Positions 1-64,000 of a DNA stretch of 64,000 nt are shown here, in pieces (the stretch's first letter is position 1; every line of letters starts with the position of its first letter). The notes below the pieces were generated by a model. The model saw nothing but the letters and a program-made list of their open reading frames with translations. It made no database searches and had not been told where the DNA came from. The stretch covers positions 141,078-205,077 of the forward strand of contig JAKVBF010000012.1 in the NCBI GenBank assembly GCA_022447555.1, written 5' to 3'. The stretch is from Mariniblastus sp. (lineage in GTDB: Bacteria; Planctomycetota; Planctomycetia; Pirellulales; Pirellulaceae). A program made the translations under genes and the position numbers.

Positions 1-1705
1 CGCCAACGATGAGGCTTAATTGCCCTTGCCCCAGCCTCGCCCCACGAAGGTTCTGGAAGTTGGCCTTACCCTTCATATCAAATTGTACTTTTTCCTCGGA
101 CCAGCGTTGAATGCCCGAGGTGGAAACCATCGGTTTTTCGATCACCACATTGCTTTCAAACTGGACGGGAGCGCCTAGCTGACCATTTTCTGATTCGGGG
201 GCAGCTTGCCAAGCCAAACGACCACCGAATTGGCCGGCCAATTCAAACTGGGATAGGTCTAAGAAATCTCCAAGCTGGTGTCGTAGTTTTTCCAAATCTC
301 CTTGGAACGTGAAATTTCCGTTGGCTAAAGAGGCCTTGCCGACGAGCTCTAAAAAGTCAGATTCAATGGATAGATTTTCTACAAGCACTTGGCCATTATT
401 TTCGGATGCCGTACCCTTCACTCGCAGCGGGCGGTGCCAGGCGATCTGGCGTTCTGACTGCTTAGCCCGAACGTTGGCAACGTCTAGGTTGAACATGATT
501 CGCTGGACGCTCGATTGCTTGCGGGTGTTGGCGTGCAAGGTGACCGTGCCGGAGGTGATTTGAACGTCCTCTCTTATTCCGAGGGTCTTGGGTAGCATCG
601 GAATAACGCGCGCTAGGTCGGTTTCGAGGTCCATTTCAAAGGGCGAGGATGGAAGTTGCCCCTCGGCTGCCATGTCCCAAATTTGGGAGAGATCGAATTC
701 GCCGTCGATCCGAACCTGACCAATATCTGATTCGGCAGAAAATTGCTTGGCCGTGATCCGCTGGGTTGTGACACATAATTCCCCACGTGCATCCACACGT
801 TGGAGTGAGATGCGATCACTTCCAAGGAGATCGGTAGCCAGCACTTCGAACTCTTGCGCATAAAGCTGTTTGATATTGAGCGATACTCGTTGGTCCTGAA
901 GATCGAAGAGGGTGGTGAGTGTGCCGGTCAACACTCCCTTCAGGGTCACCGGGAGTAGCAGTCGATCGATCAATGGGTCAACTACTGAGAGCGGGAATTG
1001 ATCGGATTTTATTTTGGCGTTAATGGACGAACCGGTGAGTTCTTTTTTTCCGGGGTCTACAAAAAAGTCTAATGACAATCGGCCAGCTGCTTGGTCTTGC
1101 CCGGCGGTTTGGAACGAAATCAAGCCTTGTAGAGGACTGTCGTCGTGTGCCAGTGAGACCGTCGCTTGGATGGAGTCGAGTTGGCTGTTCCGAGTTTGTT
1201 CGCTTGTGGCCAATTGAACGTTGCCGTTGACGATTATTAATTCCAACTGAGGCAGAGACTGTAGGGTTAGGTCTGATTCTCTCGTTTGAAGGTAGGTGGC
1301 GAGGACCGATTCGAGATTACTCCCTTGTTCTGTCAAATGGAGATTCAGTGTTGGTTGGGTGATTTCAATTCGTCCTAAGTTAGTTGATCGAGCGAAATCA
1401 ATCAGTCGGTTGGAGGTCGTCACTTGAGCGATGGTGATGACGGTTTGACCTTCGATGTCCTGAAGGGTGACCCCGTTCAGTTCGATCGGAGAAAACCAAC
1501 CAAGCGAGACCGAGTCAACGGCCAAATGGCCATTGAGATCTGATGTCGCCCAATCAATCAAACGTTGTTTTAATGGAGAAATCGAAAGTAACGTTGGCAG
1601 AAAAAAGAGGACCACGGTAATGCAGGCGACCGACGCGATGAGACGGCGAGGCCATTTCCACTGCCTTGGTAGCCCTGAGATGGGATCGGGATGAGTGTTC
1701 GCCAT
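1..1705 (-). CDS. AsmA/DUF748-like membrane-anchored protein, C-terminus cut by window edge
   Basis: Open reading frame starting at an ATG (complement of 1703-1705) and running off the left edge without a stop; about 568 codons are visible. The N-terminus is a short basic segment (RQWKWPRRLIASV) followed by one hydrophobic membrane helix (about residues 20-40), then a long beta-rich region. The passage with DWATSDLNGHLAVDSVSLGW and GVTLQDIEG, and the leftmost visible part (NLRGARLGQGQLSLIVG, reading toward the C-terminus), resemble AsmA/TamB/DUF748 proteins. Those are inner-membrane-anchored, periplasm-spanning proteins implicated in outer-membrane lipid transport or assembly. It is the first gene of a leftward unit whose other members, if any, lie outside. 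The family assignment rests on overall pattern and is moderately sure; the exact subfamily is not determined. Confidence 0.6.
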   Translation of the reverse strand, partial: MANTHPDPISGLPRQWKWPRRLIASVACITVVLFFLPTLLSISPLKQRLIDWATSDLNGHLAVDSVSLGWFSPIELNGVTLQDIEGQTVITIAQVTTSNRLIDFARSTNLGRIEITQPTLNLHLTEQGSNLESVLATYLQTRESDLTLQSLPQLELIIVNGNVQLATSEQTRNSQLDSIQATVSLAHDDSPLQGLISFQTAGQDQAAGRLSLDFFVDPGKKELTGSSINAKIKSDQFPLSVVDPLIDRLLLPVTLKGVLTGTLTTLFDLQDQRVSLNIKQLYAQEFEVLATDLLGSDRISLQRVDARGELCVTTQRITAKQFSAESDIGQVRIDGEFDLSQIWDMAAEGQLPSSPFEMDLETDLARVIPMLPKTLGIREDVQITSGTVTLHANTRKQSSVQRIMFNLDVANVRAKQSERQIAWHRPLRVKGTASENNGQVLVENLSIESDFLELVGKASLANGNFTFQGDLEKLRHQLGDFLDLSQFELAGQFGGRLAWQAAPESENGQLGAPVQFESNVVIEKPMVSTSGIQRWSEEKVQFDMKGKANFQNLRGARLGQGQLSLIVG

Positions 1706-2056
1706 GGGCTACCCATGATTGATAGATTGGTGAGCAAAAAGAAAAACCGTACCGTCCTGCGGATTCTAGAAACCTAAGGGAAATTAACCTAGGTGAATTG
1801 TGTCGCTCAGTCGCCAGACCGAGATCATGCGGTTGCTAGCAGCCTGTACTTTCATGACCTGTAAGCTCTAACTAGTTTCCGGAGTGGTAACCATTTAGGT
1901 CACCATCCAGTCCAGAAACGGTAATTACGATCTATTTCGGGACGCGTCTGTAGGGCCAATCCGTTAACTCTTTTCGTCACTCGGTAACTCAAAACGGTCG
2001 GCTGCTCGGCGGGAAACGGGATGGGCGTGCCGAAAGAGTCTAAGGACTCGGGAAAG
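1706..2056. other. Intergenic region, nothing recognised
   Basis: About 350 bases between the AsmA-like gene and pepT, both leftward. It must contain the promoter of the AsmA-like gene. Apart from the 8-base palindrome ACCTAGGT near 1788 I see no hairpin, repeat or credible short gene. Confidence 0.5.
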
Positions 2057-3292
2057 TCAGGCTTTCTCTTTGCCCCAAAGCTTAACGATTTCAACCCCAA
2101 CCTGACAGGCTTCCATCATCTCGTCCAAGCATGCCCATTCAAGTGGGGAGTGTATGTTGTGCTGGCCTGAGGAAAGATTGGGTGTTGGAAGTCCTAGTTC
2201 GGTTAAGCGAGAGCCGTCTGTTCCCCCACGGATGATGGTCTGCTCGGCTGTTCGCCCGAGGTTTTCATGGGCGGTCACAGCCAAGGCAGCCGCTCGGGGT
2301 TCGGTCACTAAGCCATCGGCCATATTGCGGTATTGTTCTCTGAGTTCGACGTCAATTTGAATTCCTGGATGGTCTTGTTGAACGCTTGCCGCGAGTTCTT
2401 GTAATAGATTGGCATATTCACTTAGCTTGGTGGTTTCGAAATCTCGCAAGAGAACTTTTAACGAAACCGATGCGACGCCCCCCTCGATGACATAAGGATG
2501 CAGAAATCCGTCTCGACCATCAGTGTTTTCGGGTGATAATTGCGTGGGCATTTGGGCTAGGAAATGTCCCGCCGCGCGCATGGCATTTTTCATTTTATCT
2601 TTTGCGATGGCCGGGTGAATATTGACACCAGTGAATGTGATCAGCGCCATGTCGGCCGAAAATGTTTCGACGTCGACCATGTTTTCAGCCCCACCGTCGA
2701 AGGTGTAGCATACCGTTGCATCGACTTTTTCAATGTCAACATGATCGACCCCTCGGCCAATTTCTTCGTCGCAGGTGAAGAGCAACCGGACAGGTCCGTG
2801 TTGGATTTCGGGTGATTCCATCAGATGATTTGCTAGTTCCATCATGATTGCCATTCCCGCCTTATCATCACCTCCAAGCAAGGTCGTGCCATCGGTTGTA
2901 ATAATGGTTTTGCCCTTGGCCGCCGGCAGCTCCTCGCACGTTTTGGCCGTGATGATTTTGGTCTTATCACCGCTGAGAATGATATCTAGTCCGTCAAAGT
3001 TTTCAATCACATTTGGCTTGACATCTCGCCCGGTTGTTTCCGGAGAGGTGTCAAAGTGGGCGTTAAAGGCAACCACCGGGGCATCGGGAAGAGTTCCAGG
3101 AACCGTTCCCATAACAATTCCGTATTCATCCTGCTCGGCATCCGAAATGCCCATGTCGGTTAATTGCTGAACGACCAACCGGCCTAATTCCAGCTGCCCT
3201 GGACTGCTGGGGTAGGCTCCCGCATCTTCACGTGCGGTGGTATCCATTTGAACATATTGCAAAAACCGATTGAGTAGTCGTTGTTGATTCAT
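2057..3292 (-). CDS. pepT: Peptidase T (tripeptide aminopeptidase, M20 family)
   Basis: Cytoplasmic di-zinc aminopeptidase that removes the N-terminal residue of tripeptides. The 411-residue product matches the usual PepT length. Visible M20 metal/catalytic motifs: FNAHFDTSPE (His79, Asp81), LLGGDDKAG (Asp142/143), TCDEEIGRG (Glu176/177), YTFDGG (Asp199) and SGQHNIHSP near the C-terminus. The N-terminus (LLNRFLQYVQMDTTA) is also typical of PepT. No signal peptide. It starts at ATG and stands alone, divergent from the exonuclease gene on its right. Confidence 0.93.
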   Translation of the reverse strand: MNQQRLLNRFLQYVQMDTTAREDAGAYPSSPGQLELGRLVVQQLTDMGISDAEQDEYGIVMGTVPGTLPDAPVVAFNAHFDTSPETTGRDVKPNVIENFDGLDIILSGDKTKIITAKTCEELPAAKGKTIITTDGTTLLGGDDKAGMAIMMELANHLMESPEIQHGPVRLLFTCDEEIGRGVDHVDIEKVDATVCYTFDGGAENMVDVETFSADMALITFTGVNIHPAIAKDKMKNAMRAAGHFLAQMPTQLSPENTDGRDGFLHPYVIEGGVASVSLKVLLRDFETTKLSEYANLLQELAASVQQDHPGIQIDVELREQYRNMADGLVTEPRAAALAVTAHENLGRTAEQTIIRGGTDGSRLTELGLPTPNLSSGQHNIHSPLEWACLDEMMEACQVGVEIVKLWGKEKA

Positions 3293-3407
3293 AGAGATTC
3301 TATTGTTTGGTTGTGCCCACTGATCAGCGGGCGTTGCTTGTAGTAAATTACGGGAAACGGTTCGGCCGGCGTGGCGACTTCCTGTACCTATTCAAAAAGA
3401 ACATTTT

Positions 3408-4226
3408 ATGGCATCTGCAGACGTTAGCTACCTTGTTTTTGATGTGGAAAGTGTGGCCGATGGCGACCTCGTTGCCAAGATACGGTATCCGGGTGATGGC
3501 TTGAATGCAAAGCAGGCCATTGAGCGGTACCGCGCAGAACTACTGGAAAAGTACCAATCCGAGTTCATTCCTTATACGTTTCAGATACCCATTTCCATCG
3601 CGATCATGAAGGTGGACAAGGATTTGCGATTGATGGATATCGTGACGCTGGATGAACCGAGCTATCGCCCAGAAGTCATCACCAAGCAATTCTGGCAAGG
3701 CTGGGAGCATTATCAGCGACCTTCGTTTGTCAGTTTTAATGGTCGAACGTTTGATATTCCCCTGTTGGAATTGGCTGCGTTTCGCTATGGCATTAGCGTC
3801 CCCAACTGGTTCAATATTTTTGATAAGAGTTGGGAGCAGCGCCGAGGGCGGTATAATCAACGTTCTCACATTGACTTACAGGACATGCTGACCAACTTCG
3901 GAGCGTCTCGTTTCAATGGAGGACTGAACTTGGTCGCCAATCTCTTGGGAAAACCCGGCAAGATGGGCATTGCTGGGCACATGGTTCAGGATTTATATCT
4001 TGAGGGCCAAGTTCAGCAAATCAACGATTATTGTCGATGTGACGTGTTGGACACGTATTTTGTGTTTCTTCGATTTTCCGTTTTGCTGGGCCGCTTGTCT
4101 CTGGACGAGGAAATAGACCGAGTCGCCTACGCCAAGCAGTGGTTGAAGGACCGATCCAGTGAAGAACCAGCCTATCAGGAATATCTTGAGAGCTGGACCG
4201 ACTGGCATAGTCCGTTTCAGGACTAG
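3408..4226 (+). CDS. Predicted 3'-5' exonuclease, PolB-like (DNA_pol_B_exo2 family)
   Basis: 272-residue protein of the DEDD exonuclease superfamily, the PolB-exonuclease-like family often annotated as predicted 3'-5' exonuclease (Pfam DNA_pol_B_exo2). Motif I is YLVFDVESV (Asp12, Glu14), motif II lies around SFNGRTFDIPLLELAA, and the motif III region is YCRCDVLDTYFVFLR. These acidic residues would bind the two catalytic metals. The protein has no polymerase domain, so it is a free-standing nuclease whose substrate is unknown. The ATG at 3408 gives the natural N-terminus just before motif I. It converges on typA with only 21 bases between the stops. Confidence 0.85.
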   Translation: MASADVSYLVFDVESVADGDLVAKIRYPGDGLNAKQAIERYRAELLEKYQSEFIPYTFQIPISIAIMKVDKDLRLMDIVTLDEPSYRPEVITKQFWQGWEHYQRPSFVSFNGRTFDIPLLELAAFRYGISVPNWFNIFDKSWEQRRGRYNQRSHIDLQDMLTNFGASRFNGGLNLVANLLGKPGKMGIAGHMVQDLYLEGQVQQINDYCRCDVLDTYFVFLRFSVLLGRLSLDEEIDRVAYAKQWLKDRSSEEPAYQEYLESWTDWHSPFQD

Positions 4227-4247
4227 CTCCCGATGCCCAAGCGGCTT

Positions 4248-6104
4248 TTAAGATTCTGAATTCACCGCCGCACGAGCCATTCGCTTGCGATCTGATTCGC
4301 GCAACAAACCTTTTCGCAGTCGAATATTTTCTGGTGTGATTTCGACCAATTCGTCATCCTCTATGTACTCCAGAGCGGCTTCTAGACTGAACTGTCTTGG
4401 CGGCTTAAGGAGGATGTTTTCATCACTTCCCGCGGCGCGAATGTTGGTTAGTTGTTTTTCTTTACAGGGGTTCACGGGAAGATCGTTGGATCTTGCATTC
4501 TCGCCCACGATCATCCCTTCGTAGATCTGCTGCCCCGGACCAACAAACATTTCGGCACGTTGTTGCAATCCAAACAAACCGAAGCCAACTGCCTTACCCG
4601 AAGCCATCGATACCATCACTCCATTGGGTCGCCGTGGGATATCACCCTCAATCGGGCGGAACTCTTCGAATCGATGATTGATGACTGCCGTCCCTTGGGT
4701 GGCGTTCAGCAGCCGGGTCCGTAAACCGATCAATCCCCGTGCGGGAATGGTGAACCGAGACAATGTGTAATCGCCCCTTGCGCTCATTTCGAGTAATTCA
4801 CCGCGACGATTCCCAACGAGCTCCATGACGGGCCCAAATTTATCGGTCGGCACTTCTACCATCAATGTCTCAAAGGGCTCACACTTTTCACCGTCGATTG
4901 TCTTCATAACCACTTGGGGCTTGCCCACGGACAATTCAAACCCCTCGCGTCTCATCGTCTCGATCAATATGGCTAAGTGCAGTATCCCTCGACCTGACAC
5001 AGCGAAAGCATCGCCCTTGTCGGTGTGCCGAACTCGTAACGCCACGTTTCGCTCGAGTTCTTTTTGTAATCGCTCACGCAGCTGGCGGCTGGTTACATAT
5101 TTCCCCTCTTTGCCCGCCAAAGGGGAACTGTTAATCGTGAACACCATTTCCAGCGTCGGCTCATCGACCGAAATTCTTGGTAACGCGACGGCGTGATCAG
5201 GATGACACAAGGTGTCTCCTATTTCAATATTCTCGATCCCCGTCATGGCAACGACTTCGCCGGCTTCAGCCCGCTCCACTTCGACACGGCCTAATTTATC
5301 GAAGACATTAAGCGTTGCGATTCGAGCCTTGGTTTGACTTCCGTCGGCACGCATGACTGTCACGGAGTCTCCGCGGCGGATGACACCGCTATTGATCCGC
5401 CCGACGGCAATACGCCCCACAAACTCCGACCAGTCGATCGTCGTTACTAACATTTGAAATTCTCCGGCTTGAATTGCCGGCGGCGGGACCTGTTCTAGGA
5501 CAATATCCAGAAGAGGCTCCATGTTTTCACTGGTTTGATCGGGATCAGTGGTGGCAAAGCCGTCTTTCGCGCTCGCGTAGATGTAGTGGAAGTTATCCAA
5601 GAACTCTTCACCACCCATCTCAAGGATGAGTTCCATCGCTTCATTGACAACTTCAGCGGTACGAGCATCGGGGCGATCAATTTTGTTGATGACCACGATC
5701 GGTCGTAATCCGACTTCCAGAGCTTTGCCTAAAACAAAACGGGTTTGCGGCATAGGGCCTTCTGCGGCGTCGACCAGCAGCAACGCTCCGTCTGCCATTT
5801 TCAAAACTCGTTCTACCTCACCTCCAAAGTCTGCGTGCCCTGGCGTGTCAATGATATTGATCTTGATACCCTTGTAAGGCAGCGCAATATTTTTTGCGAG
5901 AATCGTGATACCCCGTTCTCGCTCCAAATCACCCGAGTCAAGAATCCGCTCGCCTTTGAGTTGAGATTCTCGGAATTGTCCGCTTTGTCGAAGCAGGCAA
6001 TCTACCAACGTGGTTTTACCATGGTCAACATGCGCGATGATCACGATGTTGCGAATGTCTCGACGGAGAGTTTTCCGTGCGGTTGAATCACTCGATTCGG
6101 ACAT
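4248..6104 (-). CDS. typA: Ribosome-associated translational GTPase TypA/BipA
   Basis: 618-residue translation-factor GTPase acting at the ribosome in large-subunit assembly, stress and low-temperature adaptation. G1 is AHVDHGKTT, the switch region is RERGITI, G3 is DTPGHADF and G4 is NKID. EF-G-like domains and the TypA-specific C-terminal domain follow ([33 protein letters not shown]). Length and order match the family. It lies 21 bases downstream of the FMN reductase gene on the same strand, so co-transcription is likely. The C-terminus ([12 protein letters not shown]) is short and basic. Confidence 0.97.
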
Positions 6105-6125
6105 GAATGTTTCCGTTGTTCAGGG

Positions 6126-6647
6126 TTATGGGTTCAGGGCGGTCGAAAAGCGAATCAATTGGTCAACCAGTTCTTCGACCCGTTCTTCAACATTCGTCTC
6201 TGCAATGTCGTTTCCACTGAACGATTCCCCGGTGGCGTAAACAAACCGCGGCAGAATGAACGTGCGAAAATCAAGCATCAAGCTATTTGCCAATCCCATC
6301 ACACTCATGTAACTGGCCTGTCCTCCGGCGGCACACAAAAAACCGACGATTTTATCCGTCCAAGATTTTCCGGTTAGTTCCACAAGATTTTTGGCAGTTG
6401 ACGAAAGGTCGTAGTTGTAAACCGGAGCAGCAATCAGTATGCCTTGAGATTTTTGGATGAGTTGATTGATATGTTGAACATTAGGATCTTCGTAACAGGT
6501 TCCCCCATCACAGGCTGGAAGCGGCAATTTTGCCAGATCCACCCACTCACACTCAGAGGCCTTGGTACGTAATTGATCGGCCGCAAAGCGAGCCAAAATT
6601 CGGCTTCGACTGCTGTCGCTCAAGCTGGTTGATATGACTAAGTACAT
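6126..6647 (-). CDS. NADPH-dependent FMN reductase family flavoprotein
   Basis: 173-residue flavodoxin-fold protein. The N-terminal strand-loop MYLVISTSLSDSSRSR would hold the FMN phosphate, and IAAPVYNYDLSSTAKNLVEL contains the P-x-Y-N-x-x motif typical of NADPH-dependent FMN reductases. It likely reduces FMN or a quinone-like substrate in the cytoplasm; the substrate cannot be told from sequence. It is the first gene of a probable two-gene unit with typA (21-base gap). Confidence 0.85.
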   Translation of the reverse strand: MYLVISTSLSDSSRSRILARFAADQLRTKASECEWVDLAKLPLPACDGGTCYEDPNVQHINQLIQKSQGILIAAPVYNYDLSSTAKNLVELTGKSWTDKIVGFLCAAGGQASYMSVMGLANSLMLDFRTFILPRFVYATGESFSGNDIAETNVEERVEELVDQLIRFSTALNP

Positions 6648-6796
6648 AAGTTAAGTCCAAATTCAGCGCAGTTCCGCGGTGTCCGGTTGACGCTGGTAAG
6701 GTAAAGATCGCTAAAATGGCAAACAGAGATCATAACGGGCAGCTCATCTTAGAGATAGGTTGAACCGGTAGCGACAATACGACACAGGAGTATGGG

Positions 6797-8389
6797 ATGA
6801 ACAGATTTTTTCTAGGTTGGGACTTTTTCTTGGCATTAGTCCTGCTCCACGGTTGGCTACCATCCCTCTCGGTCGCTCAGGATCCGCTGCCTGCCGTTCC
6901 TGTGTTTCTTTTGGCGGGGCAATCTAACATGCAAGGTCAGGCGGTGGTCGACCTAGATCATCCGAAATATTACAACAGCGGCAAAGGTACCCTGCAGGCG
7001 CTGATAAAGGACTCGACTTTAGCGAAACAGGTTGGTCACCTGCAAGATGCTGGGGGTAACTGGGTGGTGCGTGATGACGTTTGGGTGAGCCACCAAACCC
7101 CTACAGCCAGCAAGCGAGGTGGCTTGGGGATTGGTTACACTGGCTACGATGGGCTCCATCATTTTGGCCCTGAATTACAATTTGGTCACCTCGTCGGCAA
7201 CGCGTATGAAGAGCCGGTGTTGTTGATCAAAACAGCCTGGGGAGGAAAAAGCCTGTTTAAAGATTTTCGCCCGCCGTCTGCGGGCGGGGAAACCGGACCC
7301 TATTATTTAAAGATGATCGAGGAAATCAAAGCGGCGATGCAGACCTACGAACAGGACTTTCCGGCTCTGCGAGGAAGGGAGCTGAAGCTTGCGGGCCTCG
7401 TCTGGATGCAGGGTTGGAACGACATGGGTGACGAGGCGGCTCGAAAGGAATACGCAACCAACCTTTTTCATTTGATCAAAGACGTTCGACGCGAGTTTCA
7501 CTCCCCTTGGCTTCCTGTCGTGATAGGTGAACTGGGAAACGGAGGTGAGACATCGAGTCAGCCTATGAATGAGTTTCGCGAGTCGCAGGCTGCGGTCGCC
7601 AAACGCCCAGAGTTTTCTGGTTCGGTTGAATTCGTCAAGACCACTCCGTTTGCGAGAGCGGCCGACCAATCTCCTAATGTGGGCCACGGCCACCATTGGT
7701 TTGGAAATGCGGAAAGCTATTTTCTGATTGGTGACGCGTTGGGCGAGTCGATGTTACAACTGGTTGGTAAAACACCGGGTAAAAAGCGAGTGCTGATTTT
7801 GGGCGACTCTATTTCCATCGGCTATACCCCCAAGGTGCGAGAGTTGTTAAAAGACGAGGCGATCGTGGTGCGACCGATGCGCGACCTGAAGAAACCGGAG
7901 AACTGTCAAGGAACCCGCTATGGCGAGCCCCACGTCCAGCGGTGGATCGGTCTTATGGGTGGTCATTGGGATGTGATCCATTTCAATTTTGGGTTGCATG
8001 ACATGAAGCATGTCGACCCGAAATCAGGAAAGAATTCCAATCGACTTGAAGATCCCCCTCAAGCCACTCCGGAGGAATATCGGCAACAGCTGACTGAGAT
8101 AGTGAAGCAGCTTCGCGGTACGGAAGCGAAACTCATTTTCGCAACCACGACACCGGTGCCCGCCGGGGTCAGTCCATTTCGGGCGAAGGACGACCCATGT
8201 GTTTACAACGCAATTGCGATGGAAATCATGCAGGCGCATGAGGTGCAGGTGAACGATCTTTATGGTTTTGCCGAAGCGAGATTGTCGGCAATTCAACGGC
8301 CCGCCAATGTCCATTTCACACCAGCGGGATCCGAGATCCTAGGAAAGCAGGTTGCCGAAGTGATTCAGGAATCACTGAATTCACAATAG
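6797..8389 (+). CDS. Secreted two-domain SGNH esterase (sialate O-acetylesterase-type plus GDSL-type)
   Basis: 530 residues with a signal peptide ending near SVAQ|DPLP. Domain 1 (about residues 35-315) is a carbohydrate-esterase/SASA-type SGNH hydrolase: block I FLLAGQSNMQGQ carries the nucleophilic Ser, and GLVWMQGWNDMGD is the Asn block. Domain 2 (about residues 330-525) is a second SGNH hydrolase: VLILGDSISIGY (block I), HFNFGLHDMK and the terminal NVHFTPAG (catalytic His). Two complete SGNH modules in one chain suggest deacetylation of a decorated polysaccharide in the periplasm or outside the cell. The substrate is inference. Single gene between divergent or convergent neighbours. Confidence 0.85.
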   Translation: MNRFFLGWDFFLALVLLHGWLPSLSVAQDPLPAVPVFLLAGQSNMQGQAVVDLDHPKYYNSGKGTLQALIKDSTLAKQVGHLQDAGGNWVVRDDVWVSHQTPTASKRGGLGIGYTGYDGLHHFGPELQFGHLVGNAYEEPVLLIKTAWGGKSLFKDFRPPSAGGETGPYYLKMIEEIKAAMQTYEQDFPALRGRELKLAGLVWMQGWNDMGDEAARKEYATNLFHLIKDVRREFHSPWLPVVIGELGNGGETSSQPMNEFRESQAAVAKRPEFSGSVEFVKTTPFARAADQSPNVGHGHHWFGNAESYFLIGDALGESMLQLVGKTPGKKRVLILGDSISIGYTPKVRELLKDEAIVVRPMRDLKKPENCQGTRYGEPHVQRWIGLMGGHWDVIHFNFGLHDMKHVDPKSGKNSNRLEDPPQATPEEYRQQLTEIVKQLRGTEAKLIFATTTPVPAGVSPFRAKDDPCVYNAIAMEIMQAHEVQVNDLYGFAEARLSAIQRPANVHFTPAGSEILGKQVAEVIQESLNSQ

Positions 8390-8448
8390 TCGTTGGCCTG
8401 TTCGCGAGGAAATCCAAACGGCCGCGGTTCGGGCCCCCATCCCTTTCA

Positions 8449-11400
8449 TTAGCCACCGGAACCAGGATTCACAACCGTTTCCATGCTTTCAAATTCGACG
8501 TTTTGATTCCCGTTGGTGAATGTCCAAAGTCCCTCTCCCATCGCTTCGTCGATCCACTCAAATTCATGGCCATCGTCGGCTTGCTCAACTAGTTCAACCT
8601 CATCACCATCCGCATTATCGGGAGATGGCGTGTTTCCATTCAGGAAAAACTTCGTCGACTGGCTAGCGGCGACAAGGAAGTGGTTGGCACCTTGGGTCCC
8701 ATCCAGCCGGACGTTTTCGAGAGTGTTATCAAAGTAGACGCCAGCAAACTCAGCTCGCTCGAAACCATTGGGATTGGCGTTGTTCAAAATATGTTGGCCG
8801 GAGACCAGGTAGCTGTAGTTAGCCGATAGGGCACCATCGTTTACACGCAAATGGTCGCCAGTGTTGCTGGAGCCACCAACGATATCCAGACGACCGCGGA
8901 TTCGTCCTAGATTGCCGGTATTGGCAGCACTGTAGGAGCCCACGATAAATTGGTCATCACCGGACTGACCGTCAACGACCGCTGTGGTTTCATCGTAAGT
9001 CTTGCGAATAATGGTTGTGTCGTCGCCCGCACCCATTAGAGCGGAGAAGTTTTGAACATGTGTCGTTCCAACGATATCTAGGTAGTCATCACCCTCACCC
9101 GCCGAAAGATGAGTGGCGTCTGCAAAGGACGCTGAGATGAGGAGGCTATCACTCCCTCCAACCGCATCAACGTTCAACACTTCGGTCAATTGACCGAAGG
9201 CGATTCGTGAGGCACCTGAATAGACGTTTGCCGCTCGAACGATCAAGCTGTCAGCTTGCTCGGTACCCACCGCAACAACCGTGTCTGTGCCGTCCGTTCC
9301 GCTGTCCAAAGCGCCGAACCAGCGGACTCCCGAACCAACAAAGTGGCCGGTGTACGTATCAGAACCTTCGGAACCATCACTCGAAACATTTCCCAAGGCC
9401 GTAGACATTACGTTAATATCGTCATTGCCCCAACCGCCGAGCACTCTTGCATTGGTGCTGGAGTGGGTCGTGTTCAGGTTAAATGTGTCTCGCCCAGCAT
9501 CGCCAACCAGGCGAAGCCCGTTAGCACCAACCGTGCCATTGATGTTGAAGGTGTCATTACCACTCTGTCCAATCATGAAATTGGTTGTTGCCGCAGTGCT
9601 CACCATGTTGAACGAGTCGGCTCCGGCGTCTCCAATCACTTCCATGAATGAGAAAGTGGCGAGCGTTGAAATCGATTCTTCCCCAATTTGAATCCCCGCC
9701 TGAGATATTTGAAAATCGTCGTCTTCGGTGGTACCAAAGACCGAAAGTCGATTATTGCCAGCCGTATCTTCGATGGTAACGGCGCGGTTTTCAGAGCCAA
9801 CCAGGAAGGCTCGGTAGATATCATTGCCATCATCACCATGAACTTCAACATCACCAAAAACGTTTGCCCGTAGATAGAAACGGTCTGCACCAGCATGCCC
9901 ATCAAACCGAAGTGAATCTTCGGCATTCAGGGAAACGACATTGTAAACATCAGCCCCCGTCGAACCTTGGATGTGTATGCCGCCAACCGAACCATCAGGT
10001 TTACTGAAACTTCCAGATGCCGTATGGAAAAGGGTGACTGGTAGTAGCCCGCTAATGCTGTTATTGGTAATGACAGCATTGGGACTTCGGGTACCGGACA
10101 GATTGGAAATATTGAGTTCGTTCGCTCCGCTGCCGCCGTCGATATAGATGTCATCGGTAAATGCATCGACTGTACCCGTGTTTGCAGGTGCGTCGGAGGA
10201 GATGTTGAAAACATCGTCGCCGCCGTCACCACTCACAAACAAAGGGGCGTCGAAATCAGTGATGTTGAAGGTGTCATTGCCACCTTGCCCAAGTGCACCA
10301 AACTCCTCGATGCCAGTGTACGCGACCTCAAGATCGACAAACGTCGAGGCGTTAATGTCAAACACTTCGTCCAGTACGGTTCCTCGCAAAGACACCCGGT
10401 CTTTTTCCAAAAGCGGGCTGTCATGAATTTCGAGGTTGCGGAAATTGACTCCATTGATCGACTCAATCACATACAAATCGTCTCCAATTCCGCCAAACAC
10501 ATCCACGGATGCCTTGCTCAGGTCTTGAATGTCAAAGGTGTCGTTTCCATCCAGAGATTCAACCACCATCGTGTTGACATTAATGAATGAGTGCAACAAG
10601 AAGTCGTCCGCTTGATTACTGCCTACCAGAGTTAAATCAAATGTGCCGCCGTCAATTTCAGCATCAAAGACGATCTCGCCCATCCCCGAAATGCGTTTGG
10701 ACAAGATGGTGGCAGCCACGCTGCTTCCTGCGGCGTTACTGGCTGTGATTGTGTTCGTTCCAGCGCCTCCAAAGGCGAACACCAAACCGCCGATATTATC
10801 CGTGGTGCCGGTATTAAGTGGCGCGTCTGAAGAGAAGTGGTATGCGTCATTTCCGTCTAGGCCAAAGAGTCGTAGTTGTTCAATTGTGTTTGACCGAACA
10901 TTGAAAACGTCGTCAAAGCTAGAGGCGTGATAGGTATCAAATTTATCGAGGTCTAGAGTCTGGCCATCAGCTTGGTAGGTTGTGTTGGCACCGTCAAGAG
11001 TCAGTGTCGAGGCTAAATCGAGCCCGTGTATCGTATCGACTTCGGTTTCACTGCCGATCAATTGGCTGATATCTTGGAATTGATCGGTGTCCTCGTCTCC
11101 ACCAATTGGGCCGTCGGGTGTTTCGCCATCGAATCCGGCGATGGCCGAGGTGGCCAGCAAGAAAAATTCGGAAGGCAGTGGATCCGGGGTGGCCGGTGGC
11201 TCGGCAGAATTCATACGATTCAGCAGGCTTAGGGTATTGTAACCCTCGCCGCCTACGACACTGTCGCCAATGAAACCCGTGCCACTGAATTCAAAGACGT
11301 CGTCTCCAGCTCTGCCCACGAGCGAACCCGCGAGACTGGAATTAATTAAAAAGTGGTCCACAGCCAGACCACCGACCAACTCTTCGATCTGTTGAAATTC

Positions 11401-13155
11401 TGTGACTTCGGGCTGAGCCACGACTTCATAGGTTCCCGTCCCGGCTGCGGTCGTGTCGTCCACTCCCACCGTCCACTTATTTTCATCGGAATTGTTGGAT
11501 TGCACGGTATCCGTTCCTGCGCCACCGATTAGCAGAAATCCGCCAGCGGGCACTGGATTGCCATTGGTGTAGTCAAGGATGAATTGATCGTCTCCACTTC
11601 CGCCTTGAATTTCTACTTGACCGAGGACTTCGTAGGGGAACCGATCTGTGACAACGCCGTCAAATTCAATTTCCAACAAATTGGTATCGCTGGCATCCCG
11701 CCGCACGACGATGGTGTTATCAAGTTCGTCTCCCAAAACAACTGGTTGCAGATCCTGAGGTGTCAGAACCGCGTTGTGTGTGGTCCATCGATCAACCGTG
11801 TTTGCCCATGGCGCCACACTGAAAAAACTGTTGACCGAATCGGGGTCGCTGTGAATGGAGGTGGTTTCTCCCCAAGGGCTGACAAAGTCGGTATCTCCCG
11901 ACGTCCGATGCACCTGCAGTCCGGGCTCCATTTGGAACTGAGCTTCCAGTTGGGTGTTGCGATCACCCAGTCCGTTGACCGTGATGCCAACCCGCGTGTA
12001 CGCGCCGACGGGCGTGGCCAAACCGGAAAAATTGTAACTAATGGCTGTGACACCGTACTCATTGACCGCGATGGAGGGGTTGAAGAAGTGCTGTTCAAAA
12101 GCGCCGTCATGAATGATTTCCGACTGAACCAATTCACCTAGGGAATCACCCGGTTGCGAATCGATTTCAAACCAGTTAATCGCGGCATTGCTTAGCCAAT
12201 CGGTCAGACCGACTGTTTTTGCCCCCCAAACACTACCATTGACCTCGATCACACCCGATGTCAATTCAGAAGTCGTTTCAAGAAATAGCTCATCTTCAGT
12301 AACCGGATCCGCGGGTTGCTCAGCAGGAACCACATCGGAGAATTCATCATTGACATCAGTGTCGATTTCCAGAGGCGTTCCCAAAGTCGCACCTGCGGCA
12401 TCTGAGTTTTGGATCGTCGTGAGGATAACGCCTGATGGTCCGTCGGTCCCAATCGCAACGGCTTGGCCATCGGACGCTTCAAAATTCAATGCGACCTGAA
12501 TTGAGGATCCAAAGGTCTCGGGGTCCAGTCCCTCGAATCGACTCATGTTGGTCAGTGTCGTATTGGCACCCAAAAGATCAGTTTTAGGGATCGAGTAGAT
12601 CGACGAGGTGGCGTCCCCATTGGAATTATTGGTTGTTAAATAGACGGCATCGGCATCGGTACTTAAGGTGACTTGATCATTGAACTGAATTCCGGTCGAG
12701 TCGCCAACGAACTGGACATGTTGCCAGTTACCAGTTGGGTTGGATGTTTCCGAGACGGCGAGATACAACCAGTTTCCATTGCCTGTACCATTGGCAGCAA
12801 CGAACCAGCGATCGGTCAAACGATCAAAAACAACTTTTGGGTTGATCGGATCGTTGAAGACGGTGGCCCCTGCATTTTCAAAAAACTGGGTCATGGTTTC
12901 AGATTGAACCCGCACTCCGTCCTCACGGCCCATCATGTTGATGCGACCATTAAGCACCTCAACCAGGTGGTCACGGCCGACATCGCCGTTTACATCGGGA
13001 GGATAGTAAGAGCTATCCGTCTGGAATGTACTGCCCGTGAAAGCGAGCCCCACATCCGTAGCCAACAATTGACGTTGTTCCAAAGAATCGTATTGAACCG
13101 TCCAGCCGCCGCGTTTTTGTGAGCGGCGCTTGTTCGAACCAGGTCTCGGTTTCAT
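8449..13155 (-). CDS. Giant LEPR-XLL surface protein with Asp/Gly-rich repeats
   Basis: 1568-residue protein whose N-terminus (YDSLEQRQLLATDV, about residues 22-35, after a basic RRSQKRGG stretch) is the LEPR-XLL motif that planctomycetes use on very large exported proteins. Residues 35-480 form a beta-rich domain (DVNGDVGRDHLVEVLNGRI, FSVAPWANTVDRWTTHNAVL) perhaps folding as a propeller. The rest consists of loosely repeated RTX-like units such as GGSGDDQFIL, GLDGNDAYHF, AGEGDDYLDI and GQSGNDTFNI, which would bind calcium. The repeats are not the canonical nonapeptide array, so calcium binding is inferred. No catalytic domain is evident. Probably a cell-surface or adhesive protein. It ends in GSGG, with no sorting domain seen. 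Confidence 0.8.
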   Translation of the reverse strand: MKPRPGSNKRRSQKRGGWTVQYDSLEQRQLLATDVGLAFTGSTFQTDSSYYPPDVNGDVGRDHLVEVLNGRINMMGREDGVRVQSETMTQFFENAGATVFNDPINPKVVFDRLTDRWFVAANGTGNGNWLYLAVSETSNPTGNWQHVQFVGDSTGIQFNDQVTLSTDADAVYLTTNNSNGDATSSIYSIPKTDLLGANTTLTNMSRFEGLDPETFGSSIQVALNFEASDGQAVAIGTDGPSGVILTTIQNSDAAGATLGTPLEIDTDVNDEFSDVVPAEQPADPVTEDELFLETTSELTSGVIEVNGSVWGAKTVGLTDWLSNAAINWFEIDSQPGDSLGELVQSEIIHDGAFEQHFFNPSIAVNEYGVTAISYNFSGLATPVGAYTRVGITVNGLGDRNTQLEAQFQMEPGLQVHRTSGDTDFVSPWGETTSIHSDPDSVNSFFSVAPWANTVDRWTTHNAVLTPQDLQPVVLGDELDNTIVVRRDASDTNLLEIEFDGVVTDRFPYEVLGQVEIQGGSGDDQFILDYTNGNPVPAGGFLLIGGAGTDTVQSNNSDENKWTVGVDDTTAAGTGTYEVVAQPEVTEFQQIEELVGGLAVDHFLINSSLAGSLVGRAGDDVFEFSGTGFIGDSVVGGEGYNTLSLLNRMNSAEPPATPDPLPSEFFLLATSAIAGFDGETPDGPIGGDEDTDQFQDISQLIGSETEVDTIHGLDLASTLTLDGANTTYQADGQTLDLDKFDTYHASSFDDVFNVRSNTIEQLRLFGLDGNDAYHFSSDAPLNTGTTDNIGGLVFAFGGAGTNTITASNAAGSSVAATILSKRISGMGEIVFDAEIDGGTFDLTLVGSNQADDFLLHSFINVNTMVVESLDGNDTFDIQDLSKASVDVFGGIGDDLYVIESINGVNFRNLEIHDSPLLEKDRVSLRGTVLDEVFDINASTFVDLEVAYTGIEEFGALGQGGNDTFNITDFDAPLFVSGDGGDDVFNISSDAPANTGTVDAFTDDIYIDGGSGANELNISNLSGTRSPNAVITNNSISGLLPVTLFHTASGSFSKPDGSVGGIHIQGSTGADVYNVVSLNAEDSLRFDGHAGADRFYLRANVFGDVEVHGDDGNDIYRAFLVGSENRAVTIEDTAGNNRLSVFGTTEDDDFQISQAGIQIGEESISTLATFSFMEVIGDAGADSFNMVSTAATTNFMIGQSGNDTFNINGTVGANGLRLVGDAGRDTFNLNTTHSSTNARVLGGWGNDDINVMSTALGNVSSDGSEGSDTYTGHFVGSGVRWFGALDSGTDGTDTVVAVGTEQADSLIVRAANVYSGASRIAFGQLTEVLNVDAVGGSDSLLISASFADATHLSAGEGDDYLDIVGTTHVQNFSALMGAGDDTTIIRKTYDETTAVVDGQSGDDQFIVGSYSAANTGNLGRIRGRLDIVGGSSNTGDHLRVNDGALSANYSYLVSGQHILNNANPNGFERAEFAGVYFDNTLENVRLDGTQGANHFLVAASQSTKFFLNGNTPSPDNADGDEVELVEQADDGHEFEWIDEAMGEGLWTFTNGNQNVEFESMETVVNPGSGG

Positions 13156-13800
13156 GATGTCCTTTCGGAAGTGGTGTGGCTAAGGCGACGTGTCGATTGG
13201 GTGAGTCATTTCATAGAAAACTAATTCGACCTGAACAGTGTAATTAAAAAACCAGTCGTCGTAATCATTTAAACGCCTCAGATCCCCAAGGTCCCCTAAG
13301 TTTTTCGGCGATTGAGCTGCCGAATGAACATTGAGCGCGCACATTTAAAAGCCCCCGAGTCACATAGAAAATACGGCGCTTGAGAGAGACAAGCGAGGAA
13401 CTCGGATGTCAGGTCTTGTTGGATATCAATTCAGGGATAGAGACGAGGGTCTCAATCGTTTCTGTGATATCAAGATTATCCTTACCGTAAATTACACCGT
13501 CAACAAAATTCAACCGAAATTTAAGACCTCTTCAGTTGCTCGAAATGGGCCTTGGCCGGGGCCAAAGTCGGCTTTTAAGCCAATTTTTCAAAAATCCCCC
13601 GGGGTTTTAACCAATGAGGTGTTCCAGAGGACGCTGGCGAATGGATCACGCGGTCCTTTTTTTAGTTTCGTTAAAAGCCCAAAAACGGACTCGGTACCAG
13701 AATGGTGGTTCCGCTGTAGAATCAATGTTTAAAACCTGTGCAGGTTTTAGACTTAAGATTAGTTTGCAGTTTTGGGACTGCTTAGTTGCGGACGTGGTTT
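13156..13800. other. Intergenic region between LEPR-XLL gene and mnmA
   Basis: About 640 bases between divergent genes. The right end holds an imperfect palindrome, AAAACCTGTGCAGGTTTT, near 13730-13747, about 55 bases before mnmA; it could be an operator or part of a leader. The reading frame at 13406-13732 shows no protein-like pattern and is not called. Confidence 0.5.
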
Positions 13801-14931
13801 ATGGCTCGTGTTGTGTTGGCAATGTCAGGTGGCGTTGATTCAAGTGTTGCAGCCCATCTGTTGATCGAGCAGGGGCACGAAGTCATTGGTGTGTTCATGC
13901 GTCATGGCGAAGAGGCCATCGAGGTTTGCAAGATCGATGGGCAACCCGACTCATCGGCGATTCTCAATGTGTTGAACCCCAGGGCGGACCACAAACAGGG
14001 CTGTTGCAGCGCATCGGATGCAGAAGATGGTCGGAGGGTGGCGGAGCGTTTAGGGATTCCATTTTACGCGTTAAATCTGGAGGCTGAATTTGAAGGGATC
14101 ATTGATTATTTTGTTGACGAGTACACGATCGGCCGAACGCCGAATCCATGCGTCATGTGCAATAATCGAATTAAATTCGGTAAACTATTTGATTACGCTG
14201 CGAGTGTGGGCGCTGAGTTTTTGGCGACCGGACACTATGCGCAATTAGAACGGGAGTCGGATCATTTACGTCTGTTGCGAGGCGTCGATCCAAGTAAAGA
14301 TCAGTCCTACGTGCTGTTTGGGGTGAATCAGCAGTTGCTCAGTAGGATGTTATTGCCGGTGGGGCAGTATGAGAAATCGAGGATACGAGAGATTGCCACC
14401 GGATTGGGTTTGAATGTGGCTGAAAAAAAAGACAGTCAGGAAATTTGTTTTGTAACTCAGGGAAAGCACGATGAGTTCGTGCGCAGTAAACGTGAGCAGT
14501 CCTCGGATGATGCGGTCGATACGGCTGGGCGCATCGTGACGACCGAGGGGCAGGAAGTAGGACGGCACCCGGGGATAGAGCGATTCACCATTGGCCAGCG
14601 ACGAGGGCTCGGAGTGGCGATGGGCGAACCCTACTTTGTAGTCAAAATCGATCCCCAGAACTTTGATGTGACCATCGGACCGCTTGCTGAGCTAGGCCGG
14701 CAAGAGCTGACCGCGAGTCAGACCAATTGGTTGACCGAACCCCCGCCTGGGGAGTTCGGTTGTTTGGTTCAAATACGCTACAACAGCGAAGCCTGGCCGG
14801 CTAAAGTTCGGGCATTGCCCCAAAATCGCCTAGCCGTTCGGTTTTTAGAGCCGCAAAATGGGGTTGCCCCCGGACAGGCTGTAGTTTGTTATGATGATCA
14901 GCAGGTACTAGGCGGTGGCTGGATTGATTAA
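13801..14931 (+). CDS. mnmA: tRNA-specific 2-thiouridylase MnmA
   Basis: Thiolates U34 of tRNA Lys/Glu/Gln in the cytoplasm, using ATP to activate the uridine. The PP-loop SGGVDSS is at residues 9-15. The catalytic cysteines are Cys120 (TPNPCVMCN) and Cys216 (SQEICFV); the family motif GRTPNP and TGHYA are intact, as is the C-terminal FTIGQRRGLGV domain. Compared with the E. coli enzyme there is an insertion of roughly 25-30 residues after FMRHGEE, containing KQGCCSASDAEDG. I chose the ATG at 13801 because the product then begins MARVVLAMSGG; an in-frame TTG five codons upstream is less likely. Confidence 0.95.
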   Translation: MARVVLAMSGGVDSSVAAHLLIEQGHEVIGVFMRHGEEAIEVCKIDGQPDSSAILNVLNPRADHKQGCCSASDAEDGRRVAERLGIPFYALNLEAEFEGIIDYFVDEYTIGRTPNPCVMCNNRIKFGKLFDYAASVGAEFLATGHYAQLERESDHLRLLRGVDPSKDQSYVLFGVNQQLLSRMLLPVGQYEKSRIREIATGLGLNVAEKKDSQEICFVTQGKHDEFVRSKREQSSDDAVDTAGRIVTTEGQEVGRHPGIERFTIGQRRGLGVAMGEPYFVVKIDPQNFDVTIGPLAELGRQELTASQTNWLTEPPPGEFGCLVQIRYNSEAWPAKVRALPQNRLAVRFLEPQNGVAPGQAVVCYDDQQVLGGGWID

Positions 14932-15049
14932 CGGCAAATGCCGGCCTGTTTTCAACAATCTAAAGTGCTATGCGGCTTGCCGTTGAGTATCATTGTTATG
15001 ACTGTCGGACGCACACAATTTTAAAGTTTCTTACGTTTGGATCTACGGA

Positions 15050-16075
15050 ATGTTTAACTTAGCTATTGATCAGATTACGTCGAAGGCACTTGGGTTCGCT
15101 CAGGTTCGCGAATTGCAAGACGCATCTCCAGAACCTTTCAATATGTTGATTTGGGCTTTGGTAGCCTTCATTGGATTGATTGTCTTCGTTCTCGGCATTG
15201 CCTTTATGGTTTATGGCAAGCTGTGGTTCCAGGCATTCATGTCCAGTGCTGATGTCTCTCTTAGTAGCCTGGTCTGCATGGGGTTCCGTAAGGTTCGTCC
15301 GACGGTTATTGTCCCAGCAAAAATCATGGCCGCTCAGGCGCAATTGGATATCAGTCGTAAAAACGGAATCAGCACGAATCGTCTAGAAGCGCATTATTTA
15401 GCCGACGGTGACGTGCTTCGCGTGATCAACGCCATCATCGCGGCGCACCGGGCTGGGATCGACTTGTCTTTCGATCGCGCCGCTGCGATTGATCTTGCCG
15501 GTCGCGACGTTTTGGATGCCGTCAAAACGAGCGTTTACCCCAAGGTGATTGACTGTCCCGATCCTCAGCGGAGCGGTAAAAACGTGTTGAGCGCGATCTC
15601 AAAAGACGGCGTAGAATTGCGAATCCGGGCTCGCGTTACCGTGCGGACCAACTTAGAGCAGTTGATTGGTGGAGCTACTGAAGAGACCATCATTGCCCGA
15701 GTGGGTGAGAGTATTATTTCGTCGATTGGCTCATCGGATAAACACCAAGATGTGCTGGCGAACCCGGACCGAATCTCGAAGGCTGTTTTGGAACGCGGCC
15801 TCGATGCCCATACCGCATTTGAAATTGTTTCAATCGATATTGCCGACGTCGATGTGGGTGAAAATATCGGCGCTCGTTTGCAAGCAGATCAGGCCGAAGC
15901 CGATACGCGTGTGGCACGTGCCAATGCCGAAAAACGACGGGCCGAAGCGATCGCGATGGAACAAGAAATGAAGGCTGATGTAGCGGCAAAACAAGCCGCA
16001 TTGGTCAAAGCCGAAGCCGAGGTTCCCAACGCGATGGCGGAGGCCTTTCGGGCAGGGAATATGCACTCCTCTTAA
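15050..16075 (+). CDS. floA: Flotillin-like protein FloA
   Basis: 341 residues, usual FloA (UPF0365) length. An N-terminal hydrophobic hairpin ([22 protein letters not shown], about residues 27-50) anchors the protein on the cytoplasmic face of the membrane. A PHB/SPFH core follows ([52 protein letters not shown]), then an Ala/Glu-rich coiled coil ([20 protein letters not shown]). FloA oligomerises and organises functional membrane microdomains. It follows mnmA on the same strand after about 120 bases; no further operon partner is obvious. Confidence 0.95.
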
Positions 16076-16247
16076 GCAAAGTTGTAGTGTGGCCGCCCAT
16101 TGATGGCTTTGGGGCTCACAATCAGCTGGTAATTGTCCTGCGGGTGTGCGTCTGAAGATTCCATGACTGGTCGGCATCTGATTGAGCCGATAAGATTTAT
16201 CGTGAAAGCTTTGTTACATCCCCAGTATTTTGAACCGTCGGAAAATC

Positions 16248-16727
16248 ATGGCAAAGGCAATTCGTTATTGGCTGATGAAATCAGAACCAAACGCCTATTC
16301 GATCACAGACCTGTCGAAAGAAAAAAAGAAAACGACTTTCTGGGATGGGGTGCGAAATTACCAAGCTCGAAACATCATGCGAGACGAGATGAAGGTTGGG
16401 GATCGCGCGTTGTTTTATCACTCTAACGCTAAGCCCCCGGGAGTCGTTGGCGTTTGCAAAATCGTCAAAGAAGCCTACCCTGATTTCTCGGCTTTTGACC
16501 CCAAGGATAAGCACTACGATCCCAAGTCTAGGAAAGATGAACCCCGCTGGTTTATGGTGGATATCAAGTTGGAAAAGACGTTTGACCGAATTGTATCGCT
16601 CGATGAAATCAAAGGGGTCCGAGCTTTGTCGAAGATGGTGCTGGTCAACAACTCGCGGCTCTCGGTCCAGCCGGTCACGAAGGCTGAGTTTGATACCATT
16701 CTGAAACTCGCGTCTCAGCCAGTCTGA
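16248..16727 (+). CDS. EVE-domain protein
   Basis: 159-residue protein consisting of a single EVE (PUA-like) domain: YWLMKSEPNAYSITDL at the N-terminus, WDGVRNYQARNIMRDEMKVG, RALFYHSNAKPPGVVG and WFMVDIKL are hallmark segments. EVE domains bind modified bases in DNA or RNA. The cytoplasmic role here is unknown, and no restriction gene is adjacent. I chose ATG 16248; the longer frame begins at TTG 16230 and adds six unconserved residues. Confidence 0.9.
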   Translation: MAKAIRYWLMKSEPNAYSITDLSKEKKKTTFWDGVRNYQARNIMRDEMKVGDRALFYHSNAKPPGVVGVCKIVKEAYPDFSAFDPKDKHYDPKSRKDEPRWFMVDIKLEKTFDRIVSLDEIKGVRALSKMVLVNNSRLSVQPVTKAEFDTILKLASQPV

Positions 16728-17085
16728 CGACATGACGAAACCTCGACTTGCGATTTGCAAGGGCGTTCCACTGGTTGCCTCGGCGAGCCAGATCACACAA
16801 GTTCAGTCGTAAACGGTTTCAGAAAGAACATTTTTGTTTCCCCGAGCTGTTAAGGTGGGTGTCGTGGAATAGATTTGCGGGTTTTCATCGGAACTTTTGG
16901 TGAATCGTGGATGGGAAATCACCTTGGTCTGCCCGATTGGTTTATACTGGCTTCCCGCAGTGATGACGATCACGCCCCTTTTAAAATCTACAATCATTCC
17001 AGCACTTTTCGATTTCCAGCCCCCTATCTCCCCAACGTGTTGGCTTTTTTTCTAATCAAAAGCCGACCTACAGGATTTGGTTTCC
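16728..17085. other. Intergenic region, nothing recognised
   Basis: About 360 bases between the EVE and FHA genes, same strand. The sequence shows no convincing hairpin with a T-run, repeat or short gene. An AGGA at 17072-17075 is the likely ribosome-binding site of the FHA gene. Confidence 0.5.
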
Positions 17086-17505
17086 ATGCTTCAAAGTCAA
17101 CCAAACGCAAAGCCGCGCGTCACTTTGACCATCCTGGAGGGTGCCGGCCAAGGGCAAGCGATCGGGGTGCAGGCGGGTGAATCTTTGGCGATTGGTCGAT
17201 CGGCCTCCCTTCAAGTGTCGATCCTCGATCCACGGATGAGTCGAAAACATTTTTGCCTTGAGGAATCAGGAAGCCATTGGCAGATCCGAGATTTAGCCAG
17301 TTTGAATGGAACGTTTGTTAACGGTGCTCAGGTTCAACAAGAGATACTCCAGCAGGGCGATATTGTGATGGCTGGCGATACAAAATTTCAAATCACCTTT
17401 CCCGATGGTGATCAGGCCGGGCGAAAGTCCCCGAAGTTTGCAGGACAAACAGTTGATAAAAAAATCAGTAATCGGACCACGTCTAATTACGACGAACTTT
17501 CATGA
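17086..17505 (+). CDS. FHA-domain protein
   Basis: 139-residue protein made almost wholly of a forkhead-associated domain, which binds phosphothreonine peptides. The visible core is SLAIGRSASLQVSILDPRMSRKHFCLE (in parts: GRS, SRKH) and DLASLNGTFVNG, i.e. the conserved Gly-Arg, Ser-x-x-His and Asn-Gly contacts. A short polar tail (residues 115-139) follows. Likely a signalling partner of a Ser/Thr kinase, which is not in the window. Start at ATG 17086, with AGGA about ten bases upstream. Confidence 0.9.
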   Translation: MLQSQPNAKPRVTLTILEGAGQGQAIGVQAGESLAIGRSASLQVSILDPRMSRKHFCLEESGSHWQIRDLASLNGTFVNGAQVQQEILQQGDIVMAGDTKFQITFPDGDQAGRKSPKFAGQTVDKKISNRTTSNYDELS

Positions 17506-17605
17506 ATTTCTACGTATGAAATTCCGAACCCCGATGAAGAACATCGATCTTTGGCGGAAACCGATCCGATAACAGATTTTGAAATGGGAGCGACCGGGTT
17601 TCACA

Positions 17606-19495
17606 TCATCGGTTGTTGTTGATGAACGTCTGCACGACTGAAGGCGTTAAAGCATAGCTGCGAACGCGGCTGTTCCGGGCAATGTTTAAGCCAATTAAGT
17701 TGCCCTGCCAATCAAAAAGGGGCCCACCACATTCCTCAGGATGTAGATCCGCGTCATGAGAAATGACTTTTGAGAAACCATCTCGGCGACCACTCTTGTC
17801 CATTTTTTCAGCAACGTGGTTGCCCTGAACCGGTGGATTTCCCAAGGTGATGCTCTTTTCTAAAACCTGATCGCCTCGGCGGATTTTGGCTTGGATGAAA
17901 TTATTCGGATCCGTTTTGGCTAAAAATTTTAGTAAATCCGAGCGGCCTTTGATGGGCGTCCCATTCATGTTGGTGATCACGTCCCCTTCTTTGATCCCGG
18001 CATCTCGCGCCGCACCCTGATTGATTTCTTGAAGTACAGCACCTCGATCGTCATTATTTGAAAGGATCACCCCCAGATAGCCCTTACTCACCCGTTTCCT
18101 TGAGGAAAAGGCGCGACTGCTCCAAACACTCACTCGTCCCTCGCCTTGAGGGTCGGGTGTGATTAGAAATCGCCCCAAGGACTGCTTGCTGCTTGGTTTA
18201 ATGTTCCAGCGAACACCGGTTGGGTTTTTAGAAGGCCGCCGCAGCAGAATAAGATCATTGGATTGGTCACGAGCGACAATTTTTAAGGGGATTGAATTAC
18301 CGGCAACCTTGATAGTGGGTTGGTCGCCGACTCGTGAGCTTTTGCTGACGACTAGATCCGTGTCGGCGATCAACGTACCCCGAATATCCAATGTTTTATC
18401 ACCACTGCGACTGGTGATTGCAACGCATTGATCATCCAGCTTGGATTCGAGCTCGGAAAACTGTAAAGAAAAGTTTTTCAGTTCGGGCATGGGTTTGAGA
18501 AACCGAGCTTCGAGGGGTGTTGCTTGTTGTTGCTTCTTTCCTTTGGCGGCCTCAAAGTAGGGAACGTCAAGCTCCATCACCTGCTTATCCCGCCGGACAA
18601 TCAATGTGATTTGAGCGAGTTCATTCTCACGGGCGGTGACCAATGCTTTTCGAAGTTGAGAGGTTGACTCGATTGTCTCTCCATTAATCGATGAAATGAT
18701 ATCCTTGACTTGAAGCCCCGCTTTCTGGGTGACCCCACCTGACACAACGCTCAGCACGATGACGTCATCATTTCCCTCTACGTTTTCGCACTGGAATCCA
18801 AGTTTAGGCAAACCCGGCACCCGTGAAATGGCCAGGCTATTCTGCTCATTCAAATCGTCCCAGTACTCCCGAAATTTATTAACGGGCACTTCGTAATTGC
18901 GATCCATTGAGCGCCCGATGCGGGAATGGATCGCGACCACGCTGCCATCCAGATCGAACAGTGCGCCACCGGAGTCACCCGGTTCCATCAAAGCGGTCGA
19001 CTGAACCATTCCCTGTCTGTTTGCGATCGGTCGAACGATGTGGCCGAACCGAATGACTGGACCTCGGGACCGGTTGTAACCACCCGGATGAGAAATGCTG
19101 AGACAGGGCTGATGCGTCTTAAGTTCAGATGAGTCACCCATCTCTGCATACGGCAAACCGGAGGCATTTTCAATCTTCAACAAGGCGCAATCCGATTGGC
19201 CATCGGCCCCAAGGCCTTTGGCCTGCAAACGACGACCATCACTCATAAGAATGCGATACGAGTTGCCGGGGCTAATGGCGTGACCTGCGGATAAAACATA
19301 ACCCTCAGAACTAACGATCACACCACTGAAGGTTGAGCCGCCACTACTAACGGCGACGACCGATGGCAATACCTGTTCAATTGTAGAGTAGATCTTTTTT
19401 TGCAGTGGATCGACTTCAAAGTCTTGGGCGAAAGAGTGATCCGTTAATAAAATCAAACTCACAAACAGAACGGAAAAGAGGGAAGGGAATCTCAT
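17606..19495 (-). CDS. Tandem HtrA-like secreted serine protease with degenerate second protease domain
   Basis: 629 residues with a signal peptide ending SFAQ|DF. Domain 1 (residues 30-215) is an active-looking S1C trypsin-like protease: His72 (LSAGHAI), Asp102 (SDCALLK) and Ser175 (EPGDSGGALF). PDZ1 spans about 225-315. Domain 2 (about 341-470 plus 570-629) is a second protease fold split by an inserted PDZ (YLGVILSNNDDRG to about residue 552). Its His position is lost (LVVSKSSRV), Asp414 (SNDLILL) is kept, and the nucleophile position is Cys589 (EECGGPLF). Domain 1 probably cleaves misfolded envelope proteins; domain 2 is probably structural or regulatory. Single gene. Confidence 0.88.
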   Translation of the reverse strand: MRFPSLFSVLFVSLILLTDHSFAQDFEVDPLQKKIYSTIEQVLPSVVAVSSGGSTFSGVIVSSEGYVLSAGHAISPGNSYRILMSDGRRLQAKGLGADGQSDCALLKIENASGLPYAEMGDSSELKTHQPCLSISHPGGYNRSRGPVIRFGHIVRPIANRQGMVQSTALMEPGDSGGALFDLDGSVVAIHSRIGRSMDRNYEVPVNKFREYWDDLNEQNSLAISRVPGLPKLGFQCENVEGNDDVIVLSVVSGGVTQKAGLQVKDIISSINGETIESTSQLRKALVTARENELAQITLIVRRDKQVMELDVPYFEAAKGKKQQQATPLEARFLKPMPELKNFSLQFSELESKLDDQCVAITSRSGDKTLDIRGTLIADTDLVVSKSSRVGDQPTIKVAGNSIPLKIVARDQSNDLILLRRPSKNPTGVRWNIKPSSKQSLGRFLITPDPQGEGRVSVWSSRAFSSRKRVSKGYLGVILSNNDDRGAVLQEINQGAARDAGIKEGDVITNMNGTPIKGRSDLLKFLAKTDPNNFIQAKIRRGDQVLEKSITLGNPPVQGNHVAEKMDKSGRRDGFSKVISHDADLHPEECGGPLFDWQGNLIGLNIARNSRVRSYALTPSVVQTFINNNR

Positions 19496-19716
19496 GGTTG
19501 GAACCTTAAAGTGAAGCGTGTTGCATCTCTATAAAATAACCCAAATTGGAGTTGGAAGCTCTGTAATTCTAGATCCCCCAAGGGATTCGAACCAGTAAGC
19601 GCCTTGGTGTTTGGCCGAATGCAAAGAAAAACGGCAAATCGAATTCCTAGCCAAGGCCCCGATGTTATCATCGACACATAAAACGTTTTCTTGGAACCTT
19701 TAAAAATAGAGCCCAT

Positions 19717-21171
19717 ATGTTGACCTGTCCGTTCATTCCAATGTTTCGTCGCAGCCTTGGTTTTCTTTGCTTCTGGGGCCTGTTTGGTGGCCAAACGGAT
19801 GGTCAAGCTTGTCAGACCGAAACAGTTGCCCCACGGGTTAATGTTTTGCTGATCTGCATTGATGACTTGCGCCCCGAACTTGCTTCGTTTGGGGTCCCGT
19901 ATATAAAGTCCCCTAATATTGACCGCTTGGCCTCCCGAGGTCGTCCGTTCTTCAGACATTACGTGCAGGCACCAACGTGTGGGGCATCGCGATATACGCT
20001 CCTAACCGGAACTTATGGCCCGAGTAACAATAATGCCTTGTTCCAACGGTCGCGCAATATCCAATCAGCCAGTTTGCCGGGATGGTTCCGTCAGCACGGT
20101 TACACGACCGTTTCGGTGGGCAAAGTGTCTCATCATCCGGGTGGTAGAGGGGGTAAAAACTGGGACGACGATTCGATTTTAGAAATGCCCCAATCCTGGG
20201 ATCGACATCGACTACCGAGCGGGCTTTGGCAACATCCTCGTGGGGCGATGCATGGCTTGTCCCACGGAGAGATTCGAGCCAATCCCAAAGAGATGGACGT
20301 GTTTCAATCGACCGAAGGTGCCGATGAAATCTATCCCGATGGTTTGATTACCGCCACGGCACTGGAAGAGCTGACACGGTTAAAGGCTAGTGACCAGCCA
20401 TTTTTTTTGGCAGTGGGCCTGTTACGCCCCCATCTACCTTTTGGGGCTCCCGCGCGATACTTGACTCCTTATAAGAATCTCCGATTACCGACGATCCCAC
20501 ACCCCCAAAAACCAACCGGAAAGACGACATGGCATGGGTCGGGTGAGTTCATGAAATACAATCGTTGGCAGCAAAATCCAAACAAGGATGCAGCATTCGC
20601 CGATCAAGTTCGCAAGCATTACGCGGCATGCGTGACCTATGCTGATACGTTGACGGGTCGGATTTTAGATCGGCTGGATCACCTGGGCTTGGCCGAAAAG
20701 ACCGTGGTGGTCTTATGGGGTGACCATGGTTGGCATCTAGGCGAACATGCCATTTGGGGCAAGCATTCTTTGTATGAAGAATCGTTGCGTTCGCCTTTGA
20801 TTATTGCCTGTCCCAAAATGCAGGCTCCTGGAAAGCCCAGCAAAGCCGTCGTCGAAACGGTCGACATTTTTCCAACGCTCTGTGATTTAACAGGGTTGGT
20901 CAAGCCGGCGTTTCTGAGTGGTCACACCTTGCTACCTCATCTCGAGGATCCTTCTCTGACCGGAGGTGCAGCGGTTTCGTATCGGGGGGCTATCAAAACG
21001 ATCCGAACCACGACTCACCGATTGATCCAGCACGCGGACCATACCGAGTTGTATGATCACCAGCAGGATCCAGGGGAGACCCGCAATGTGTCCCAAGACC
21101 AACCCGATCGCGTCATCAAATTGACAGAACAGCTTAAGCGACATTTAGACTCAAACGCTAAATCCAAATGA
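19717..21171 (+). CDS. Secreted sulfatase, iduronate-2-sulfatase-like
   Basis: 484-residue type I sulfatase with an N-terminal signal sequence. Metal-binding Asp49/Asp50 ([12 protein letters not shown]). The formylglycine motif is [13 protein letters not shown], with Cys88 as the residue to be converted and Arg92. The late metal/sulfate site is [11 protein letters not shown]...WGKHSLYE. The spacing and the DDLRPEL opening are typical of iduronate-2-sulfatase-type planctomycete enzymes that desulfate algal or animal glycans. The substrate cannot be fixed from sequence. An alternative ATG at 19741 (MFRRSLGFL) gives an equally good signal peptide. Confidence 0.93.
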
Positions 21172-21365
21172 GCGGTTGTTTGAATGAGCCCTGTTTTGGT
21201 TAAGGGAGTGGCGAGCGACTGGAATCACGCGTTTAACCGGAGCTGCGTTTGGAGAGGGTTGCAGTATGATTGGGATTAGTGTTCGTTAGATTGAGGGGCG
21301 GGACGCAGAGCCGATCCTTGGAGGGCCGTCCCGGCAGAAAATGGGGGCTCTGGCAGAACCATGCC

Positions 21366-21406
21366 AAAAACACCCCCTCGGATGCATGCCATCCGAGGGG
21401 GTGTTG
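21366..21406 (-). terminator. Strong intrinsic terminator of the EF-hand gene
   Basis: Perfect 14-base inverted repeat CACCCCCTCGGATG (21371-21384) / CATCCGAGGGGGTG (21390-21403) around a 5-base loop, extended by two A-T pairs. Read on the minus strand it is followed by TTTTTGG. It lies about 25 bases beyond the stop of the EF-hand gene. Confidence 0.92.
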
Positions 21407-21428
21407 GTTCATTTTGGTTTCACTTCCA

Positions 21429-22133
21429 TTACTTTTTGTCGTTGTCTTCATCATCAAAGGAAGGACGTTGAGGTCGGCCGTTGCCACCGGGGCCACCCCC
21501 ACGACCTCCGGGACCACCTCGCCCGCCGCCGGGGCCACCACCTCGACCACCTCGACCACCTTCACCACCACGACCCATCATCTGAGAGAAGTCGGGAGAC
21601 ATTTCTTCCATTGAAATTTTGCCGTCGTTGTCCTTGTCTAATTTTTTGAGAGACTTGGCGGCGACCTTAATTTCATCCGCTGAAATTTCGCCGTCTTTAT
21701 CAATATCTAAAATGATAATGATTGGCATCATGGCCATGATTCGTGAGGCACCGCCTCCGCGTCCACCACCGGGTCCACCGCCGGGTCCTCCGCCGGGTCC
21801 ACCACGTCCACCGCCGGGTCCTCCACCGGGTCCTCCACCGGGTCCACCGCCGGGTCCTCCACGTCCACCGCGACCACCTTGAAGCCCGGACATCATAGCC
21901 TGAGCTTCGTTCTTGGTGACAAAGCCATCCTCATTGGCATCCATGCGATCAAAGGCGGCAGCCATCCGGCCAGAGACTTCATCTTTGGCTAATTTGCCGT
22001 CTGAATTCTTATCGTTTTCAAACATGCGGTCAATCATTTGATCGGGACTGAATCCACCTCGCCCGCCTTCTTGTGCATCGGCGTGAGCTATTAGCATGGC
22101 TAAAGTTGCTACGACCATAAGTGCTGTTTTCAT
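21429..22133 (-). CDS. Secreted EF-hand protein with Gly/Pro/Arg-rich linker
   Basis: 234 residues from ATG 22133, which yields a clean signal peptide (MKTALMVVATLAMLIAHADA|Q); the upstream extension of the frame has no such feature. Four EF-hand loops are visible: DKNSDGKLAKDE, DANEDGFVTKNE, DIDKDGEISADE and DKDNDGKISMEE. Pairs 1-2 and 3-4 are separated by a low-complexity GGPGGG/GGRGG linker, with another Gly-rich tail before the C-terminus. Likely an exported calcium-binding protein of unknown role. Downstream of the DUF4956 gene with a 93-base gap, so possibly co-transcribed; followed by a strong terminator. Confidence 0.85.
   Translation of the reverse strand: MKTALMVVATLAMLIAHADAQEGGRGGFSPDQMIDRMFENDKNSDGKLAKDEVSGRMAAAFDRMDANEDGFVTKNEAQAMMSGLQGGRGGRGGPGGGPGGGPGGGPGGGRGGPGGGPGGGPGGGRGGGASRIMAMMPIIIILDIDKDGEISADEIKVAAKSLKKLDKDNDGKISMEEMSPDFSQMMGRGGEGGRGGRGGGPGGGRGGPGGRGGGPGGNGRPQRPSFDDEDNDKK
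21760..21880 (-). repeat. 12-base tandem repeat coding for Gly-Gly-Pro-Gly-type linker
   Basis: About ten imperfect copies of a 12-base unit (plus strand ccgggtccaccg / ccgggtcctccg) inside the EF-hand gene, encoding the GGGP/GGRG linker. Such arrays change length by slippage, so the linker length may vary between strains. Confidence 0.85.
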
Positions 22134-22226
22134 CGCGATTTCTTTCGTTAGGTTGTGAGGCCACTCTAAGGGTGGTTGGTTGCTTAAGTTAATGTCGTCT
22201 GCTTGTTTCGTGTCGGCCAATTCCGG

Positions 22227-22892
22227 TTATACCTTATTGATCGTGGAGTCTCCGTGATCGGGAGGCATAGGGTTTGGGTCGTTTGGATGTAGCGTTTGGG
22301 TTTTATAATAAATAACAATTTGAGCGAGCTGTTTTTTTAGATCAATCCGTTTAATGTCGACTTGATTGATATCGAGCCCCGTCCGAAGGCGCAGGTCGCT
22401 GATCAAATCACCTCGTCTTTCTGGTCGCAGTAAATCGAGCTTGTCATAGATGATAGACCGGAAGTCCGCGATTCTGCGCGACCAACTTCTCTCCATCAAG
22501 AGGGTGATTACAAAGATGGCGCTGTTGACGTACAGCAACTCGGCATAGCTCGTTTGTTTATTAGAGAGGGCGTTGATGACTGCCAGTCCAATCACGATAA
22601 AGAGGTAGGTCATCTCTTTTACCTTAATGGAATTGGTTCGGTAGCGAATGATGGCAAAAATGGCGAACAACCCAAGTGCCATTCCCAAGCCCAAATCCAA
22701 TTTCTTCAAGGTGAAGCAGATGAAGAAAACCATAATGTTCATCAAGATGAACATGAACACATAGTTCATTCGCTTTTGATCGGGTTTGTAAGCAACCCAA
22801 ACAACCAAAATCGTAAACAGAAGGTCGAACGCCAAGCGAATATTGAGCTTGAACAGATCATCGTCAAATAAAGGGACTTCCAGAAATTCCAT
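22227..22892 (-). CDS. DUF4956 integral membrane protein
   Basis: 221 residues from ATG 22892, which is preceded by AGGA at good spacing; the longer frame would start at TTG 23003. Four or so membrane helices lie in the first 140 residues (LAFDLLFTILVVWVAY, MNYVFMFILMNIMVFFICF, LGMALGLFAIFAIIRYRT, YLFIVIGLAVINAL). The RYRTNSIKVKEMTYLF segment, which marks DUF4956, follows helix 3. The C-terminal 90 residues are cytoplasmic-like. In other bacteria DUF4956 genes often sit with CotH or VTC/polyphosphate-polymerase genes; here the neighbour is an EF-hand protein. Function unknown. Confidence 0.85.
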   Translation of the reverse strand: MEFLEVPLFDDDLFKLNIRLAFDLLFTILVVWVAYKPDQKRMNYVFMFILMNIMVFFICFTLKKLDLGLGMALGLFAIFAIIRYRTNSIKVKEMTYLFIVIGLAVINALSNKQTSYAELLYVNSAIFVITLLMERSWSRRIADFRSIIYDKLDLLRPERRGDLISDLRLRTGLDINQVDIKRIDLKKQLAQIVIYYKTQTLHPNDPNPMPPDHGDSTINKV

Positions 22893-23078
22893 TAGTTCCT
22901 GACCAAAATGTGAGGGAGTCTTAATACTATCTTTTAACCAATTATTCAGGGGTTGGTTTCGTGCGGTAGAAGCTAAAGGGGCCAAATTGTTAACAATACG
23001 CAAAAAAGCACAATCTTTTCGCGGTTTTCATGTTGTTTCTTACTGAAGTGGTTCGCTTGCAAAAACAGCGAGCAAGGG

Positions 23079-23331
23079 GTTGTCCTCGAAATAGAGATGC
23101 AAGGACAACTGTTAGAGGACAGCTCAGAAACCGTTGCAACTTGGCAGGCTCACGAAGGCTAGGCCAAGGTGGATCGATCGTATGTCGGCGTTGAAGCCAG
23201 CGCCCCCACCTTGAATGGCTTGGCCTATTACCGCTCTTACGTTTCTCGCATCTTGACCCTCTAGCGGGGATCGGCCATGGTTAGCAGCAGTGTGTCAAGA
23301 AGATCAGTCGACTGACACACGGCTTAGTTGT
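23079..23331 (+). promoter_or_regulatory. Structured leader upstream of the sodium:solute symporter gene
   Basis: Three potential hairpins in the 400-base gap: GTTGTCCT (23079-23086)/AGGACAAC (23102-23109); a left arm at 23161-23172 (AGGCCAAGGTGG) able to pair either with CCACCTTG (23206-23213) or with CTTGGCCT (23219-23226); and GTGTGTCA (23290-23297)/TGACACAC (23313-23320). The middle pairings exclude each other, as in attenuators. Regulatory function is inference; no known riboswitch class was recognised. Confidence 0.4.
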
Positions 23332-23385
23332 AGGCATTCCCCTACCAGGCGTTCCCCTACGAGGCATTCCCCTACCAGACATCCC
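23332..23385 (+). repeat. 15-base tandem repeat, 3.6 copies
   Basis: AGGCATTCCCCTACC (23332-23346), AGGCGTTCCCCTACG (23347-23361), AGGCATTCCCCTACC (23362-23376), then a partial AGACATCCC. It ends about 20 bases before the symporter start codon, where the ribosome-binding site should be. Confidence 0.85.
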
Positions 23386-23404
23386 TTTTTAATCGAACAA
23401 GCTC

Positions 23405-25036
23405 ATGGACCCACTCAGTATTATTTCATTTTGTTTATTTACAGCCTTTGTTGGAGTGCTGACTTGGTGGCTTACGCGAGGCGATGATCATTCAAGCAGC
23501 AAGGGTTATTTTTTGGCGGGCCGAACGCTAACGTTTCCTTTAATTGCCGGCTCTTTACTGCTCACGAATTTATCGACCGAACAAATGGTCGGTCTTAATG
23601 GCGCGGCATTCACTGACGGTTTGTCGGTAATGGTGTGGGAAATTGTCGCCATCATCGCGTTGGTATTTATGGCATGGTTTTTTCTGCCGCGATTTCTCAA
23701 GAGTGGCGTGGCCACCGTACCCGAGTATCTTGAAATCCGATTTGACTCACAGACTCGCATCATCGCCAATCTGATTTTTTTGTTAGCTTACGTTGGGATT
23801 TTATTGCCGATTATTTTGTACACCGGTGCCACGGGGATGATCGGCATCATGGGAGTCGAATCGTTGATCGGCGATTTACCGGAGAGGATTGGAGTCGAGC
23901 GCGAGACCTGTGCACTGTGGCTGATCGTTTGGTTAGTGGGACTGGCTGGGTCCGTCTATGCGCTGTTTGGTGGATTACGTACGGTGGCGATTTCTGACAC
24001 GATCAATGGTGTTGGATTGTTGATCGGCGGTTTCTTGATTACTGGATTTTCATTGTCACAACTCGCTGACGGTGGTGGCTTGCTCGAGGGCGCTCAGCGT
24101 TTAGTGAGTGAGCAGCGGGAGCGTTTTAACTCTGTGGGCGGCCCTGAAGCGTCCGTTCCGTTTGGGACCATCTTTTCAGGGGTCTTTTTACTGCACTTGT
24201 TTTATTGGACTACGAACCAGCAGATCATCCAACGAACCTTGGGTGCCAAGAGCCTGGCCGAAGGCCAAAAAGGTGTGTTATTGACCGGGGCCCTCAAATT
24301 AATGGGACCCATTTACCTGGTGATACCTGGGATGATTGCTTGGTCTTTATTTGCCGGGCAAGACGTCAAGCCGGATCAGGCTTACGGCCAGTTGGTACGG
24401 TCCGTTTTGCCGGGTCCGCTCGCCGGTTTTTTTGCCGCGGCACTCATTGGTGCCATTCTGTCTAGTTTTAATTCGGCGCTTAATAGTTCGTGCACGCTCT
24501 TTAGTTTAGGTCTCTACAAAAAACTATTTCGTCCGACGGCGAGTGAGAAGCAAATCGTTTGGTCTGGGAAGGTATTTGGTTGGGTCGTCGCGATCAGTGC
24601 CATGTGCATTGCACCTTTGTTGGGCAATACAACCAGTATTTTCGACTACCTGCAAAAAATGAACGGGATGTATTTTATTCCTATTTTCGCGGCGGTGCTG
24701 GTGGGTATGTGCACTCGGAGGGTGCCGGCGCGAGCTGCCAAGTTAGGCTTGGTACTAGGATTTGTCTTAATTGCACTGGGATATTTTGTGCCTCCGTTTG
24801 ATGTAATCGCCAAATCGATGAATGAGTATCATTTCTTGGGTGTCGTGTTTGGTTGGTTGGTGGTCATGATGTTAGTTATGGGGGAACTGTGGCCACGTGC
24901 CACGGAGTTTGAGCAACGCGACGTGCAGGCTGTCGACATGACTCCTTGGCGTTTTGTTCGGCCGGCAGGACTGACATTAATCGCCCTCGTATTTTTGATC
25001 TATGTCACGCTGGCAAATTTTGATGTGCTTCGTTAA
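23405..25036 (+). CDS. Sodium:solute symporter (SSS/SLC5 family)
   Basis: 543-residue polytopic membrane protein with about 13-14 hydrophobic helices, as expected for the family. Family-like segments include GYFLAGRTLTFPLIAGSLLLTN (N-terminal helix 1 region, in parts), STEQMVGLNGAAF, ATVPEYLEIRFD, YALFGGLRTVAISDTINGVG and a late AALIGAILSSFNSALNSSCTLF that carries the Na+-site serines. Imports a sugar, organic acid or similar solute with sodium; the substrate is not deducible. The following sulfatase-DUF1080 gene is co-directional, which suggests, but does not prove, a role in uptake of glycan breakdown products. Confidence 0.9.
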   Translation: MDPLSIISFCLFTAFVGVLTWWLTRGDDHSSSKGYFLAGRTLTFPLIAGSLLLTNLSTEQMVGLNGAAFTDGLSVMVWEIVAIIALVFMAWFFLPRFLKSGVATVPEYLEIRFDSQTRIIANLIFLLAYVGILLPIILYTGATGMIGIMGVESLIGDLPERIGVERETCALWLIVWLVGLAGSVYALFGGLRTVAISDTINGVGLLIGGFLITGFSLSQLADGGGLLEGAQRLVSEQRERFNSVGGPEASVPFGTIFSGVFLLHLFYWTTNQQIIQRTLGAKSLAEGQKGVLLTGALKLMGPIYLVIPGMIAWSLFAGQDVKPDQAYGQLVRSVLPGPLAGFFAAALIGAILSSFNSALNSSCTLFSLGLYKKLFRPTASEKQIVWSGKVFGWVVAISAMCIAPLLGNTTSIFDYLQKMNGMYFIPIFAAVLVGMCTRRVPARAAKLGLVLGFVLIALGYFVPPFDVIAKSMNEYHFLGVVFGWLVVMMLVMGELWPRATEFEQRDVQAVDMTPWRFVRPAGLTLIALVFLIYVTLANFDVLR

Positions 25037-25202
25037 TGGGTTATCGGAAAATAATTGATGGGGCCTGATATAATGGATGACTCCCGGCGTTGGTCTCTCT
25101 ATATTATTATCCTGATTTTTAGTCGTTGAGATCCATTCCCTAATTGATCGCGGTGCCGGAAAAATCTCTGTGCAACGCGGGTATGACGAAGGAAGAACTG
25201 TG

Positions 25203-27440
25203 ATGTTGAACTACCTGACGCGACGCGATCTGATCTTGGGCTGTCTGTTGCTGACGACTTTGGCGATTGGGCCAGGCGCTTGGGCTGAGGAACGCCCTAA
25301 TATCCTATTCATCATGTCAGACGACCACGCGGCTCATGCCATCGGGGCTTATGGTGGACGGTTGGCCGGGTTGAATCCGACCCCAACCCTAGATCAGCTG
25401 GCCTCAGAGGGAGTGTTGTTGGAAAACGTATTTTGCACCAACTCGATCTGCACTCCTAGCCGAGCGACGATCATGACGGGGCAATATTCGCATGTGAATG
25501 GCGTGACGACACTCAATGGATCGATTCAAGCCAAACAGCAGTATCTACCGCGACTGCTGAAGCAAGCAGGGTACGAGACAGCCATGATTGGCAAGTGGCA
25601 CTTGAGAGCGGAGCCGGCCGAATTTGATTTCTACACCGTGTTGCCAGGACAGGGCTCGTATTTCAATCCCATCTTTCGTACTCGAGGCAAGCTTCCATGG
25701 CCCAAAAATGAAACGCGTTCAGCCAGCTACAACGCCAAACATTCTTCGGATGCAATTACGGATATCTCACTGAAGTGGCTCAAAAACCGCAAGCAGAAAG
25801 ACAAACCGTTTTTTCTCATGCATCACTTCAAAGCCCCCCATGATAATTTTGAGAACGCGGAACGCTACGACTTCCTATATGAGAATGACACAATTCCGGA
25901 ACCGGCTAGTCTGAGAGAACGCGGAAAGCACGGTCCTCAAGGCAAGCCGGCTTTTGGGACCTCTGTTGGAAAGCGAAATCAGCGACGTAACATGGGCGAT
26001 CACATGTTTGTGGAAGACTCTCTTTCGGATGAGGAGTATCAATCTAAAGCCTACCAGCGTTACCTGAAGAAATTCCTGCGATCAGTACGAGGTGTGGATG
26101 ATAACGTCGCTCGTCTGATTGACCACCTAAGGCGGACAGGCGAACTTGATAATACTGTGATCATCTACACGGCTGATCAGGGATTCATGCTGGGCGAACA
26201 CGATTATATTGACAAGCGCTGGATGTACGAAGAATCGTTGCGAATGCCTTTTATCGCGCGCTATCCGGCGCAATTCCCGGCCGGGAAAACGAGTGACGCG
26301 ATCATCAATAACGTCGACTTCGCCCCCACTTTGTTGGATATTGCCAGAGTGGAACCCCCAAAGTCTATGCAAGGCCGAAGCTTTCTTGCGATGTTAAAGG
26401 GCCAGCCTGAACCGTCTGGTTGGCCTCAAGCTTCTTATTACAGGTACTGGATGCATATGGCGCATCACGATAACCCGGCGCATTTTGGTATCCGGACCAA
26501 AGATCACAAGCTGATCCATTTTTATGGTCTACCGTTAGATGCTCCCGGGGCTCAACCGCAGCCTACCGAACCCTATTGGGAATTTTATGATTTACGAACG
26601 GATCCTAACGAAATGAACAACCTGATCGAGGATCCGCAACAAGCTTCAACGGTTCAGCGTTTGAAAGAGGAGCTGGCACAACTACAAGCCCGAGTGGGCG
26701 ACTCATTTGATCCCCCGCAAGAACTTGAGCCCGAAGATTTTTTCCCAGATCAGTCCCAATTACCGGCGGCGGTTCCCCGTGAGGGCATTGTGTTGCTGGG
26801 TCCCAAGACCAATCGATTTACCGGGCGTAATGGGACTGAGGTGGATTGGCCTATTGAGTCAGGGGTGGCCACATCGACCCCTGGGGGAAGCAACTTCAAC
26901 CACATCCTTTCCCAAGTTCATTTTCGGGATGCGGACATTCATGTGGAATTCATGTTGCCCGAAAAAGGGCCGGGCAACAGTGGGATTTATATTCACGGGA
27001 ACTACGAACTACAAATCCTGAATACGCATAACAAATCCAAGATTACGATGGATGATATGGGAGCTTTGTATGGATTCCAGCCGGCATTGGTCAACGCTGC
27101 TAAGCCCCCGGGGCAATGGCAGGTTTACGATATTCGGTATCGGGCGCCACGACGGGGGGAGGATGGCGAAATTATGAAGCCGGGCTCGGTCACCGCGTTT
27201 CTGAATGGCGAGAAAGTCCAAGACCGAACTCAATTTAAAGAGCCACGATCCTCTTTCCACCCCTATCGTCATGGTGTGACGGACTATCTGAGACAAATCG
27301 GTCAACGCCAGAAGCAGACTTCGGTGGGGCCGGTATTCCTGCAAGATCACAACAATCCAGTGAAGTTTCGGAATGTATGGATCGTCCCCTTAGATGATCA
27401 AAGTAAGGAATACGATCCAGGGGCAGTCTCGACTGATTAA
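25203..27440 (+). CDS. Secreted sulfatase fused to DUF1080 (3-keto-disaccharide hydrolase-type) domain
   Basis: 745 residues from ATG 25203, preceded by AAGGAAG at good spacing; it gives a signal peptide ending AWAE|E. The sulfatase domain covers about residues 30-480: Asp40/Asp41 (FIMSDDHAAH), formylglycine motif Cys83 (ICTPSRATIMTG), and late site YTADQGFMLGEHDYIDKRWMYEE (in parts). Residues about 530-735 are a DUF1080 jelly-roll domain (HILSQVHFRDADIHVEF, GNSGIYIHGNYELQIL, GPVFLQDHNNPVKFRNVWI). The fusion suggests that desulfation and binding or cleavage of the same glycan are combined in one exported enzyme. Substrate unknown. Confidence 0.92.
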   Translation: MLNYLTRRDLILGCLLLTTLAIGPGAWAEERPNILFIMSDDHAAHAIGAYGGRLAGLNPTPTLDQLASEGVLLENVFCTNSICTPSRATIMTGQYSHVNGVTTLNGSIQAKQQYLPRLLKQAGYETAMIGKWHLRAEPAEFDFYTVLPGQGSYFNPIFRTRGKLPWPKNETRSASYNAKHSSDAITDISLKWLKNRKQKDKPFFLMHHFKAPHDNFENAERYDFLYENDTIPEPASLRERGKHGPQGKPAFGTSVGKRNQRRNMGDHMFVEDSLSDEEYQSKAYQRYLKKFLRSVRGVDDNVARLIDHLRRTGELDNTVIIYTADQGFMLGEHDYIDKRWMYEESLRMPFIARYPAQFPAGKTSDAIINNVDFAPTLLDIARVEPPKSMQGRSFLAMLKGQPEPSGWPQASYYRYWMHMAHHDNPAHFGIRTKDHKLIHFYGLPLDAPGAQPQPTEPYWEFYDLRTDPNEMNNLIEDPQQASTVQRLKEELAQLQARVGDSFDPPQELEPEDFFPDQSQLPAAVPREGIVLLGPKTNRFTGRNGTEVDWPIESGVATSTPGGSNFNHILSQVHFRDADIHVEFMLPEKGPGNSGIYIHGNYELQILNTHNKSKITMDDMGALYGFQPALVNAAKPPGQWQVYDIRYRAPRRGEDGEIMKPGSVTAFLNGEKVQDRTQFKEPRSSFHPYRHGVTDYLRQIGQRQKQTSVGPVFLQDHNNPVKFRNVWIVPLDDQSKEYDPGAVSTD

Positions 27441-27507
27441 GACCGTTTTCGATCAGTGATGAAGATTTCTTAGCTGGGTCTACCGACACCTTATCGTGAA
27501 TCCCAAT

Positions 27508-28365
27508 CTACCGATCGTTGTTGCTTGGGTCAGTCGGTTGATTGCCGGACGGATCTGGATTGTTCGATTCGCGATCCGCCGCCCGTTTCTCGGCGGCCTG
27601 AACGGCGTCTTGAGATAATGGGGGCTCGACGCCTGATTGCTTGAATTTGGACAGCCACTTTTCAGTGGCCTCCAATCCCGGCGCAAAACCCCACGGGCCT
27701 CGCTCGGCGGCAACCGCCAAGCGACCATCGGTTCGAACGAGAAACACGCGGTCTGGATGCGCTTGGTAAGCCAAGTTGACGCTGTTGTTCATGTTGTCGA
27801 TTAACATGGGCATTGTTAAGGACTTGTCATTGATCAGCATCTCCGCGGTCTGGCATCGCTCATTGTAGTTTTTATGTTCTTTGATGCCTAAGGATCTGCC
27901 GGCGCCCATAGGTCGAGGGCCGTCTGCCGCGTGGGCTTCGCGAATGTAAACCATTCGGAAATCAGCAACATCTTTGAACTCGTTGTACATTCGCTCCATA
28001 GAACCAACCTGGTTCAAAAAGGGAGGTCATGTGTAGCTACCAAAAAAGAGAATGACGGGTTTTTTAGACCGCAATGCAGCCAAGTGGGTCTGCGATTTTC
28101 CATCCAAAGATTGGAGCTTAAAGTCGGGGGCTTGCTCTCCCACCATTAAACGGTTGGCGTCGGACTGGCCACGTCCTCGGCCCCCTCCTCTGTCGGGTCG
28201 ATTGTTACGATTGCCCTGCCGATATCGCTGCTTAAAATCGGAACGCTCTGCTGGCTGGTTATCTTGCTTTTGAGTTTCTTGCTTTTGAGTTTCTTGACCG
28301 GAAATCTCGTTCCCGTTAGGGCTCAAAGCAAACGCGAGCACGATGCAAACAAGGGATTGCTTCAT
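27508..28365 (-). CDS. Predicted selenoprotein: iodothyronine-deiodinase-like thioredoxin-fold protein with in-frame UGA (Sec113)
   Basis: I read one 285-residue gene through an in-frame TGA at 28029-28027. The N-terminus (ATG 28365) is a signal peptide (KQSLVCIVLAFALS), then a Gln/Arg/Gly-rich linker, then a redoxin start (GEQAPDFKLQSLDGK). The stop falls exactly in VILFFGSYT-TGA-PPFLNQ, which aligns with the vertebrate deiodinase active site FGSxTUPPF. The following frame continues the same fold: DVADFRMVYIREAHAADG, MPMLIDNMNNSVNLAYQAHP and GPWGFAP. Translation resumes in the same frame, and a SECIS-like hairpin follows the TGA. Likely a periplasmic or extracytoplasmic selenol redox enzyme; iodine chemistry is not shown. 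Downstream of ctaA by 170 bases. Alternative: a gene broken by a nonsense mutation, less likely given the motif. Confidence 0.88.
27994..28029 (-). promoter_or_regulatory. Bacterial SECIS-like element and recoded UGA
   Basis: Minus-strand order: TGA (28029-28027), lower stem CUCC (28025-28022), internal loop, upper stem GAACC (28015-28011), loop AGGUU (28010-28006), GGUUC (28005-28001), UAU, GGAG (27997-27994). The apical loop begins 16 bases after the UGA and has G at its second position. This fits the known bacterial SECIS rules and resembles the AGGU loop of E. coli fdhF. Confidence 0.8.
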
Positions 28366-28535
28366 AGCTTTTTCCAAGCAGTTGGGTGAGCGGTAAAAGT
28401 TGCACGAAAACGAGTTGAAGTCTAATGGTAAGCGATCGAACGAACGAAGGCTATTAAGAAACATGGTTGGGATTGCCAAAAACGACACGAGAATCGCCTC
28501 GCTTACAAAAAATTTGTTTCGGGGTGGCGATATCG

Positions 28536-29537
28536 CTAAGGCGTTCGACGTTGCCTGCCAGTGGATCCCACTCGGAGGATCCAGTGCCAAGTGACTGCCA
28601 GTAGGACCGCCGTAGTTCCTACATGCAAGACTTGGACGACTTGGAAAACGGCAATGTGAGCCAGCACGATTCCCATCAGCATCATCGCCACCACCATTCC
28701 AAAGATCAGCTTTGGCTCAACGACCCGCAAGCCGTCGGTCCTTCGGGAGAACCACAAGATCAGCCCTGAGGTAATCAGAAGGGTCCATGAAAAACTACGA
28801 TGCACTTTGTAAATGATTGTTGAACCAAGTTCCCCGATCCACTCCTCTCGGTTCAACTCACCAGCTGCTTTTGCCAGTTCATCTGTTTGCTCCCGGACTT
28901 GACTACCCAATAAGCCTTCTGCAAAGAGGCAAGAAAAAAAGAGCAGGGAAACGGTCATCAACGTTCGCCAGTCCTTGGCCCCCAGTTTCCTGTAACCTGC
29001 ATCGGGTCGTGATAACCAGATGATTGTCACGAGCAAGGTGATCAAGAGAAAAGCCAGAGCCATATGAAGCGTGATGATGCCGGGTTGTAGCCCGCTGCGT
29101 ACAACGATCGCCCCCATGATGGCGTTGAAGAGCACGTCGATCAAACTGAGCCAAGCCAGCAAGATGATCCATCCTTTGTGCTTTTTAGCGGTAAATGAAA
29201 ACAACGCTAACAAAAGAGAGGCTAATCCCAATGGCAGTGAGGTCAAGCGATTAATAAATTCAATCCAAGTGTGGACCGGGTCAAAGCTATCCAGAATCGT
29301 TTCTCTCGTGATCGAGTCAGGGTCGATACCTTTTCGCGCTGCATGTCGTTTGAATTTATCCAGGTCAAGTTTATCAACGTCGATTTGATCAACATGAGTT
29401 GGCGGGATCAAACGTCCCCAACAGGTGGGCCAATCGGGACAGCCCAAACCAGAACCGGTTACGCGGACGGTGGCGCCGACCAATACGAGAATGGTTACCG
29501 AGATCAGGGCAATCCAGGCGAGACGATTGACGATCAT
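28536..29537 (-). CDS. ctaA: Heme A synthase, COX15/CtaA family
   Basis: 333-residue polytopic membrane protein converting heme O to heme A for cytochrome c oxidase. Eight helices are visible. Conserved segments: GATVRVTGSGLGCPDWPTCWG with its paired cysteines, VHTWIEFINRLTSLPLG (heme-ligand His in the helix), IITLHMALAF, YKVHRSFSW and QVLHVGTTAVLL, i.e. the four heme-binding His positions. It starts at ATG with no evident Shine-Dalgarno. The selenoprotein gene follows 170 bases downstream on the same strand; a common transcript is possible. Confidence 0.93.
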   Translation of the reverse strand: MIVNRLAWIALISVTILVLVGATVRVTGSGLGCPDWPTCWGRLIPPTHVDQIDVDKLDLDKFKRHAARKGIDPDSITRETILDSFDPVHTWIEFINRLTSLPLGLASLLLALFSFTAKKHKGWIILLAWLSLIDVLFNAIMGAIVVRSGLQPGIITLHMALAFLLITLLVTIIWLSRPDAGYRKLGAKDWRTLMTVSLLFFSCLFAEGLLGSQVREQTDELAKAAGELNREEWIGELGSTIIYKVHRSFSWTLLITSGLILWFSRRTDGLRVVEPKLIFGMVVAMMLMGIVLAHIAVFQVVQVLHVGTTAVLLAVTWHWILRVGSTGRQRRTP

Positions 29538-29958
29538 GATATTTCACTCAAAGGAGATGCCTGTTCCACGGGACGCTCGCTTGCCTTAAAGGTGGATTCG
29601 AGAATTCGCGGCGTTTCGCCGGATCGTTCAATTGTCGATAGCGAGGGAACCTGTACAACCAGTCCTCCGAGAAATTCGAATAGCGCTGGCAGGATTCCGA
29701 GTCGCCTTGAGCGATCGTGGCCACAACTCGCAACTGCGACCGGAACTGCTGCACAGATCAGTCTTTAACGCCAATTCGGAGTGGTTGGAAGAAAATTCTC
29801 CAAAACGTTTTGATAGGAGAGGCTCAGCCAGTCAGTTTTCCCACGGCGACTGCTCGTTTGGAGGCTTCGATTACGGGGCGGTTGTTATTGGGTGCGGATT
29901 ACGGTTCGCTATAGAACAAACACTTCCCTAACCCCTTCTAAAACAGTAAGCATTTTTT
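29538..29958. other. Divergent intergenic region, nothing recognised
   Basis: About 420 bases between ctaA (leftward) and the M48-like gene (rightward), so both promoters should be here. Short frames inside it look like random translation. No hairpin or repeat stands out. Confidence 0.5.
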
Positions 29959-31104
29959 ATGAGCTACGCACGAGCCCGGTTGTGGTTAGGGATTTGCGGC
30001 GCCGGGTCGCTGGTCGTTTTGGCGACGATCATGCTTGCGACAGGTATCCCGAGTCAACGGCTGTCGCAACTCCAGACTCCCTCTGGGTCTGCGATGGGGC
30101 AGCTGTTCTTGCTCACGCTTTTGGTGGGGATGTGGTTGGCCCCACTCGACTTTTTAGGCGGCTTTTATTTACCGCGGAAATTTCACAAGTCTTTTTTTAG
30201 TTTTCGCTTTTGGTTCAAGCGTTACCTGCTGGCCATTTTGGGTCAGGCGTTTTTGTTCAGCGGTTCCGCTTGGCTAATCTTGCTCGCTGGCCAAACGTAT
30301 GGTTGGTTCGGTGCAGCTGCCGTCGTTCCCGTTTTAGGTTGGTGCTTTTTCGCTTTACGAAATAGGCTGATCTCGGCGAAGCGGCTAAACGCCTCGGGGT
30401 TGGTTTCGCGGTTGGGTCCAGCAATGGATCTGGTGAGACGCTGGAACATCGTCCCCGTTCCAACCATTGTGGTCAGTCATCGCGATCTCGGGTTCACGGG
30501 TGGAATCATTGGCGTTGGGAAATCGGCTCGAATCGTGATTCCACGCGCCTGGTTGAAAACGCTCTCTCGAGAAGAACTGGCGACCGCCATTTCGCGACGC
30601 TCCGTAGCGGTGAATAGCGGTAGCTACTTGCGCGGCATCCTTCTCGCATTTGGTTGGAATCTCGCGGGATTCCTGATGGCGAGTTGGCTTCCGAATGCAG
30701 GTTTGGAAACGGTCGGCCAACTGGCAACGACGGTGTGCGGTTTCACGATCTGGTCGTTTTTAGGGTTACTGACCCTGCCGACTCTCAGCCGGAACGCGTC
30801 ACTGGAGATTGACGACCAGCTAAGGGGCAGCGGTGTGCCGGCGAACTTGATTTGGGACACGGCCTATTCGCAAGACCAACTGCAGGACGGAGAGCCTCAT
30901 CGATCGAAGTGGATCGAGCGTGTCTTCCATCCGATTCCCAGCGTAAGCCAACGTAATCGGAGTCGTCCGCGGGGCCGGCTGGCCGCCTGGAACGTCGCGC
31001 ACACGACGCTGTTTTTATCTTGGTCCTGCTTTGGCGTTTTATCGCGGGCAGTGCATTGCAATATTGGTCGGCCAGAACTCTGGACGATGCTGCCGACGGA
31101 CTGA
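29959..31104 (+). CDS. Membrane protein related to M48 peptidases, zinc motif lost
   Basis: 381 residues. Hydrophobic segments: residues 10-30, 47-68, 88-110, 116-133 and two near 225-245 and 250-275. The central soluble part (VVPVPTI-type region to IPRAWLKTLSREELATAISRRS) has the layout of an M48 (HtpX/Ste24-like) peptidase. There LSxEEL is normally followed by HExxH, but here the positions read ISRRSVAVNSG, so zinc binding should be abolished. The C-terminus ends CNIGRPELWTMLPTD. Function unknown, perhaps a non-catalytic relative. The family link is inference from a short motif and the membrane layout. No strong ribosome-binding site before the ATG. Confidence 0.55.
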   Translation: MSYARARLWLGICGAGSLVVLATIMLATGIPSQRLSQLQTPSGSAMGQLFLLTLLVGMWLAPLDFLGGFYLPRKFHKSFFSFRFWFKRYLLAILGQAFLFSGSAWLILLAGQTYGWFGAAAVVPVLGWCFFALRNRLISAKRLNASGLVSRLGPAMDLVRRWNIVPVPTIVVSHRDLGFTGGIIGVGKSARIVIPRAWLKTLSREELATAISRRSVAVNSGSYLRGILLAFGWNLAGFLMASWLPNAGLETVGQLATTVCGFTIWSFLGLLTLPTLSRNASLEIDDQLRGSGVPANLIWDTAYSQDQLQDGEPHRSKWIERVFHPIPSVSQRNRSRPRGRLAAWNVAHTTLFLSWSCFGVLSRAVHCNIGRPELWTMLPTD

Positions 31105-31514
31105 AACAATCGATGCCTGGTCGTCATTCTCTGGCATGATCGAATGGTTGATTTGTGGACGTTCCGGATCATGGGTACCAGGCCTCTCCCATTCGGCAGC
31201 GATTATCCCGGACAGAAGCACATTGACGCTGTTTCAAGAGGGCGGAAATCGGAAGTGCTGGGAATTGAGGGCGTTTTAGTATCCAATGTTGACAAGGGGT
31301 TCATCGGCGGTGAAGGTGAATGGGCCACTCTTGGCGGTTGGCTTGGCGGCCGTTTCGCATCATGCTTGATTCCGGACAAATTACCAATTAACAATGTCGT
31401 CAACCGGAGCCGATTCTCCTAGCGTGTCGCTTTGCTCATTCAAACCTTCCATTCGGCCCGGTTATAGTGGTCGATAACTGATAATTGTTAGCCGGCTAAA
31501 TTAAGGAACCTTTT
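31105..31514. other. Intergenic region at the left border of an AT-rich stretch
   Basis: About 410 bases with no recognisable gene; the frame at 31144-31422 has no family pattern. Base composition shifts toward AT at the right end (from about 31480), just before the sulfotransferase gene. Confidence 0.45.
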
Positions 31515-32372
31515 ATGACAAATCGACATTTGGAAAAAAGATACAAGGGTTTGCATTATGAGGCGGGACGATTGCCAGACCGCTTAATTGATTCCAAATT
31601 ATATTGGAGTTTACCGTACGAAATTAGACGATTTATGTATGGTGTCTTCTCACCTACCAGCCTTTGGCGTATCCACCAGCAGCGTTCGGTGCAGCCCGAA
31701 AATCTAAATGCTTCGACATTAAAACTCTTTTGCGACACCCAATCTATTTTTGTTCACATCCCCAAATCCGCTGGAATATCGATAGGACTTAGTCTTTATG
31801 GTCGAAAGACTGGAGATCACAGGACAATAGCAGACTACAAGTTATGTTTCACCAAAAATGAATTTCAATCTTTTTTTAAGTTTGCTTTTGTTAGGAATCC
31901 TTGGAGCAGGCTTCTTTCAGCATATTTGTACTTGAAAAAGGGAGGAAGAAACAAACAAGACGATGATTGGGCAATTAAATTTCTTTCCGCTTATAATACC
32001 TTTGAAGAATTCGTTTCAAGCTGGGTGAATGAAGAGAATATTCGCTTAGGGTTGCATTTTAGACCGCAGTATGAGTTCCTCTGTACAAGCGGATCGACAC
32101 CAGAGGTCGATTTTATTTGCTACTTCGAAAATATTGCCAATGATTACAATTACATTCGGAACAGAATTGGAATAGGCAATGAGCTAATGTTTGTTAACAA
32201 AACAGCCAAAGATAAACTAGACTATCGACACTATTACAATAAAAGAACAAGAGAAATTGTTGAAACGGTTTACCGTGAGGACATACAAGTTTTTGGTTAT
32301 AACTTCGAAGGTACTTCACTAAAAAGCCAGTTAGCAAGACGTTCCACCGGACTCACTGAGGCTATCCGTTGA
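31515..32372 (+). CDS. Sulfotransferase family 2 protein (carbohydrate sulfotransferase-like)
   Basis: 285-residue PAPS-dependent sulfotransferase. The 5'-phosphosulfate loop is IFVHIPKSAGISIG and the 3'-phosphate site is FAFVRNPWSRLLSAYLYLKKG; the region DFICYFENIANDYNYI is also typical of the Sulfotransfer_2 family. It would sulfate a surface glycan, the reverse of the many sulfatases in the window. No signal peptide is seen. The gene is strikingly AT-rich and uses A/T-ending codons unlike its neighbours (runs such as aataaaagaacaagagaaattg), suggesting recent acquisition. An AAGGAACC sequence precedes the ATG by about 9 bases. Confidence 0.88.
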   Translation: MTNRHLEKRYKGLHYEAGRLPDRLIDSKLYWSLPYEIRRFMYGVFSPTSLWRIHQQRSVQPENLNASTLKLFCDTQSIFVHIPKSAGISIGLSLYGRKTGDHRTIADYKLCFTKNEFQSFFKFAFVRNPWSRLLSAYLYLKKGGRNKQDDDWAIKFLSAYNTFEEFVSSWVNEENIRLGLHFRPQYEFLCTSGSTPEVDFICYFENIANDYNYIRNRIGIGNELMFVNKTAKDKLDYRHYYNKRTREIVETVYREDIQVFGYNFEGTSLKSQLARRSTGLTEAIR

Positions 32373-32467
32373 AATTATGTAATGTCTCTAAATCATCGTG
32401 AATGTTTCACAACGCCGCAGCAAGGGGATCCACTGGCTGGGAAAGCGTGAATCACGTCTCCATGCGA

Positions 32468-32845
32468 TCACTCGAACGTACCCTTTAGCTCAGGGATCGT
32501 ATCGGTTTGAAGCTTTTCAATTCGCAACAGCAAGGCATCGCACGCGCGAGAATACTGATCCGCTCGCTGTTTTCGCTTCAGCCACTCGGCGTTGTCTGAG
32601 AGATCGGTGACTCCCTGGCGATTTAAAATTTTGGAATAGTCAGTGACTGTTTTTTGTTGCCGGATTTTCCAACGGCTTAATTCTACCAAATCCTGCTGAA
32701 GGATTGTCAGTTCTGACTGGCTATCGGCCAGTTGCTGTTTGAGTGAACGCAAACGCAAGGTGTCAGCATCGGTTTCCCCACAACCGAGGCAGATCAGGGA
32801 GAGTAGCGTGACGTTGGCGAACGCAACATTAAAATCTCGAATCAT
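32468..32845 (-). CDS. Small coiled-coil lipoprotein, unknown function
   Basis: 125 residues from ATG 32845, preceded by GAGG at suitable spacing. A signal peptide leads to a lipoprotein-like cysteine (SLICLGCGETD), then Leu/Gln-rich helical segments predicted to coil (LKQQLADSQSELTILQQDLV, ALLLRIEKLQTDTI). I do not recognise a family. It is the last of a leftward series (DUF1552, DUF1592, sulfatase remnant, this gene) with short gaps, so it may share their transcript. Confidence 0.55.
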   Translation of the reverse strand: MIRDFNVAFANVTLLSLICLGCGETDADTLRLRSLKQQLADSQSELTILQQDLVELSRWKIRQQKTVTDYSKILNRQGVTDLSDNAEWLKRKQRADQYSRACDALLLRIEKLQTDTIPELKGTFE

Positions 32846-32891
32846 TCCAGCCCTCATGAATCGTATGCATTCCGTAAAAACCAAAAGCACC

Positions 32892-33082
32892 TCACTTAAT
32901 CGTGACATCATTTCCTTTTCGAATCTGCTGCAACTGTTCTTTTGTGATGTTTTGCCAAGGGGCATTTTTGGAGTTGGCCCCCATGTCGTCTGCCAGGATG
33001 ATCAGAACGTTCGGCTGAGTATCGGCAAAATGTTTGCAGCAAAAAGTAGCAAAAAGGAAACGATCAAAAAGTAATTTTTCAT
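32892..33082 (-). pseudogene. Remnant of a secreted sulfatase (N- and C-terminal ends only, frameshifted)
   Basis: ATG 33082 opens a signal peptide (MKNYFLIVSFLLLFAA) that runs into a stop after 26 codons. Shifting frame near the end of the signal peptide gives FADTQPNVLIILADDMGANSK, in parts the universal sulfatase opening (PNVLIILADDMG). Within a few codons this continues as NAPWQNITKEQLQQIRKG and a stop at 32894-32892, which reads like a sulfatase C-terminal tail. About 400-450 codons of core would thus be missing, including the formylglycine motif. It sits 10 bases after the DUF1592-type gene. Confidence 0.75.
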
Positions 33083-33092
33083 CTTGCTGGTC

Positions 33093-35552
33093 CTAGTTTT
33101 GCAGAAAACTTTCACTGGTGACGATCGCCTGAATGAGGTCCCGAAGGCCTTTTTGGGGATCAGCCATGTCCTGACAAATTCTGTCGATGGCGGGGCGGTC
33201 GCCGATTTCGAGTTCACGTCCCAACGCGTAGGTCATCAGTTTCTCGGTCAAGCAGCGCTTGAACTGATGTTGTCGATCCACCAAGAGTTTTCGAAATTCT
33301 GATAATGTTCGAAATGACTCTCCACCGGGTAGTCTGCCTGTTGAATCGATGGGCATCTTCTTCTCGTACTCGTCTCGCCAGCCTCCAATGGCGTCGAAGT
33401 TTTCCAGTGCAAACCCGAGAGGATCGATCTTGCGATGGCACTCGGCGCAGGTTGCGACTTGCCGATGCTTCTCGAGTTGCTCACGGAGAGTGATCGCACC
33501 GCGAATGTCGGGCTCGATTGCGGGCACGTCTGGCGGAGGGGGAGGTGGAGTATAGCCGAGTAGTTTCTCAAGAACGAAGATGCCGCGTACCACGGGCGAA
33601 GTGTCAACTCCGTTGGCTGATGCGGTGAGGAATGCTCCATGGCCGAGCATTCCGCCGCGCTGGCTACCCTTAAGAGACACACGCTGAAGTTTGTTGCCTT
33701 CGACACCCTCAATGCCGTAGTGCAAAGCGAGTTCTCGATTGAGAAACGAATAATCGGCGTCTAGGAACTCTCGCAATGAAAGATTGCCATCAAGCACGTG
33801 ACGGAAGAATGTTTCCGTCTCGTTACGCATCGCCGTTTCGAGGTTGTCGCGGTAGTATTCAAGAAACCCCGACGGCGGCATAGTGCCAATATTGTCTAGG
33901 TCCAGCCAGCGACGAATGAAGTGTTTGATAAATCGGTCGGATTTTGGATCGGCAAGCAAGCGTGTCGCTTGTGTTGACAAACCGGAGCGTAATTTCCCGG
34001 CGACTGCCAGATTGAGAAGCGTTTGATCGGGAGGCGATGACCACAGAAAATACGACAGCCTCGACGCCAGCGCGATTTCGTCCAGCTCACCTTCACCGAG
34101 ATTCAGGTATAGGAATCCAGGCGAACAGAGAATCGCCTGAAAGCCGAGCTGAAGGGCTTGTAGCGGCTCGACACCTTCGTTGATCTTACGAGCCACGAGT
34201 TGTTGAATCGGTTCCAGCTCACCGTCAACTGGTACACGTCGAAATGCTTCCTTGGCAAATGATTCGAGCCGCTGAGCGATGGTCGTGGCCTTCAGTTCGT
34301 TAAGCGATAGATTCCCATACATTGAGTGATGACCGGAGGGCGGCCACGTTTCAACATGCGGGCCTTCGATTTGGATTTCCCAGATTCTCAGACGAGGCCC
34401 CTGGTATGCTTTAAGAACCCCATTTGCCTTCTCTGTGCCTGCCTTCATGCCGACAAAAGGTTTGAACTCCGGTTTGTCAGCGGCCTTGGTCGTCAGGAGT
34501 CTGACTAATCGCTTCGCGGATAGAGGACCATTTCGAAAGCGAACTTCCGGTTCGTAGCCGGCTTCCATGAAAACATCCCGTTCAAACCATTGTGGTTCTT
34601 CACTCGTCAATTCGATCAACGCCAACGATGTCATCTTTGAGACGTTTCCGGAACTCTCAACGCTGCCTCGCCGATCAACAGAAGCAAGTTCCATCACTAG
34701 GGGATCTCCGTTTCGAAAATCGCCGAGAGCATTTCCGTAGTCATGCACACGTCCAACGGCGGCCGCTCGCACACGAATGGTGTAGGTGCCACTGTGAGCG
34801 ACGCCGCCCTGCTGCAACAGTGGTTTGAATCCTATGTGCCCGCCTCGATAATGTCGGCCATAGAGGTCGGTGTAAGGCGTATCTGGAATAAATCGGTACC
34901 GGTCTGGTTTAAAGAGCTTAGGCAGGCCGTTGGCACTCTTGCCACTGAAGTAGAATGGCGACTGCTGTGTGTATTTCTTTGATGCCGGGCGGGCTCCAAA
35001 TTCAGTGGCTCGTTGAATGGCTTCTTCGGCGGCGTCAAAGTAGTGATCCATCAATCTACCAGACGTGACCAAACCAGCACCGTTGTTATCCAACCCGTGG
35101 ATTTTCACTTCCTCGGGAAACTCTTCAGTTGGATCCCAAACGTCGACATTGATTCCCAGTAGTTCGCCAATCGTCTGCCGGTATTCCCACGAATTGAGAC
35201 GCCGAAGAACACTGTGTCCACCGGAAGTATTCAATTCAATATGTGCTGTCGTGATTCTTTGTGTCAGATGTGCGATGAACTTAGCGCGTGATTCGGCTGT
35301 CGGTTGAACCTCTTCTTCCGGCGGCATGCTTTGAAGGTTTAACTGGTCGACGATTTCCTGGTATCGCTCGAGGTCGTCGAGCGTCTTGATCTGCCCGGCA
35401 AGTGTATCGAATCGACGATCGGCGCTTTGATCCTCGCTGCCGTGACAGCGGATACAGTGTTTCTTGAGAAATGCCGAAGTGAGTTCGTCAGCCTCGGCAA
35501 TCGAACTGACTCCAAGCAAAGCCAGTATCGCACATAGGATGATCGTTTTCAT
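33093..35552 (-). CDS. DUF1587/DUF1592/DUF1588/DUF1585 planctomycete cytochrome c-like protein
   Basis: 819 residues with a signal peptide (MKTIILCAILALLGVSSIAEA). The N-terminal cytochrome-like module has heme motif Cys33-x-x-Cys36-His37 (HCIRCHGSE). The DUF1587 region (LRRLNSWEYRQTIGELLGI), DUF1592 (LASRLSYFLWSSPPDQTLL), DUF1588 (YTPPPPPPDVPAIEPD, then CAECHRKIDPLGFALENFD with a second CxxCH) and DUF1585 (the C-terminal KLMTYALGRELEIGDRPAI) follow in the usual order. Such genes are hugely expanded in planctomycetes and nearly always paired with a DUF1552 gene, as here (3-base gap). Periplasmic, function unproven, presumed redox-linked. Confidence 0.95.
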   Translation of the reverse strand: MKTIILCAILALLGVSSIAEADELTSAFLKKHCIRCHGSEDQSADRRFDTLAGQIKTLDDLERYQEIVDQLNLQSMPPEEEVQPTAESRAKFIAHLTQRITTAHIELNTSGGHSVLRRLNSWEYRQTIGELLGINVDVWDPTEEFPEEVKIHGLDNNGAGLVTSGRLMDHYFDAAEEAIQRATEFGARPASKKYTQQSPFYFSGKSANGLPKLFKPDRYRFIPDTPYTDLYGRHYRGGHIGFKPLLQQGGVAHSGTYTIRVRAAAVGRVHDYGNALGDFRNGDPLVMELASVDRRGSVESSGNVSKMTSLALIELTSEEPQWFERDVFMEAGYEPEVRFRNGPLSAKRLVRLLTTKAADKPEFKPFVGMKAGTEKANGVLKAYQGPRLRIWEIQIEGPHVETWPPSGHHSMYGNLSLNELKATTIAQRLESFAKEAFRRVPVDGELEPIQQLVARKINEGVEPLQALQLGFQAILCSPGFLYLNLGEGELDEIALASRLSYFLWSSPPDQTLLNLAVAGKLRSGLSTQATRLLADPKSDRFIKHFIRRWLDLDNIGTMPPSGFLEYYRDNLETAMRNETETFFRHVLDGNLSLREFLDADYSFLNRELALHYGIEGVEGNKLQRVSLKGSQRGGMLGHGAFLTASANGVDTSPVVRGIFVLEKLLGYTPPPPPPDVPAIEPDIRGAITLREQLEKHRQVATCAECHRKIDPLGFALENFDAIGGWRDEYEKKMPIDSTGRLPGGESFRTLSEFRKLLVDRQHQFKRCLTEKLMTYALGRELEIGDRPAIDRICQDMADPQKGLRDLIQAIVTSESFLQN

Positions 35553-35555
35553 GAT

Positions 35556-36809
35556 CTATCCCTTTCCAATTTCCATCGGAGAGAATGTTCCCGTGCTTCT
35601 ACCAAACCGCTCCCGTTCCGCACCGAACCAATTCAGGACGGACAGCCACAGGTTTGAAAGCGGCACTCGATTGTGCTGGTCCGCGGGACAGACAAGATGA
35701 CCCTTGTGTTGAACCCCGCCGCCGGCGAGCAGTACTGGAAGATCTCGGTTGCTGTGTCGAGATCCGTCACTCATGCCGCTGCCGAAGACGATCAGCGTGT
35801 TGTCGAAGATCTGTGCCTCTTTTAGCCGGGACATGAAGTCGCTGAGCTTGGATGTTAAGAAGGCTTCCACAATTTGAAGTTGGCCGATTCGATCTTCTGA
35901 CTTACTGTGGTGAGAGAGCCCGTGGTAACTGCCTAAGTCCAGTTCTGCTGTACGAAAACCAAGCCCCGTTTCCAACGTTGCGACGCGAGTGGAGTCTGTC
36001 TGCAATGCCAGAGCCATCAGGTCATAAAGTAGAGCCACTTCGTCGATATGTTGCCGTTGCTCATTTAGCACTTCATCAATCGGCGCCTTCGGTTTGGGGC
36101 GGTCGAGCCAGTCTTTGGACATCTGTAATCGCCGCTCAACATCACGGACGGATGTCAGATATTGGTCGAGCTTGTTGCGGTCTGCCGCGTTGAGTGTTCG
36201 ATTCAAGGAACCTGCCGAATCGCGTAGAGCGTCGAGCACGCTGGCTCGATGCCTCAAACGCTTACGTTCCGCTTCACGCTCAACCTTAGGTGAATTAACG
36301 AAGAGGCCTTGGAAAAGCATGGCTGGATTATTGATCGGCGGTACATGAACCCCGGCTCGAGTCCAACACATATCAGTTCCCCGGTCGATCCCAGTGTTGA
36401 TCGAAGCGAAGCGTGTAGCGCTTCCGACGTGCTCGGCGGCGGCTTGATCGAGGGAAATATTCTTTTCGGGAAATCCGTCGGCCTCTTCCTTCTTGATACT
36501 GTTCAAGAAACCTTGAACTCCCTTGTGTCCGCCGTTGAGTCCGTGATCGAGGTTCGAAAATACCGTCAGGTCTTTTCGATGTGTCTCGAGTGGCTTCAAT
36601 GTTGATGTTGGCACATAGTCCTGACCGGCTTCCTTTGGAAAGAAGTTGCCTGGGTAGAATCCTAGGTGATTGCCAACGCAGACCAAACGCCGCGGCGAGT
36701 CCCCACTTGCTGAAGTATTGGTTGCAAAACTTTCGAAAGCCGGAAGCGAAAGAGCGATGCCGGTTCCTTGAAGGAATCGGCGGCGATTCAGTTCTGTTAG
36801 TTTGTTCAT
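35556..36809 (-). CDS. DUF1552 protein with Tat-type signal
   Basis: 417 residues. The N-terminus LNRRRFLQGTGIALSLPAF is a twin-arginine-like export signal. The body has the DUF1552 pattern: CVGNHLGFYPGNFFP, TVFSNLDHGLNGGHKGVQGFL, SLDQAAAEHVG and LIVFGSGMSDGSRHSNRDLPVLLAGGG, related to the alkaline-phosphatase/DUF1501 fold. First gene of the leftward unit with the DUF1592-type cytochrome gene 3 bases downstream. The two are presumed to act together in the periplasm; biochemical role unknown. Confidence 0.95.
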   Translation of the reverse strand: MNKLTELNRRRFLQGTGIALSLPAFESFATNTSASGDSPRRLVCVGNHLGFYPGNFFPKEAGQDYVPTSTLKPLETHRKDLTVFSNLDHGLNGGHKGVQGFLNSIKKEEADGFPEKNISLDQAAAEHVGSATRFASINTGIDRGTDMCWTRAGVHVPPINNPAMLFQGLFVNSPKVEREAERKRLRHRASVLDALRDSAGSLNRTLNAADRNKLDQYLTSVRDVERRLQMSKDWLDRPKPKAPIDEVLNEQRQHIDEVALLYDLMALALQTDSTRVATLETGLGFRTAELDLGSYHGLSHHSKSEDRIGQLQIVEAFLTSKLSDFMSRLKEAQIFDNTLIVFGSGMSDGSRHSNRDLPVLLAGGGVQHKGHLVCPADQHNRVPLSNLWLSVLNWFGAERERFGRSTGTFSPMEIGKG

Positions 36810-37067
36810 AGTCAGGCACTCATTGAGATTTTAAGTGGTTATCGGCGGCAACGAGCGCGCGGATCTGGTCCATGCCATTCTTGACATTCAAGGTGACGCG
36901 GAGCACACGGCGATCGACACTTAAGTTTACCACATCGGTGTCGTGACTTCGCTGGCGGTAATAAGAATCGCTCTTTGGTTCTGGCCGATTGAGCAAAAAG
37001 GAGCATTAAAAGGAATGCGTTATTAAGAAAATTGCCAAATACTTCCTTTTCCCGATTTTAACTTGTT

Positions 37068-38309
37068 CTAGGGTTCTGGAAAAGTTTGGTAAACGACTTT
37101 TCGCAGTCCAATAGGTATTTCCCAACTAAAGGGTCGTGCTCTAGCCATGAACAGACCAAACATTTTGTTTTGTGGGTCAATCCAAAAATGGGTGTTGTGA
37201 TATCCCGCCCATCCGTAGATGCCCTTGGGGCTTGCAGTTTCGTGCTCAGATGGTTTGTCCAGAACAAACAGTGAGAAACCGTTGTAGTGCCCTTTGAGTG
37301 GCTCAAAAGCATCCGGCTCTTCCGGGAATCCGCCGGACCACTTCTTTGTCATTGTTTGAATGCTCGCAGGGGAAATTATGGTCTTACCACGAAATTTTCC
37401 TCCCATGGCCAGCATTTCACAAAAACGGCTATAGTCTTCAATGGTTGAGACGAGTCCGGCGTCACCGAAGTGTGCTTTTGATTCCTCCTGATAGGTCATT
37501 TGATCAAGAAGGTAAGTAAACCCCTTTAAAGATCCCGTATTAATGAAAAGTGGCTGAAAGCGACCTCTTTGTTCCGGGGTCATGGAAAACCCCGTATCCA
37601 CCATGCCTAAGGGCTCAAAGAGCCTGCTTTTTAAAAATTCCTCCAGGGGAAGCCCTGATATGATTTCGATCAGTCGACCCTGAATACCTTGATTTATTCC
37701 GTACAAATATCGCGTGCCCGGTTCAAAGGCGAGCGGTGTGTTTGCACAGGACTCTACGAAAGATTGAAGATCGTTAAAGCGGGTCTGGTTTGGATAAATT
37801 GAATCAAAGGAAACGTCTGGTACACCGTCAATATCAATTCCATTCTCAAGCCTTGGGTAGCCCCATCCGGTGCGATGGGTCATCAAATGGATAATTCGCA
37901 ATGGCTGGGTGCATGGCCGAATTTGATCACCATCTTTGAACTTGAGTTCTTTAAAGCAGGGGATATATTTTGAGACTTCATCATTCCAATCAAATTTACC
38001 TTCTTCGTGTAACATCATCATGGCGACAGTCGTAATTGGCTTGCTCATCGACCAAATTGGAAAGACTGTTTTATCGTTGATCTTCTTGTCACCTGTCTTC
38101 TTCGACTCAACGGCCTTGTGGTAAATTCTTTTACCCTCCTTAAAGATCATTACGAAATTACTGCCGGTGGTCTCTTGTTTTATTAGAGAACGTTGATACT
38201 CCTCAACAGCACCATCAAGATCGTCAGCTACAGATTTATTTGAAATCAGATAAAAACCAAACAAAGTAAATAAGGTTATTAAGTAAAAATGATGCGTTCT
38301 TGAAAACAC
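37068..38309 (-). CDS. Serine hydrolase, class C beta-lactamase/esterase family
   Basis: 413 residues with a signal peptide ending SVAD|D. The Ser-x-x-Lys motif is Ser87-Met-Ser-Lys90 (IWSMSKPITT). The usual Tyr-x-Asn is represented by RYLYGINQG, and the third motif region by WAGYHNTHFWIDPQ. It belongs to the beta-lactamase-related esterase/peptidase group; hydrolysis of an ester or D-amino-acid peptide in the periplasm is likely, substrate unknown. AT-rich compared with the core genes, similar to the sulfotransferase at 31.5 kb. Stands alone between the DUF1552 gene and the tRNA. Confidence 0.9.
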   Translation of the reverse strand: MFSRTHHFYLITLFTLFGFYLISNKSVADDLDGAVEEYQRSLIKQETTGSNFVMIFKEGKRIYHKAVESKKTGDKKINDKTVFPIWSMSKPITTVAMMMLHEEGKFDWNDEVSKYIPCFKELKFKDGDQIRPCTQPLRIIHLMTHRTGWGYPRLENGIDIDGVPDVSFDSIYPNQTRFNDLQSFVESCANTPLAFEPGTRYLYGINQGIQGRLIEIISGLPLEEFLKSRLFEPLGMVDTGFSMTPEQRGRFQPLFINTGSLKGFTYLLDQMTYQEESKAHFGDAGLVSTIEDYSRFCEMLAMGGKFRGKTIISPASIQTMTKKWSGGFPEEPDAFEPLKGHYNGFSLFVLDKPSEHETASPKGIYGWAGYHNTHFWIDPQNKMFGLFMARARPFSWEIPIGLRKVVYQTFPEP

Positions 38310-38787
38310 AGGCTGGTCTCCGAATTAGATTTAATGTTATCGGTTTAAATTGAGTATTAAACGCTAAAGGATTGTAGATCAAAAAGGGAAGTGGGTTACC
38401 CAATAAAGATTGCCAAAGTTCAAGGATGAGTGATTGCCCTTCGTTTGATTTTACTAACTCGTGACCCTGGCATTATGAAAAATTTTTATGGCTATTAATG
38501 TGCCGACGTATTCATTCAGTTTTTTACGGGTGTGATTGAGGTACGACATTAAAGTGTTGAGAATAAGCCTTCAAGGTTGAAAGGTCGGAGCGAGAAAGCT
38601 TGACAGACAACGCCAAAGAGCCTTTCAGCAGGCCCGCGGTCCTTCTCACAGTTCTTTCTGTCCGGAGTTCTTTTTTATGTCTTTGTGTTGTTGCTTGGTC
38701 ATGCTGGTTTGTGCTGTTACTCAGCACGCATCTTATGTTGAGGCATTGCCCCAGAACCCGAATGCGTTTTACTTTGGGAATTATACG
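38310..38787. other. AT-rich intergenic region, nothing recognised
   Basis: About 480 bases between the serine hydrolase start and the terminator of tRNA-Val. Short frames exist but look like random translation. I looked for a second copy of the tRNA 3' end here and further left and saw none. Confidence 0.45.
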
Positions 38788-38832
38788 AAAAACCCCCCAA
38801 CAATCACCGTTTGCCGATGACTGCTGAGGGTG
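38788..38832 (-). terminator. Intrinsic terminator of tRNA-Val
   Basis: On the minus strand, just after the tRNA: CCCUCAG-CAGUCAUCG, loop GCAAA, CGGUGAUUG-UUGGGGG (a stem of about 16 pairs including wobbles), followed by GUUUUUCG. Terminates the single tRNA transcript. Confidence 0.85.
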
Positions 38833-38836
38833 TTAA

Positions 38837-38910
38837 TGGGCGATATTGGACTTGAACCAACGACCTCCACGATGTCAACGTGGCGCTCTAGCCAGCTGAG
38901 CTAATCGCCC
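38837..38910 (-). tRNA. tRNA-Val (anticodon GAC)
   Basis: 74-base cloverleaf on the minus strand. Acceptor stem GGGCGAT/ATCGCCC with discriminator A; D arm GCTC-AGCTGGCTA-GAGC; anticodon arm CCACG-TTGACAT-CGTGG (anticodon GAC, reads GUC/GUU); variable AGGTC; T arm GTTGG-TTCAAGT-CCAAT. CCA is not encoded. Directly followed by a terminator. Confidence 0.96.
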
Positions 38911-39333
38911 GTATCTCACGTCTCATCCAAAAATCAGTTTGGGCTAAGAACCAAGACTGCTCAGCGGATGATTCGCAAGGCTCGACATTCTAACCCAACT
39001 AGAAGTTTTGGGTAATGGTGTTTTCGAAATCTACGCTTTGGAATTTTGCTGGGATCTGTGCCGTATCCGAGCGGTTGTTGGCTGGGCGGGAGACAGTTGG
39101 GATGAGTTCGGGTGGCCAAAATATTCCCAGAATGGCAATGGTCTGTGAATGGCTTGTATTGTAACGGCGATCAAGGAGAAACGCACCGCCTCCGGAAACC
39201 CCAGTTAAATCCATATCAAATCGCCGTTTATGACCGACGTCATTCCTTCTATACTGGTTCCCTTGCGGATCTGCGGCAGTTTGTGGATGTCATGGATAGC
39301 GCAGCCCAACCGTTTTTTTAGAAATCAAAGATT
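38911..39333. other. Region between tRNA-Val and thrS
   Basis: About 420 bases holding the promoters of the divergent tRNA-Val and thrS. Overlapping frames at 38999-39214 (minus) and 39112-39321 (plus) were examined; neither resembles a known family, and only one could be real. No T-box-like or other leader was recognised before thrS. Confidence 0.45.
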
Positions 39334-41403
39334 ATGGCTTCTGTAACGCTACCCGACGGCAGTGTCAAAGAGTATGACGGCGCGATCACCATCAAAAAAG
39401 TGGCCAAGAGTATTGGTTCTCGTTTAGCAAAAGATGCTTTGTGGGGTGAAATCGATCACCAGCCGTTGCCGCTCGATTATGAGATTGGCGAGCAGGATCA
39501 TGTCAATCTGAAAATCATTACTCGAACCGATCCAGTCTCGTTGGCGACGATGCGGCATTCGTGTGCCCACGTGATGGCTCGCGCTGTGATGCGAATTAAA
39601 AAGGGTGTCCAGCTGGCCTTTGGACCAACGATCGACAGTGGTTTTTACTACGATTTTGAAATGGAAGATCCGCTCACCGAAGACGACTTTCCAGCCATCG
39701 AGGCTGAGATGAAAAAAATTATCGAACTGGATGAGCCATTTGAACGAATCGATCGCTCCCGCGAGGAAGCACTGCAAGTTTGCCGTGATATGAAACAGGA
39801 TTTTAAGGTCGAGCATATCAGTGAAGGCTTGGCTGACCATGAATCGCTGTCATTTTACCAACAGGGTGAATTCCTGGATTTGTGTCGTGGGCCTCATATA
39901 CCCTCACCCAAATCAATCGGCGCGTTTAAGCTCTTGACCATTGCCGGTGCTTATTGGAAGGGTGATCAGTCTCGCCAGCAGCTTCAGAGATTGTATGCCA
40001 CGGCATTTTTTAAGGAGGAGGAGCTAGACCAGCATCTGGAATATCTAGAAGAAGCTAAAAAACGAGACCACCGTGTTTTGGGGAAGCGTTTAAATTTGTT
40101 CCACATTGATGAGGTCGCTGGGCAGGGCTTGATCCTGTGGGCTCCTAAAGGGGCTTTTGTAAGACAGCAATTACAAGACTTCATCTCGATGCATCTTCGT
40201 CGTCAGGGTTACAAGCAGGTTTTCACTCCGCATATCGGAAAGTTGGATCTTTATAAAACCAGCGGCCACTTTCCTTATTATCAAGATAGCCAATACCCGC
40301 CCCTGATACCGCGTGAGCAACTCGGTCAGTTGGCTGAAGAGGGTCGCACGTGTGGCGAACTGGCCAGCTTGATGCAGGAGGGGGAAATCGATGGCTATTT
40401 ATTAAAGCCTATGAACTGTCCGCATCACATCAAAATTTATCAATCGCAACAGCACAGCTATCGCGATCTTCCGGTCCGCTTGTTCGAGTTTGGTACCGTT
40501 TACCGTTGGGAACAATCGGGTGAGATTGGAGGCCTGACGCGAGTCCGCGGTTTCACACAGGACGACGGTCATCTGTTTGTGACTCAGGATCAACTGGCCG
40601 AAGAACTAGCTGGCTGTCTGGAGTTGGTGAAGATTATTTTCGCTGCTATGGGCATGGAAGATTACCGCGTTCGGATTGGTTTGAGGGATCCGGACAGTAG
40701 TAAGTATGTCGGCGATCCGGAGCAATGGGATTTGGCGGAGCAAGCCTGTCGTGACGCAGCATTAAGTTTGGGCAAAGACTTTAAAGAGGAGCCTGGCGAA
40801 GCGGCGTTTTACGGACCTAAAATTGATTTTGTCGTTCGCGACTGCATTGGACGACAGTGGCAGTTGGGCACGGTCCAAGTGGATTATAATTTACCGGAAC
40901 GATTTGGGCTTGAGTACATTGGAGCAGACAATAAAACCCATCGTCCGATCATGATTCATCGAGCTCCCTTTGGTTCGATGGAGCGGTTCATTGGGCTTTT
41001 GATTGAACATTTTGCCGGTGCTTTCCCGCTGTGGTTATCGCCTGAGCAGGCCCGAATTGTCACGGTCAGCCAGAAAGCAGAAGAGTATGCTCGTCAGGTA
41101 CAACAGCGGATGTGCGATGCTGGTTTGAGGATTGAGGGTGATTATCGCAGTGAAAAATTGGGCGCTAAAATCAGAGACGCTCAACTGGAGTTGATTCCCT
41201 ATATGTTAATCATTGGCCCCCGGGATGCGGAGGCCGGAACGGTTTCCGTGCGGGACCGGATTCATGGCGACTTGGGAGCCATGACGGTGGAGGAAGCGAT
41301 GACCAAGTTCCAAACGGAAGTCTCCGAAAAATTGGTCAAACAGGTGGTCAAAAACACGCCCGTCGCTGAACCGGTTGTCACCCATGTCAGCAATGAATAT
41401 TAG
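39334..41403 (+). CDS. thrS: Threonyl-tRNA synthetase
   Basis: 689 residues, full-length class II synthetase charging tRNA-Thr. Order: TGS domain (residues 1-65, MASVTLPDGSVKEYDGAI); editing/SAD domain with HSCAHVMARAV and LDLCRGPHIPS (HxxxH and CxxxH sites); catalytic core with motif 2 region YRWEQSGEIGGLTRVRGFTQDDGH, in parts, zinc Cys in MNCPHH, and IMIHRAPFGSMERFIGLLIEH motif 3; then the C-terminal anticodon-binding domain (QARIVTVSQKAEEYARQV). An extra insertion (GRTCGELASLMQEGEIDGY) precedes the zinc Cys. Followed after 270 bases by infC. Confidence 0.97.
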   Translation: MASVTLPDGSVKEYDGAITIKKVAKSIGSRLAKDALWGEIDHQPLPLDYEIGEQDHVNLKIITRTDPVSLATMRHSCAHVMARAVMRIKKGVQLAFGPTIDSGFYYDFEMEDPLTEDDFPAIEAEMKKIIELDEPFERIDRSREEALQVCRDMKQDFKVEHISEGLADHESLSFYQQGEFLDLCRGPHIPSPKSIGAFKLLTIAGAYWKGDQSRQQLQRLYATAFFKEEELDQHLEYLEEAKKRDHRVLGKRLNLFHIDEVAGQGLILWAPKGAFVRQQLQDFISMHLRRQGYKQVFTPHIGKLDLYKTSGHFPYYQDSQYPPLIPREQLGQLAEEGRTCGELASLMQEGEIDGYLLKPMNCPHHIKIYQSQQHSYRDLPVRLFEFGTVYRWEQSGEIGGLTRVRGFTQDDGHLFVTQDQLAEELAGCLELVKIIFAAMGMEDYRVRIGLRDPDSSKYVGDPEQWDLAEQACRDAALSLGKDFKEEPGEAAFYGPKIDFVVRDCIGRQWQLGTVQVDYNLPERFGLEYIGADNKTHRPIMIHRAPFGSMERFIGLLIEHFAGAFPLWLSPEQARIVTVSQKAEEYARQVQQRMCDAGLRIEGDYRSEKLGAKIRDAQLELIPYMLIIGPRDAEAGTVSVRDRIHGDLGAMTVEEAMTKFQTEVSEKLVKQVVKNTPVAEPVVTHVSNEY

Positions 41404-41660
41404 TCTCCCAAAGGATGTCCCAAGGAAACGTCTGGATCTGGTTTGCGGTTTTCGAGCCCAAACGAATGATTTTGGGGCTATAATTCGGTTGACGCAGGTA
41501 CCAATCGTCAGGCATACTTTGAGTAGTTTTGAGCGGTTGAGCTGTTGTTCGTAGGCCATACCGGTTGATGAGTTCGCCTCGGAGAACAACTTTGCCTTTA
41601 GGTTGTCGATGGGTGAGTGGTTGATCTTGCTCGTAGAGATGGGTTTCAGTCCTGATTTGG

Positions 41661-41675
41661 AAGGAAAAAACAATC
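41661..41675 (+). promoter_or_regulatory. Shine-Dalgarno and AUC start codon of infC
   Basis: AAGGA at 41661-41665 lies 7 bases before ATC at 41673. In the frame between the stop at 41634 and GTG 41727 there is no ATG, GTG or TTG. The conserved IF-3 N-terminus ([12 protein letters not shown]) begins right after this ATC. Confidence 0.75.
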
Positions 41676-42176
41676 AGTCGAGAACAGAATCGTATTAATG
41701 AACAAATTCGTATCACTCCCATTCGGGTGATTGATGGCGAAGGAAATCAACTAGGAATCATTCCCACCAAAGACGCATTGACGCAGGCTCGTGAAGCCGG
41801 CTTGGATCTTGTCGAAGTGGCTCCCGAAGCCAAGCCTCCCGTTTGCCGGATCATGGATTATGGCAAGTTCCGTTATGAAAAAAGTAAGCGGAATGCAAAG
41901 GGTAAACAGCATCACACCAAACTCAAAGAAATTAGGTTGCGCCCCAAGACCGGGCAGCACGATATCGACTTCAAAGTCAAAAAAGCGATCGGTTTTCTTC
42001 AACACAAAGACAAGGTTCAGGTAACGGTATTATTTCGCGGTCGCGAAATGGCTCACATTGAAGAGGGTCGGAAAGTGATGGAAGGGATCATCGCACAGCT
42101 GGAAGAGTATGGGAAAGTTGAAAGTCTACCGTCGCAGCAATCCCGCCGGATGATTTGTATGATTGGCCCGAAGTAA
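41673..42176 (+). CDS. infC: Translation initiation factor IF-3, starting at AUC
   Basis: 167 residues when started at the AUC codon. IF-3 binds the 30S subunit, prevents 50S joining and rejects non-canonical start codons. The N-domain ([20 protein letters not shown], then [30 protein letters not shown] in parts), linker ([19 protein letters not shown]) and C-domain ([29 protein letters not shown]) are all intact. Starting at GTG 41727 would delete conserved residues. A rare start permits autoregulation because IF-3 itself discriminates against it, as known for the AUU of E. coli infC. Downstream of thrS, but rpmI and rplT do not follow; a terminator does. Confidence 0.93.
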
Positions 42177-42227
42177 GTTGGAACGGTGTGGCCGACAGAT
42201 TGGCCCGAATAGAACAAGAAGAATTAG

Positions 42228-42262
42228 AAAAAAAGCGCGACCTGCTAGGGCGTGCTTTTTTT
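42228..42262 (+). terminator. Intrinsic terminator after infC
   Basis: AAAAAAAGCGCG (42228-42239) pairs with CGTGCTTTTTTT (42251-42262) across CCTGCTAGG, with a possible inner CCT/AGG pairing. The T-run closes the hairpin on the plus strand, and the A-run makes it usable on the minus strand for pyrE as well. Confidence 0.85.
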
Positions 42263-42319
42263 ATTTGCCACTACAGTATCCTGGGAAGCAGGGTTGCGAT
42301 GTTCCCCTGTTGGAAATAT

Positions 42320-42886
42320 TTACGTGTCAATTCCCAGATCGTCGAGTGTCAGTAGGCTGTAAAAAGTGACGCCTTCGGCTTCGAATCGCTCTCGGCCCCC
42401 TGCTTGGCGATCGATAATGGTGATGATGCGATCGACCTCTAAGCCATAATCACGTGCGTGTTGAATCGCCTTCAATGAACTGCCGCCCGATGTGACGACA
42501 TCCTCAAGCATCACGACCCGGTCCTTTTCTTTAATGGGTCCTTCCACTTGGCGTCCTGTACCGTGCTGCTTGTTTTCTTTTCTAACAATAAAGCCCCGCA
42601 ATGAGAGGCCTGATTGCCACGCTCGGGTGATGACGGCCGCCGTAATGGGGTCCGCCCCTATGGCCATGCCGCCGACAGCATCGGGCATGTCGTTTTCTAG
42701 TAATGCAAGGATTCCCGCTGCGATCTGGTTAGCACCCTCGCCACTGAGGGTCAGTTTGCGACAATCGAGGTAGAAATTGGCTTTGGCCCCTGACGCCAGA
42801 GTGAAATCGCCAAAGGACAGGGCGTATTCCTTGACCAGTTCAATCAGGCGGCTGCGGTCGTACAATAGGGGGGACGCAATGGTCAT
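42320..42886 (-). CDS. pyrE: Orotate phosphoribosyltransferase
   Basis: 188 residues from ATG 42886, which has GGAGAG upstream; the longer frame adds an unconserved N-terminus. Converts orotate and PRPP to OMP in pyrimidine synthesis. Motifs: ALSFGDFTLASGAKANFYLD (in parts), GGMAIGADPITAA, RKENKQHGTG (catalytic loop Lys) and PRPP loop VVMLEDVVTSGGSSLKA. Usual length. Divergent from the sulfatase-like gene with a gap of under 80 bases. Confidence 0.95.
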   Translation of the reverse strand: MTIASPLLYDRSRLIELVKEYALSFGDFTLASGAKANFYLDCRKLTLSGEGANQIAAGILALLENDMPDAVGGMAIGADPITAAVITRAWQSGLSLRGFIVRKENKQHGTGRQVEGPIKEKDRVVMLEDVVTSGGSSLKAIQHARDYGLEVDRIITIIDRQAGGRERFEAEGVTFYSLLTLDDLGIDT

Positions 42887-42963
42887 CAATACTCTCCGGT
42901 GGATATGGCTTTCTGCTCTAATGTTTCTAACTGGCACGTATTCGTCAACCAACCAACCAACAA

Positions 42964-44214
42964 ATGTATCAATCCGACCATAAATCGGCCATCATTCTGA
43001 ATATTGCAGGACTTCGTCCTGGAATGTTGGGGCCATTTGGGAACACTTGGTTCGAAACGCCCAATTTTAACCGATTGGCAGCCGACTCAATCCTCTACCA
43101 ACAATGCGTCGTTGAAACGTTAGGGTACGAACTTGGCTATAGAAGCATATTGACGGGGCAGCACCCCGTGACGCTGAGGGCTGAAGGGCAGACCGAGTTT
43201 GATTTAAGCTTGCCTGAACTATTAGGGGACTCCATTTTTATAACGGACCGTTCATCCCGAACGGTGGCCGCGATCGCCGATTCATTTGATCGGGTGATTC
43301 AGGTGGGAGGGTCCTCGACACCAAGTGGTTTGGCGGAATCGGTTGAGGAAACAACGCTGGCAAGATTTTTTGCGGAATCGATTGATTGGATCGGAAACCA
43401 GCCGAAGGCGTCGCTCTACTGGTTGGATTGCCAAGGAATGTTCGGCAATTGGGACGCACCTTACGAGTTTCGAAATCGCAATGCTGACCCTGACGACCCG
43501 GAATCACCGGGGTTTTGGCAACCGCCGTGTTTCTTTTTTAATGCAACGACGGATGACCCAGACCTGCTCTTGGGTCTTCAGCAGGCTTATTCAGGGCAAA
43601 TGGTTCTGCTGGATCAGTGCTTGGGCATCTTGTTGGAGGAACTGGAACGTAAGAACCGATTAGACCAAACTTTGGTGTGTCTCTATTCCTCTGCCAGCTA
43701 TCCCCTTGGAGAGCATGGGGTCGTGGGCTCTTATCAGCCAACGTTGAACTCAGAAGCGATCCACGTGCCCCTGATGATTCGCTGGCCCGGGAAAAAGACA
43801 GCTGGGGTTCGAAATCAAAATCTGGTTTCACCCAGAATGGTAACGGATGCAATTCGGGCATGGTTTGATTCCGAATCTTCGGCTGCTCCGGTCCCGTTAG
43901 AATTTAAGTTGCATCGAGAATTTACCAACTTGATTCCAAACAAGCCGGCACAGGCAGTCTTTTCGATTGGCGAATCGTCTGACGAGCTGTTGGAGTCTAT
44001 GCAAACTCAAGCTTGGAAGCTGATCCGTGGCAAGGAACACCAATTGTACGTTCGTCCGGATGATATATGGGAAGTGAATGATGTCTACAGTCGTTGCAGA
44101 GACATCGCACAGTCTCTCGGAGCATTAATGGATACGGGGCGCCAGCGGCTCATTGAGCAGCAACCTTTATTAAAGGGGATGCTAGCGGATGTGTTGGCCT
44201 ATGGCTTGGAATAG
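42964..44214 (+). CDS. Cytoplasmic sulfatase-fold pseudoenzyme
   Basis: 416 residues with the layout of a type I sulfatase but no signal peptide and no active site. The metal Asp pair (usual DDLRP) reads NIAGLRPGMLG; TPNFNRLAADSILYQQ matches the following helix; the usual CxPSR-x-SLLTG is GYELGYRSILTGQHP, so Cys becomes Tyr and Arg becomes Tyr; the late DHG-x-x-LGEH site reads SSASYPLGEHGVVG, losing Asp and His. The C-terminal region (WKLIRGKEHQLYVRPDDIWEVNDV) keeps the sulfatase end pattern. Probably a non-catalytic binding or regulatory protein, partner unknown. The fold assignment is fairly sure, the role is not. Confidence 0.8.
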   Translation: MYQSDHKSAIILNIAGLRPGMLGPFGNTWFETPNFNRLAADSILYQQCVVETLGYELGYRSILTGQHPVTLRAEGQTEFDLSLPELLGDSIFITDRSSRTVAAIADSFDRVIQVGGSSTPSGLAESVEETTLARFFAESIDWIGNQPKASLYWLDCQGMFGNWDAPYEFRNRNADPDDPESPGFWQPPCFFFNATTDDPDLLLGLQQAYSGQMVLLDQCLGILLEELERKNRLDQTLVCLYSSASYPLGEHGVVGSYQPTLNSEAIHVPLMIRWPGKKTAGVRNQNLVSPRMVTDAIRAWFDSESSAAPVPLEFKLHREFTNLIPNKPAQAVFSIGESSDELLESMQTQAWKLIRGKEHQLYVRPDDIWEVNDVYSRCRDIAQSLGALMDTGRQRLIEQQPLLKGMLADVLAYGLE

Positions 44215-44400
44215 GAGTTAAGTTCGGTTTAAAAAACTAATCAAAAGCAGGCAGCGCTCGTTATATAAGAACGATAATGGCTGGCTATTTTGCTAGCAAG
44301 TCTGCTCTGGCTCTTTAGTGGTTATTTTTGATACATTTCCGCGTCAAAAATTCAAATCCACAGCGACTCTTAATTGTGCAAGGACGCCTAATTCTCTTCC

Positions 44401-47400
44401 ATGGATATTGTACCTAGTTGGAAAAACTTGAGTGTTGTTTTTCTCGTCTCGTTAGGACTACTGGTTCCCTCCGAGACGCTAGTCGCGCAATCGCCGTCCA
44501 ACATATCTGCCTTGGTGACCGAGTTTGCCGAAGGCTCCCCCATTCTGTTTGGTGCCGACTCCTCAAAAACTAGGTTGCGGCTATCGTGGGGAGGCAGCAA
44601 GCCTCACCAATGGTGCGGTTCCATTAAGGTTAAAGAGGGCTGGTTACGGGATATTCAGACGTTGGGTCTGACCGCCGACAGCCCTGGGACAATCCGCTTA
44701 GTCGATCGTCAGATACTCATTCAGCAACAATCAGCGGTTGTTTATAGCGGCTTTGACTGTGAAGTGATGGGGTCGGAAGATGCGGCGATTGAAATTGAAT
44801 TGACGGCGATCGATCAACCCGACCAAAAGATCGTTGAAACCGTTCGGTTGGCCGACATCTTAGCAACGGATCGTTCGTTGGATTTAGGTCAGCAAACACG
44901 CTTGACCATCACTCGAGCTCCTGGGGATTCGCTCCGGTATTTATCAAATCGAAAAACCATGGTGTTTGAAATTGGCGAGCAGTTTGATTTTGAAGTACAG
45001 GCTAATCAAACCGTTTTACCGGAGGGGCGCGCAACTCTCTTGGCCACCCTAGTCCAGTCACGAACGGAAACCCCGGTTTTATGGTCGGAAGAGATTCCAA
45101 TCGACATCGATAAAAGGGGTAGTTCCAAAACGACCAAAGTTTCGGTCGAGGTGCCGGTCATCGAGGGCGTTTTTGATATCAAACTGGAATTACAACCCGA
45201 TCGTGGGCTGACTCCCTTTCGCTTGGGAAAGGCTCAAATAGCGACCCGATCCATTCAACTGGTCGCCCTAAATCGTAATCCCATTCGCGGGGATCGAGGT
45301 CAGTCATGGGAAACGGTGACGACCATTGACCCGACCCGGGCAGCTCCCTCGCCTAACAACTTTTCGTTTTCCACCATCACCCGATTTACCCAGGAAGCTG
45401 GCTCACCACGGGTTAGTTCCGATAAAGTGGAAAGCGTCTGGATTGATCAACAAAATGCCATTCGACTTCCACCCGGCGGTTGGCAGGCCATCGAGTTGCC
45501 GGCTGAGACGAAATCCAGCCCGAGATTACTGGAGATCAATTACGATGGAAATGGCCCCTGCTCGATTGGCTTCAGTGTTCTGCAAAGCGATAGCTCTGGC
45601 CAATTTTCATCTCAAGGGTTCGACAGTGGGGTGGTTGTACCTAAAACGATCGTCACGCGGACGGATGAGGCGGCCCTGAAGACACATCGGATCCAGTATT
45701 GGTCTCATGACGGACGATCCATACTGCTAATAGCCAATCGGCATCCGACTCAATGGGCAACCGTTGGTCGCATTCGATTGGCATCCGGCCCAGACCGGTT
45801 GGCCGCGCGACCGATGTTGGGCGGTCTTCATACACGCAAGTTAATGTCATTTTTTGAGTCTCCGGGATTTGCAGAGCGGTTTGGCGTCCAAAAACATGCG
45901 GATCCCGAAATGGGTCAGCCGGTAGACGATTGGTTGGTTTATTACGAAGCGGTTGATCGTCTCATTCAACAATTGAAAGCCGCTGGAAAAAACGGAGCGG
46001 TGATCACAGTTTTGTCAGATGGCAGTGGGCTGTTTCCCAGCGATAGTATTGAGCCAACGCCTCGTTACGATACTGGAATTTTTGCTTCGGATGGTCGTGA
46101 CCCGATTCGAAAAGACGTTGTGGAAATGATGTACCTGATGTTTGAACGCGAGGGTTTGTGGTTGGTGCCCGCACTGAAATTTTCGTCGACTTTGCCAGCG
46201 GTGGAGCGGTTTCGTGCAGACACAGGTGAGGTTCAGGGATTTGAATTGGTTAACTTCCGCGGTGATCGGCCGAATCAAGTAGAAGCCAATTTATTACCGA
46301 TTTACAATCCACTTGACGTGAGGGTTCAAAAAGCCATTACGGATGCGGTTTCTGAGTTTGCGGGTCGTTATCGTCGCTTCGCGTCGTTTCAGGGAGTTGC
46401 CTTGGTTTGCCATCCAACCGCAATCATGGGGCTGTCCGGACGTCGCTGGGGTTATGACAAGGCAACGCGTCAGCGGTTCATTGGATCGATTGAGAGTTCC
46501 CTCAAGAAGCAGCCAGAAACATGGAAGGCAGAGCAGCACTTGTTGTTAGCGGATCGCTACGCGGACTGGATGGATTGGCGACGCCTGCAGATGTCTAATT
46601 GGTATCGTGAGCTGCACAAGCAGATATCGCAAGGGGCTCCTGGGATTCGGACATTGATTACACCCATTGATATTTTTCGGTATCCCGAAATTGAGTCCTT
46701 GGTCACGCCATCCTTGCATCAAAAACCCAACTTGGATGATGTGATGTTGAGGTTGGGTTTCGATCCCAAATTTTTCAACGAAGAATCGGGTATCACGCTG
46801 TTGAAGCCCATTCGATTTGCACCCAGCCACTCGCTGGCATCTCGGCGCACTGAGTTTGGTATTGATCATTCGGGCAAGCTCGATCGCTGGTTTAATGAAT
46901 CCGGTTCCAGAGGGGCTGTGATCTCCCATCGATCGACTTGGGCTCATTTCCAACAGCTTGAAAATAGTGGCATGTTTGCCAGACAGGAATTGCCATTAAT
47001 GAGGCTGCAGCCTTTTTCCCTTTCCGAAGACTGGAATCGCCGGCGGTATGTCGAGGAGCTTAAGTCGAATGACTCCCAATTATTGGTTGAGGGGGGGATG
47101 GCGATTCCCAATGGCCAAGAGAGTGGCTTTCATCACTTTATGAATGTGTATTCGAGTTTGCCAACTAAGGCCTTTCAAAGCATCCCCTCAGCAATCGAAC
47201 CGGAAAAAGAACATCCGGTTGCCGTCCGGCAATTGCGAGTTGGGGACGAGCACTACTTTTACGCGGCCAATGATTCACCTTGGCCGGTTGAAGTCCGTTT
47301 AGCAGCCACCGAAGCAGTTCCGTTGAACCTTGAGATGTTCAACGAGGAATCGGAATTCACAATGGCAGATGAAAACACGACCGTTACGGTTCGACTGGCC

Positions 47401-48291
47401 CCTTTCGGTATCCTAGGTGGTCGAGCCATTGGTGGTGAGTTTGTGTTTAATCAATTTTCTTACCAACTGCCTGCCGAGGCCGCACAGGATTTGAAACAGC
47501 ATTACTTTAAGCTACGCGCGAAACTAATTAGTGCCAGTCAAAGCCAGGTGTTGCCGGTATTGCAAAATCCGGACTTAGATGCCGGGGCAGATGGGCTTCC
47601 GGCTGGTTGGACGGTCAGTGAACCGGGTAATTTTTCAGTTGATACAGACCCCGTCTCGGGAGGTTCGGTTTTAAACCTCAAGAGTGCTGGTGAAAATGTT
47701 TGGATACGTAGCAATGAGTTTCAAGCCCCTGAGACCGGCCGTCTATCGATCTCAGTTTGGTTGCGGGCGGCCGATCCGGATGGCCAGCCTCCCTTGCGAA
47801 TTTCAGTGGAAGGGACTTCGCAGGAGGGTGCGTATTATCGATTTGGCTCCATTGGTAGTTTGGCTGCCGATAAAGAGGTCAACCGAATCGGTCCTAAATG
47901 GAAACGCTTCGCAGTTCACTTTGACGATTTGCCAACGCGTGATCTTGCCCGCCTACGCATTGGTTTTGACCTAATGGGTGCTGGTGAAATTGAGATAGAG
48001 CGAGTTGAGGTTTACGATCGATGGTTCGACGAAAATGATGTTAAGGCAGTCACTCAATTGTTAGCGGGCGTCGGTCCCTTGTTGGCGAATACAGAAAGTC
48101 TCGAGCGTTGTCGCAATGTTTTGGGCGGCTATTGGCCAACCTTTCTGGACAATTCTTTTGAGCAGCAAGACTCGTCTCGCCCAGCTGAAAAAACAGCGGT
48201 CCAGCCAGCCCCTTCATTCAGCGATGGGGCTTCAGAAGCCAAGCAAAAGACTCGCCGCCTTAATCCGCCGAAGTGGTTTCAGTTCCGCTAG
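44401..48291 (+). CDS. Large secreted protein with TIM-barrel glycosidase-like and C-terminal carbohydrate-binding-like domains
   Basis: 1296 residues with a signal peptide ending LVAQ|SPSN. Residues 30-470 are beta-rich with no family recognised. Residues about 470-880 look like a family-10-like glycosylhydrolase barrel (GGLHTRKLMSFFESPGF, AGKNGAVITVLSDGSGLFP, REGLWLVPALKFSS, FQGVALVCHPTAIMG). Residues about 1070-1220 resemble a galactose-binding-like carbohydrate module (DGLPAGWTVSEPGNFSVDTD, GRLSISVWLRAADPDGQPPL). Probably an exported polysaccharide-acting protein; neither activity nor catalytic acids can be assigned by eye. The proline/lysine-rich C-terminus ends PPKWFQFR. Confidence 0.65.
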   Translation: MDIVPSWKNLSVVFLVSLGLLVPSETLVAQSPSNISALVTEFAEGSPILFGADSSKTRLRLSWGGSKPHQWCGSIKVKEGWLRDIQTLGLTADSPGTIRLVDRQILIQQQSAVVYSGFDCEVMGSEDAAIEIELTAIDQPDQKIVETVRLADILATDRSLDLGQQTRLTITRAPGDSLRYLSNRKTMVFEIGEQFDFEVQANQTVLPEGRATLLATLVQSRTETPVLWSEEIPIDIDKRGSSKTTKVSVEVPVIEGVFDIKLELQPDRGLTPFRLGKAQIATRSIQLVALNRNPIRGDRGQSWETVTTIDPTRAAPSPNNFSFSTITRFTQEAGSPRVSSDKVESVWIDQQNAIRLPPGGWQAIELPAETKSSPRLLEINYDGNGPCSIGFSVLQSDSSGQFSSQGFDSGVVVPKTIVTRTDEAALKTHRIQYWSHDGRSILLIANRHPTQWATVGRIRLASGPDRLAARPMLGGLHTRKLMSFFESPGFAERFGVQKHADPEMGQPVDDWLVYYEAVDRLIQQLKAAGKNGAVITVLSDGSGLFPSDSIEPTPRYDTGIFASDGRDPIRKDVVEMMYLMFEREGLWLVPALKFSSTLPAVERFRADTGEVQGFELVNFRGDRPNQVEANLLPIYNPLDVRVQKAITDAVSEFAGRYRRFASFQGVALVCHPTAIMGLSGRRWGYDKATRQRFIGSIESSLKKQPETWKAEQHLLLADRYADWMDWRRLQMSNWYRELHKQISQGAPGIRTLITPIDIFRYPEIESLVTPSLHQKPNLDDVMLRLGFDPKFFNEESGITLLKPIRFAPSHSLASRRTEFGIDHSGKLDRWFNESGSRGAVISHRSTWAHFQQLENSGMFARQELPLMRLQPFSLSEDWNRRRYVEELKSNDSQLLVEGGMAIPNGQESGFHHFMNVYSSLPTKAFQSIPSAIEPEKEHPVAVRQLRVGDEHYFYAANDSPWPVEVRLAATEAVPLNLEMFNEESEFTMADENTTVTVRLAPFGILGGRAIGGEFVFNQFSYQLPAEAAQDLKQHYFKLRAKLISASQSQVLPVLQNPDLDAGADGLPAGWTVSEPGNFSVDTDPVSGGSVLNLKSAGENVWIRSNEFQAPETGRLSISVWLRAADPDGQPPLRISVEGTSQEGAYYRFGSIGSLAADKEVNRIGPKWKRFAVHFDDLPTRDLARLRIGFDLMGAGEIEIERVEVYDRWFDENDVKAVTQLLAGVGPLLANTESLERCRNVLGGYWPTFLDNSFEQQDSSRPAEKTAVQPAPSFSDGASEAKQKTRRLNPPKWFQFR

Positions 48292-48327
48292 GTGCTTTGG
48301 ATGAGCGTTGGCACGGTCTGCAAGCGG

Positions 48328-49407
48328 TTAGCTTCCTTTGATGAGCCGTTGAATACGTCGTTCCAAAGCGGTTCCACCCGATTTCAGTTGGAAATTGATA
48401 TCCAGTGCGTAAAGTGGAACGCTATCGACTTGGTCGACATTGATTTTTACCAAGTCCTTATGAGTACAGATGACAGCCTTCGCGTTGTGTTTTTCGGCGG
48501 TTTTTTGAATCAACTCTATATCTGCTCGCGCGTAGTGATGATGGTCACCCATCGTAATGAACTCACGCACATCCAACCCTAATTCGGCAAGGGTTGCGTG
48601 AAATCCGTCTGGATTGCCAATGCCACACACAGAAACGACTGGCTGATCATGAAGTTCCGACAAATTGCGCGAGGAACCGCTGGCCTGAGAAAATTTTTCC
48701 GGTTCGGCAATGGCTTCTGCCCAGAGAACATCGGGATTCGATTGAAGGATTTGATTCTTGATTTCCGATCGACGTCCGGCGCTGACCTGATTGCCACGGG
48801 TGAGCACGACCGCATCGGCTCGTTTAAGGCTTGTGACCGGCTCTCTGAGCAGCCCCCGCGGTAGTAACCTTCCAAATCCAAACGGCAGTTTCGCGTCGAT
48901 CAGCACGATATCTAAATCACGATGAAGTGCGCGGTGTTGAAAGCCATCGTCCAGTAGGATGATTTCAGTTTCCAACTCATCGATCGCGGTACGAGCTATT
49001 TGGACTCGGTTGGGGTCCTGTAAATGAGGGACGTCTTGCAGACGTTGCTCCATTTCTAGAGCTTCATCATTCAGTTTTCCTGGAAGAGCGCCATAGCCGC
49101 GGCTCAGGATCGCGACCCGTTTGCCGTAAGGCGAATCGACTTGAATGGATCGAATGAATGAGGCGAGCCATATCACGAAAGGTGTCTTACCCGTTCCACC
49201 GGTCGTCAAATTTCCAACGGAGATGACCGGTACCTCAACCTTATGAACCCCTTGCCCACGATTGAATTTGCGGTTTCTCCAGCCGACCCCTAGGCGATAT
49301 AATGGGGTGACCGCAGATAAGCCACACCGAACCAACCAGGCTAACAGCCCTGTTCGCCGACCACTGATGATTTCAAGCATTCCGGAGTAGTCGTTTGATT
49401 TTCCCAT
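48328..49407 (-). CDS. lpxK: Tetraacyldisaccharide 4'-kinase (lipid A biosynthesis)
   Basis: About 359 residues; phosphorylates the lipid A disaccharide at the inner membrane. N-terminal hydrophobic segment (LLAWLVRCGLSAVTPLYRLG), Walker A VGNLTTGGTGKTPFVIWLA, then ILSRGYGA, ILLDDGFQHRALHRDLDIVL (Walker B/DDGFQH) and LPRGLLREP, all characteristic. Presence indicates LPS synthesis, consistent with planctomycetes. The start is uncertain: ATG 49407 is chosen, while GTG 49449 and ATG 49380 are possible. Convergent with the large secreted protein gene. Confidence 0.93.
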   Translation of the reverse strand: MGKSNDYSGMLEIISGRRTGLLAWLVRCGLSAVTPLYRLGVGWRNRKFNRGQGVHKVEVPVISVGNLTTGGTGKTPFVIWLASFIRSIQVDSPYGKRVAILSRGYGALPGKLNDEALEMEQRLQDVPHLQDPNRVQIARTAIDELETEIILLDDGFQHRALHRDLDIVLIDAKLPFGFGRLLPRGLLREPVTSLKRADAVVLTRGNQVSAGRRSEIKNQILQSNPDVLWAEAIAEPEKFSQASGSSRNLSELHDQPVVSVCGIGNPDGFHATLAELGLDVREFITMGDHHHYARADIELIQKTAEKHNAKAVICTHKDLVKINVDQVDSVPLYALDINFQLKSGGTALERRIQRLIKGS

Positions 49408-49449
49408 TAAATCCGGTTGCGCATTCTTGTGTGTGAATTGAACGACCAC

Positions 49450-50011
49450 TTGCGGGTCGCGTCAGAGTCAAATGGAGGGGACCGTCGGCTGTCCTCTCGT
49501 TTGCGAACGGTAGCATAGCGCGTCAGAGGGGTCAACTTGGGCATTTGAACTTGAGGTTCGTCGAAAGACGGATTGATCCGATTGTTGCTATGGTTGAAAC
49601 CTTGACGATTACGGGAACCGTTCCGGATCGGGACTCCCTCAAAATAGGCTTGAGTGGCCATACAGTCGGGGTTCTTCGGTAGTTGACATATTCGTAACAG
49701 GTATTGAATTTGGTTTAACCAAGTTCAAAACGCTCTGCTGTTGCAAGCCGTCTTTGATTTGGGAAATGCGGACTAACTTTGCAAATTCGTAGCGCATCGA
49801 CCGGTTTCATGCTCCGATGAATCGTCTAGTACATATTGCATATGGGGTTGGCATTGCGCCAAACCCCTAATCGCTCGCACACCCAAAAACTTTTCGACCA
49901 AGGCGCAACGGCTCGCCCGTCGATGTTCATACATTGATTGGTAAGTATTGATAAAGCGAGGGGTTTCGGGCTGCATCTATGAAAAGAATCGTTGAAACCA
50001 GGAATCAATCG
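49450..50011. other. Divergent intergenic region
   Basis: About 560 bases between lpxK and the next rightward gene. A minus-strand frame at 49407-49661 overlaps the lpxK N-terminus and has no recognisable family. The likely ribosome-binding site of the next gene is AGGAA at 50000-50004. Nothing else seen. Confidence 0.45.
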
Positions 50012-51649
50012 ATGAAGCGAACATCAACTTACCTGTCGTGCTCTGGAATTTGCTTGGCCTTGATTCTCTGCCTGAGTTCGGCTCAGTCATTGATCGGACA
50101 GGACGACTTATTTGCCGTTCCGGGCAGCCCTCCAGTTCAGGAACCAGCGATTCCCAATATCCCTGCCGCTCCTGAGGACGTGCCAAACTTCCAGGCCCCG
50201 GATAACAGCGTCTCTAATTTTGACCCCTATATTCCAGAACAGAAGAAAGAAGTCAACGAACGGTTTGCCGGTTGGCGTCAGGCGGGGCAAGGGAAAAATA
50301 TTGAACGACTCGATGACGAGTTCCGCGCCAATTGGGTGATGTCTGATAGTAATGGACGGATCGACGGTACCATCACGACGTACGGTGATTCGAATCTGTT
50401 GAACATGAGAGTATCGTTATTAAACAAAGGCCGCGTGGTTTCCCAAACTCGCGCGGACGCATTTGGTCGTTTTCGTTTCAACAACGTTCGGCCAGGTACT
50501 TATACCTTGGCCGGTTTTGGTGATTCGGCTTTGTTTGTCTTTGGTTTCAACGTATTGGCATTCAATGAAGAAGCAGTGGATCGAACGCCGACCTCCATCG
50601 ACGTGATGGCTGTACCCAATGCCACCAGCATCAACTTGGATTGGATTCGTTATTTTTCACCCCAGGTCGTCTTTCGTGTATATGGGCGGTATGTGTCCGA
50701 TGACGTTTACAACAACACCGCTTGGGAAGAAAGCAAGAACGCAACCGGTATGGGCATGTTAGATGGCCAAGCGGAGGTTCAAGGACCTGCCAGATTGCAC
50801 GGAGTCAAAGGGCTTTCGAGTAATTATCCGGAGCACACTGCAGCAACCTCGATCGCTACGCATGCCACCAACCTGACCGAGGATGGTCGCCTGATCGGCC
50901 GGATTCACCAAGTGAATTCCATTCATGGTCGTCCTGTCGAACTTCGAAACACTCGGGTCATGTTGCTTAAAGACGACGACGTGGTGACCGCCGAAACAAC
51001 CGACAATTATGGTGTATTTGAGTTGTTGGATGTTGATCCAGGAAATTATGCCTTGGTGGCTGTTGGTGAAGACGGAGTCGGCTGCATCGGTATTAAGGTT
51101 ACCGCCGAGGCAGGGGGAACCCTTCCCATCGACTTCACAATGGCTACGGCGGAATCGGTTGGGTGGCTGAATCACTTGGCGGTTGCAACCGCTTATCAAC
51201 GCGTGATCAATCGCCCCCGTCCGACTGTCGAAACGGGGCAGGCGGGACAGGAATGCAACTGCGGCGATGCGTGTCAATGCGGTGACGCGTGCAGCGGCAA
51301 TTGTGGCGGAGCCGGTAAGGGCTGGAACGGCGCGGGGAACACCGGTAACTGTCGAGGGGTCGGCGGGTTCTGGCGGTTTATCGACAGCTGGTCCGAGGCC
51401 TATTATTACGGAGTTGAACCTCAAACAACCGACACTAGCTGTCGTGATTGCGGGCCTGAATGGAATGGGACCATTGGCATTGGCGGAGTTCCTCAGCATG
51501 GTGGTCCCGATTATCATGGACATCAGGCAATCCCGAACACGCCGATTTACACACCGATTATCGATGAGTCGACCCGATATTTTCGGGGAACCTATCACGG
51601 TGCTCATCGCCCATTTTCGATCCCCAATCGAATTCAGTTTCGCCGCTAA
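50012..51649 (+). CDS. Secreted protein with two carboxypeptidase-regulatory-like domains and a Cys-rich segment
   Basis: 545 residues from ATG 50012 (AGGAA 7 bases upstream), giving a signal peptide ending SLIG|Q. Two carboxypeptidase-regulatory-like beta-sandwich repeats: GRIDGTITTYGDSNLLNMRV to RPGTYTLAGFG, and GRLIGRIHQVNSIHGRPVEL to DPGNYALVAVGEDG. A cysteine/glycine-rich stretch follows (CNCGDACQCGDACSGNCGG, about residue 425), possibly metal-binding or disulfide cross-linked, then a His/Tyr-rich tail. Likely cell-wall or extracellular matrix structural protein, by inference only. Ends at a shared convergent terminator. Confidence 0.65.
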   Translation: MKRTSTYLSCSGICLALILCLSSAQSLIGQDDLFAVPGSPPVQEPAIPNIPAAPEDVPNFQAPDNSVSNFDPYIPEQKKEVNERFAGWRQAGQGKNIERLDDEFRANWVMSDSNGRIDGTITTYGDSNLLNMRVSLLNKGRVVSQTRADAFGRFRFNNVRPGTYTLAGFGDSALFVFGFNVLAFNEEAVDRTPTSIDVMAVPNATSINLDWIRYFSPQVVFRVYGRYVSDDVYNNTAWEESKNATGMGMLDGQAEVQGPARLHGVKGLSSNYPEHTAATSIATHATNLTEDGRLIGRIHQVNSIHGRPVELRNTRVMLLKDDDVVTAETTDNYGVFELLDVDPGNYALVAVGEDGVGCIGIKVTAEAGGTLPIDFTMATAESVGWLNHLAVATAYQRVINRPRPTVETGQAGQECNCGDACQCGDACSGNCGGAGKGWNGAGNTGNCRGVGGFWRFIDSWSEAYYYGVEPQTTDTSCRDCGPEWNGTIGIGGVPQHGGPDYHGHQAIPNTPIYTPIIDESTRYFRGTYHGAHRPFSIPNRIQFRR

Positions 51650-51676
51650 ATCGGACAGCGAAATTTTCAGTCAAAT

Positions 51677-51715
51677 AAAAAGGCGGCAGAGGTGATGATC
51701 CTCGGCCGCCTTTTT
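51677..51715. terminator. Bidirectional intrinsic terminator
   Basis: AAAAAGGCGGC (51677-51687) pairs with GCCGCCTTTTT (51705-51715), with an inner GAGG/CCTC stem around TGATGAT. A-run before and T-run after let it serve both convergent genes (stops at 51649 plus, 51740 minus). Confidence 0.93.
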
Positions 51716-51739
51716 TGTCGTCATCAGGTAAGTGTGAAA

Positions 51740-53431
51740 TTAAAAGTCCGCACCACCACCCATGCCACCCATCATACCGCCTGCAGCGCCGAGGAGTTCT
51801 AGGATTCCATCCTGTATCTCGATTCGTGACTTGAATCCATTGTTCGAGCTGTTCGATTGGATGTGAATTCGATCTCCACCTGCAGCCTCCATGGTGTCGG
51901 CCATCATTTCAAGCATTTCCGCACCCGGCATACCGGCAGCAAATTTGAGCATTGGGGTCATGTAAAGATTCATTTGACTTTGAGGTTGATCTTCCGAAGC
52001 CGAGGCCTCTGCCGATTTGTCCATCGCATCCTTAAGGACTGACTCGGGCGCTGAACCAGCTGCGAGGTAAACCTCTTTCTTGCCAATTCCAAGTATGATG
52101 GTGACGGTATCACCAAGAATATTTTGCGCTTCCTCTTCATTATCAGGCACTTCAACGATGATTTCATGGAATGTGGTTCCGCGATGGCTGCCGGAATTCA
52201 GATTGAATTGGACGGCATCTACATTCTGTTTTTCAACCTCTTTAACGACGTCTTTAACCATGTCTTCCAGTTTGTCTGGATCGGCTAATGCGGTGCCCAT
52301 AGCGAGATTCATTTTGTCATCCACCATAGTTACCACCATGCCCATATCCATGCGCCTTTGTTCCATCGTTTTCGTCATGATATCTGAGAGGTCCTCGATC
52401 AAGTTGGTGACCAATTCGACCTGAGCATCACTCATATTTTCATCACCATCAGCCATGTCGAGCCATTGGTCGGTTGCCGTGCTCATCATGGATTTGTATT
52501 GTGAAGCGGTTTCCTTGGCGATTGTCGCATTCATGTTGGCGGTCATGGCAGCATCTTCCATAAGAAAACCTAAAAAGCGAGACGGCTCTTTGGCTATGGA
52601 TTCTTCCATTAGCTCGGCCATTGATGAGCCAGCCTTCGCCGTCATATTCATGTCAAAGTAAATGGATTTGGAATCCTCATCGGCGGACATCCCGATCACC
52701 ACTTCCTCGGTATCGGTGAACATACTCTCCATCTGAGCAATTTGAATTTCGAAGTTTTGTTCTTGCAGCTCAGCTTGCATTGGTTCAATTTCGTCGAGTT
52801 GCTGAAGTTGCTGCTCGTAACCTTGCTCGATCATACCAAGGGCCATGTCTCGCAGATTTTCTGGGATCCGTTGAGGGAAAACGCGTGCCGAGATGTTGTA
52901 CTTGCTGGCCATTTCTTCGACGAGTCCAGCCGGATCGGAGGGAGCGTTTTTCAGAAAGTCTGCCTGATCAGAGATGAAGGCATACTCACCCATTTTTTTC
53001 AACGTCATTTCACTTCCGTCGTCTGGGATGATCGTGACCGTGTCGTCACCTTCGTCAACCTCGGCAAAACTCGCAACCGTATCTAGAAAATCATCTAGGT
53101 TTTTAATCGGCAGGAACGCTAACGTCGCTGGTTCCGGAGAATCCTCTGAAAAGTACATCAGTACTCCGGCGGGTTTCTTCGTGTCGATTCCGCGCAGAAA
53201 ACCTTGCGCCTGCATCTTAATGAGCCCGCTCATTTGCCCCATTTGTTCACTGGCGGCATTGGCTAGGTATTCGATATCGTTGAGTTGCTCGTCAATGTTG
53301 GCGATGGCAATAACAACTGCCGGGTCAGAGCTGCCTTGACACACGCCGCGCTCGACGGGCAGCAGGGATGCGGCTCCTATCAACAAGCTCCAACAAAGAG
53401 CTTGAAATGGACCTCGGTTAATAAATTTCAC
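51740..53431 (-). CDS. Secreted planctomycete protein of unknown function
   Basis: 563 residues with a signal peptide ending GVCQ|GSSD. Rich in Asp, Glu and Met, mostly helical in appearance, with repeated acidic segments (IDEQLNDIEYLANAASEQMG, DDTVTIIPDDGSEMTLKK, DADEDSK-like stretches). The middle contains EDLSDIMTKTMEQRRMDMGM, and the tail is Gly/Met-rich (GGMMGGMGGGADF). I recognise no domain; it resembles other planctomycete secreted hypotheticals in its layout. It may self-associate, given the two alternating halves, but that is speculative. Single gene, convergent with its left neighbour. Confidence 0.55.
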   Translation of the reverse strand: MKFINRGPFQALCWSLLIGAASLLPVERGVCQGSSDPAVVIAIANIDEQLNDIEYLANAASEQMGQMSGLIKMQAQGFLRGIDTKKPAGVLMYFSEDSPEPATLAFLPIKNLDDFLDTVASFAEVDEGDDTVTIIPDDGSEMTLKKMGEYAFISDQADFLKNAPSDPAGLVEEMASKYNISARVFPQRIPENLRDMALGMIEQGYEQQLQQLDEIEPMQAELQEQNFEIQIAQMESMFTDTEEVVIGMSADEDSKSIYFDMNMTAKAGSSMAELMEESIAKEPSRFLGFLMEDAAMTANMNATIAKETASQYKSMMSTATDQWLDMADGDENMSDAQVELVTNLIEDLSDIMTKTMEQRRMDMGMVVTMVDDKMNLAMGTALADPDKLEDMVKDVVKEVEKQNVDAVQFNLNSGSHRGTTFHEIIVEVPDNEEEAQNILGDTVTIILGIGKKEVYLAAGSAPESVLKDAMDKSAEASASEDQPQSQMNLYMTPMLKFAAGMPGAEMLEMMADTMEAAGGDRIHIQSNSSNNGFKSRIEIQDGILELLGAAGGMMGGMGGGADF

Positions 53432-53829
53432 AATGATTCTCCAAATAGCAAAATTTGATTCAATTCAATTGACCTAGCTAATCGCGAAAGCTAAAGGTGT
53501 TAACAACAAGGTTACTGGGTTTGCGATGAGGGAATGCCTCACCACGAGTCGTTCGTTTGAAACGGACTACCGATCGTACCACATTGGGGCAATCGACAAG
53601 ACACTTCTAGTATATGGATTTTCGGGAGATCGTCTTGCCGATTCAATGGGAACGAAGCCAAAATTTAGATTTCCGTCTAACTGCACCTCAAAGTGTTACT
53701 CAGAAAACTCATTGAGAGTTTCGTTTTGATCCAGACGCCGTAAAAAGAAGGAGCAAATCCACAGAGATACGCTGAAATCGGGCCGACTACCGAGGTTTGG
53801 TGATTGGAAAGCCGCACCGATATTGGGGT
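53432..53829. other. Intergenic region, nothing recognised
   Basis: About 400 bases upstream of the 563-residue secreted protein gene and downstream of infA (both leftward). No hairpin with T-run, repeat or credible small gene seen. Confidence 0.45.
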
Positions 53830-54048
53830 TTAACGCTCACGATAGACGATTCGACCCTTACTCAGGTCATACGGCGATAGTTCAACGCGTACTTTATCCC
53901 CCGGTACAATCCGGATGAAATGCTTTCGCATCCGGCCTGCAACGTGAGCCAGAACTTCATTTCCAGTCTCTAATTCCACGCGAAAACGCGTATTGGCCAG
54001 TGCTTGAGTGACTGTGCCATCTACTTCGAATGCTTCTTCTTTGGGCAT
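53830..54048 (-). CDS. infA: Translation initiation factor IF-1
   Basis: 72 residues, the standard size, from ATG 54048. OB-fold protein binding the 30S A site. Sequence hallmarks: [40 protein letters not shown] and [19 protein letters not shown]. The longer frame upstream (start 54099) adds unconserved residues and is rejected. Not linked to rpmJ or the ribosomal protein operon here; it lies 140 bases downstream of the PLP enzyme gene on the same strand. Confidence 0.96.
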
Positions 54049-54187
54049 AAACTTTCCCGTCGATTTTGAAAATGCCGCAATTGGAACCTGCCGTAACAAG
54101 TTGTGTAGAACTGCAGCGCTTGGTGAACCCTGGGTAAAGGGCCGCGCACATGCGCTAAACCTCCTAATATCTTATAGGACTTTGTGT

Positions 54188-55414
54188 TTAAAAGTCCAGA
54201 TCAACCAAGCCTTTTCTGATGGCTTGAAGGATGAAATCAGGACTTTCGAGCCCGACCGATAAGCGAATGGTGGTTGGGAAAATTCCTAAATTCTCTCGAA
54301 CTTCCGCTGTCATGGATCGGTGACTGGTGGATGCGGGGTGGCTCAGCGTGGTCATGGTTTCACCCAAAGAGGGGCAAAACGGGATTTCTCGGGCGGATTG
54401 TATAAAACGACTCGCGTTTTCAGGCCCACCCCTCAATCGAAAGGTCAGCATATGCCCAAACATGGGTTGAGGGGCTGAATGGGGATCAGCGACTCCGGCA
54501 TTGAATTCGGCAACGGCCAAATCGTGGTCTGGATGCGAAGGGAGACCTGGGTAAATGACCTCTTTCAACTGCGGAGCGGACAAAAGTTCCTCTGCCAACC
54601 AAAGAGCGGTCTGCGATGCCGTCGCCACCCGGGGGAAAAGACTCAGCAGTCCTCGCTCGGCCAACCAGCAATCCATCGGACTGCTGGCAAATCCCCAAAC
54701 GGCTAACACGGAGGCAAGGCGATCCCGAATTTCTGGGTCACATTGTTGGCTGGCGCAAAGACAACCGAGCATCAAATCCCCATGGCCGTTCATGATTTTC
54801 GACATGCTTTCAATGACCAAATCGGCTCCCAGTAGCAGAGGTTGGCATACAGCTGGGCTTGCAAACGTATTATCGACCAGCAGGCGCGCGCCCGCTGAGT
54901 GGGCGATGTTTGCCAATTTGGCAATGTCCGCAATTCTCAGAGTAGGGTTTGAAATGGTCTCGACGATCATCATCCGTGTGTTGGTTCGGATACCAGACTC
55001 GACCTCGGCTTCATTTAAAAAGTCGACTTGTGATGCTTCAATGCCGATTCGTGAAAACTCGCGCTCCAAAAGAACGCAGGTTTGGCCATAAAGTCGATTG
55101 CTCAGCAAGACGTGATCACCTTGTGCGAGGCAAGAGATTGTCGCAGTGGAGATGGCAGCCATCCCAGATGAAGTGACATAGGCCACTTCTGCTTGATGGA
55201 GTTGGCGGCATTTTTCTCCCAATAATTGAGCATTGGGGTGTTTGTCCCGTTGGTAGACATATCCCGGCTCTTTGCCCGACAGCCGAAGTTCGGCCTGTTC
55301 TGGGGAATCGCAATGATAGACGGCGGCCGGATAGATCGGAGACCTCGACGGTCGGCTTCCATACAGCGACATTTCAGGGTTGCGAGGTGATAAATCTCGG
55401 GTTTGCGGCCGCAT
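54188..55414 (-). CDS. Cys/Met metabolism PLP-dependent enzyme (trans-sulfuration family)
   Basis: 408-residue fold-type I PLP enzyme of the cystathionine gamma-synthase / gamma-lyase / methionine gamma-lyase group. Segments: YQRDKHPNAQLLGEKCRQLH, AYVTSSGMAAIS (phosphate/cofactor loop), VETISNPTLRIADI, DNTFASPAVCQPLLLGAD, and Schiff-base lysine in ESMSKIMNGHGDLMLG. The family-typical Lys context STTKYxxGH is altered to SMSKIMNGH, so the precise activity is uncertain. Cytoplasmic. Stands between infA and the divergent permease. Confidence 0.9.
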   Translation of the reverse strand: MRPQTRDLSPRNPEMSLYGSRPSRSPIYPAAVYHCDSPEQAELRLSGKEPGYVYQRDKHPNAQLLGEKCRQLHQAEVAYVTSSGMAAISTATISCLAQGDHVLLSNRLYGQTCVLLEREFSRIGIEASQVDFLNEAEVESGIRTNTRMMIVETISNPTLRIADIAKLANIAHSAGARLLVDNTFASPAVCQPLLLGADLVIESMSKIMNGHGDLMLGCLCASQQCDPEIRDRLASVLAVWGFASSPMDCWLAERGLLSLFPRVATASQTALWLAEELLSAPQLKEVIYPGLPSHPDHDLAVAEFNAGVADPHSAPQPMFGHMLTFRLRGGPENASRFIQSAREIPFCPSLGETMTTLSHPASTSHRSMTAEVRENLGIFPTTIRLSVGLESPDFILQAIRKGLVDLDF

Positions 55415-55542
55415 CAGGGTGATTGCCTCGGGGTTCAGGATGATTTATTGTCCGGAGGTTCCGGGTCCGGCGGAATACGCTCAACCGATGGGCGATACAC
55501 TCTCCGTCAATGAAACACATATTTCTTTTTTAAGTTACAAGG

Positions 55543-56973
55543 GTGCCTGAAACAACTCTCCCAACGAGTCGTCCAGATAATCAGCCAAGGCGTGTCCTCA
55601 CGTTGTTGGACGCGGTTTGTATTATCGTCGGGACCATTATTGGTGCCGGAATTTTTGAAACGACGCCGCTGATCGCCAGCAACGCGGGCAACATTTATTG
55701 GTTGATTGGCTTATGGCTACTCGGTGGATTGCTGGTGCTTATCGGGGCGATTTGTTTTGCAGAGCTGACTTCGGCCAATCCGAATGCGGTGGGTGGTGAC
55801 TATGTCTACCTGAAAAAGGCAACGGGGCGACCGGTCGCCTTCATCTTTGCTTGGGCTGCCTTTTGGGTTATCCGTCCAGGTAATATTGGCGCCATGGCCA
55901 TGATTTTTGCTCGCTATTTTGACGAAATTGTGCCGATGCCAGGGGGCTCGCCTGTCCCCTATGCGATTCTTGCAGTGCTGGTGCTAAGCGGGGCCAACTT
56001 ACTGGGGATGCATCAAGGTAAGTGGGTGCAAAATGTTTTGACAATCACCAAGGTCGCAGGGATCCTAATGATCGTCACGCTGGCATTCGCCTTGCCGAGT
56101 AGCGCTGATCCAGTCGAACCCGCAACACCCTTGGCCGGAGGTTCTATATTACTGGCAATGGTCTTGATTATGTTCACGTTTGGCGGCTGGAACGATATCT
56201 CATTTGTGGCAGCCGAAATCAAATCGCCCCATAAAAATTTATTTCGCTCACTCGTTTTTGGAACCTTGGGAGTCACGTTGATTTATATTTTGATCAATGT
56301 TGCTTTTTGTGTTGGCTTGGGATTTGAGGCTATGGCAAATTCTCAAGCGGTCGCTGCTGATGTCGTAAAATCAACACTAGGTCCTGACAGCATGCTGGGT
56401 CGAGAGAGCGGCCGTTTGATCAGTGCACTGGTTTGCATTTCCTGTTTGGGCGCGATTAATGGAATTATTTTAACCAGTCCGCGAATTTATTACGCAGCGG
56501 GTCAAGACTACCCCCAGCTAGGCGCGTTGGGGCGTTGGGATCGGAAACGAGATCTCCCTTGGCCCGCGACCATAGCCCAAGCAGCGGTTACGGTCGGTTT
56601 GTTGATGATTTGCTATACCTACTCGAATGCTTTTGAAGTGATCGTGATCGTGACAGCGCCTGTTTTTTGGTTGTTTCTTGGCCTGACTGCGTTAACCCTG
56701 ATTGTGTTGCGGATTCGGCGCAGGCCAGGTAGCAAAGACGAGGTGGCCGAAGGAGCTGTCACGGAGGAAAAAAGCGATGCCGTCATTTTCCAAGTCCCTC
56801 TGTTCCCTTTGCCCCCACTCATCCTCGCAGGAGCTTGCTTTGCGATGGTCTACACCAGTGTTGACTACCTGATCTCCCAAAAATATTGGTTGGTGGCTTG
56901 GTTGATAGGGGGCATTATGCTTGTTGGTCTTGCCCTAGGTTTCGTCCTAAAACCGGATCGACAAGCTGAGTGA
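55543..56973 (+). CDS. Amino acid permease, APC superfamily
   Basis: 476 residues, about 12 membrane helices. Helix 1 region LLDAVCIIVGTIIGAGIFETTP holds the family GxG substrate loop; GLWLLGGLLVLIGAICFAEL is helix 2; YVYLKKATGRPVAFIFAWAAFWVIR and FGGWNDISFVAAEIKSPHKN, in parts, fit LAT/APC-type exchangers. Probably amino acid uptake or exchange; specificity unknown. GTG start at 55543 has no well-spaced Shine-Dalgarno; the upstream region is short and the divergent PLP gene may share it. That neighbour hints at a sulfur amino acid role, only by proximity. Confidence 0.88.
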   Translation: MPETTLPTSRPDNQPRRVLTLLDAVCIIVGTIIGAGIFETTPLIASNAGNIYWLIGLWLLGGLLVLIGAICFAELTSANPNAVGGDYVYLKKATGRPVAFIFAWAAFWVIRPGNIGAMAMIFARYFDEIVPMPGGSPVPYAILAVLVLSGANLLGMHQGKWVQNVLTITKVAGILMIVTLAFALPSSADPVEPATPLAGGSILLAMVLIMFTFGGWNDISFVAAEIKSPHKNLFRSLVFGTLGVTLIYILINVAFCVGLGFEAMANSQAVAADVVKSTLGPDSMLGRESGRLISALVCISCLGAINGIILTSPRIYYAAGQDYPQLGALGRWDRKRDLPWPATIAQAAVTVGLLMICYTYSNAFEVIVIVTAPVFWLFLGLTALTLIVLRIRRRPGSKDEVAEGAVTEEKSDAVIFQVPLFPLPPLILAGACFAMVYTSVDYLISQKYWLVAWLIGGIMLVGLALGFVLKPDRQAE

Positions 56974-57292
56974 CGGAGCATTGTGGGAGTTTGGTTGAGA
57001 CGCTATTGATTTCTAGTTGAAGTTGGACTGCCACCGTCGGTAATTGCTGTTTCATTGACCCCTTGCGGTCAAAAAACTTCAGAACGGGTCGGTTTCAGGT
57101 AGATTGATAGAATCCCCATTGCTTCAGATGATCGGGTTGGGTACTAAAATCAGAACCACTTTTCATTCAAAGTCCGATGATAATTGGCTTTTCGCCTTGC
57201 TCGTTACCTGTCGATTCGATTAAACTCCTTGATTCGAAACCCCAAATGTTTGGGGCCATTCTTAATAAAATGAGTCTCCCGGAGCTACTGTA
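56974..57292. other. Intergenic region with a small inverted repeat
   Basis: About 320 bases. TTGACC-CCTTGC-GGTCAA near 57055-57072 forms a 6-pair hairpin but is followed by an A-run rather than T-run on the plus strand, so it is not a clear terminator for the permease. The 3' end holds the ribosome-binding site (GGAG 57281-57284) of the next small gene. Confidence 0.5.
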
Positions 57293-57382
57293 GTGGGAAC
57301 CAAGAAGACCGGAAAAGGTCGCAGAAAAGTTGGCCGCAAGAAACGTAGAATGCGCGCCAAGATCAGGCATCGTAAGAAATAA
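57293..57382 (+). CDS. 29-residue very basic protein, COX24/AURKAIP1-like (small ribosomal-protein type)
   Basis: GTG start with GGAG 8 bases upstream, then 29 codons to TAA. More than half the residues are Lys or Arg: KKTGKGRRKVGRKKRRMRAK, then IRHRKK. This matches my memory of the short bacterial AURKAIP1/COX24-domain proteins (Pfam DUF1713), whose mitochondrial relative is ribosomal protein mS38. A helical, RNA-binding, ribosome-associated peptide is the likely role. It lies alone between the permease and leftward glycosyltransferases. Too short for default gene callers. Function is inference; the reading frame and ribosome-binding site are seen. Confidence 0.75.
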   Translation: MGTKKTGKGRRKVGRKKRRMRAKIRHRKK

Positions 57383-57675
57383 GTGCCAATCATTCAGCTC
57401 GCCGCTTACTTGCGACTCTCTGTGCGGCGAATTTCCCAACCGCGAAACCCGTTCGGTGCTGCGCTATCGGCGAAAGCAGTCCCAAGTTTCTGGCTGCTTC
57501 TCTTTGATGGATCGAGCGCTGATTTGGAAAAGTTTCCCTTACACGACACTCTTGTTTCCAACTCATTCTGCGATGATCGGTTTATTTGTGTTGGTCGCCA
57601 ATTTTGCAATTACTGCTTTTGGGGTGTCAATGGGTTGTTGACAGTGACAGGTAGCCGCGCTGATTCGTGCCGGAG

Positions 57676-58767
57676 TCACTGGTAAAGGTCTAAGTAGGGT
57701 TCGATCATGGCGTTTAGGGGGAACGTGGCCTGCAGGTGGCGATGGGCTTGAGTCACCAGTTGGCGGGTTGGTTCGGCCTGCTCTAAAACGTATTTTGTCC
57801 AGCGGGCAAATTCGTCGCGCGCCCCGTAGTTGGTCGCAAAGGCTGTTTGTTGGTGCAGTACCAGCTCGTCTGTTCCGGGCCCCAACACGGAAACCGAAGG
57901 GACTTTGTTGGATTGAGCCATCATTAATTCTGTGGGAGTTGGGCGCGTTAAATGCGAGTGCCAGTAAACTTGTGAGCCGGCCAGAGCGAGTTCCACGAGA
58001 GGGCTGTGATTTAAAAGATGGACGTATCGGTGGGATTGGGTTCGATCCATGTAGGTTTTTAATTTTGGACGCTGAGGTCCCGAACCAAAGACTAAAAGAT
58101 GAACATCGTATTGCACGCAATTCAGTAAGGATGCTGCCCAAATAAGGTCTTTAATGCGCGTTCGTGGAGTGAAGTCAGCGATGGCTGTGATGACCAGCGA
58201 TTCGGGGTTTTCAATTTCCATTCTGACCAACAGTTCTTCCCGAGCATTACTCAAGCCCGGGAAGGCCGGTGGCGCTGCATTTGGGACAATCGTGGTTTGG
58301 TCGATGCGATCGATAAAATTATGCTCGTCTAAATAGTCGGCAATCATGGGATGGCAAACCGTTAGTCGGGTTCCCCGGGTAAAGCGTTTGGAGGCCATAC
58401 GAAACCAGAGATCTTTTTTTGGTGGGATCTCTAGTAAGGTTGAGATGCGTTCCAGTCTCATGCCAGCGGTAGCCAAGTGACAGGTCAGGGCTGACTCCAA
58501 GTCCCACGAGTGGATAATTTCGGGGTTCAGGCGTTGGATGGTGCGACGGAGCCGAGCGGTATTATTGGATACTCGGTCCGTGTGTTGGCTCAGATCGTGA
58601 ATGGTGACTTGAGGCTCAAAGCCGTGATGCTCTCCAGATTCTGGTCTCATCACCGCCACATGCACGTCCCAGCCCTGCGTTAACACCTGGCCGGTCAGCA
58701 GTCGTAATTGATACGCATCGCCCCCTGAGAAAAGCGATTTAACAACAAACAGGATGCGTCTACTCAC
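57676..58767 (-). CDS. Glycosyltransferase, GT4-like (GT-B fold)
   Basis: 363 residues. N-terminal Rossmann start RRILFVVKSLFSGGDAYQLRLL with the Gly-rich donor-side loop typical of GT4 enzymes; C-terminal half has NAAPPAFPGLSNAREELL, VITAIADFTPRTRIKDLIWA, LLVFGSGPQRPKLKTYM and the acidic-helix region SHLTRPTPTELMMAQSNKVP. The usual EX7E motif is not perfect (TPTELMMAQ), so activity is probable rather than certain. Its start overlaps the end of the upstream glycosyltransferase gene by 4 bases (ATGA type), so the two are translated together, presumably for one surface glycan. Confidence 0.82.
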   Translation of the reverse strand: MSRRILFVVKSLFSGGDAYQLRLLTGQVLTQGWDVHVAVMRPESGEHHGFEPQVTIHDLSQHTDRVSNNTARLRRTIQRLNPEIIHSWDLESALTCHLATAGMRLERISTLLEIPPKKDLWFRMASKRFTRGTRLTVCHPMIADYLDEHNFIDRIDQTTIVPNAAPPAFPGLSNAREELLVRMEIENPESLVITAIADFTPRTRIKDLIWAASLLNCVQYDVHLLVFGSGPQRPKLKTYMDRTQSHRYVHLLNHSPLVELALAGSQVYWHSHLTRPTPTELMMAQSNKVPSVSVLGPGTDELVLHQQTAFATNYGARDEFARWTKYVLEQAEPTRQLVTQAHRHLQATFPLNAMIEPYLDLYQ

Positions 58768-59969
58768 GATGTTGATTCACAGGGTTGTTCTGATGGCAAT
58801 CTCAACAGCTTTGTAACACGATCTGCCTGTTGCTGAAGAGAAAAACGTAATTCTGCCGTTGCTGCCGCGCCACTGGCAAGCCGGCATCGGAGCTCCGGTT
58901 TTCTAAAAGCCAATAAAATCGCTTCGGCCAGTGCCGCCGGACTAGCCGGCGGAACCAACAAGCCGTTGATATCTGGCTCGACGAATTCATCCGCCCAGCC
59001 GTTGGATGTGGCTAGGACGCAACGCTGATTGGCCATTGCTCGAATCAGGCCTGAATCTGCGCGAGAAGCACGAAAGGAGTGGATATAAAGATCTGCAGCC
59101 AGCAGTAACTCGGAATCGTCATCAAAGAAGCCAGGCATGATGATCGACTGAATAAGGTCCAGGTTGCCGATCTGTTGCCAGATCTGAGGACCCAGTTTTG
59201 CATCTCCCACGACCCATAGTTTTGCTTTGGGATAGTGTTCGATTACCGCTGGCCAAGCTCGTATGGTATCAACCAACCCCGCATCACTATTGTCGCTTAA
59301 AAAGGTCATAGCCAGTGGCTGTCCGGCCTCGACTCCAAGCACGGGATGTGCTGCGGAGAGGGCAGCCCGTGCGCTGCTCTGGGAAGAGAGGCTGGGGGTC
59401 TTTTGGGAGGACTTCGATCCGCCGGGAATAATGTGTATTTTGGGTAGGCCCGCCATCTCGTTTAGTCCGGCAGCTAAAGTAGGGCAATCCGTTACGATTG
59501 CGTGACAACGTTGCAATGCTTCGAGGTGACGACGGTGAATTTTTCGAACAGAATCGACACCTAGCAGCGAGCGATTGATGAAAATAATGACCGGTTTCTC
59601 ATTGCCAATGGATCTTAGAATGGCATTGGTAACCATACTGACGCCAAACACCAGAACGCCATCGGTCTTGTCGGTTTCGGAGAAATATCTGGAGAACCTT
59701 CTAGCGTGGCGATAGGTTGCCCAAGGCCCAGTTCCGGTTTTCAGGATTCGATTGACCGGGATGCCCCGATAGTCCAGGAAGCTTGGCCAGTCCTTTTCCG
59801 ATTTTGCCGTGACGACTCGTACGGCGTGACCCTGACGATCAAGCTCGGCGGCTAACTCGCCCGCGTTCAGTTCTGTCAGGCCTGCAAAAGGCCAGAAACG
59901 TTCTGAAACCAGTGTGATTTGCAAACGTCTGTTGTCGGCGGATTCAGAATGGTGAACCTCAGTTTTCAC
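58764..59969 (-). CDS. Glycosyltransferase, GT4-like
   Basis: 401 residues. N-terminus ITLVSERFWPFAGLTELNAG ... ELDRQGHAVRVVTA is the classic GT4 acceptor domain; ATYRHARRFSRYF and VIFINRSLLGVDSVRKIHRR follow. The donor domain holds AKLWVVGDAKLGPQIWQQIG, LAADLYIHSFRASRADSGLI and WADEFVEPDINGLLVPPASP, as in GT4 nucleotide-sugar sites. Cytoplasmic or membrane-peripheral, adding a sugar to a glycan or lipid. First gene of a two-gene unit (4-base overlap with the next). Confidence 0.87.
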   Translation of the reverse strand: MKTEVHHSESADNRRLQITLVSERFWPFAGLTELNAGELAAELDRQGHAVRVVTAKSEKDWPSFLDYRGIPVNRILKTGTGPWATYRHARRFSRYFSETDKTDGVLVFGVSMVTNAILRSIGNEKPVIIFINRSLLGVDSVRKIHRRHLEALQRCHAIVTDCPTLAAGLNEMAGLPKIHIIPGGSKSSQKTPSLSSQSSARAALSAAHPVLGVEAGQPLAMTFLSDNSDAGLVDTIRAWPAVIEHYPKAKLWVVGDAKLGPQIWQQIGNLDLIQSIIMPGFFDDDSELLLAADLYIHSFRASRADSGLIRAMANQRCVLATSNGWADEFVEPDINGLLVPPASPAALAEAILLAFRKPELRCRLASGAAATAELRFSLQQQADRVTKLLRLPSEQPCESTS

Positions 59970-60041
59970 GAACGTGCCTTGAGCTAATTACAGAATTTAA
60001 AAGGACTGATGGAAATTGGAAAGGGAACGATGTTAAGGCCT

Positions 60042-60566
60042 CTAACTGGGAGTAGATAAATCGCTCGGCTCCAGACAAGCCAAGTAAGGAAGGTTGCGGT
60101 ATGCGTCGTTGTGGTCCAAGCCATAGCCCACCACAAACTCATCGGGGATGTCAAAAGCTACAAAATCAGGTCGGAGATCTACCTCTTGCTTGCCGGTTTT
60201 AAATAATAGAACGGCCGATTGGATTGAAGTCGGGCCAAGTTGGTGAATGCGACCCATCACCTCTTTAAGTGTGTTGCCGGTATCAAAGATGTCGTCCACT
60301 AGGAGCACATCCCGATTGGCAACATCGAGCATCATTTCTGAATGGATGGTAAGCGAACCGCGCTGCGTGCCCTGGTAGCTGCTGGTCTGAACGACGCCAA
60401 CGCGCAGCGGCATCTCCAGTTTGCGTATCAGATCTGCTACAAGAACAACACTTCCGGTCATAACGCCAATGATTGTCAGTGGTCGTGAGCCGTAGGATTG
60501 ATTGATCGCTTGGGCCAATCGCTCAACACCAGAGCTTAATTGTTGTTCATCCAGAAGAATTTTCAC
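60042..60566 (-). CDS. hpt: Hypoxanthine phosphoribosyltransferase
   Basis: 174 residues, normal size for bacterial HPRT. Salvages hypoxanthine (and guanine) to IMP/GMP with PRPP. PRPP-binding loop VLLVDDIFDTGNTLKEVM; flexible loop region SSYQGTQRGSLTIHSEM; base-binding end PDFVAFDIPDEFVVGYGLD. Downstream of trpE by 134 bases on the same strand; functional linkage is not obvious beyond shared PRPP use. Confidence 0.95.
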   Translation of the reverse strand: MKILLDEQQLSSGVERLAQAINQSYGSRPLTIIGVMTGSVVLVADLIRKLEMPLRVGVVQTSSYQGTQRGSLTIHSEMMLDVANRDVLLVDDIFDTGNTLKEVMGRIHQLGPTSIQSAVLLFKTGKQEVDLRPDFVAFDIPDEFVVGYGLDHNDAYRNLPYLACLEPSDLSTPS

Positions 60567-60700
60567 GCTTGCCGATCCGCCGAGTGTTTTGATGGTGAAA
60601 TCTCTATTATTTCACGCATGATAATCGGTGACGCGTTCGGAGGATAGCTGGCCGACACGTCAGTCATCCTTCCTAGGATTTATTTAAACAAGGAATGCGA

Positions 60701-62221
60701 TTAGCTGTTGCCAAGTCGGGCCTTGGTCATTTCAATCGCCCGCAATAGCCCTTTAGCTTTGTTCAGTGTTTCTTGATATTCAGATTCCGGGTTACTGTCA
60801 GCGACCACACCGGCACCCGCTTGAATGTAGGCTTTGTTATCTTTGATGATCATTGTGCGTAAAGCGATGCAGGTATCCATGTTTTGGGAGTAATCAAAAT
60901 AACCGACGGCGCCGGCGTAAGGTCCACGGCGATGGGGCTCGATTTCATCAATAATCTCCATGGCTCGAACTTTTGGGGCGCCTGAGACCGTGCCGGCTGG
61001 CAAACTGGCCATCAGGGCATCAAAGGCATCGCAATCACCTCGCAGTTGGCCTGTCACGGTGGAAGATATATGCATGACATGGCTATAACGTTCGACCACC
61101 ATCAGATCAGGTAATTCAATCGACCCATATTGGGCAACGCGGCCAACATCGTTACGACCTAGGTCTACAAGCATGACATGCTCAGCCCGTTCTTTTTCAT
61201 CAGCCAGCAATTGCCGTTCCAGTTCTTGGTCTTCTGCCTCTGTTTTCCCTCGCCACCGAGTGCCTGCCAAGGGCCGCACCGTCATCTTGCCATCGACCAC
61301 GCGGCACATGATCTCAGGTGAGCTACCAACGAGCGTAGCTTCGCCGCTTCGCAGGAAAAACATGAACGGACTTGGGTTCAAAACCCGTAAAGTTCGATAT
61401 ACCTCAAACGGTTGGCAGTCAATTTCTGTTTCCAGTCGCTGGCTGATCACCACTTGGAAAATATCCCCTGCGCGAATGTAATCAATGCATCGGCGAACAG
61501 CCTCTTCAAACTCGGCCTGAGAAAAATTACTTTTGTATTCCGTCGTTTCCGTTGGCGGAACATCCACGTCATCACAGGTGAGTCCTGTCTCTGGCTGAGA
61601 TAGACGCCCGATGGTCTCCTCAATGCGTGAGGCCGCGGCCGCGTAAGCCGACTCGACAGAGTCGAATTGGGCAGGTCGAGCCAAGGCGACAACCGTGAGC
61701 GTTTTCGTAATATGATCAAACACGATCATGGAGTCATAAAAAGCAAATGCCATGTCACTCAGCCCGCGATCGTCGGGCGGACTGTTGGGCAGATCTTCGA
61801 CGTAGCGAACCACATCGTATCCGGCATAACCGACTGCCCCGCCGGTGAAGGGAGGCATGTTATCGAGTTGGGCGACCCGAACACTCTCGATTAGCTGGCG
61901 GAATTCCTGCATCGGATTTTCGACGTCTCGCGTTTCCGTCTTCCCGTCCCTCCAGATCGAAATGCGATTCCCAGAGGCAGTTAGCCGCAGATGGGGGGCG
62001 GTCGCTAAAAAGCTATACCTTCCGACACGCTCCCCTCCCTCGACGCTCTCAAAAAGGCAGGCATCCCCGCCTGTATCAAGGCGGCGAAAAGCGGAAACGG
62101 GGGTTAGGGAATCGCATAACAGCCTCCGAAAGACGGGGACAGCGTCATAGGATTCACATAATTCGTTAAATTTTTTTCGATTTGGAAAACAACGCACGGG
62201 AATTTGCCAGCGGTCATTCAA
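60701..62221 (-). CDS. trpE: Anthranilate synthase component I
   Basis: 506 residues. Makes anthranilate from chorismate in tryptophan synthesis, with a TrpG amidotransferase not present here. The N-terminal allosteric Trp site (LFESVEGGERVGRYSFLATA) is intact, so feedback inhibition by tryptophan is expected. Chorismate-binding core: IFQVVISQRLETEID, SSPEIMCRVVDGKMTVRPLAGTRWRGKT (in parts), AEHVMLVDLGRNDVGRV, AGTVSGAPKVRAMEIIDEIE and YAGAVGYFDYSQNMD. Transcribed divergently from mcsA; the 180-base gap shows no evident trp leader peptide. Confidence 0.97.
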   Translation of the reverse strand: MNDRWQIPVRCFPNRKKFNELCESYDAVPVFRRLLCDSLTPVSAFRRLDTGGDACLFESVEGGERVGRYSFLATAPHLRLTASGNRISIWRDGKTETRDVENPMQEFRQLIESVRVAQLDNMPPFTGGAVGYAGYDVVRYVEDLPNSPPDDRGLSDMAFAFYDSMIVFDHITKTLTVVALARPAQFDSVESAYAAAASRIEETIGRLSQPETGLTCDDVDVPPTETTEYKSNFSQAEFEEAVRRCIDYIRAGDIFQVVISQRLETEIDCQPFEVYRTLRVLNPSPFMFFLRSGEATLVGSSPEIMCRVVDGKMTVRPLAGTRWRGKTEAEDQELERQLLADEKERAEHVMLVDLGRNDVGRVAQYGSIELPDLMVVERYSHVMHISSTVTGQLRGDCDAFDALMASLPAGTVSGAPKVRAMEIIDEIEPHRRGPYAGAVGYFDYSQNMDTCIALRTMIIKDNKAYIQAGAGVVADSNPESEYQETLNKAKGLLRAIEMTKARLGNS

Positions 62222-62405
62222 ACCGCCCTTGAAAAACGACGACAGGGAAGCGTAAGATTTTGCGAGACTGTTTGTTGCGGGCCGCTAGGATGCGAGTTCC
62301 AGCAACAGCAGGACCACAAGTCCAGTGGGCAAGCTTAACACGTCTTTGTATCTCAACAACCAGCAACCTTCACCGATTCACGCTCGGTGAGACAAGAAGG
62401 TATTC

Positions 62406-62906
62406 ATGAAGTGTCAAAAATGTGAAAAACCGGCAACATTTCATATCACCGATCTGACCGGTGATGAGTTGTTGGCTCTGCATCTATGTGCCGATTGTGC
62501 GAAAGACTATTTGAAAACAGACGAGGAAGTGGAGTCGGCGCCGACCATCACGGGCGTCCTGCAGCAGCAGCTCAAGCTGGAGCAGACGGCGGAAGACCTG
62601 AAAGAGCTGGATTCACGAGAGTGTCCGATTTGCGGTATTTCTTTTTACGAATTCCGCCAGTCGGGTCGGTTGGGTTGCCCTAATGACTATTCCTTCTTTG
62701 CCGGTGAGCTCGAGCCCTTGCTAGTGAATGTTCACGGCGATGACCACCATGTTGGAAAGCGCCCTAAGCGTGGGGCTGATGATACGGAACAGCAGACCGA
62801 GATGATCCGACTGCGGCGCGTGATGAAAGAAGCCGTCGAAAACGAAGACTATGAGAAGGCGTCCGAATTGCGAGACCGGATCCGCGCGATAGAAGGAGAC
62901 AGTTAA
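62406..62906 (+). CDS. mcsA: McsA-like zinc-finger/UVR-domain activator of protein arginine kinase
   Basis: 166 residues. Two zinc-finger modules: CQKCEKPATFHIT with CADCAKDY, and CPICGISFYEFRQSGRLGCPNDY. The C-terminal UVR (UvrB/UvrC) helical motif is LRRVMKEAVENEDYEKASELRDRIRAIEG. In Firmicutes McsA activates McsB and links to ClpC and CtsR. Here it directly precedes mcsB by 4 bases (stop 62906, ATG 62911), with AGGAG inside its end serving the next gene. Neither ctsR nor clpC is in the window. Confidence 0.93.
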   Translation: MKCQKCEKPATFHITDLTGDELLALHLCADCAKDYLKTDEEVESAPTITGVLQQQLKLEQTAEDLKELDSRECPICGISFYEFRQSGRLGCPNDYSFFAGELEPLLVNVHGDDHHVGKRPKRGADDTEQQTEMIRLRRVMKEAVENEDYEKASELRDRIRAIEGDS

Positions 62907-62910
62907 GTTG

Positions 62911-63987
62911 ATGCTCGATTCGATGGCAAGCAGCTGCGGGGAATGGCTTAAGGGAAACGGCCCCGATTCAGATATTGTGATGTCTAGCCGGATTCGGCTG
63001 GCCCGCAACTTGGCCGATTACCCATTCATCAAGCGATGCACCGACATCGATCGCGCCAGTATTGAATCAACCGTTCGAGAAAAGTTAGAGGCGGATGAAC
63101 GCTTAAAGAAATTGACTTTTATTGATGTGGCTGATTTAGAAAATCTGGATCGACAGTTTCTTGTGGAACGCCAGTTGATAAGCCGCGAATTATCGGATGC
63201 AGAGGGAGCACGGGCTGTCGCGATCGACGAGATGGAACGGATCAGCCTGATGATCAACGAAGAAGACCACCTGAGAATTCAGGTGATGAAGAGCGGTTTC
63301 GATCTGCAATCGGCATGGGAACAAATCAACCGCGTTGATGATTTGATTGAAGAGCGTCTGAACTATGCGTTTCATAAAGAGCTAGGATACCTGACGGCGT
63401 GCCCAACGAATGTGGGAACAGGGATGCGAGTCAGTGTGTTGGTGCATCTACCCGCGCTAGTCATCACGAAGCATATTGAAAAAGTATTTCGTACTTTTCA
63501 ACGCATCAACTTGGTGGTCAGGGGCTTGTACGGCGAAGGCTCTCAGGCGATGGGTGATTTCTACCAAGTCAGCAATCAGATCACACTTGGAAAAAGCGAA
63601 GATGAGTTGGTGAAGCAGGTTGGCGATGTGGTGCCAGTGCTGATTAATTACGAACGGAAAGCAAGAGATTTTTTGATCAGTGGAGAAAACCAACATAACC
63701 TTTTTGATCAGGTGAGCCGGGCCTATGGCACGCTGCAAAATGCCCAGCAGATCAGTAGTGAAGAAACGATGTACTTGTTATCTCAAGTGAGGATGGGGGT
63801 TAATCTAGGCCTGATTGGTGATTTGGAGATTCCGACGATCAACAAGCTTTTCATCCACACTCAGCCGGCCCATCTTCAGAAGTTGCGGCGGAGCGAGCTG
63901 GATACAATGCAGCGAAATATAGAGCGGGCTAATTATCTTCAGCAGCATCTGAAATCTGATACGGAAGATGGGCCGGAAATGAACTAG
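62911..63987 (+). CDS. mcsB: Protein arginine kinase McsB
   Basis: 358 residues, usual length. Phosphagen-kinase-fold enzyme phosphorylating protein arginines, marking proteins for ClpCP. Hallmarks: VMSSRIRLARNLADYPF, NEEDHLRIQVMKSG (the NEEDH loop), LGYLTACPTNVGTGMRVSVL (nucleotide-site Cys in ACPTN), GLYGEGSQAMGDFYQVSNQ. The pArg-pocket motif near the C-terminus reads RNIERA where RDxxRA is usual (Asp to Asn), perhaps altering allosteric activation. The AGGAG at 62893-62897 serves ATG 62911 or the preceding TTG 62908. Ends cleanly inside the window. Confidence 0.95.
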   Translation: MLDSMASSCGEWLKGNGPDSDIVMSSRIRLARNLADYPFIKRCTDIDRASIESTVREKLEADERLKKLTFIDVADLENLDRQFLVERQLISRELSDAEGARAVAIDEMERISLMINEEDHLRIQVMKSGFDLQSAWEQINRVDDLIEERLNYAFHKELGYLTACPTNVGTGMRVSVLVHLPALVITKHIEKVFRTFQRINLVVRGLYGEGSQAMGDFYQVSNQITLGKSEDELVKQVGDVVPVLINYERKARDFLISGENQHNLFDQVSRAYGTLQNAQQISSEETMYLLSQVRMGVNLGLIGDLEIPTINKLFIHTQPAHLQKLRRSELDTMQRNIERANYLQQHLKSDTEDGPEMN

Positions 63988-64000
63988 CTTGGCGGCTAGG

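Follow-up and report, generated by a model that had tools for sequence, protein, structure and literature searches.

Deiodinase-like selenoproteins have been reported from bacteria before, and the gene analysed here is a variant of them. A survey of the Sargasso Sea in 2005 describes a bacterial deiodinase-like selenoprotein with 4 Sec and 6 Cys sequences (PMC1088965), a table row of the marine GOS study of 2008 apparently counts 22 Sec and 21 Cys sequences and lists no motif (PMC2398784), and the entries in two reviews, of 2022 and 2026, give the motif UxxC and no tested function (PMC9312934, PMC13188914). The preliminary description of this locus had qualified its novelty by pointing to such proteins in marine metagenomes, which agrees with the relevant passages of the two surveys. 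In those passages and review entries the bacterial proteins share with the present family the same Pfam family, the occurrence of Sec and Cys forms and a bacterial SECIS element; set against the same passages, the present family differs in its UPPF motif, in a Cys in helix alpha-3 and in its wide radiation within one phylum. Judged by titles and the beginnings of abstracts, our literature search returned no paper tying bacterial deiodinase-like selenoproteins to planctomycetes or to EF-hands, and the word 'deiodinase' is absent from the main text of a study of planctomycete selenoproteins, whose supplementary tables may list one (PMC4807772). By sequence, the nearest solved proteins are mouse DIO2 and DIO3. 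Compared with these structures (9h48 and 4tr3, respectively), our protein has a signal peptide where the vertebrate enzymes have a membrane anchor, lacks the Cys that DIO3 has at U-2 as well as the distal-site Cys, does not keep Pro163, Trp167 and Phe224, and has its hairpin within the coding sequence. The NCBIfam model NF038285 (deiodinase family protein, deiodinase_rel) matches residues 75-230 with 146.8 bits, below its cut-off of 250 bits and with model positions 1-177 unmatched; at E <= 1e-4 it matches 113 of 113 proteins in our alignment A2 (112 homologues plus the window protein, 8 of 120 trimmed proteins being excluded). In contrast to the atypical 2-Cys peroxiredoxin Tpx, the protein has Sec in place of the peroxidatic Cys, no Pro at -7, and a deiodinase relay.

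The window, by which we mean the whole stretch of 64,000 nucleotides that was analysed, carries planctomycete cytochrome c and PSD domains, which suggest that the host is probably a planctomycete. Under the standard code the gene appears, as first described, as two same-frame open frames split by one TGA, the downstream one of 169 aa (TTG start, after the TGA) and the other of 187 aa with a TTG start well upstream of the signal peptide. The interval originally given was correct; its strand, which had been left out, is minus, and the same bases read in frame 1 of the plus strand are interrupted by several stops. Translation of 28365..27508 with TGA read as Sec gives a single U, residue 113, in VILFFGSYT-U-PPFLNQ, followed by ADFRMVYIREAHAADG. 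The PF00837 (T4_deiodinase) profile matches with 116 bits (E 2.2e-33), against a Pfam gathering score of 27 bits, and covers sequence before and after the TGA, which upholds the proposed deiodinase relationship, and the weaker matches of AhpC-TSA (39.9 bits) and Redoxin (28.7 bits) to the same stretch are expected because the fold is shared. An AF2 model of residues 69-250 has a pLDDT of 97 and finds DIO3 and DIO2 as its top structural matches. Sequence, genome content and model together support reading this gene as one for a selenoprotein that is exported and belongs to the iodothyronine deiodinase family; that it encodes a selenoprotein and that this belongs to the deiodinase family are, taken alone, points on which we have very little doubt.

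Features of the selenoprotein locus, in window coordinates
Feature	Position	Strand	Basis or remark
Selenoprotein gene	27508..28365	minus	ATG 28365-28363, stop TAG 27510-27508; 285 aa, Sec113
Likely signal peptide, about residues 1-24, end not fixed	28294..28365	minus	by eye
Gln/Arg/Gly-rich linker, about residues 25-70	28156..28293	minus	by eye
Deiodinase (PF00837) domain, residues 71-240	27646..28155	minus	Pfam; AF2 model; DIO3/DIO2 structural matches
In-frame TGA, Sec113	28027..28029	minus	translation; U in homologue column
Presumed SECIS apical hairpin GAACC-A-GGU-U-GGUUC	28001..28015	minus	fold; starts 12th base after UGA
Glu143-Ala-His145 (mouse DIO2 Glu160, His162)	27931..27939	minus	alignment; kept in 108/109 and 109/109
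His164 (mouse DIO2 His182)	27874..27876	minus	alignment; His in 8/109 domains, Pro in 96/109
Cys171, helix alpha-3, candidate resolving residue	27853..27855	minus	translation, AF2 model, alignment
Arg206 (mouse DIO2 Arg226, substrate carboxylate site)	27748..27750	minus	alignment
Heme A synthase gene (neighbour)	28536-29537		COX15-CtaA 134 bits

The export signal and the Gln/Arg/Gly-rich linker stand as originally proposed, both judged by eye, and similar features recur in relatives. A signal-like start is visible in L097, L102, L160 and L195, in all of these except L102 more clearly than in the window protein, and an Arg/Gly/Gln-rich linker like that of the window is found in L097 and L195. 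A simple hydropathy rule applied to guessed starts recognises a hydrophobic stretch at the N-terminus of 93 of the 120 trimmed homologues. EF-hand_1 occurs in 54 of the 113 A2 proteins, the window protein not being one of them; the tail of L160 looks PDZ-like by eye, and a few deiodinase-like proteins of the phylum (loci L074-L193) carry PDZ domains. The neighbouring heme A synthase gene, to which the preliminary description had drawn attention, has no blastp homologue beside the same-genus copy or at the other fetched loci, and a functional link to it was rejected because no homologue of it is found among the neighbouring ORFs of other copies. An all-against-all comparison of 873 neighbouring ORFs (120 loci and the window) gave no gene cluster present in more than 10 loci, and between the window and the neighbours of L205-L208 (L206 being a short contig) and L160 only the deiodinase itself matched. 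With no conserved neighbour, gene order is therefore uninformative on the substrate. Elsewhere in the window lie a gene whose EF-hand product contains a very long repeat rich in Gly, Arg and Pro (21429-22220, minus strand), adjoining one for a DUF4956 protein (22227-23003), and a gene for a sulfatase with a C-terminal 3-keto-disaccharide hydrolase domain (25170-27440, plus strand).

The active site is that of a deiodinase in most respects. FGSYTUPPF fits the pattern FGSxTUPPF at the N-terminal end of the active-site helix, and the DIO2 relay of Ser127, Thr129, Tyr157, Glu160, His162 and His182 is complete in the window as S110, T112, Y140, E143, H145 and H164; the roles of the relay residues Glu160 and His162 and of Arg226 in the deiodinases have been described (PMC11592359). 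Conservation was counted in alignment A1, which holds 108 rows plus the window. Left out of the 127 domain rows were 14 shorter than 145 residues, which are either partial or belong to the paralogue group of L110, the first domain of L111, and L113, together with the near-copies L153, L096 and L162 and two odd rows, L109 and the second domain of L154. The full vertebrate relay is found in the window and in seven other domains among the 109 of A1, and it is no requirement of the family, since Pro stands at the place of His182 in the great majority (see table). Cys171 is, Sec aside, the sole Cys after the signal peptide; the site usual in the family, 177/178, is two turns away along the helix. 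A Cys in alpha-3 is nearly universal, being absent from 4 of the 109 domains and also from the excluded L110, first domain of L111, L113 and L109. L093 and L165 are Sec copies with SCTU, that is with Cys at U-2 as in DIO3, and without the alpha-3 Cys. Peroxiredoxins have the motif PxxxT/SxxC, which is half present here, Ser standing at -3 but Leu instead of Pro at -7, the latter in 106 of 109 domains, and both the AhpC-TSA profile and the fold are found. The same genome also encodes a second Sec deiodinase-like protein of about 544 aa (L010:649-2304, minus strand; also L113), with FGCLTUPPF, EF-hands near both ends and PF00837 matches of only 28-33 bits. In its paralogue group (L110, the first domain of L111, and L113) Leu or Val replaces the relay Glu; a DsbD-like C-terminal part of the second selenoprotein, suspected by eye, was not found in Pfam and PDB sequence searches.

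We propose that the UGA would be decoded by the cell's own SelA, SelB, SelD and tRNA-Sec, aided by the hairpin just downstream, and that in the envelope the selenolate of Sec113 would attack an oxidised or electron-poor substrate. The proton would come from the DIO-type relay of Ser110, Thr112, Tyr140, Glu143, His145 and His164, while Arg206 and Arg222 would hold an acidic group of the substrate; Cys171 in helix alpha-3 may then release Sec113 through a Sec-Cys bond, which an envelope thiol carrier would reduce. The protein probably has a different, redox job from that of the animal enzymes, outside the cytoplasm. A peroxide is the likelier substrate, with about half of our confidence; the fold, a second Cys like that of Tpx, the many paralogues and the repeated replacement of Sec by Cys speak for it. 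The statement as a whole, of an exported Sec enzyme of the deiodinase family with a Sec-Cys cycle and a peroxide substrate, we rate at an even chance.

A halogenated phenolic compound is a possible substrate, if an unlikely one. The enzyme would then be a reductive dehalogenase that takes I or Br off small phenolic acids in the envelope through a selenenyl halide and a proton from the His/Glu relay, and we keep this rival, doubtful as it is, because the relay is complete, down to the equivalent of DIO2 His182 that so few domains share. Arg206, a further Arg at the position of DIO3 Arg275, and FGSxTUPPF as at the vertebrate site point the same way. Against it, the window protein lacks residues that belong to the substrate loop in DIO: Pro163 is replaced by Ala146 and there is no Trp at the place of Trp167, three of the six members of the window clade having a Trp one residue further on. 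Phe224, which covers Sec in DIO2, corresponds to Pro204, and Pro is found there in 109 of 109 domains; the exchange of His182 for Pro across most of the family and the want of a conserved neighbour suggesting halogen chemistry also count against it. An envelope thiol-disulphide or similar thiol redox enzyme of the ResA/TlpA kind, with Sec, is rather improbable, the site being UPPF and thus neither CxxC nor UxxC; the third residue after Sec is F in 94% and C in only 2% of 126 rows. A distinctly improbable variant is that the small window clade, which was found in six genomes, would carry out true deiodinase-type chemistry on a halogenated aromatic outside the cytoplasm, keeping the ancestral site of the animal deiodinases, while the other copies, with His changed to Pro, would be peroxidases. 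In a quick tree of 122 rows the long branch of mouse DIO2 and DIO3 joins L093/L078/L079 with a support of 94, which is 72 in a tree of 120 rows (two long rows omitted). With the mouse sequences held to the window clade in the 120-row tree, the log-likelihood was 42 above that of the free quick tree, and the same constraint on two control clades gave 31 and 18 above it.

Whatever the substrate, the reading of TGA as Sec finds its evidence in relatives, in the genome and in the RNA. PF00837 has hits in 17 of the order's 196 genomes (15 above cut-off) and in 118 of the phylum's 392 (115 above cut-off), and the window protein as query matched 44 of 396 genomes of the order at E <= 1e-12. We fetched 120 homologue regions, phylum hits below about 73 bits being omitted unless in the order set. 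Of 127 aligned domain rows, which include a few partial or doubtful ones (the second rows of L124, L146, L176 and L095), 109 have U in the TGA column, 17 have C and 1 has a gap; the 109 full-length A1 domains, window included, divide into 98 Sec and 11 Cys. This composition is the mark of Sec with Cys replacement, and the states require about 5-6 changes on the tree. TGA also occupies this place in the nearest relatives of the window gene, which come from G703 (same genus), G715 (same family), G009 and G003 (same order) and G211. In the first of these (L195), 28 of the 40 residues after the TGA are identical, while the 40 codons differ 8, 5 and 21 times at their first, second and third positions, a pattern typical of a protein under selection. 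The nine other listed genomes of the genus have only more distant matches (six, 51-120 bits) or none at E <= 1e-12 (three). L108 (G176 C74), from the same bacterial family, is interrupted by TAG and may be a decaying gene; G253 has five hits, the most in one genome. When contigs were scanned with P0001, two loci turned up outside the phylum, in the named genomes of a Verrucomicrobiales MAG and of Sphingomonas horti.

At 97.5% completeness (4.19 Mb in 62 contigs), the genome of the window carries a tRNA-Sec (68.6 bits against a gathering score of 47; called tRNA-SeC, tca, by ARAGORN) together with selA (569 bits), selB (358 bits) and selD (273 bits), all above curated cut-offs. Only matches above these cut-offs were counted as Sec genes; below them the tRNA, selB and selD searches also match in 14 of 14 control genomes and selA in 4. 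The selD match lies at the C-terminal end of a 733-aa frame (L022:1393-3894, minus strand) that looks by eye like an NADH-dehydrogenase/SelD fusion. Among the 392 phylum genomes, 116 have a listed PF00837 hit and 96 at least one TGA copy; selA is present in 89 of these 96 and in 151 of the other 296 (Fisher 4e-15), the lists having been typed by hand with six weak selA rows omitted and a selA total of 240 against 239 in the search's own over-cut-off count. Completeness is 67-92% in all seven TGA-copy genomes in which no selA is seen. Where the only hits are non-TGA ones (20 genomes), selA is present in 11 and absent from 9. Seven of these 9 reach 99-100% completeness, and Cys was seen in the six of them that were fetched, the seventh being G490. 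The preliminary description had named two findings that would have spoken against Sec, a genome without Sec machinery and relatives with another frame or no conservation past the TGA, and neither was encountered; its Sec reading is borne out on both counts.

Across the family, a hairpin with a G-bearing apical loop just after the UGA looks to be under selection as RNA, as judged by comparison with the Cys genes and by the shuffling and recoding controls. For hairpins whose loop is centred 17-26 nt from the first base of the UGA, the best score averages 14.3 in 109 Sec genes and 9.2 in 17 Cys genes, against 8.6-9.9 at seven downstream control offsets, and of the 78 Sec genes scoring at least 11 the loop has G in 76 and GG in 56. 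When the stem is fixed (pairs 15-29 to 19-25), 61% of cells are paired in the 110 Sec sequences and 38% in the Cys sequences; column shuffles gave 50%, with a maximum of 54% in 500, and sliding the partner by -4 gave 56% and other slides 34-49%. Measured against synonymous recoding, the mean z was 1.73 for Sec genes (109 of 110) and 0.19 for Cys genes (16 of 17), with values of 0.09-0.17 at three control offsets. Taken by itself, the hairpin of the window gene is weak evidence: its z over 66 nt is -0.68, and 6 of 100 synonymous shuffles do equally well. By eye, both partners of stem pairs 15-29, 16-28 and 17-27 differ between the window and L196 with the GGU loop unchanged, and L195 and L160 fold with a loop (GUA) about five bases further on. 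The window loop is presumably like that of the E. coli fdhF SECIS. A true stop at the TGA, leaving a pseudogene or two proteins, would fit the single gene's weak hairpin statistics and the want of protein evidence, and is highly improbable, since homologues throughout the phylum have this TGA or, in its stead, Cys, the frame after it is intact and under selection, and the Sec machinery is complete. Decoding of TGA as another amino acid is barely credible, as it ends 8 of 31 long non-overlapping window ORFs as an ordinary stop (the next in-frame stop being 3-31 codons away in seven and 105 in one), the alternative in the column is Cys, and tRNA-Sec is present.

Small and exported, the window protein retains the vertebrate relay in full, so that the function of the family before thyroid hormone becomes testable on an easy protein, as does the use of the relay for peroxides or for carbon-halogen bonds. 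It belongs to a large reservoir within one bacterial phylum, about half of it with EF-hands, each member of which the standard reading truncates at the UGA.
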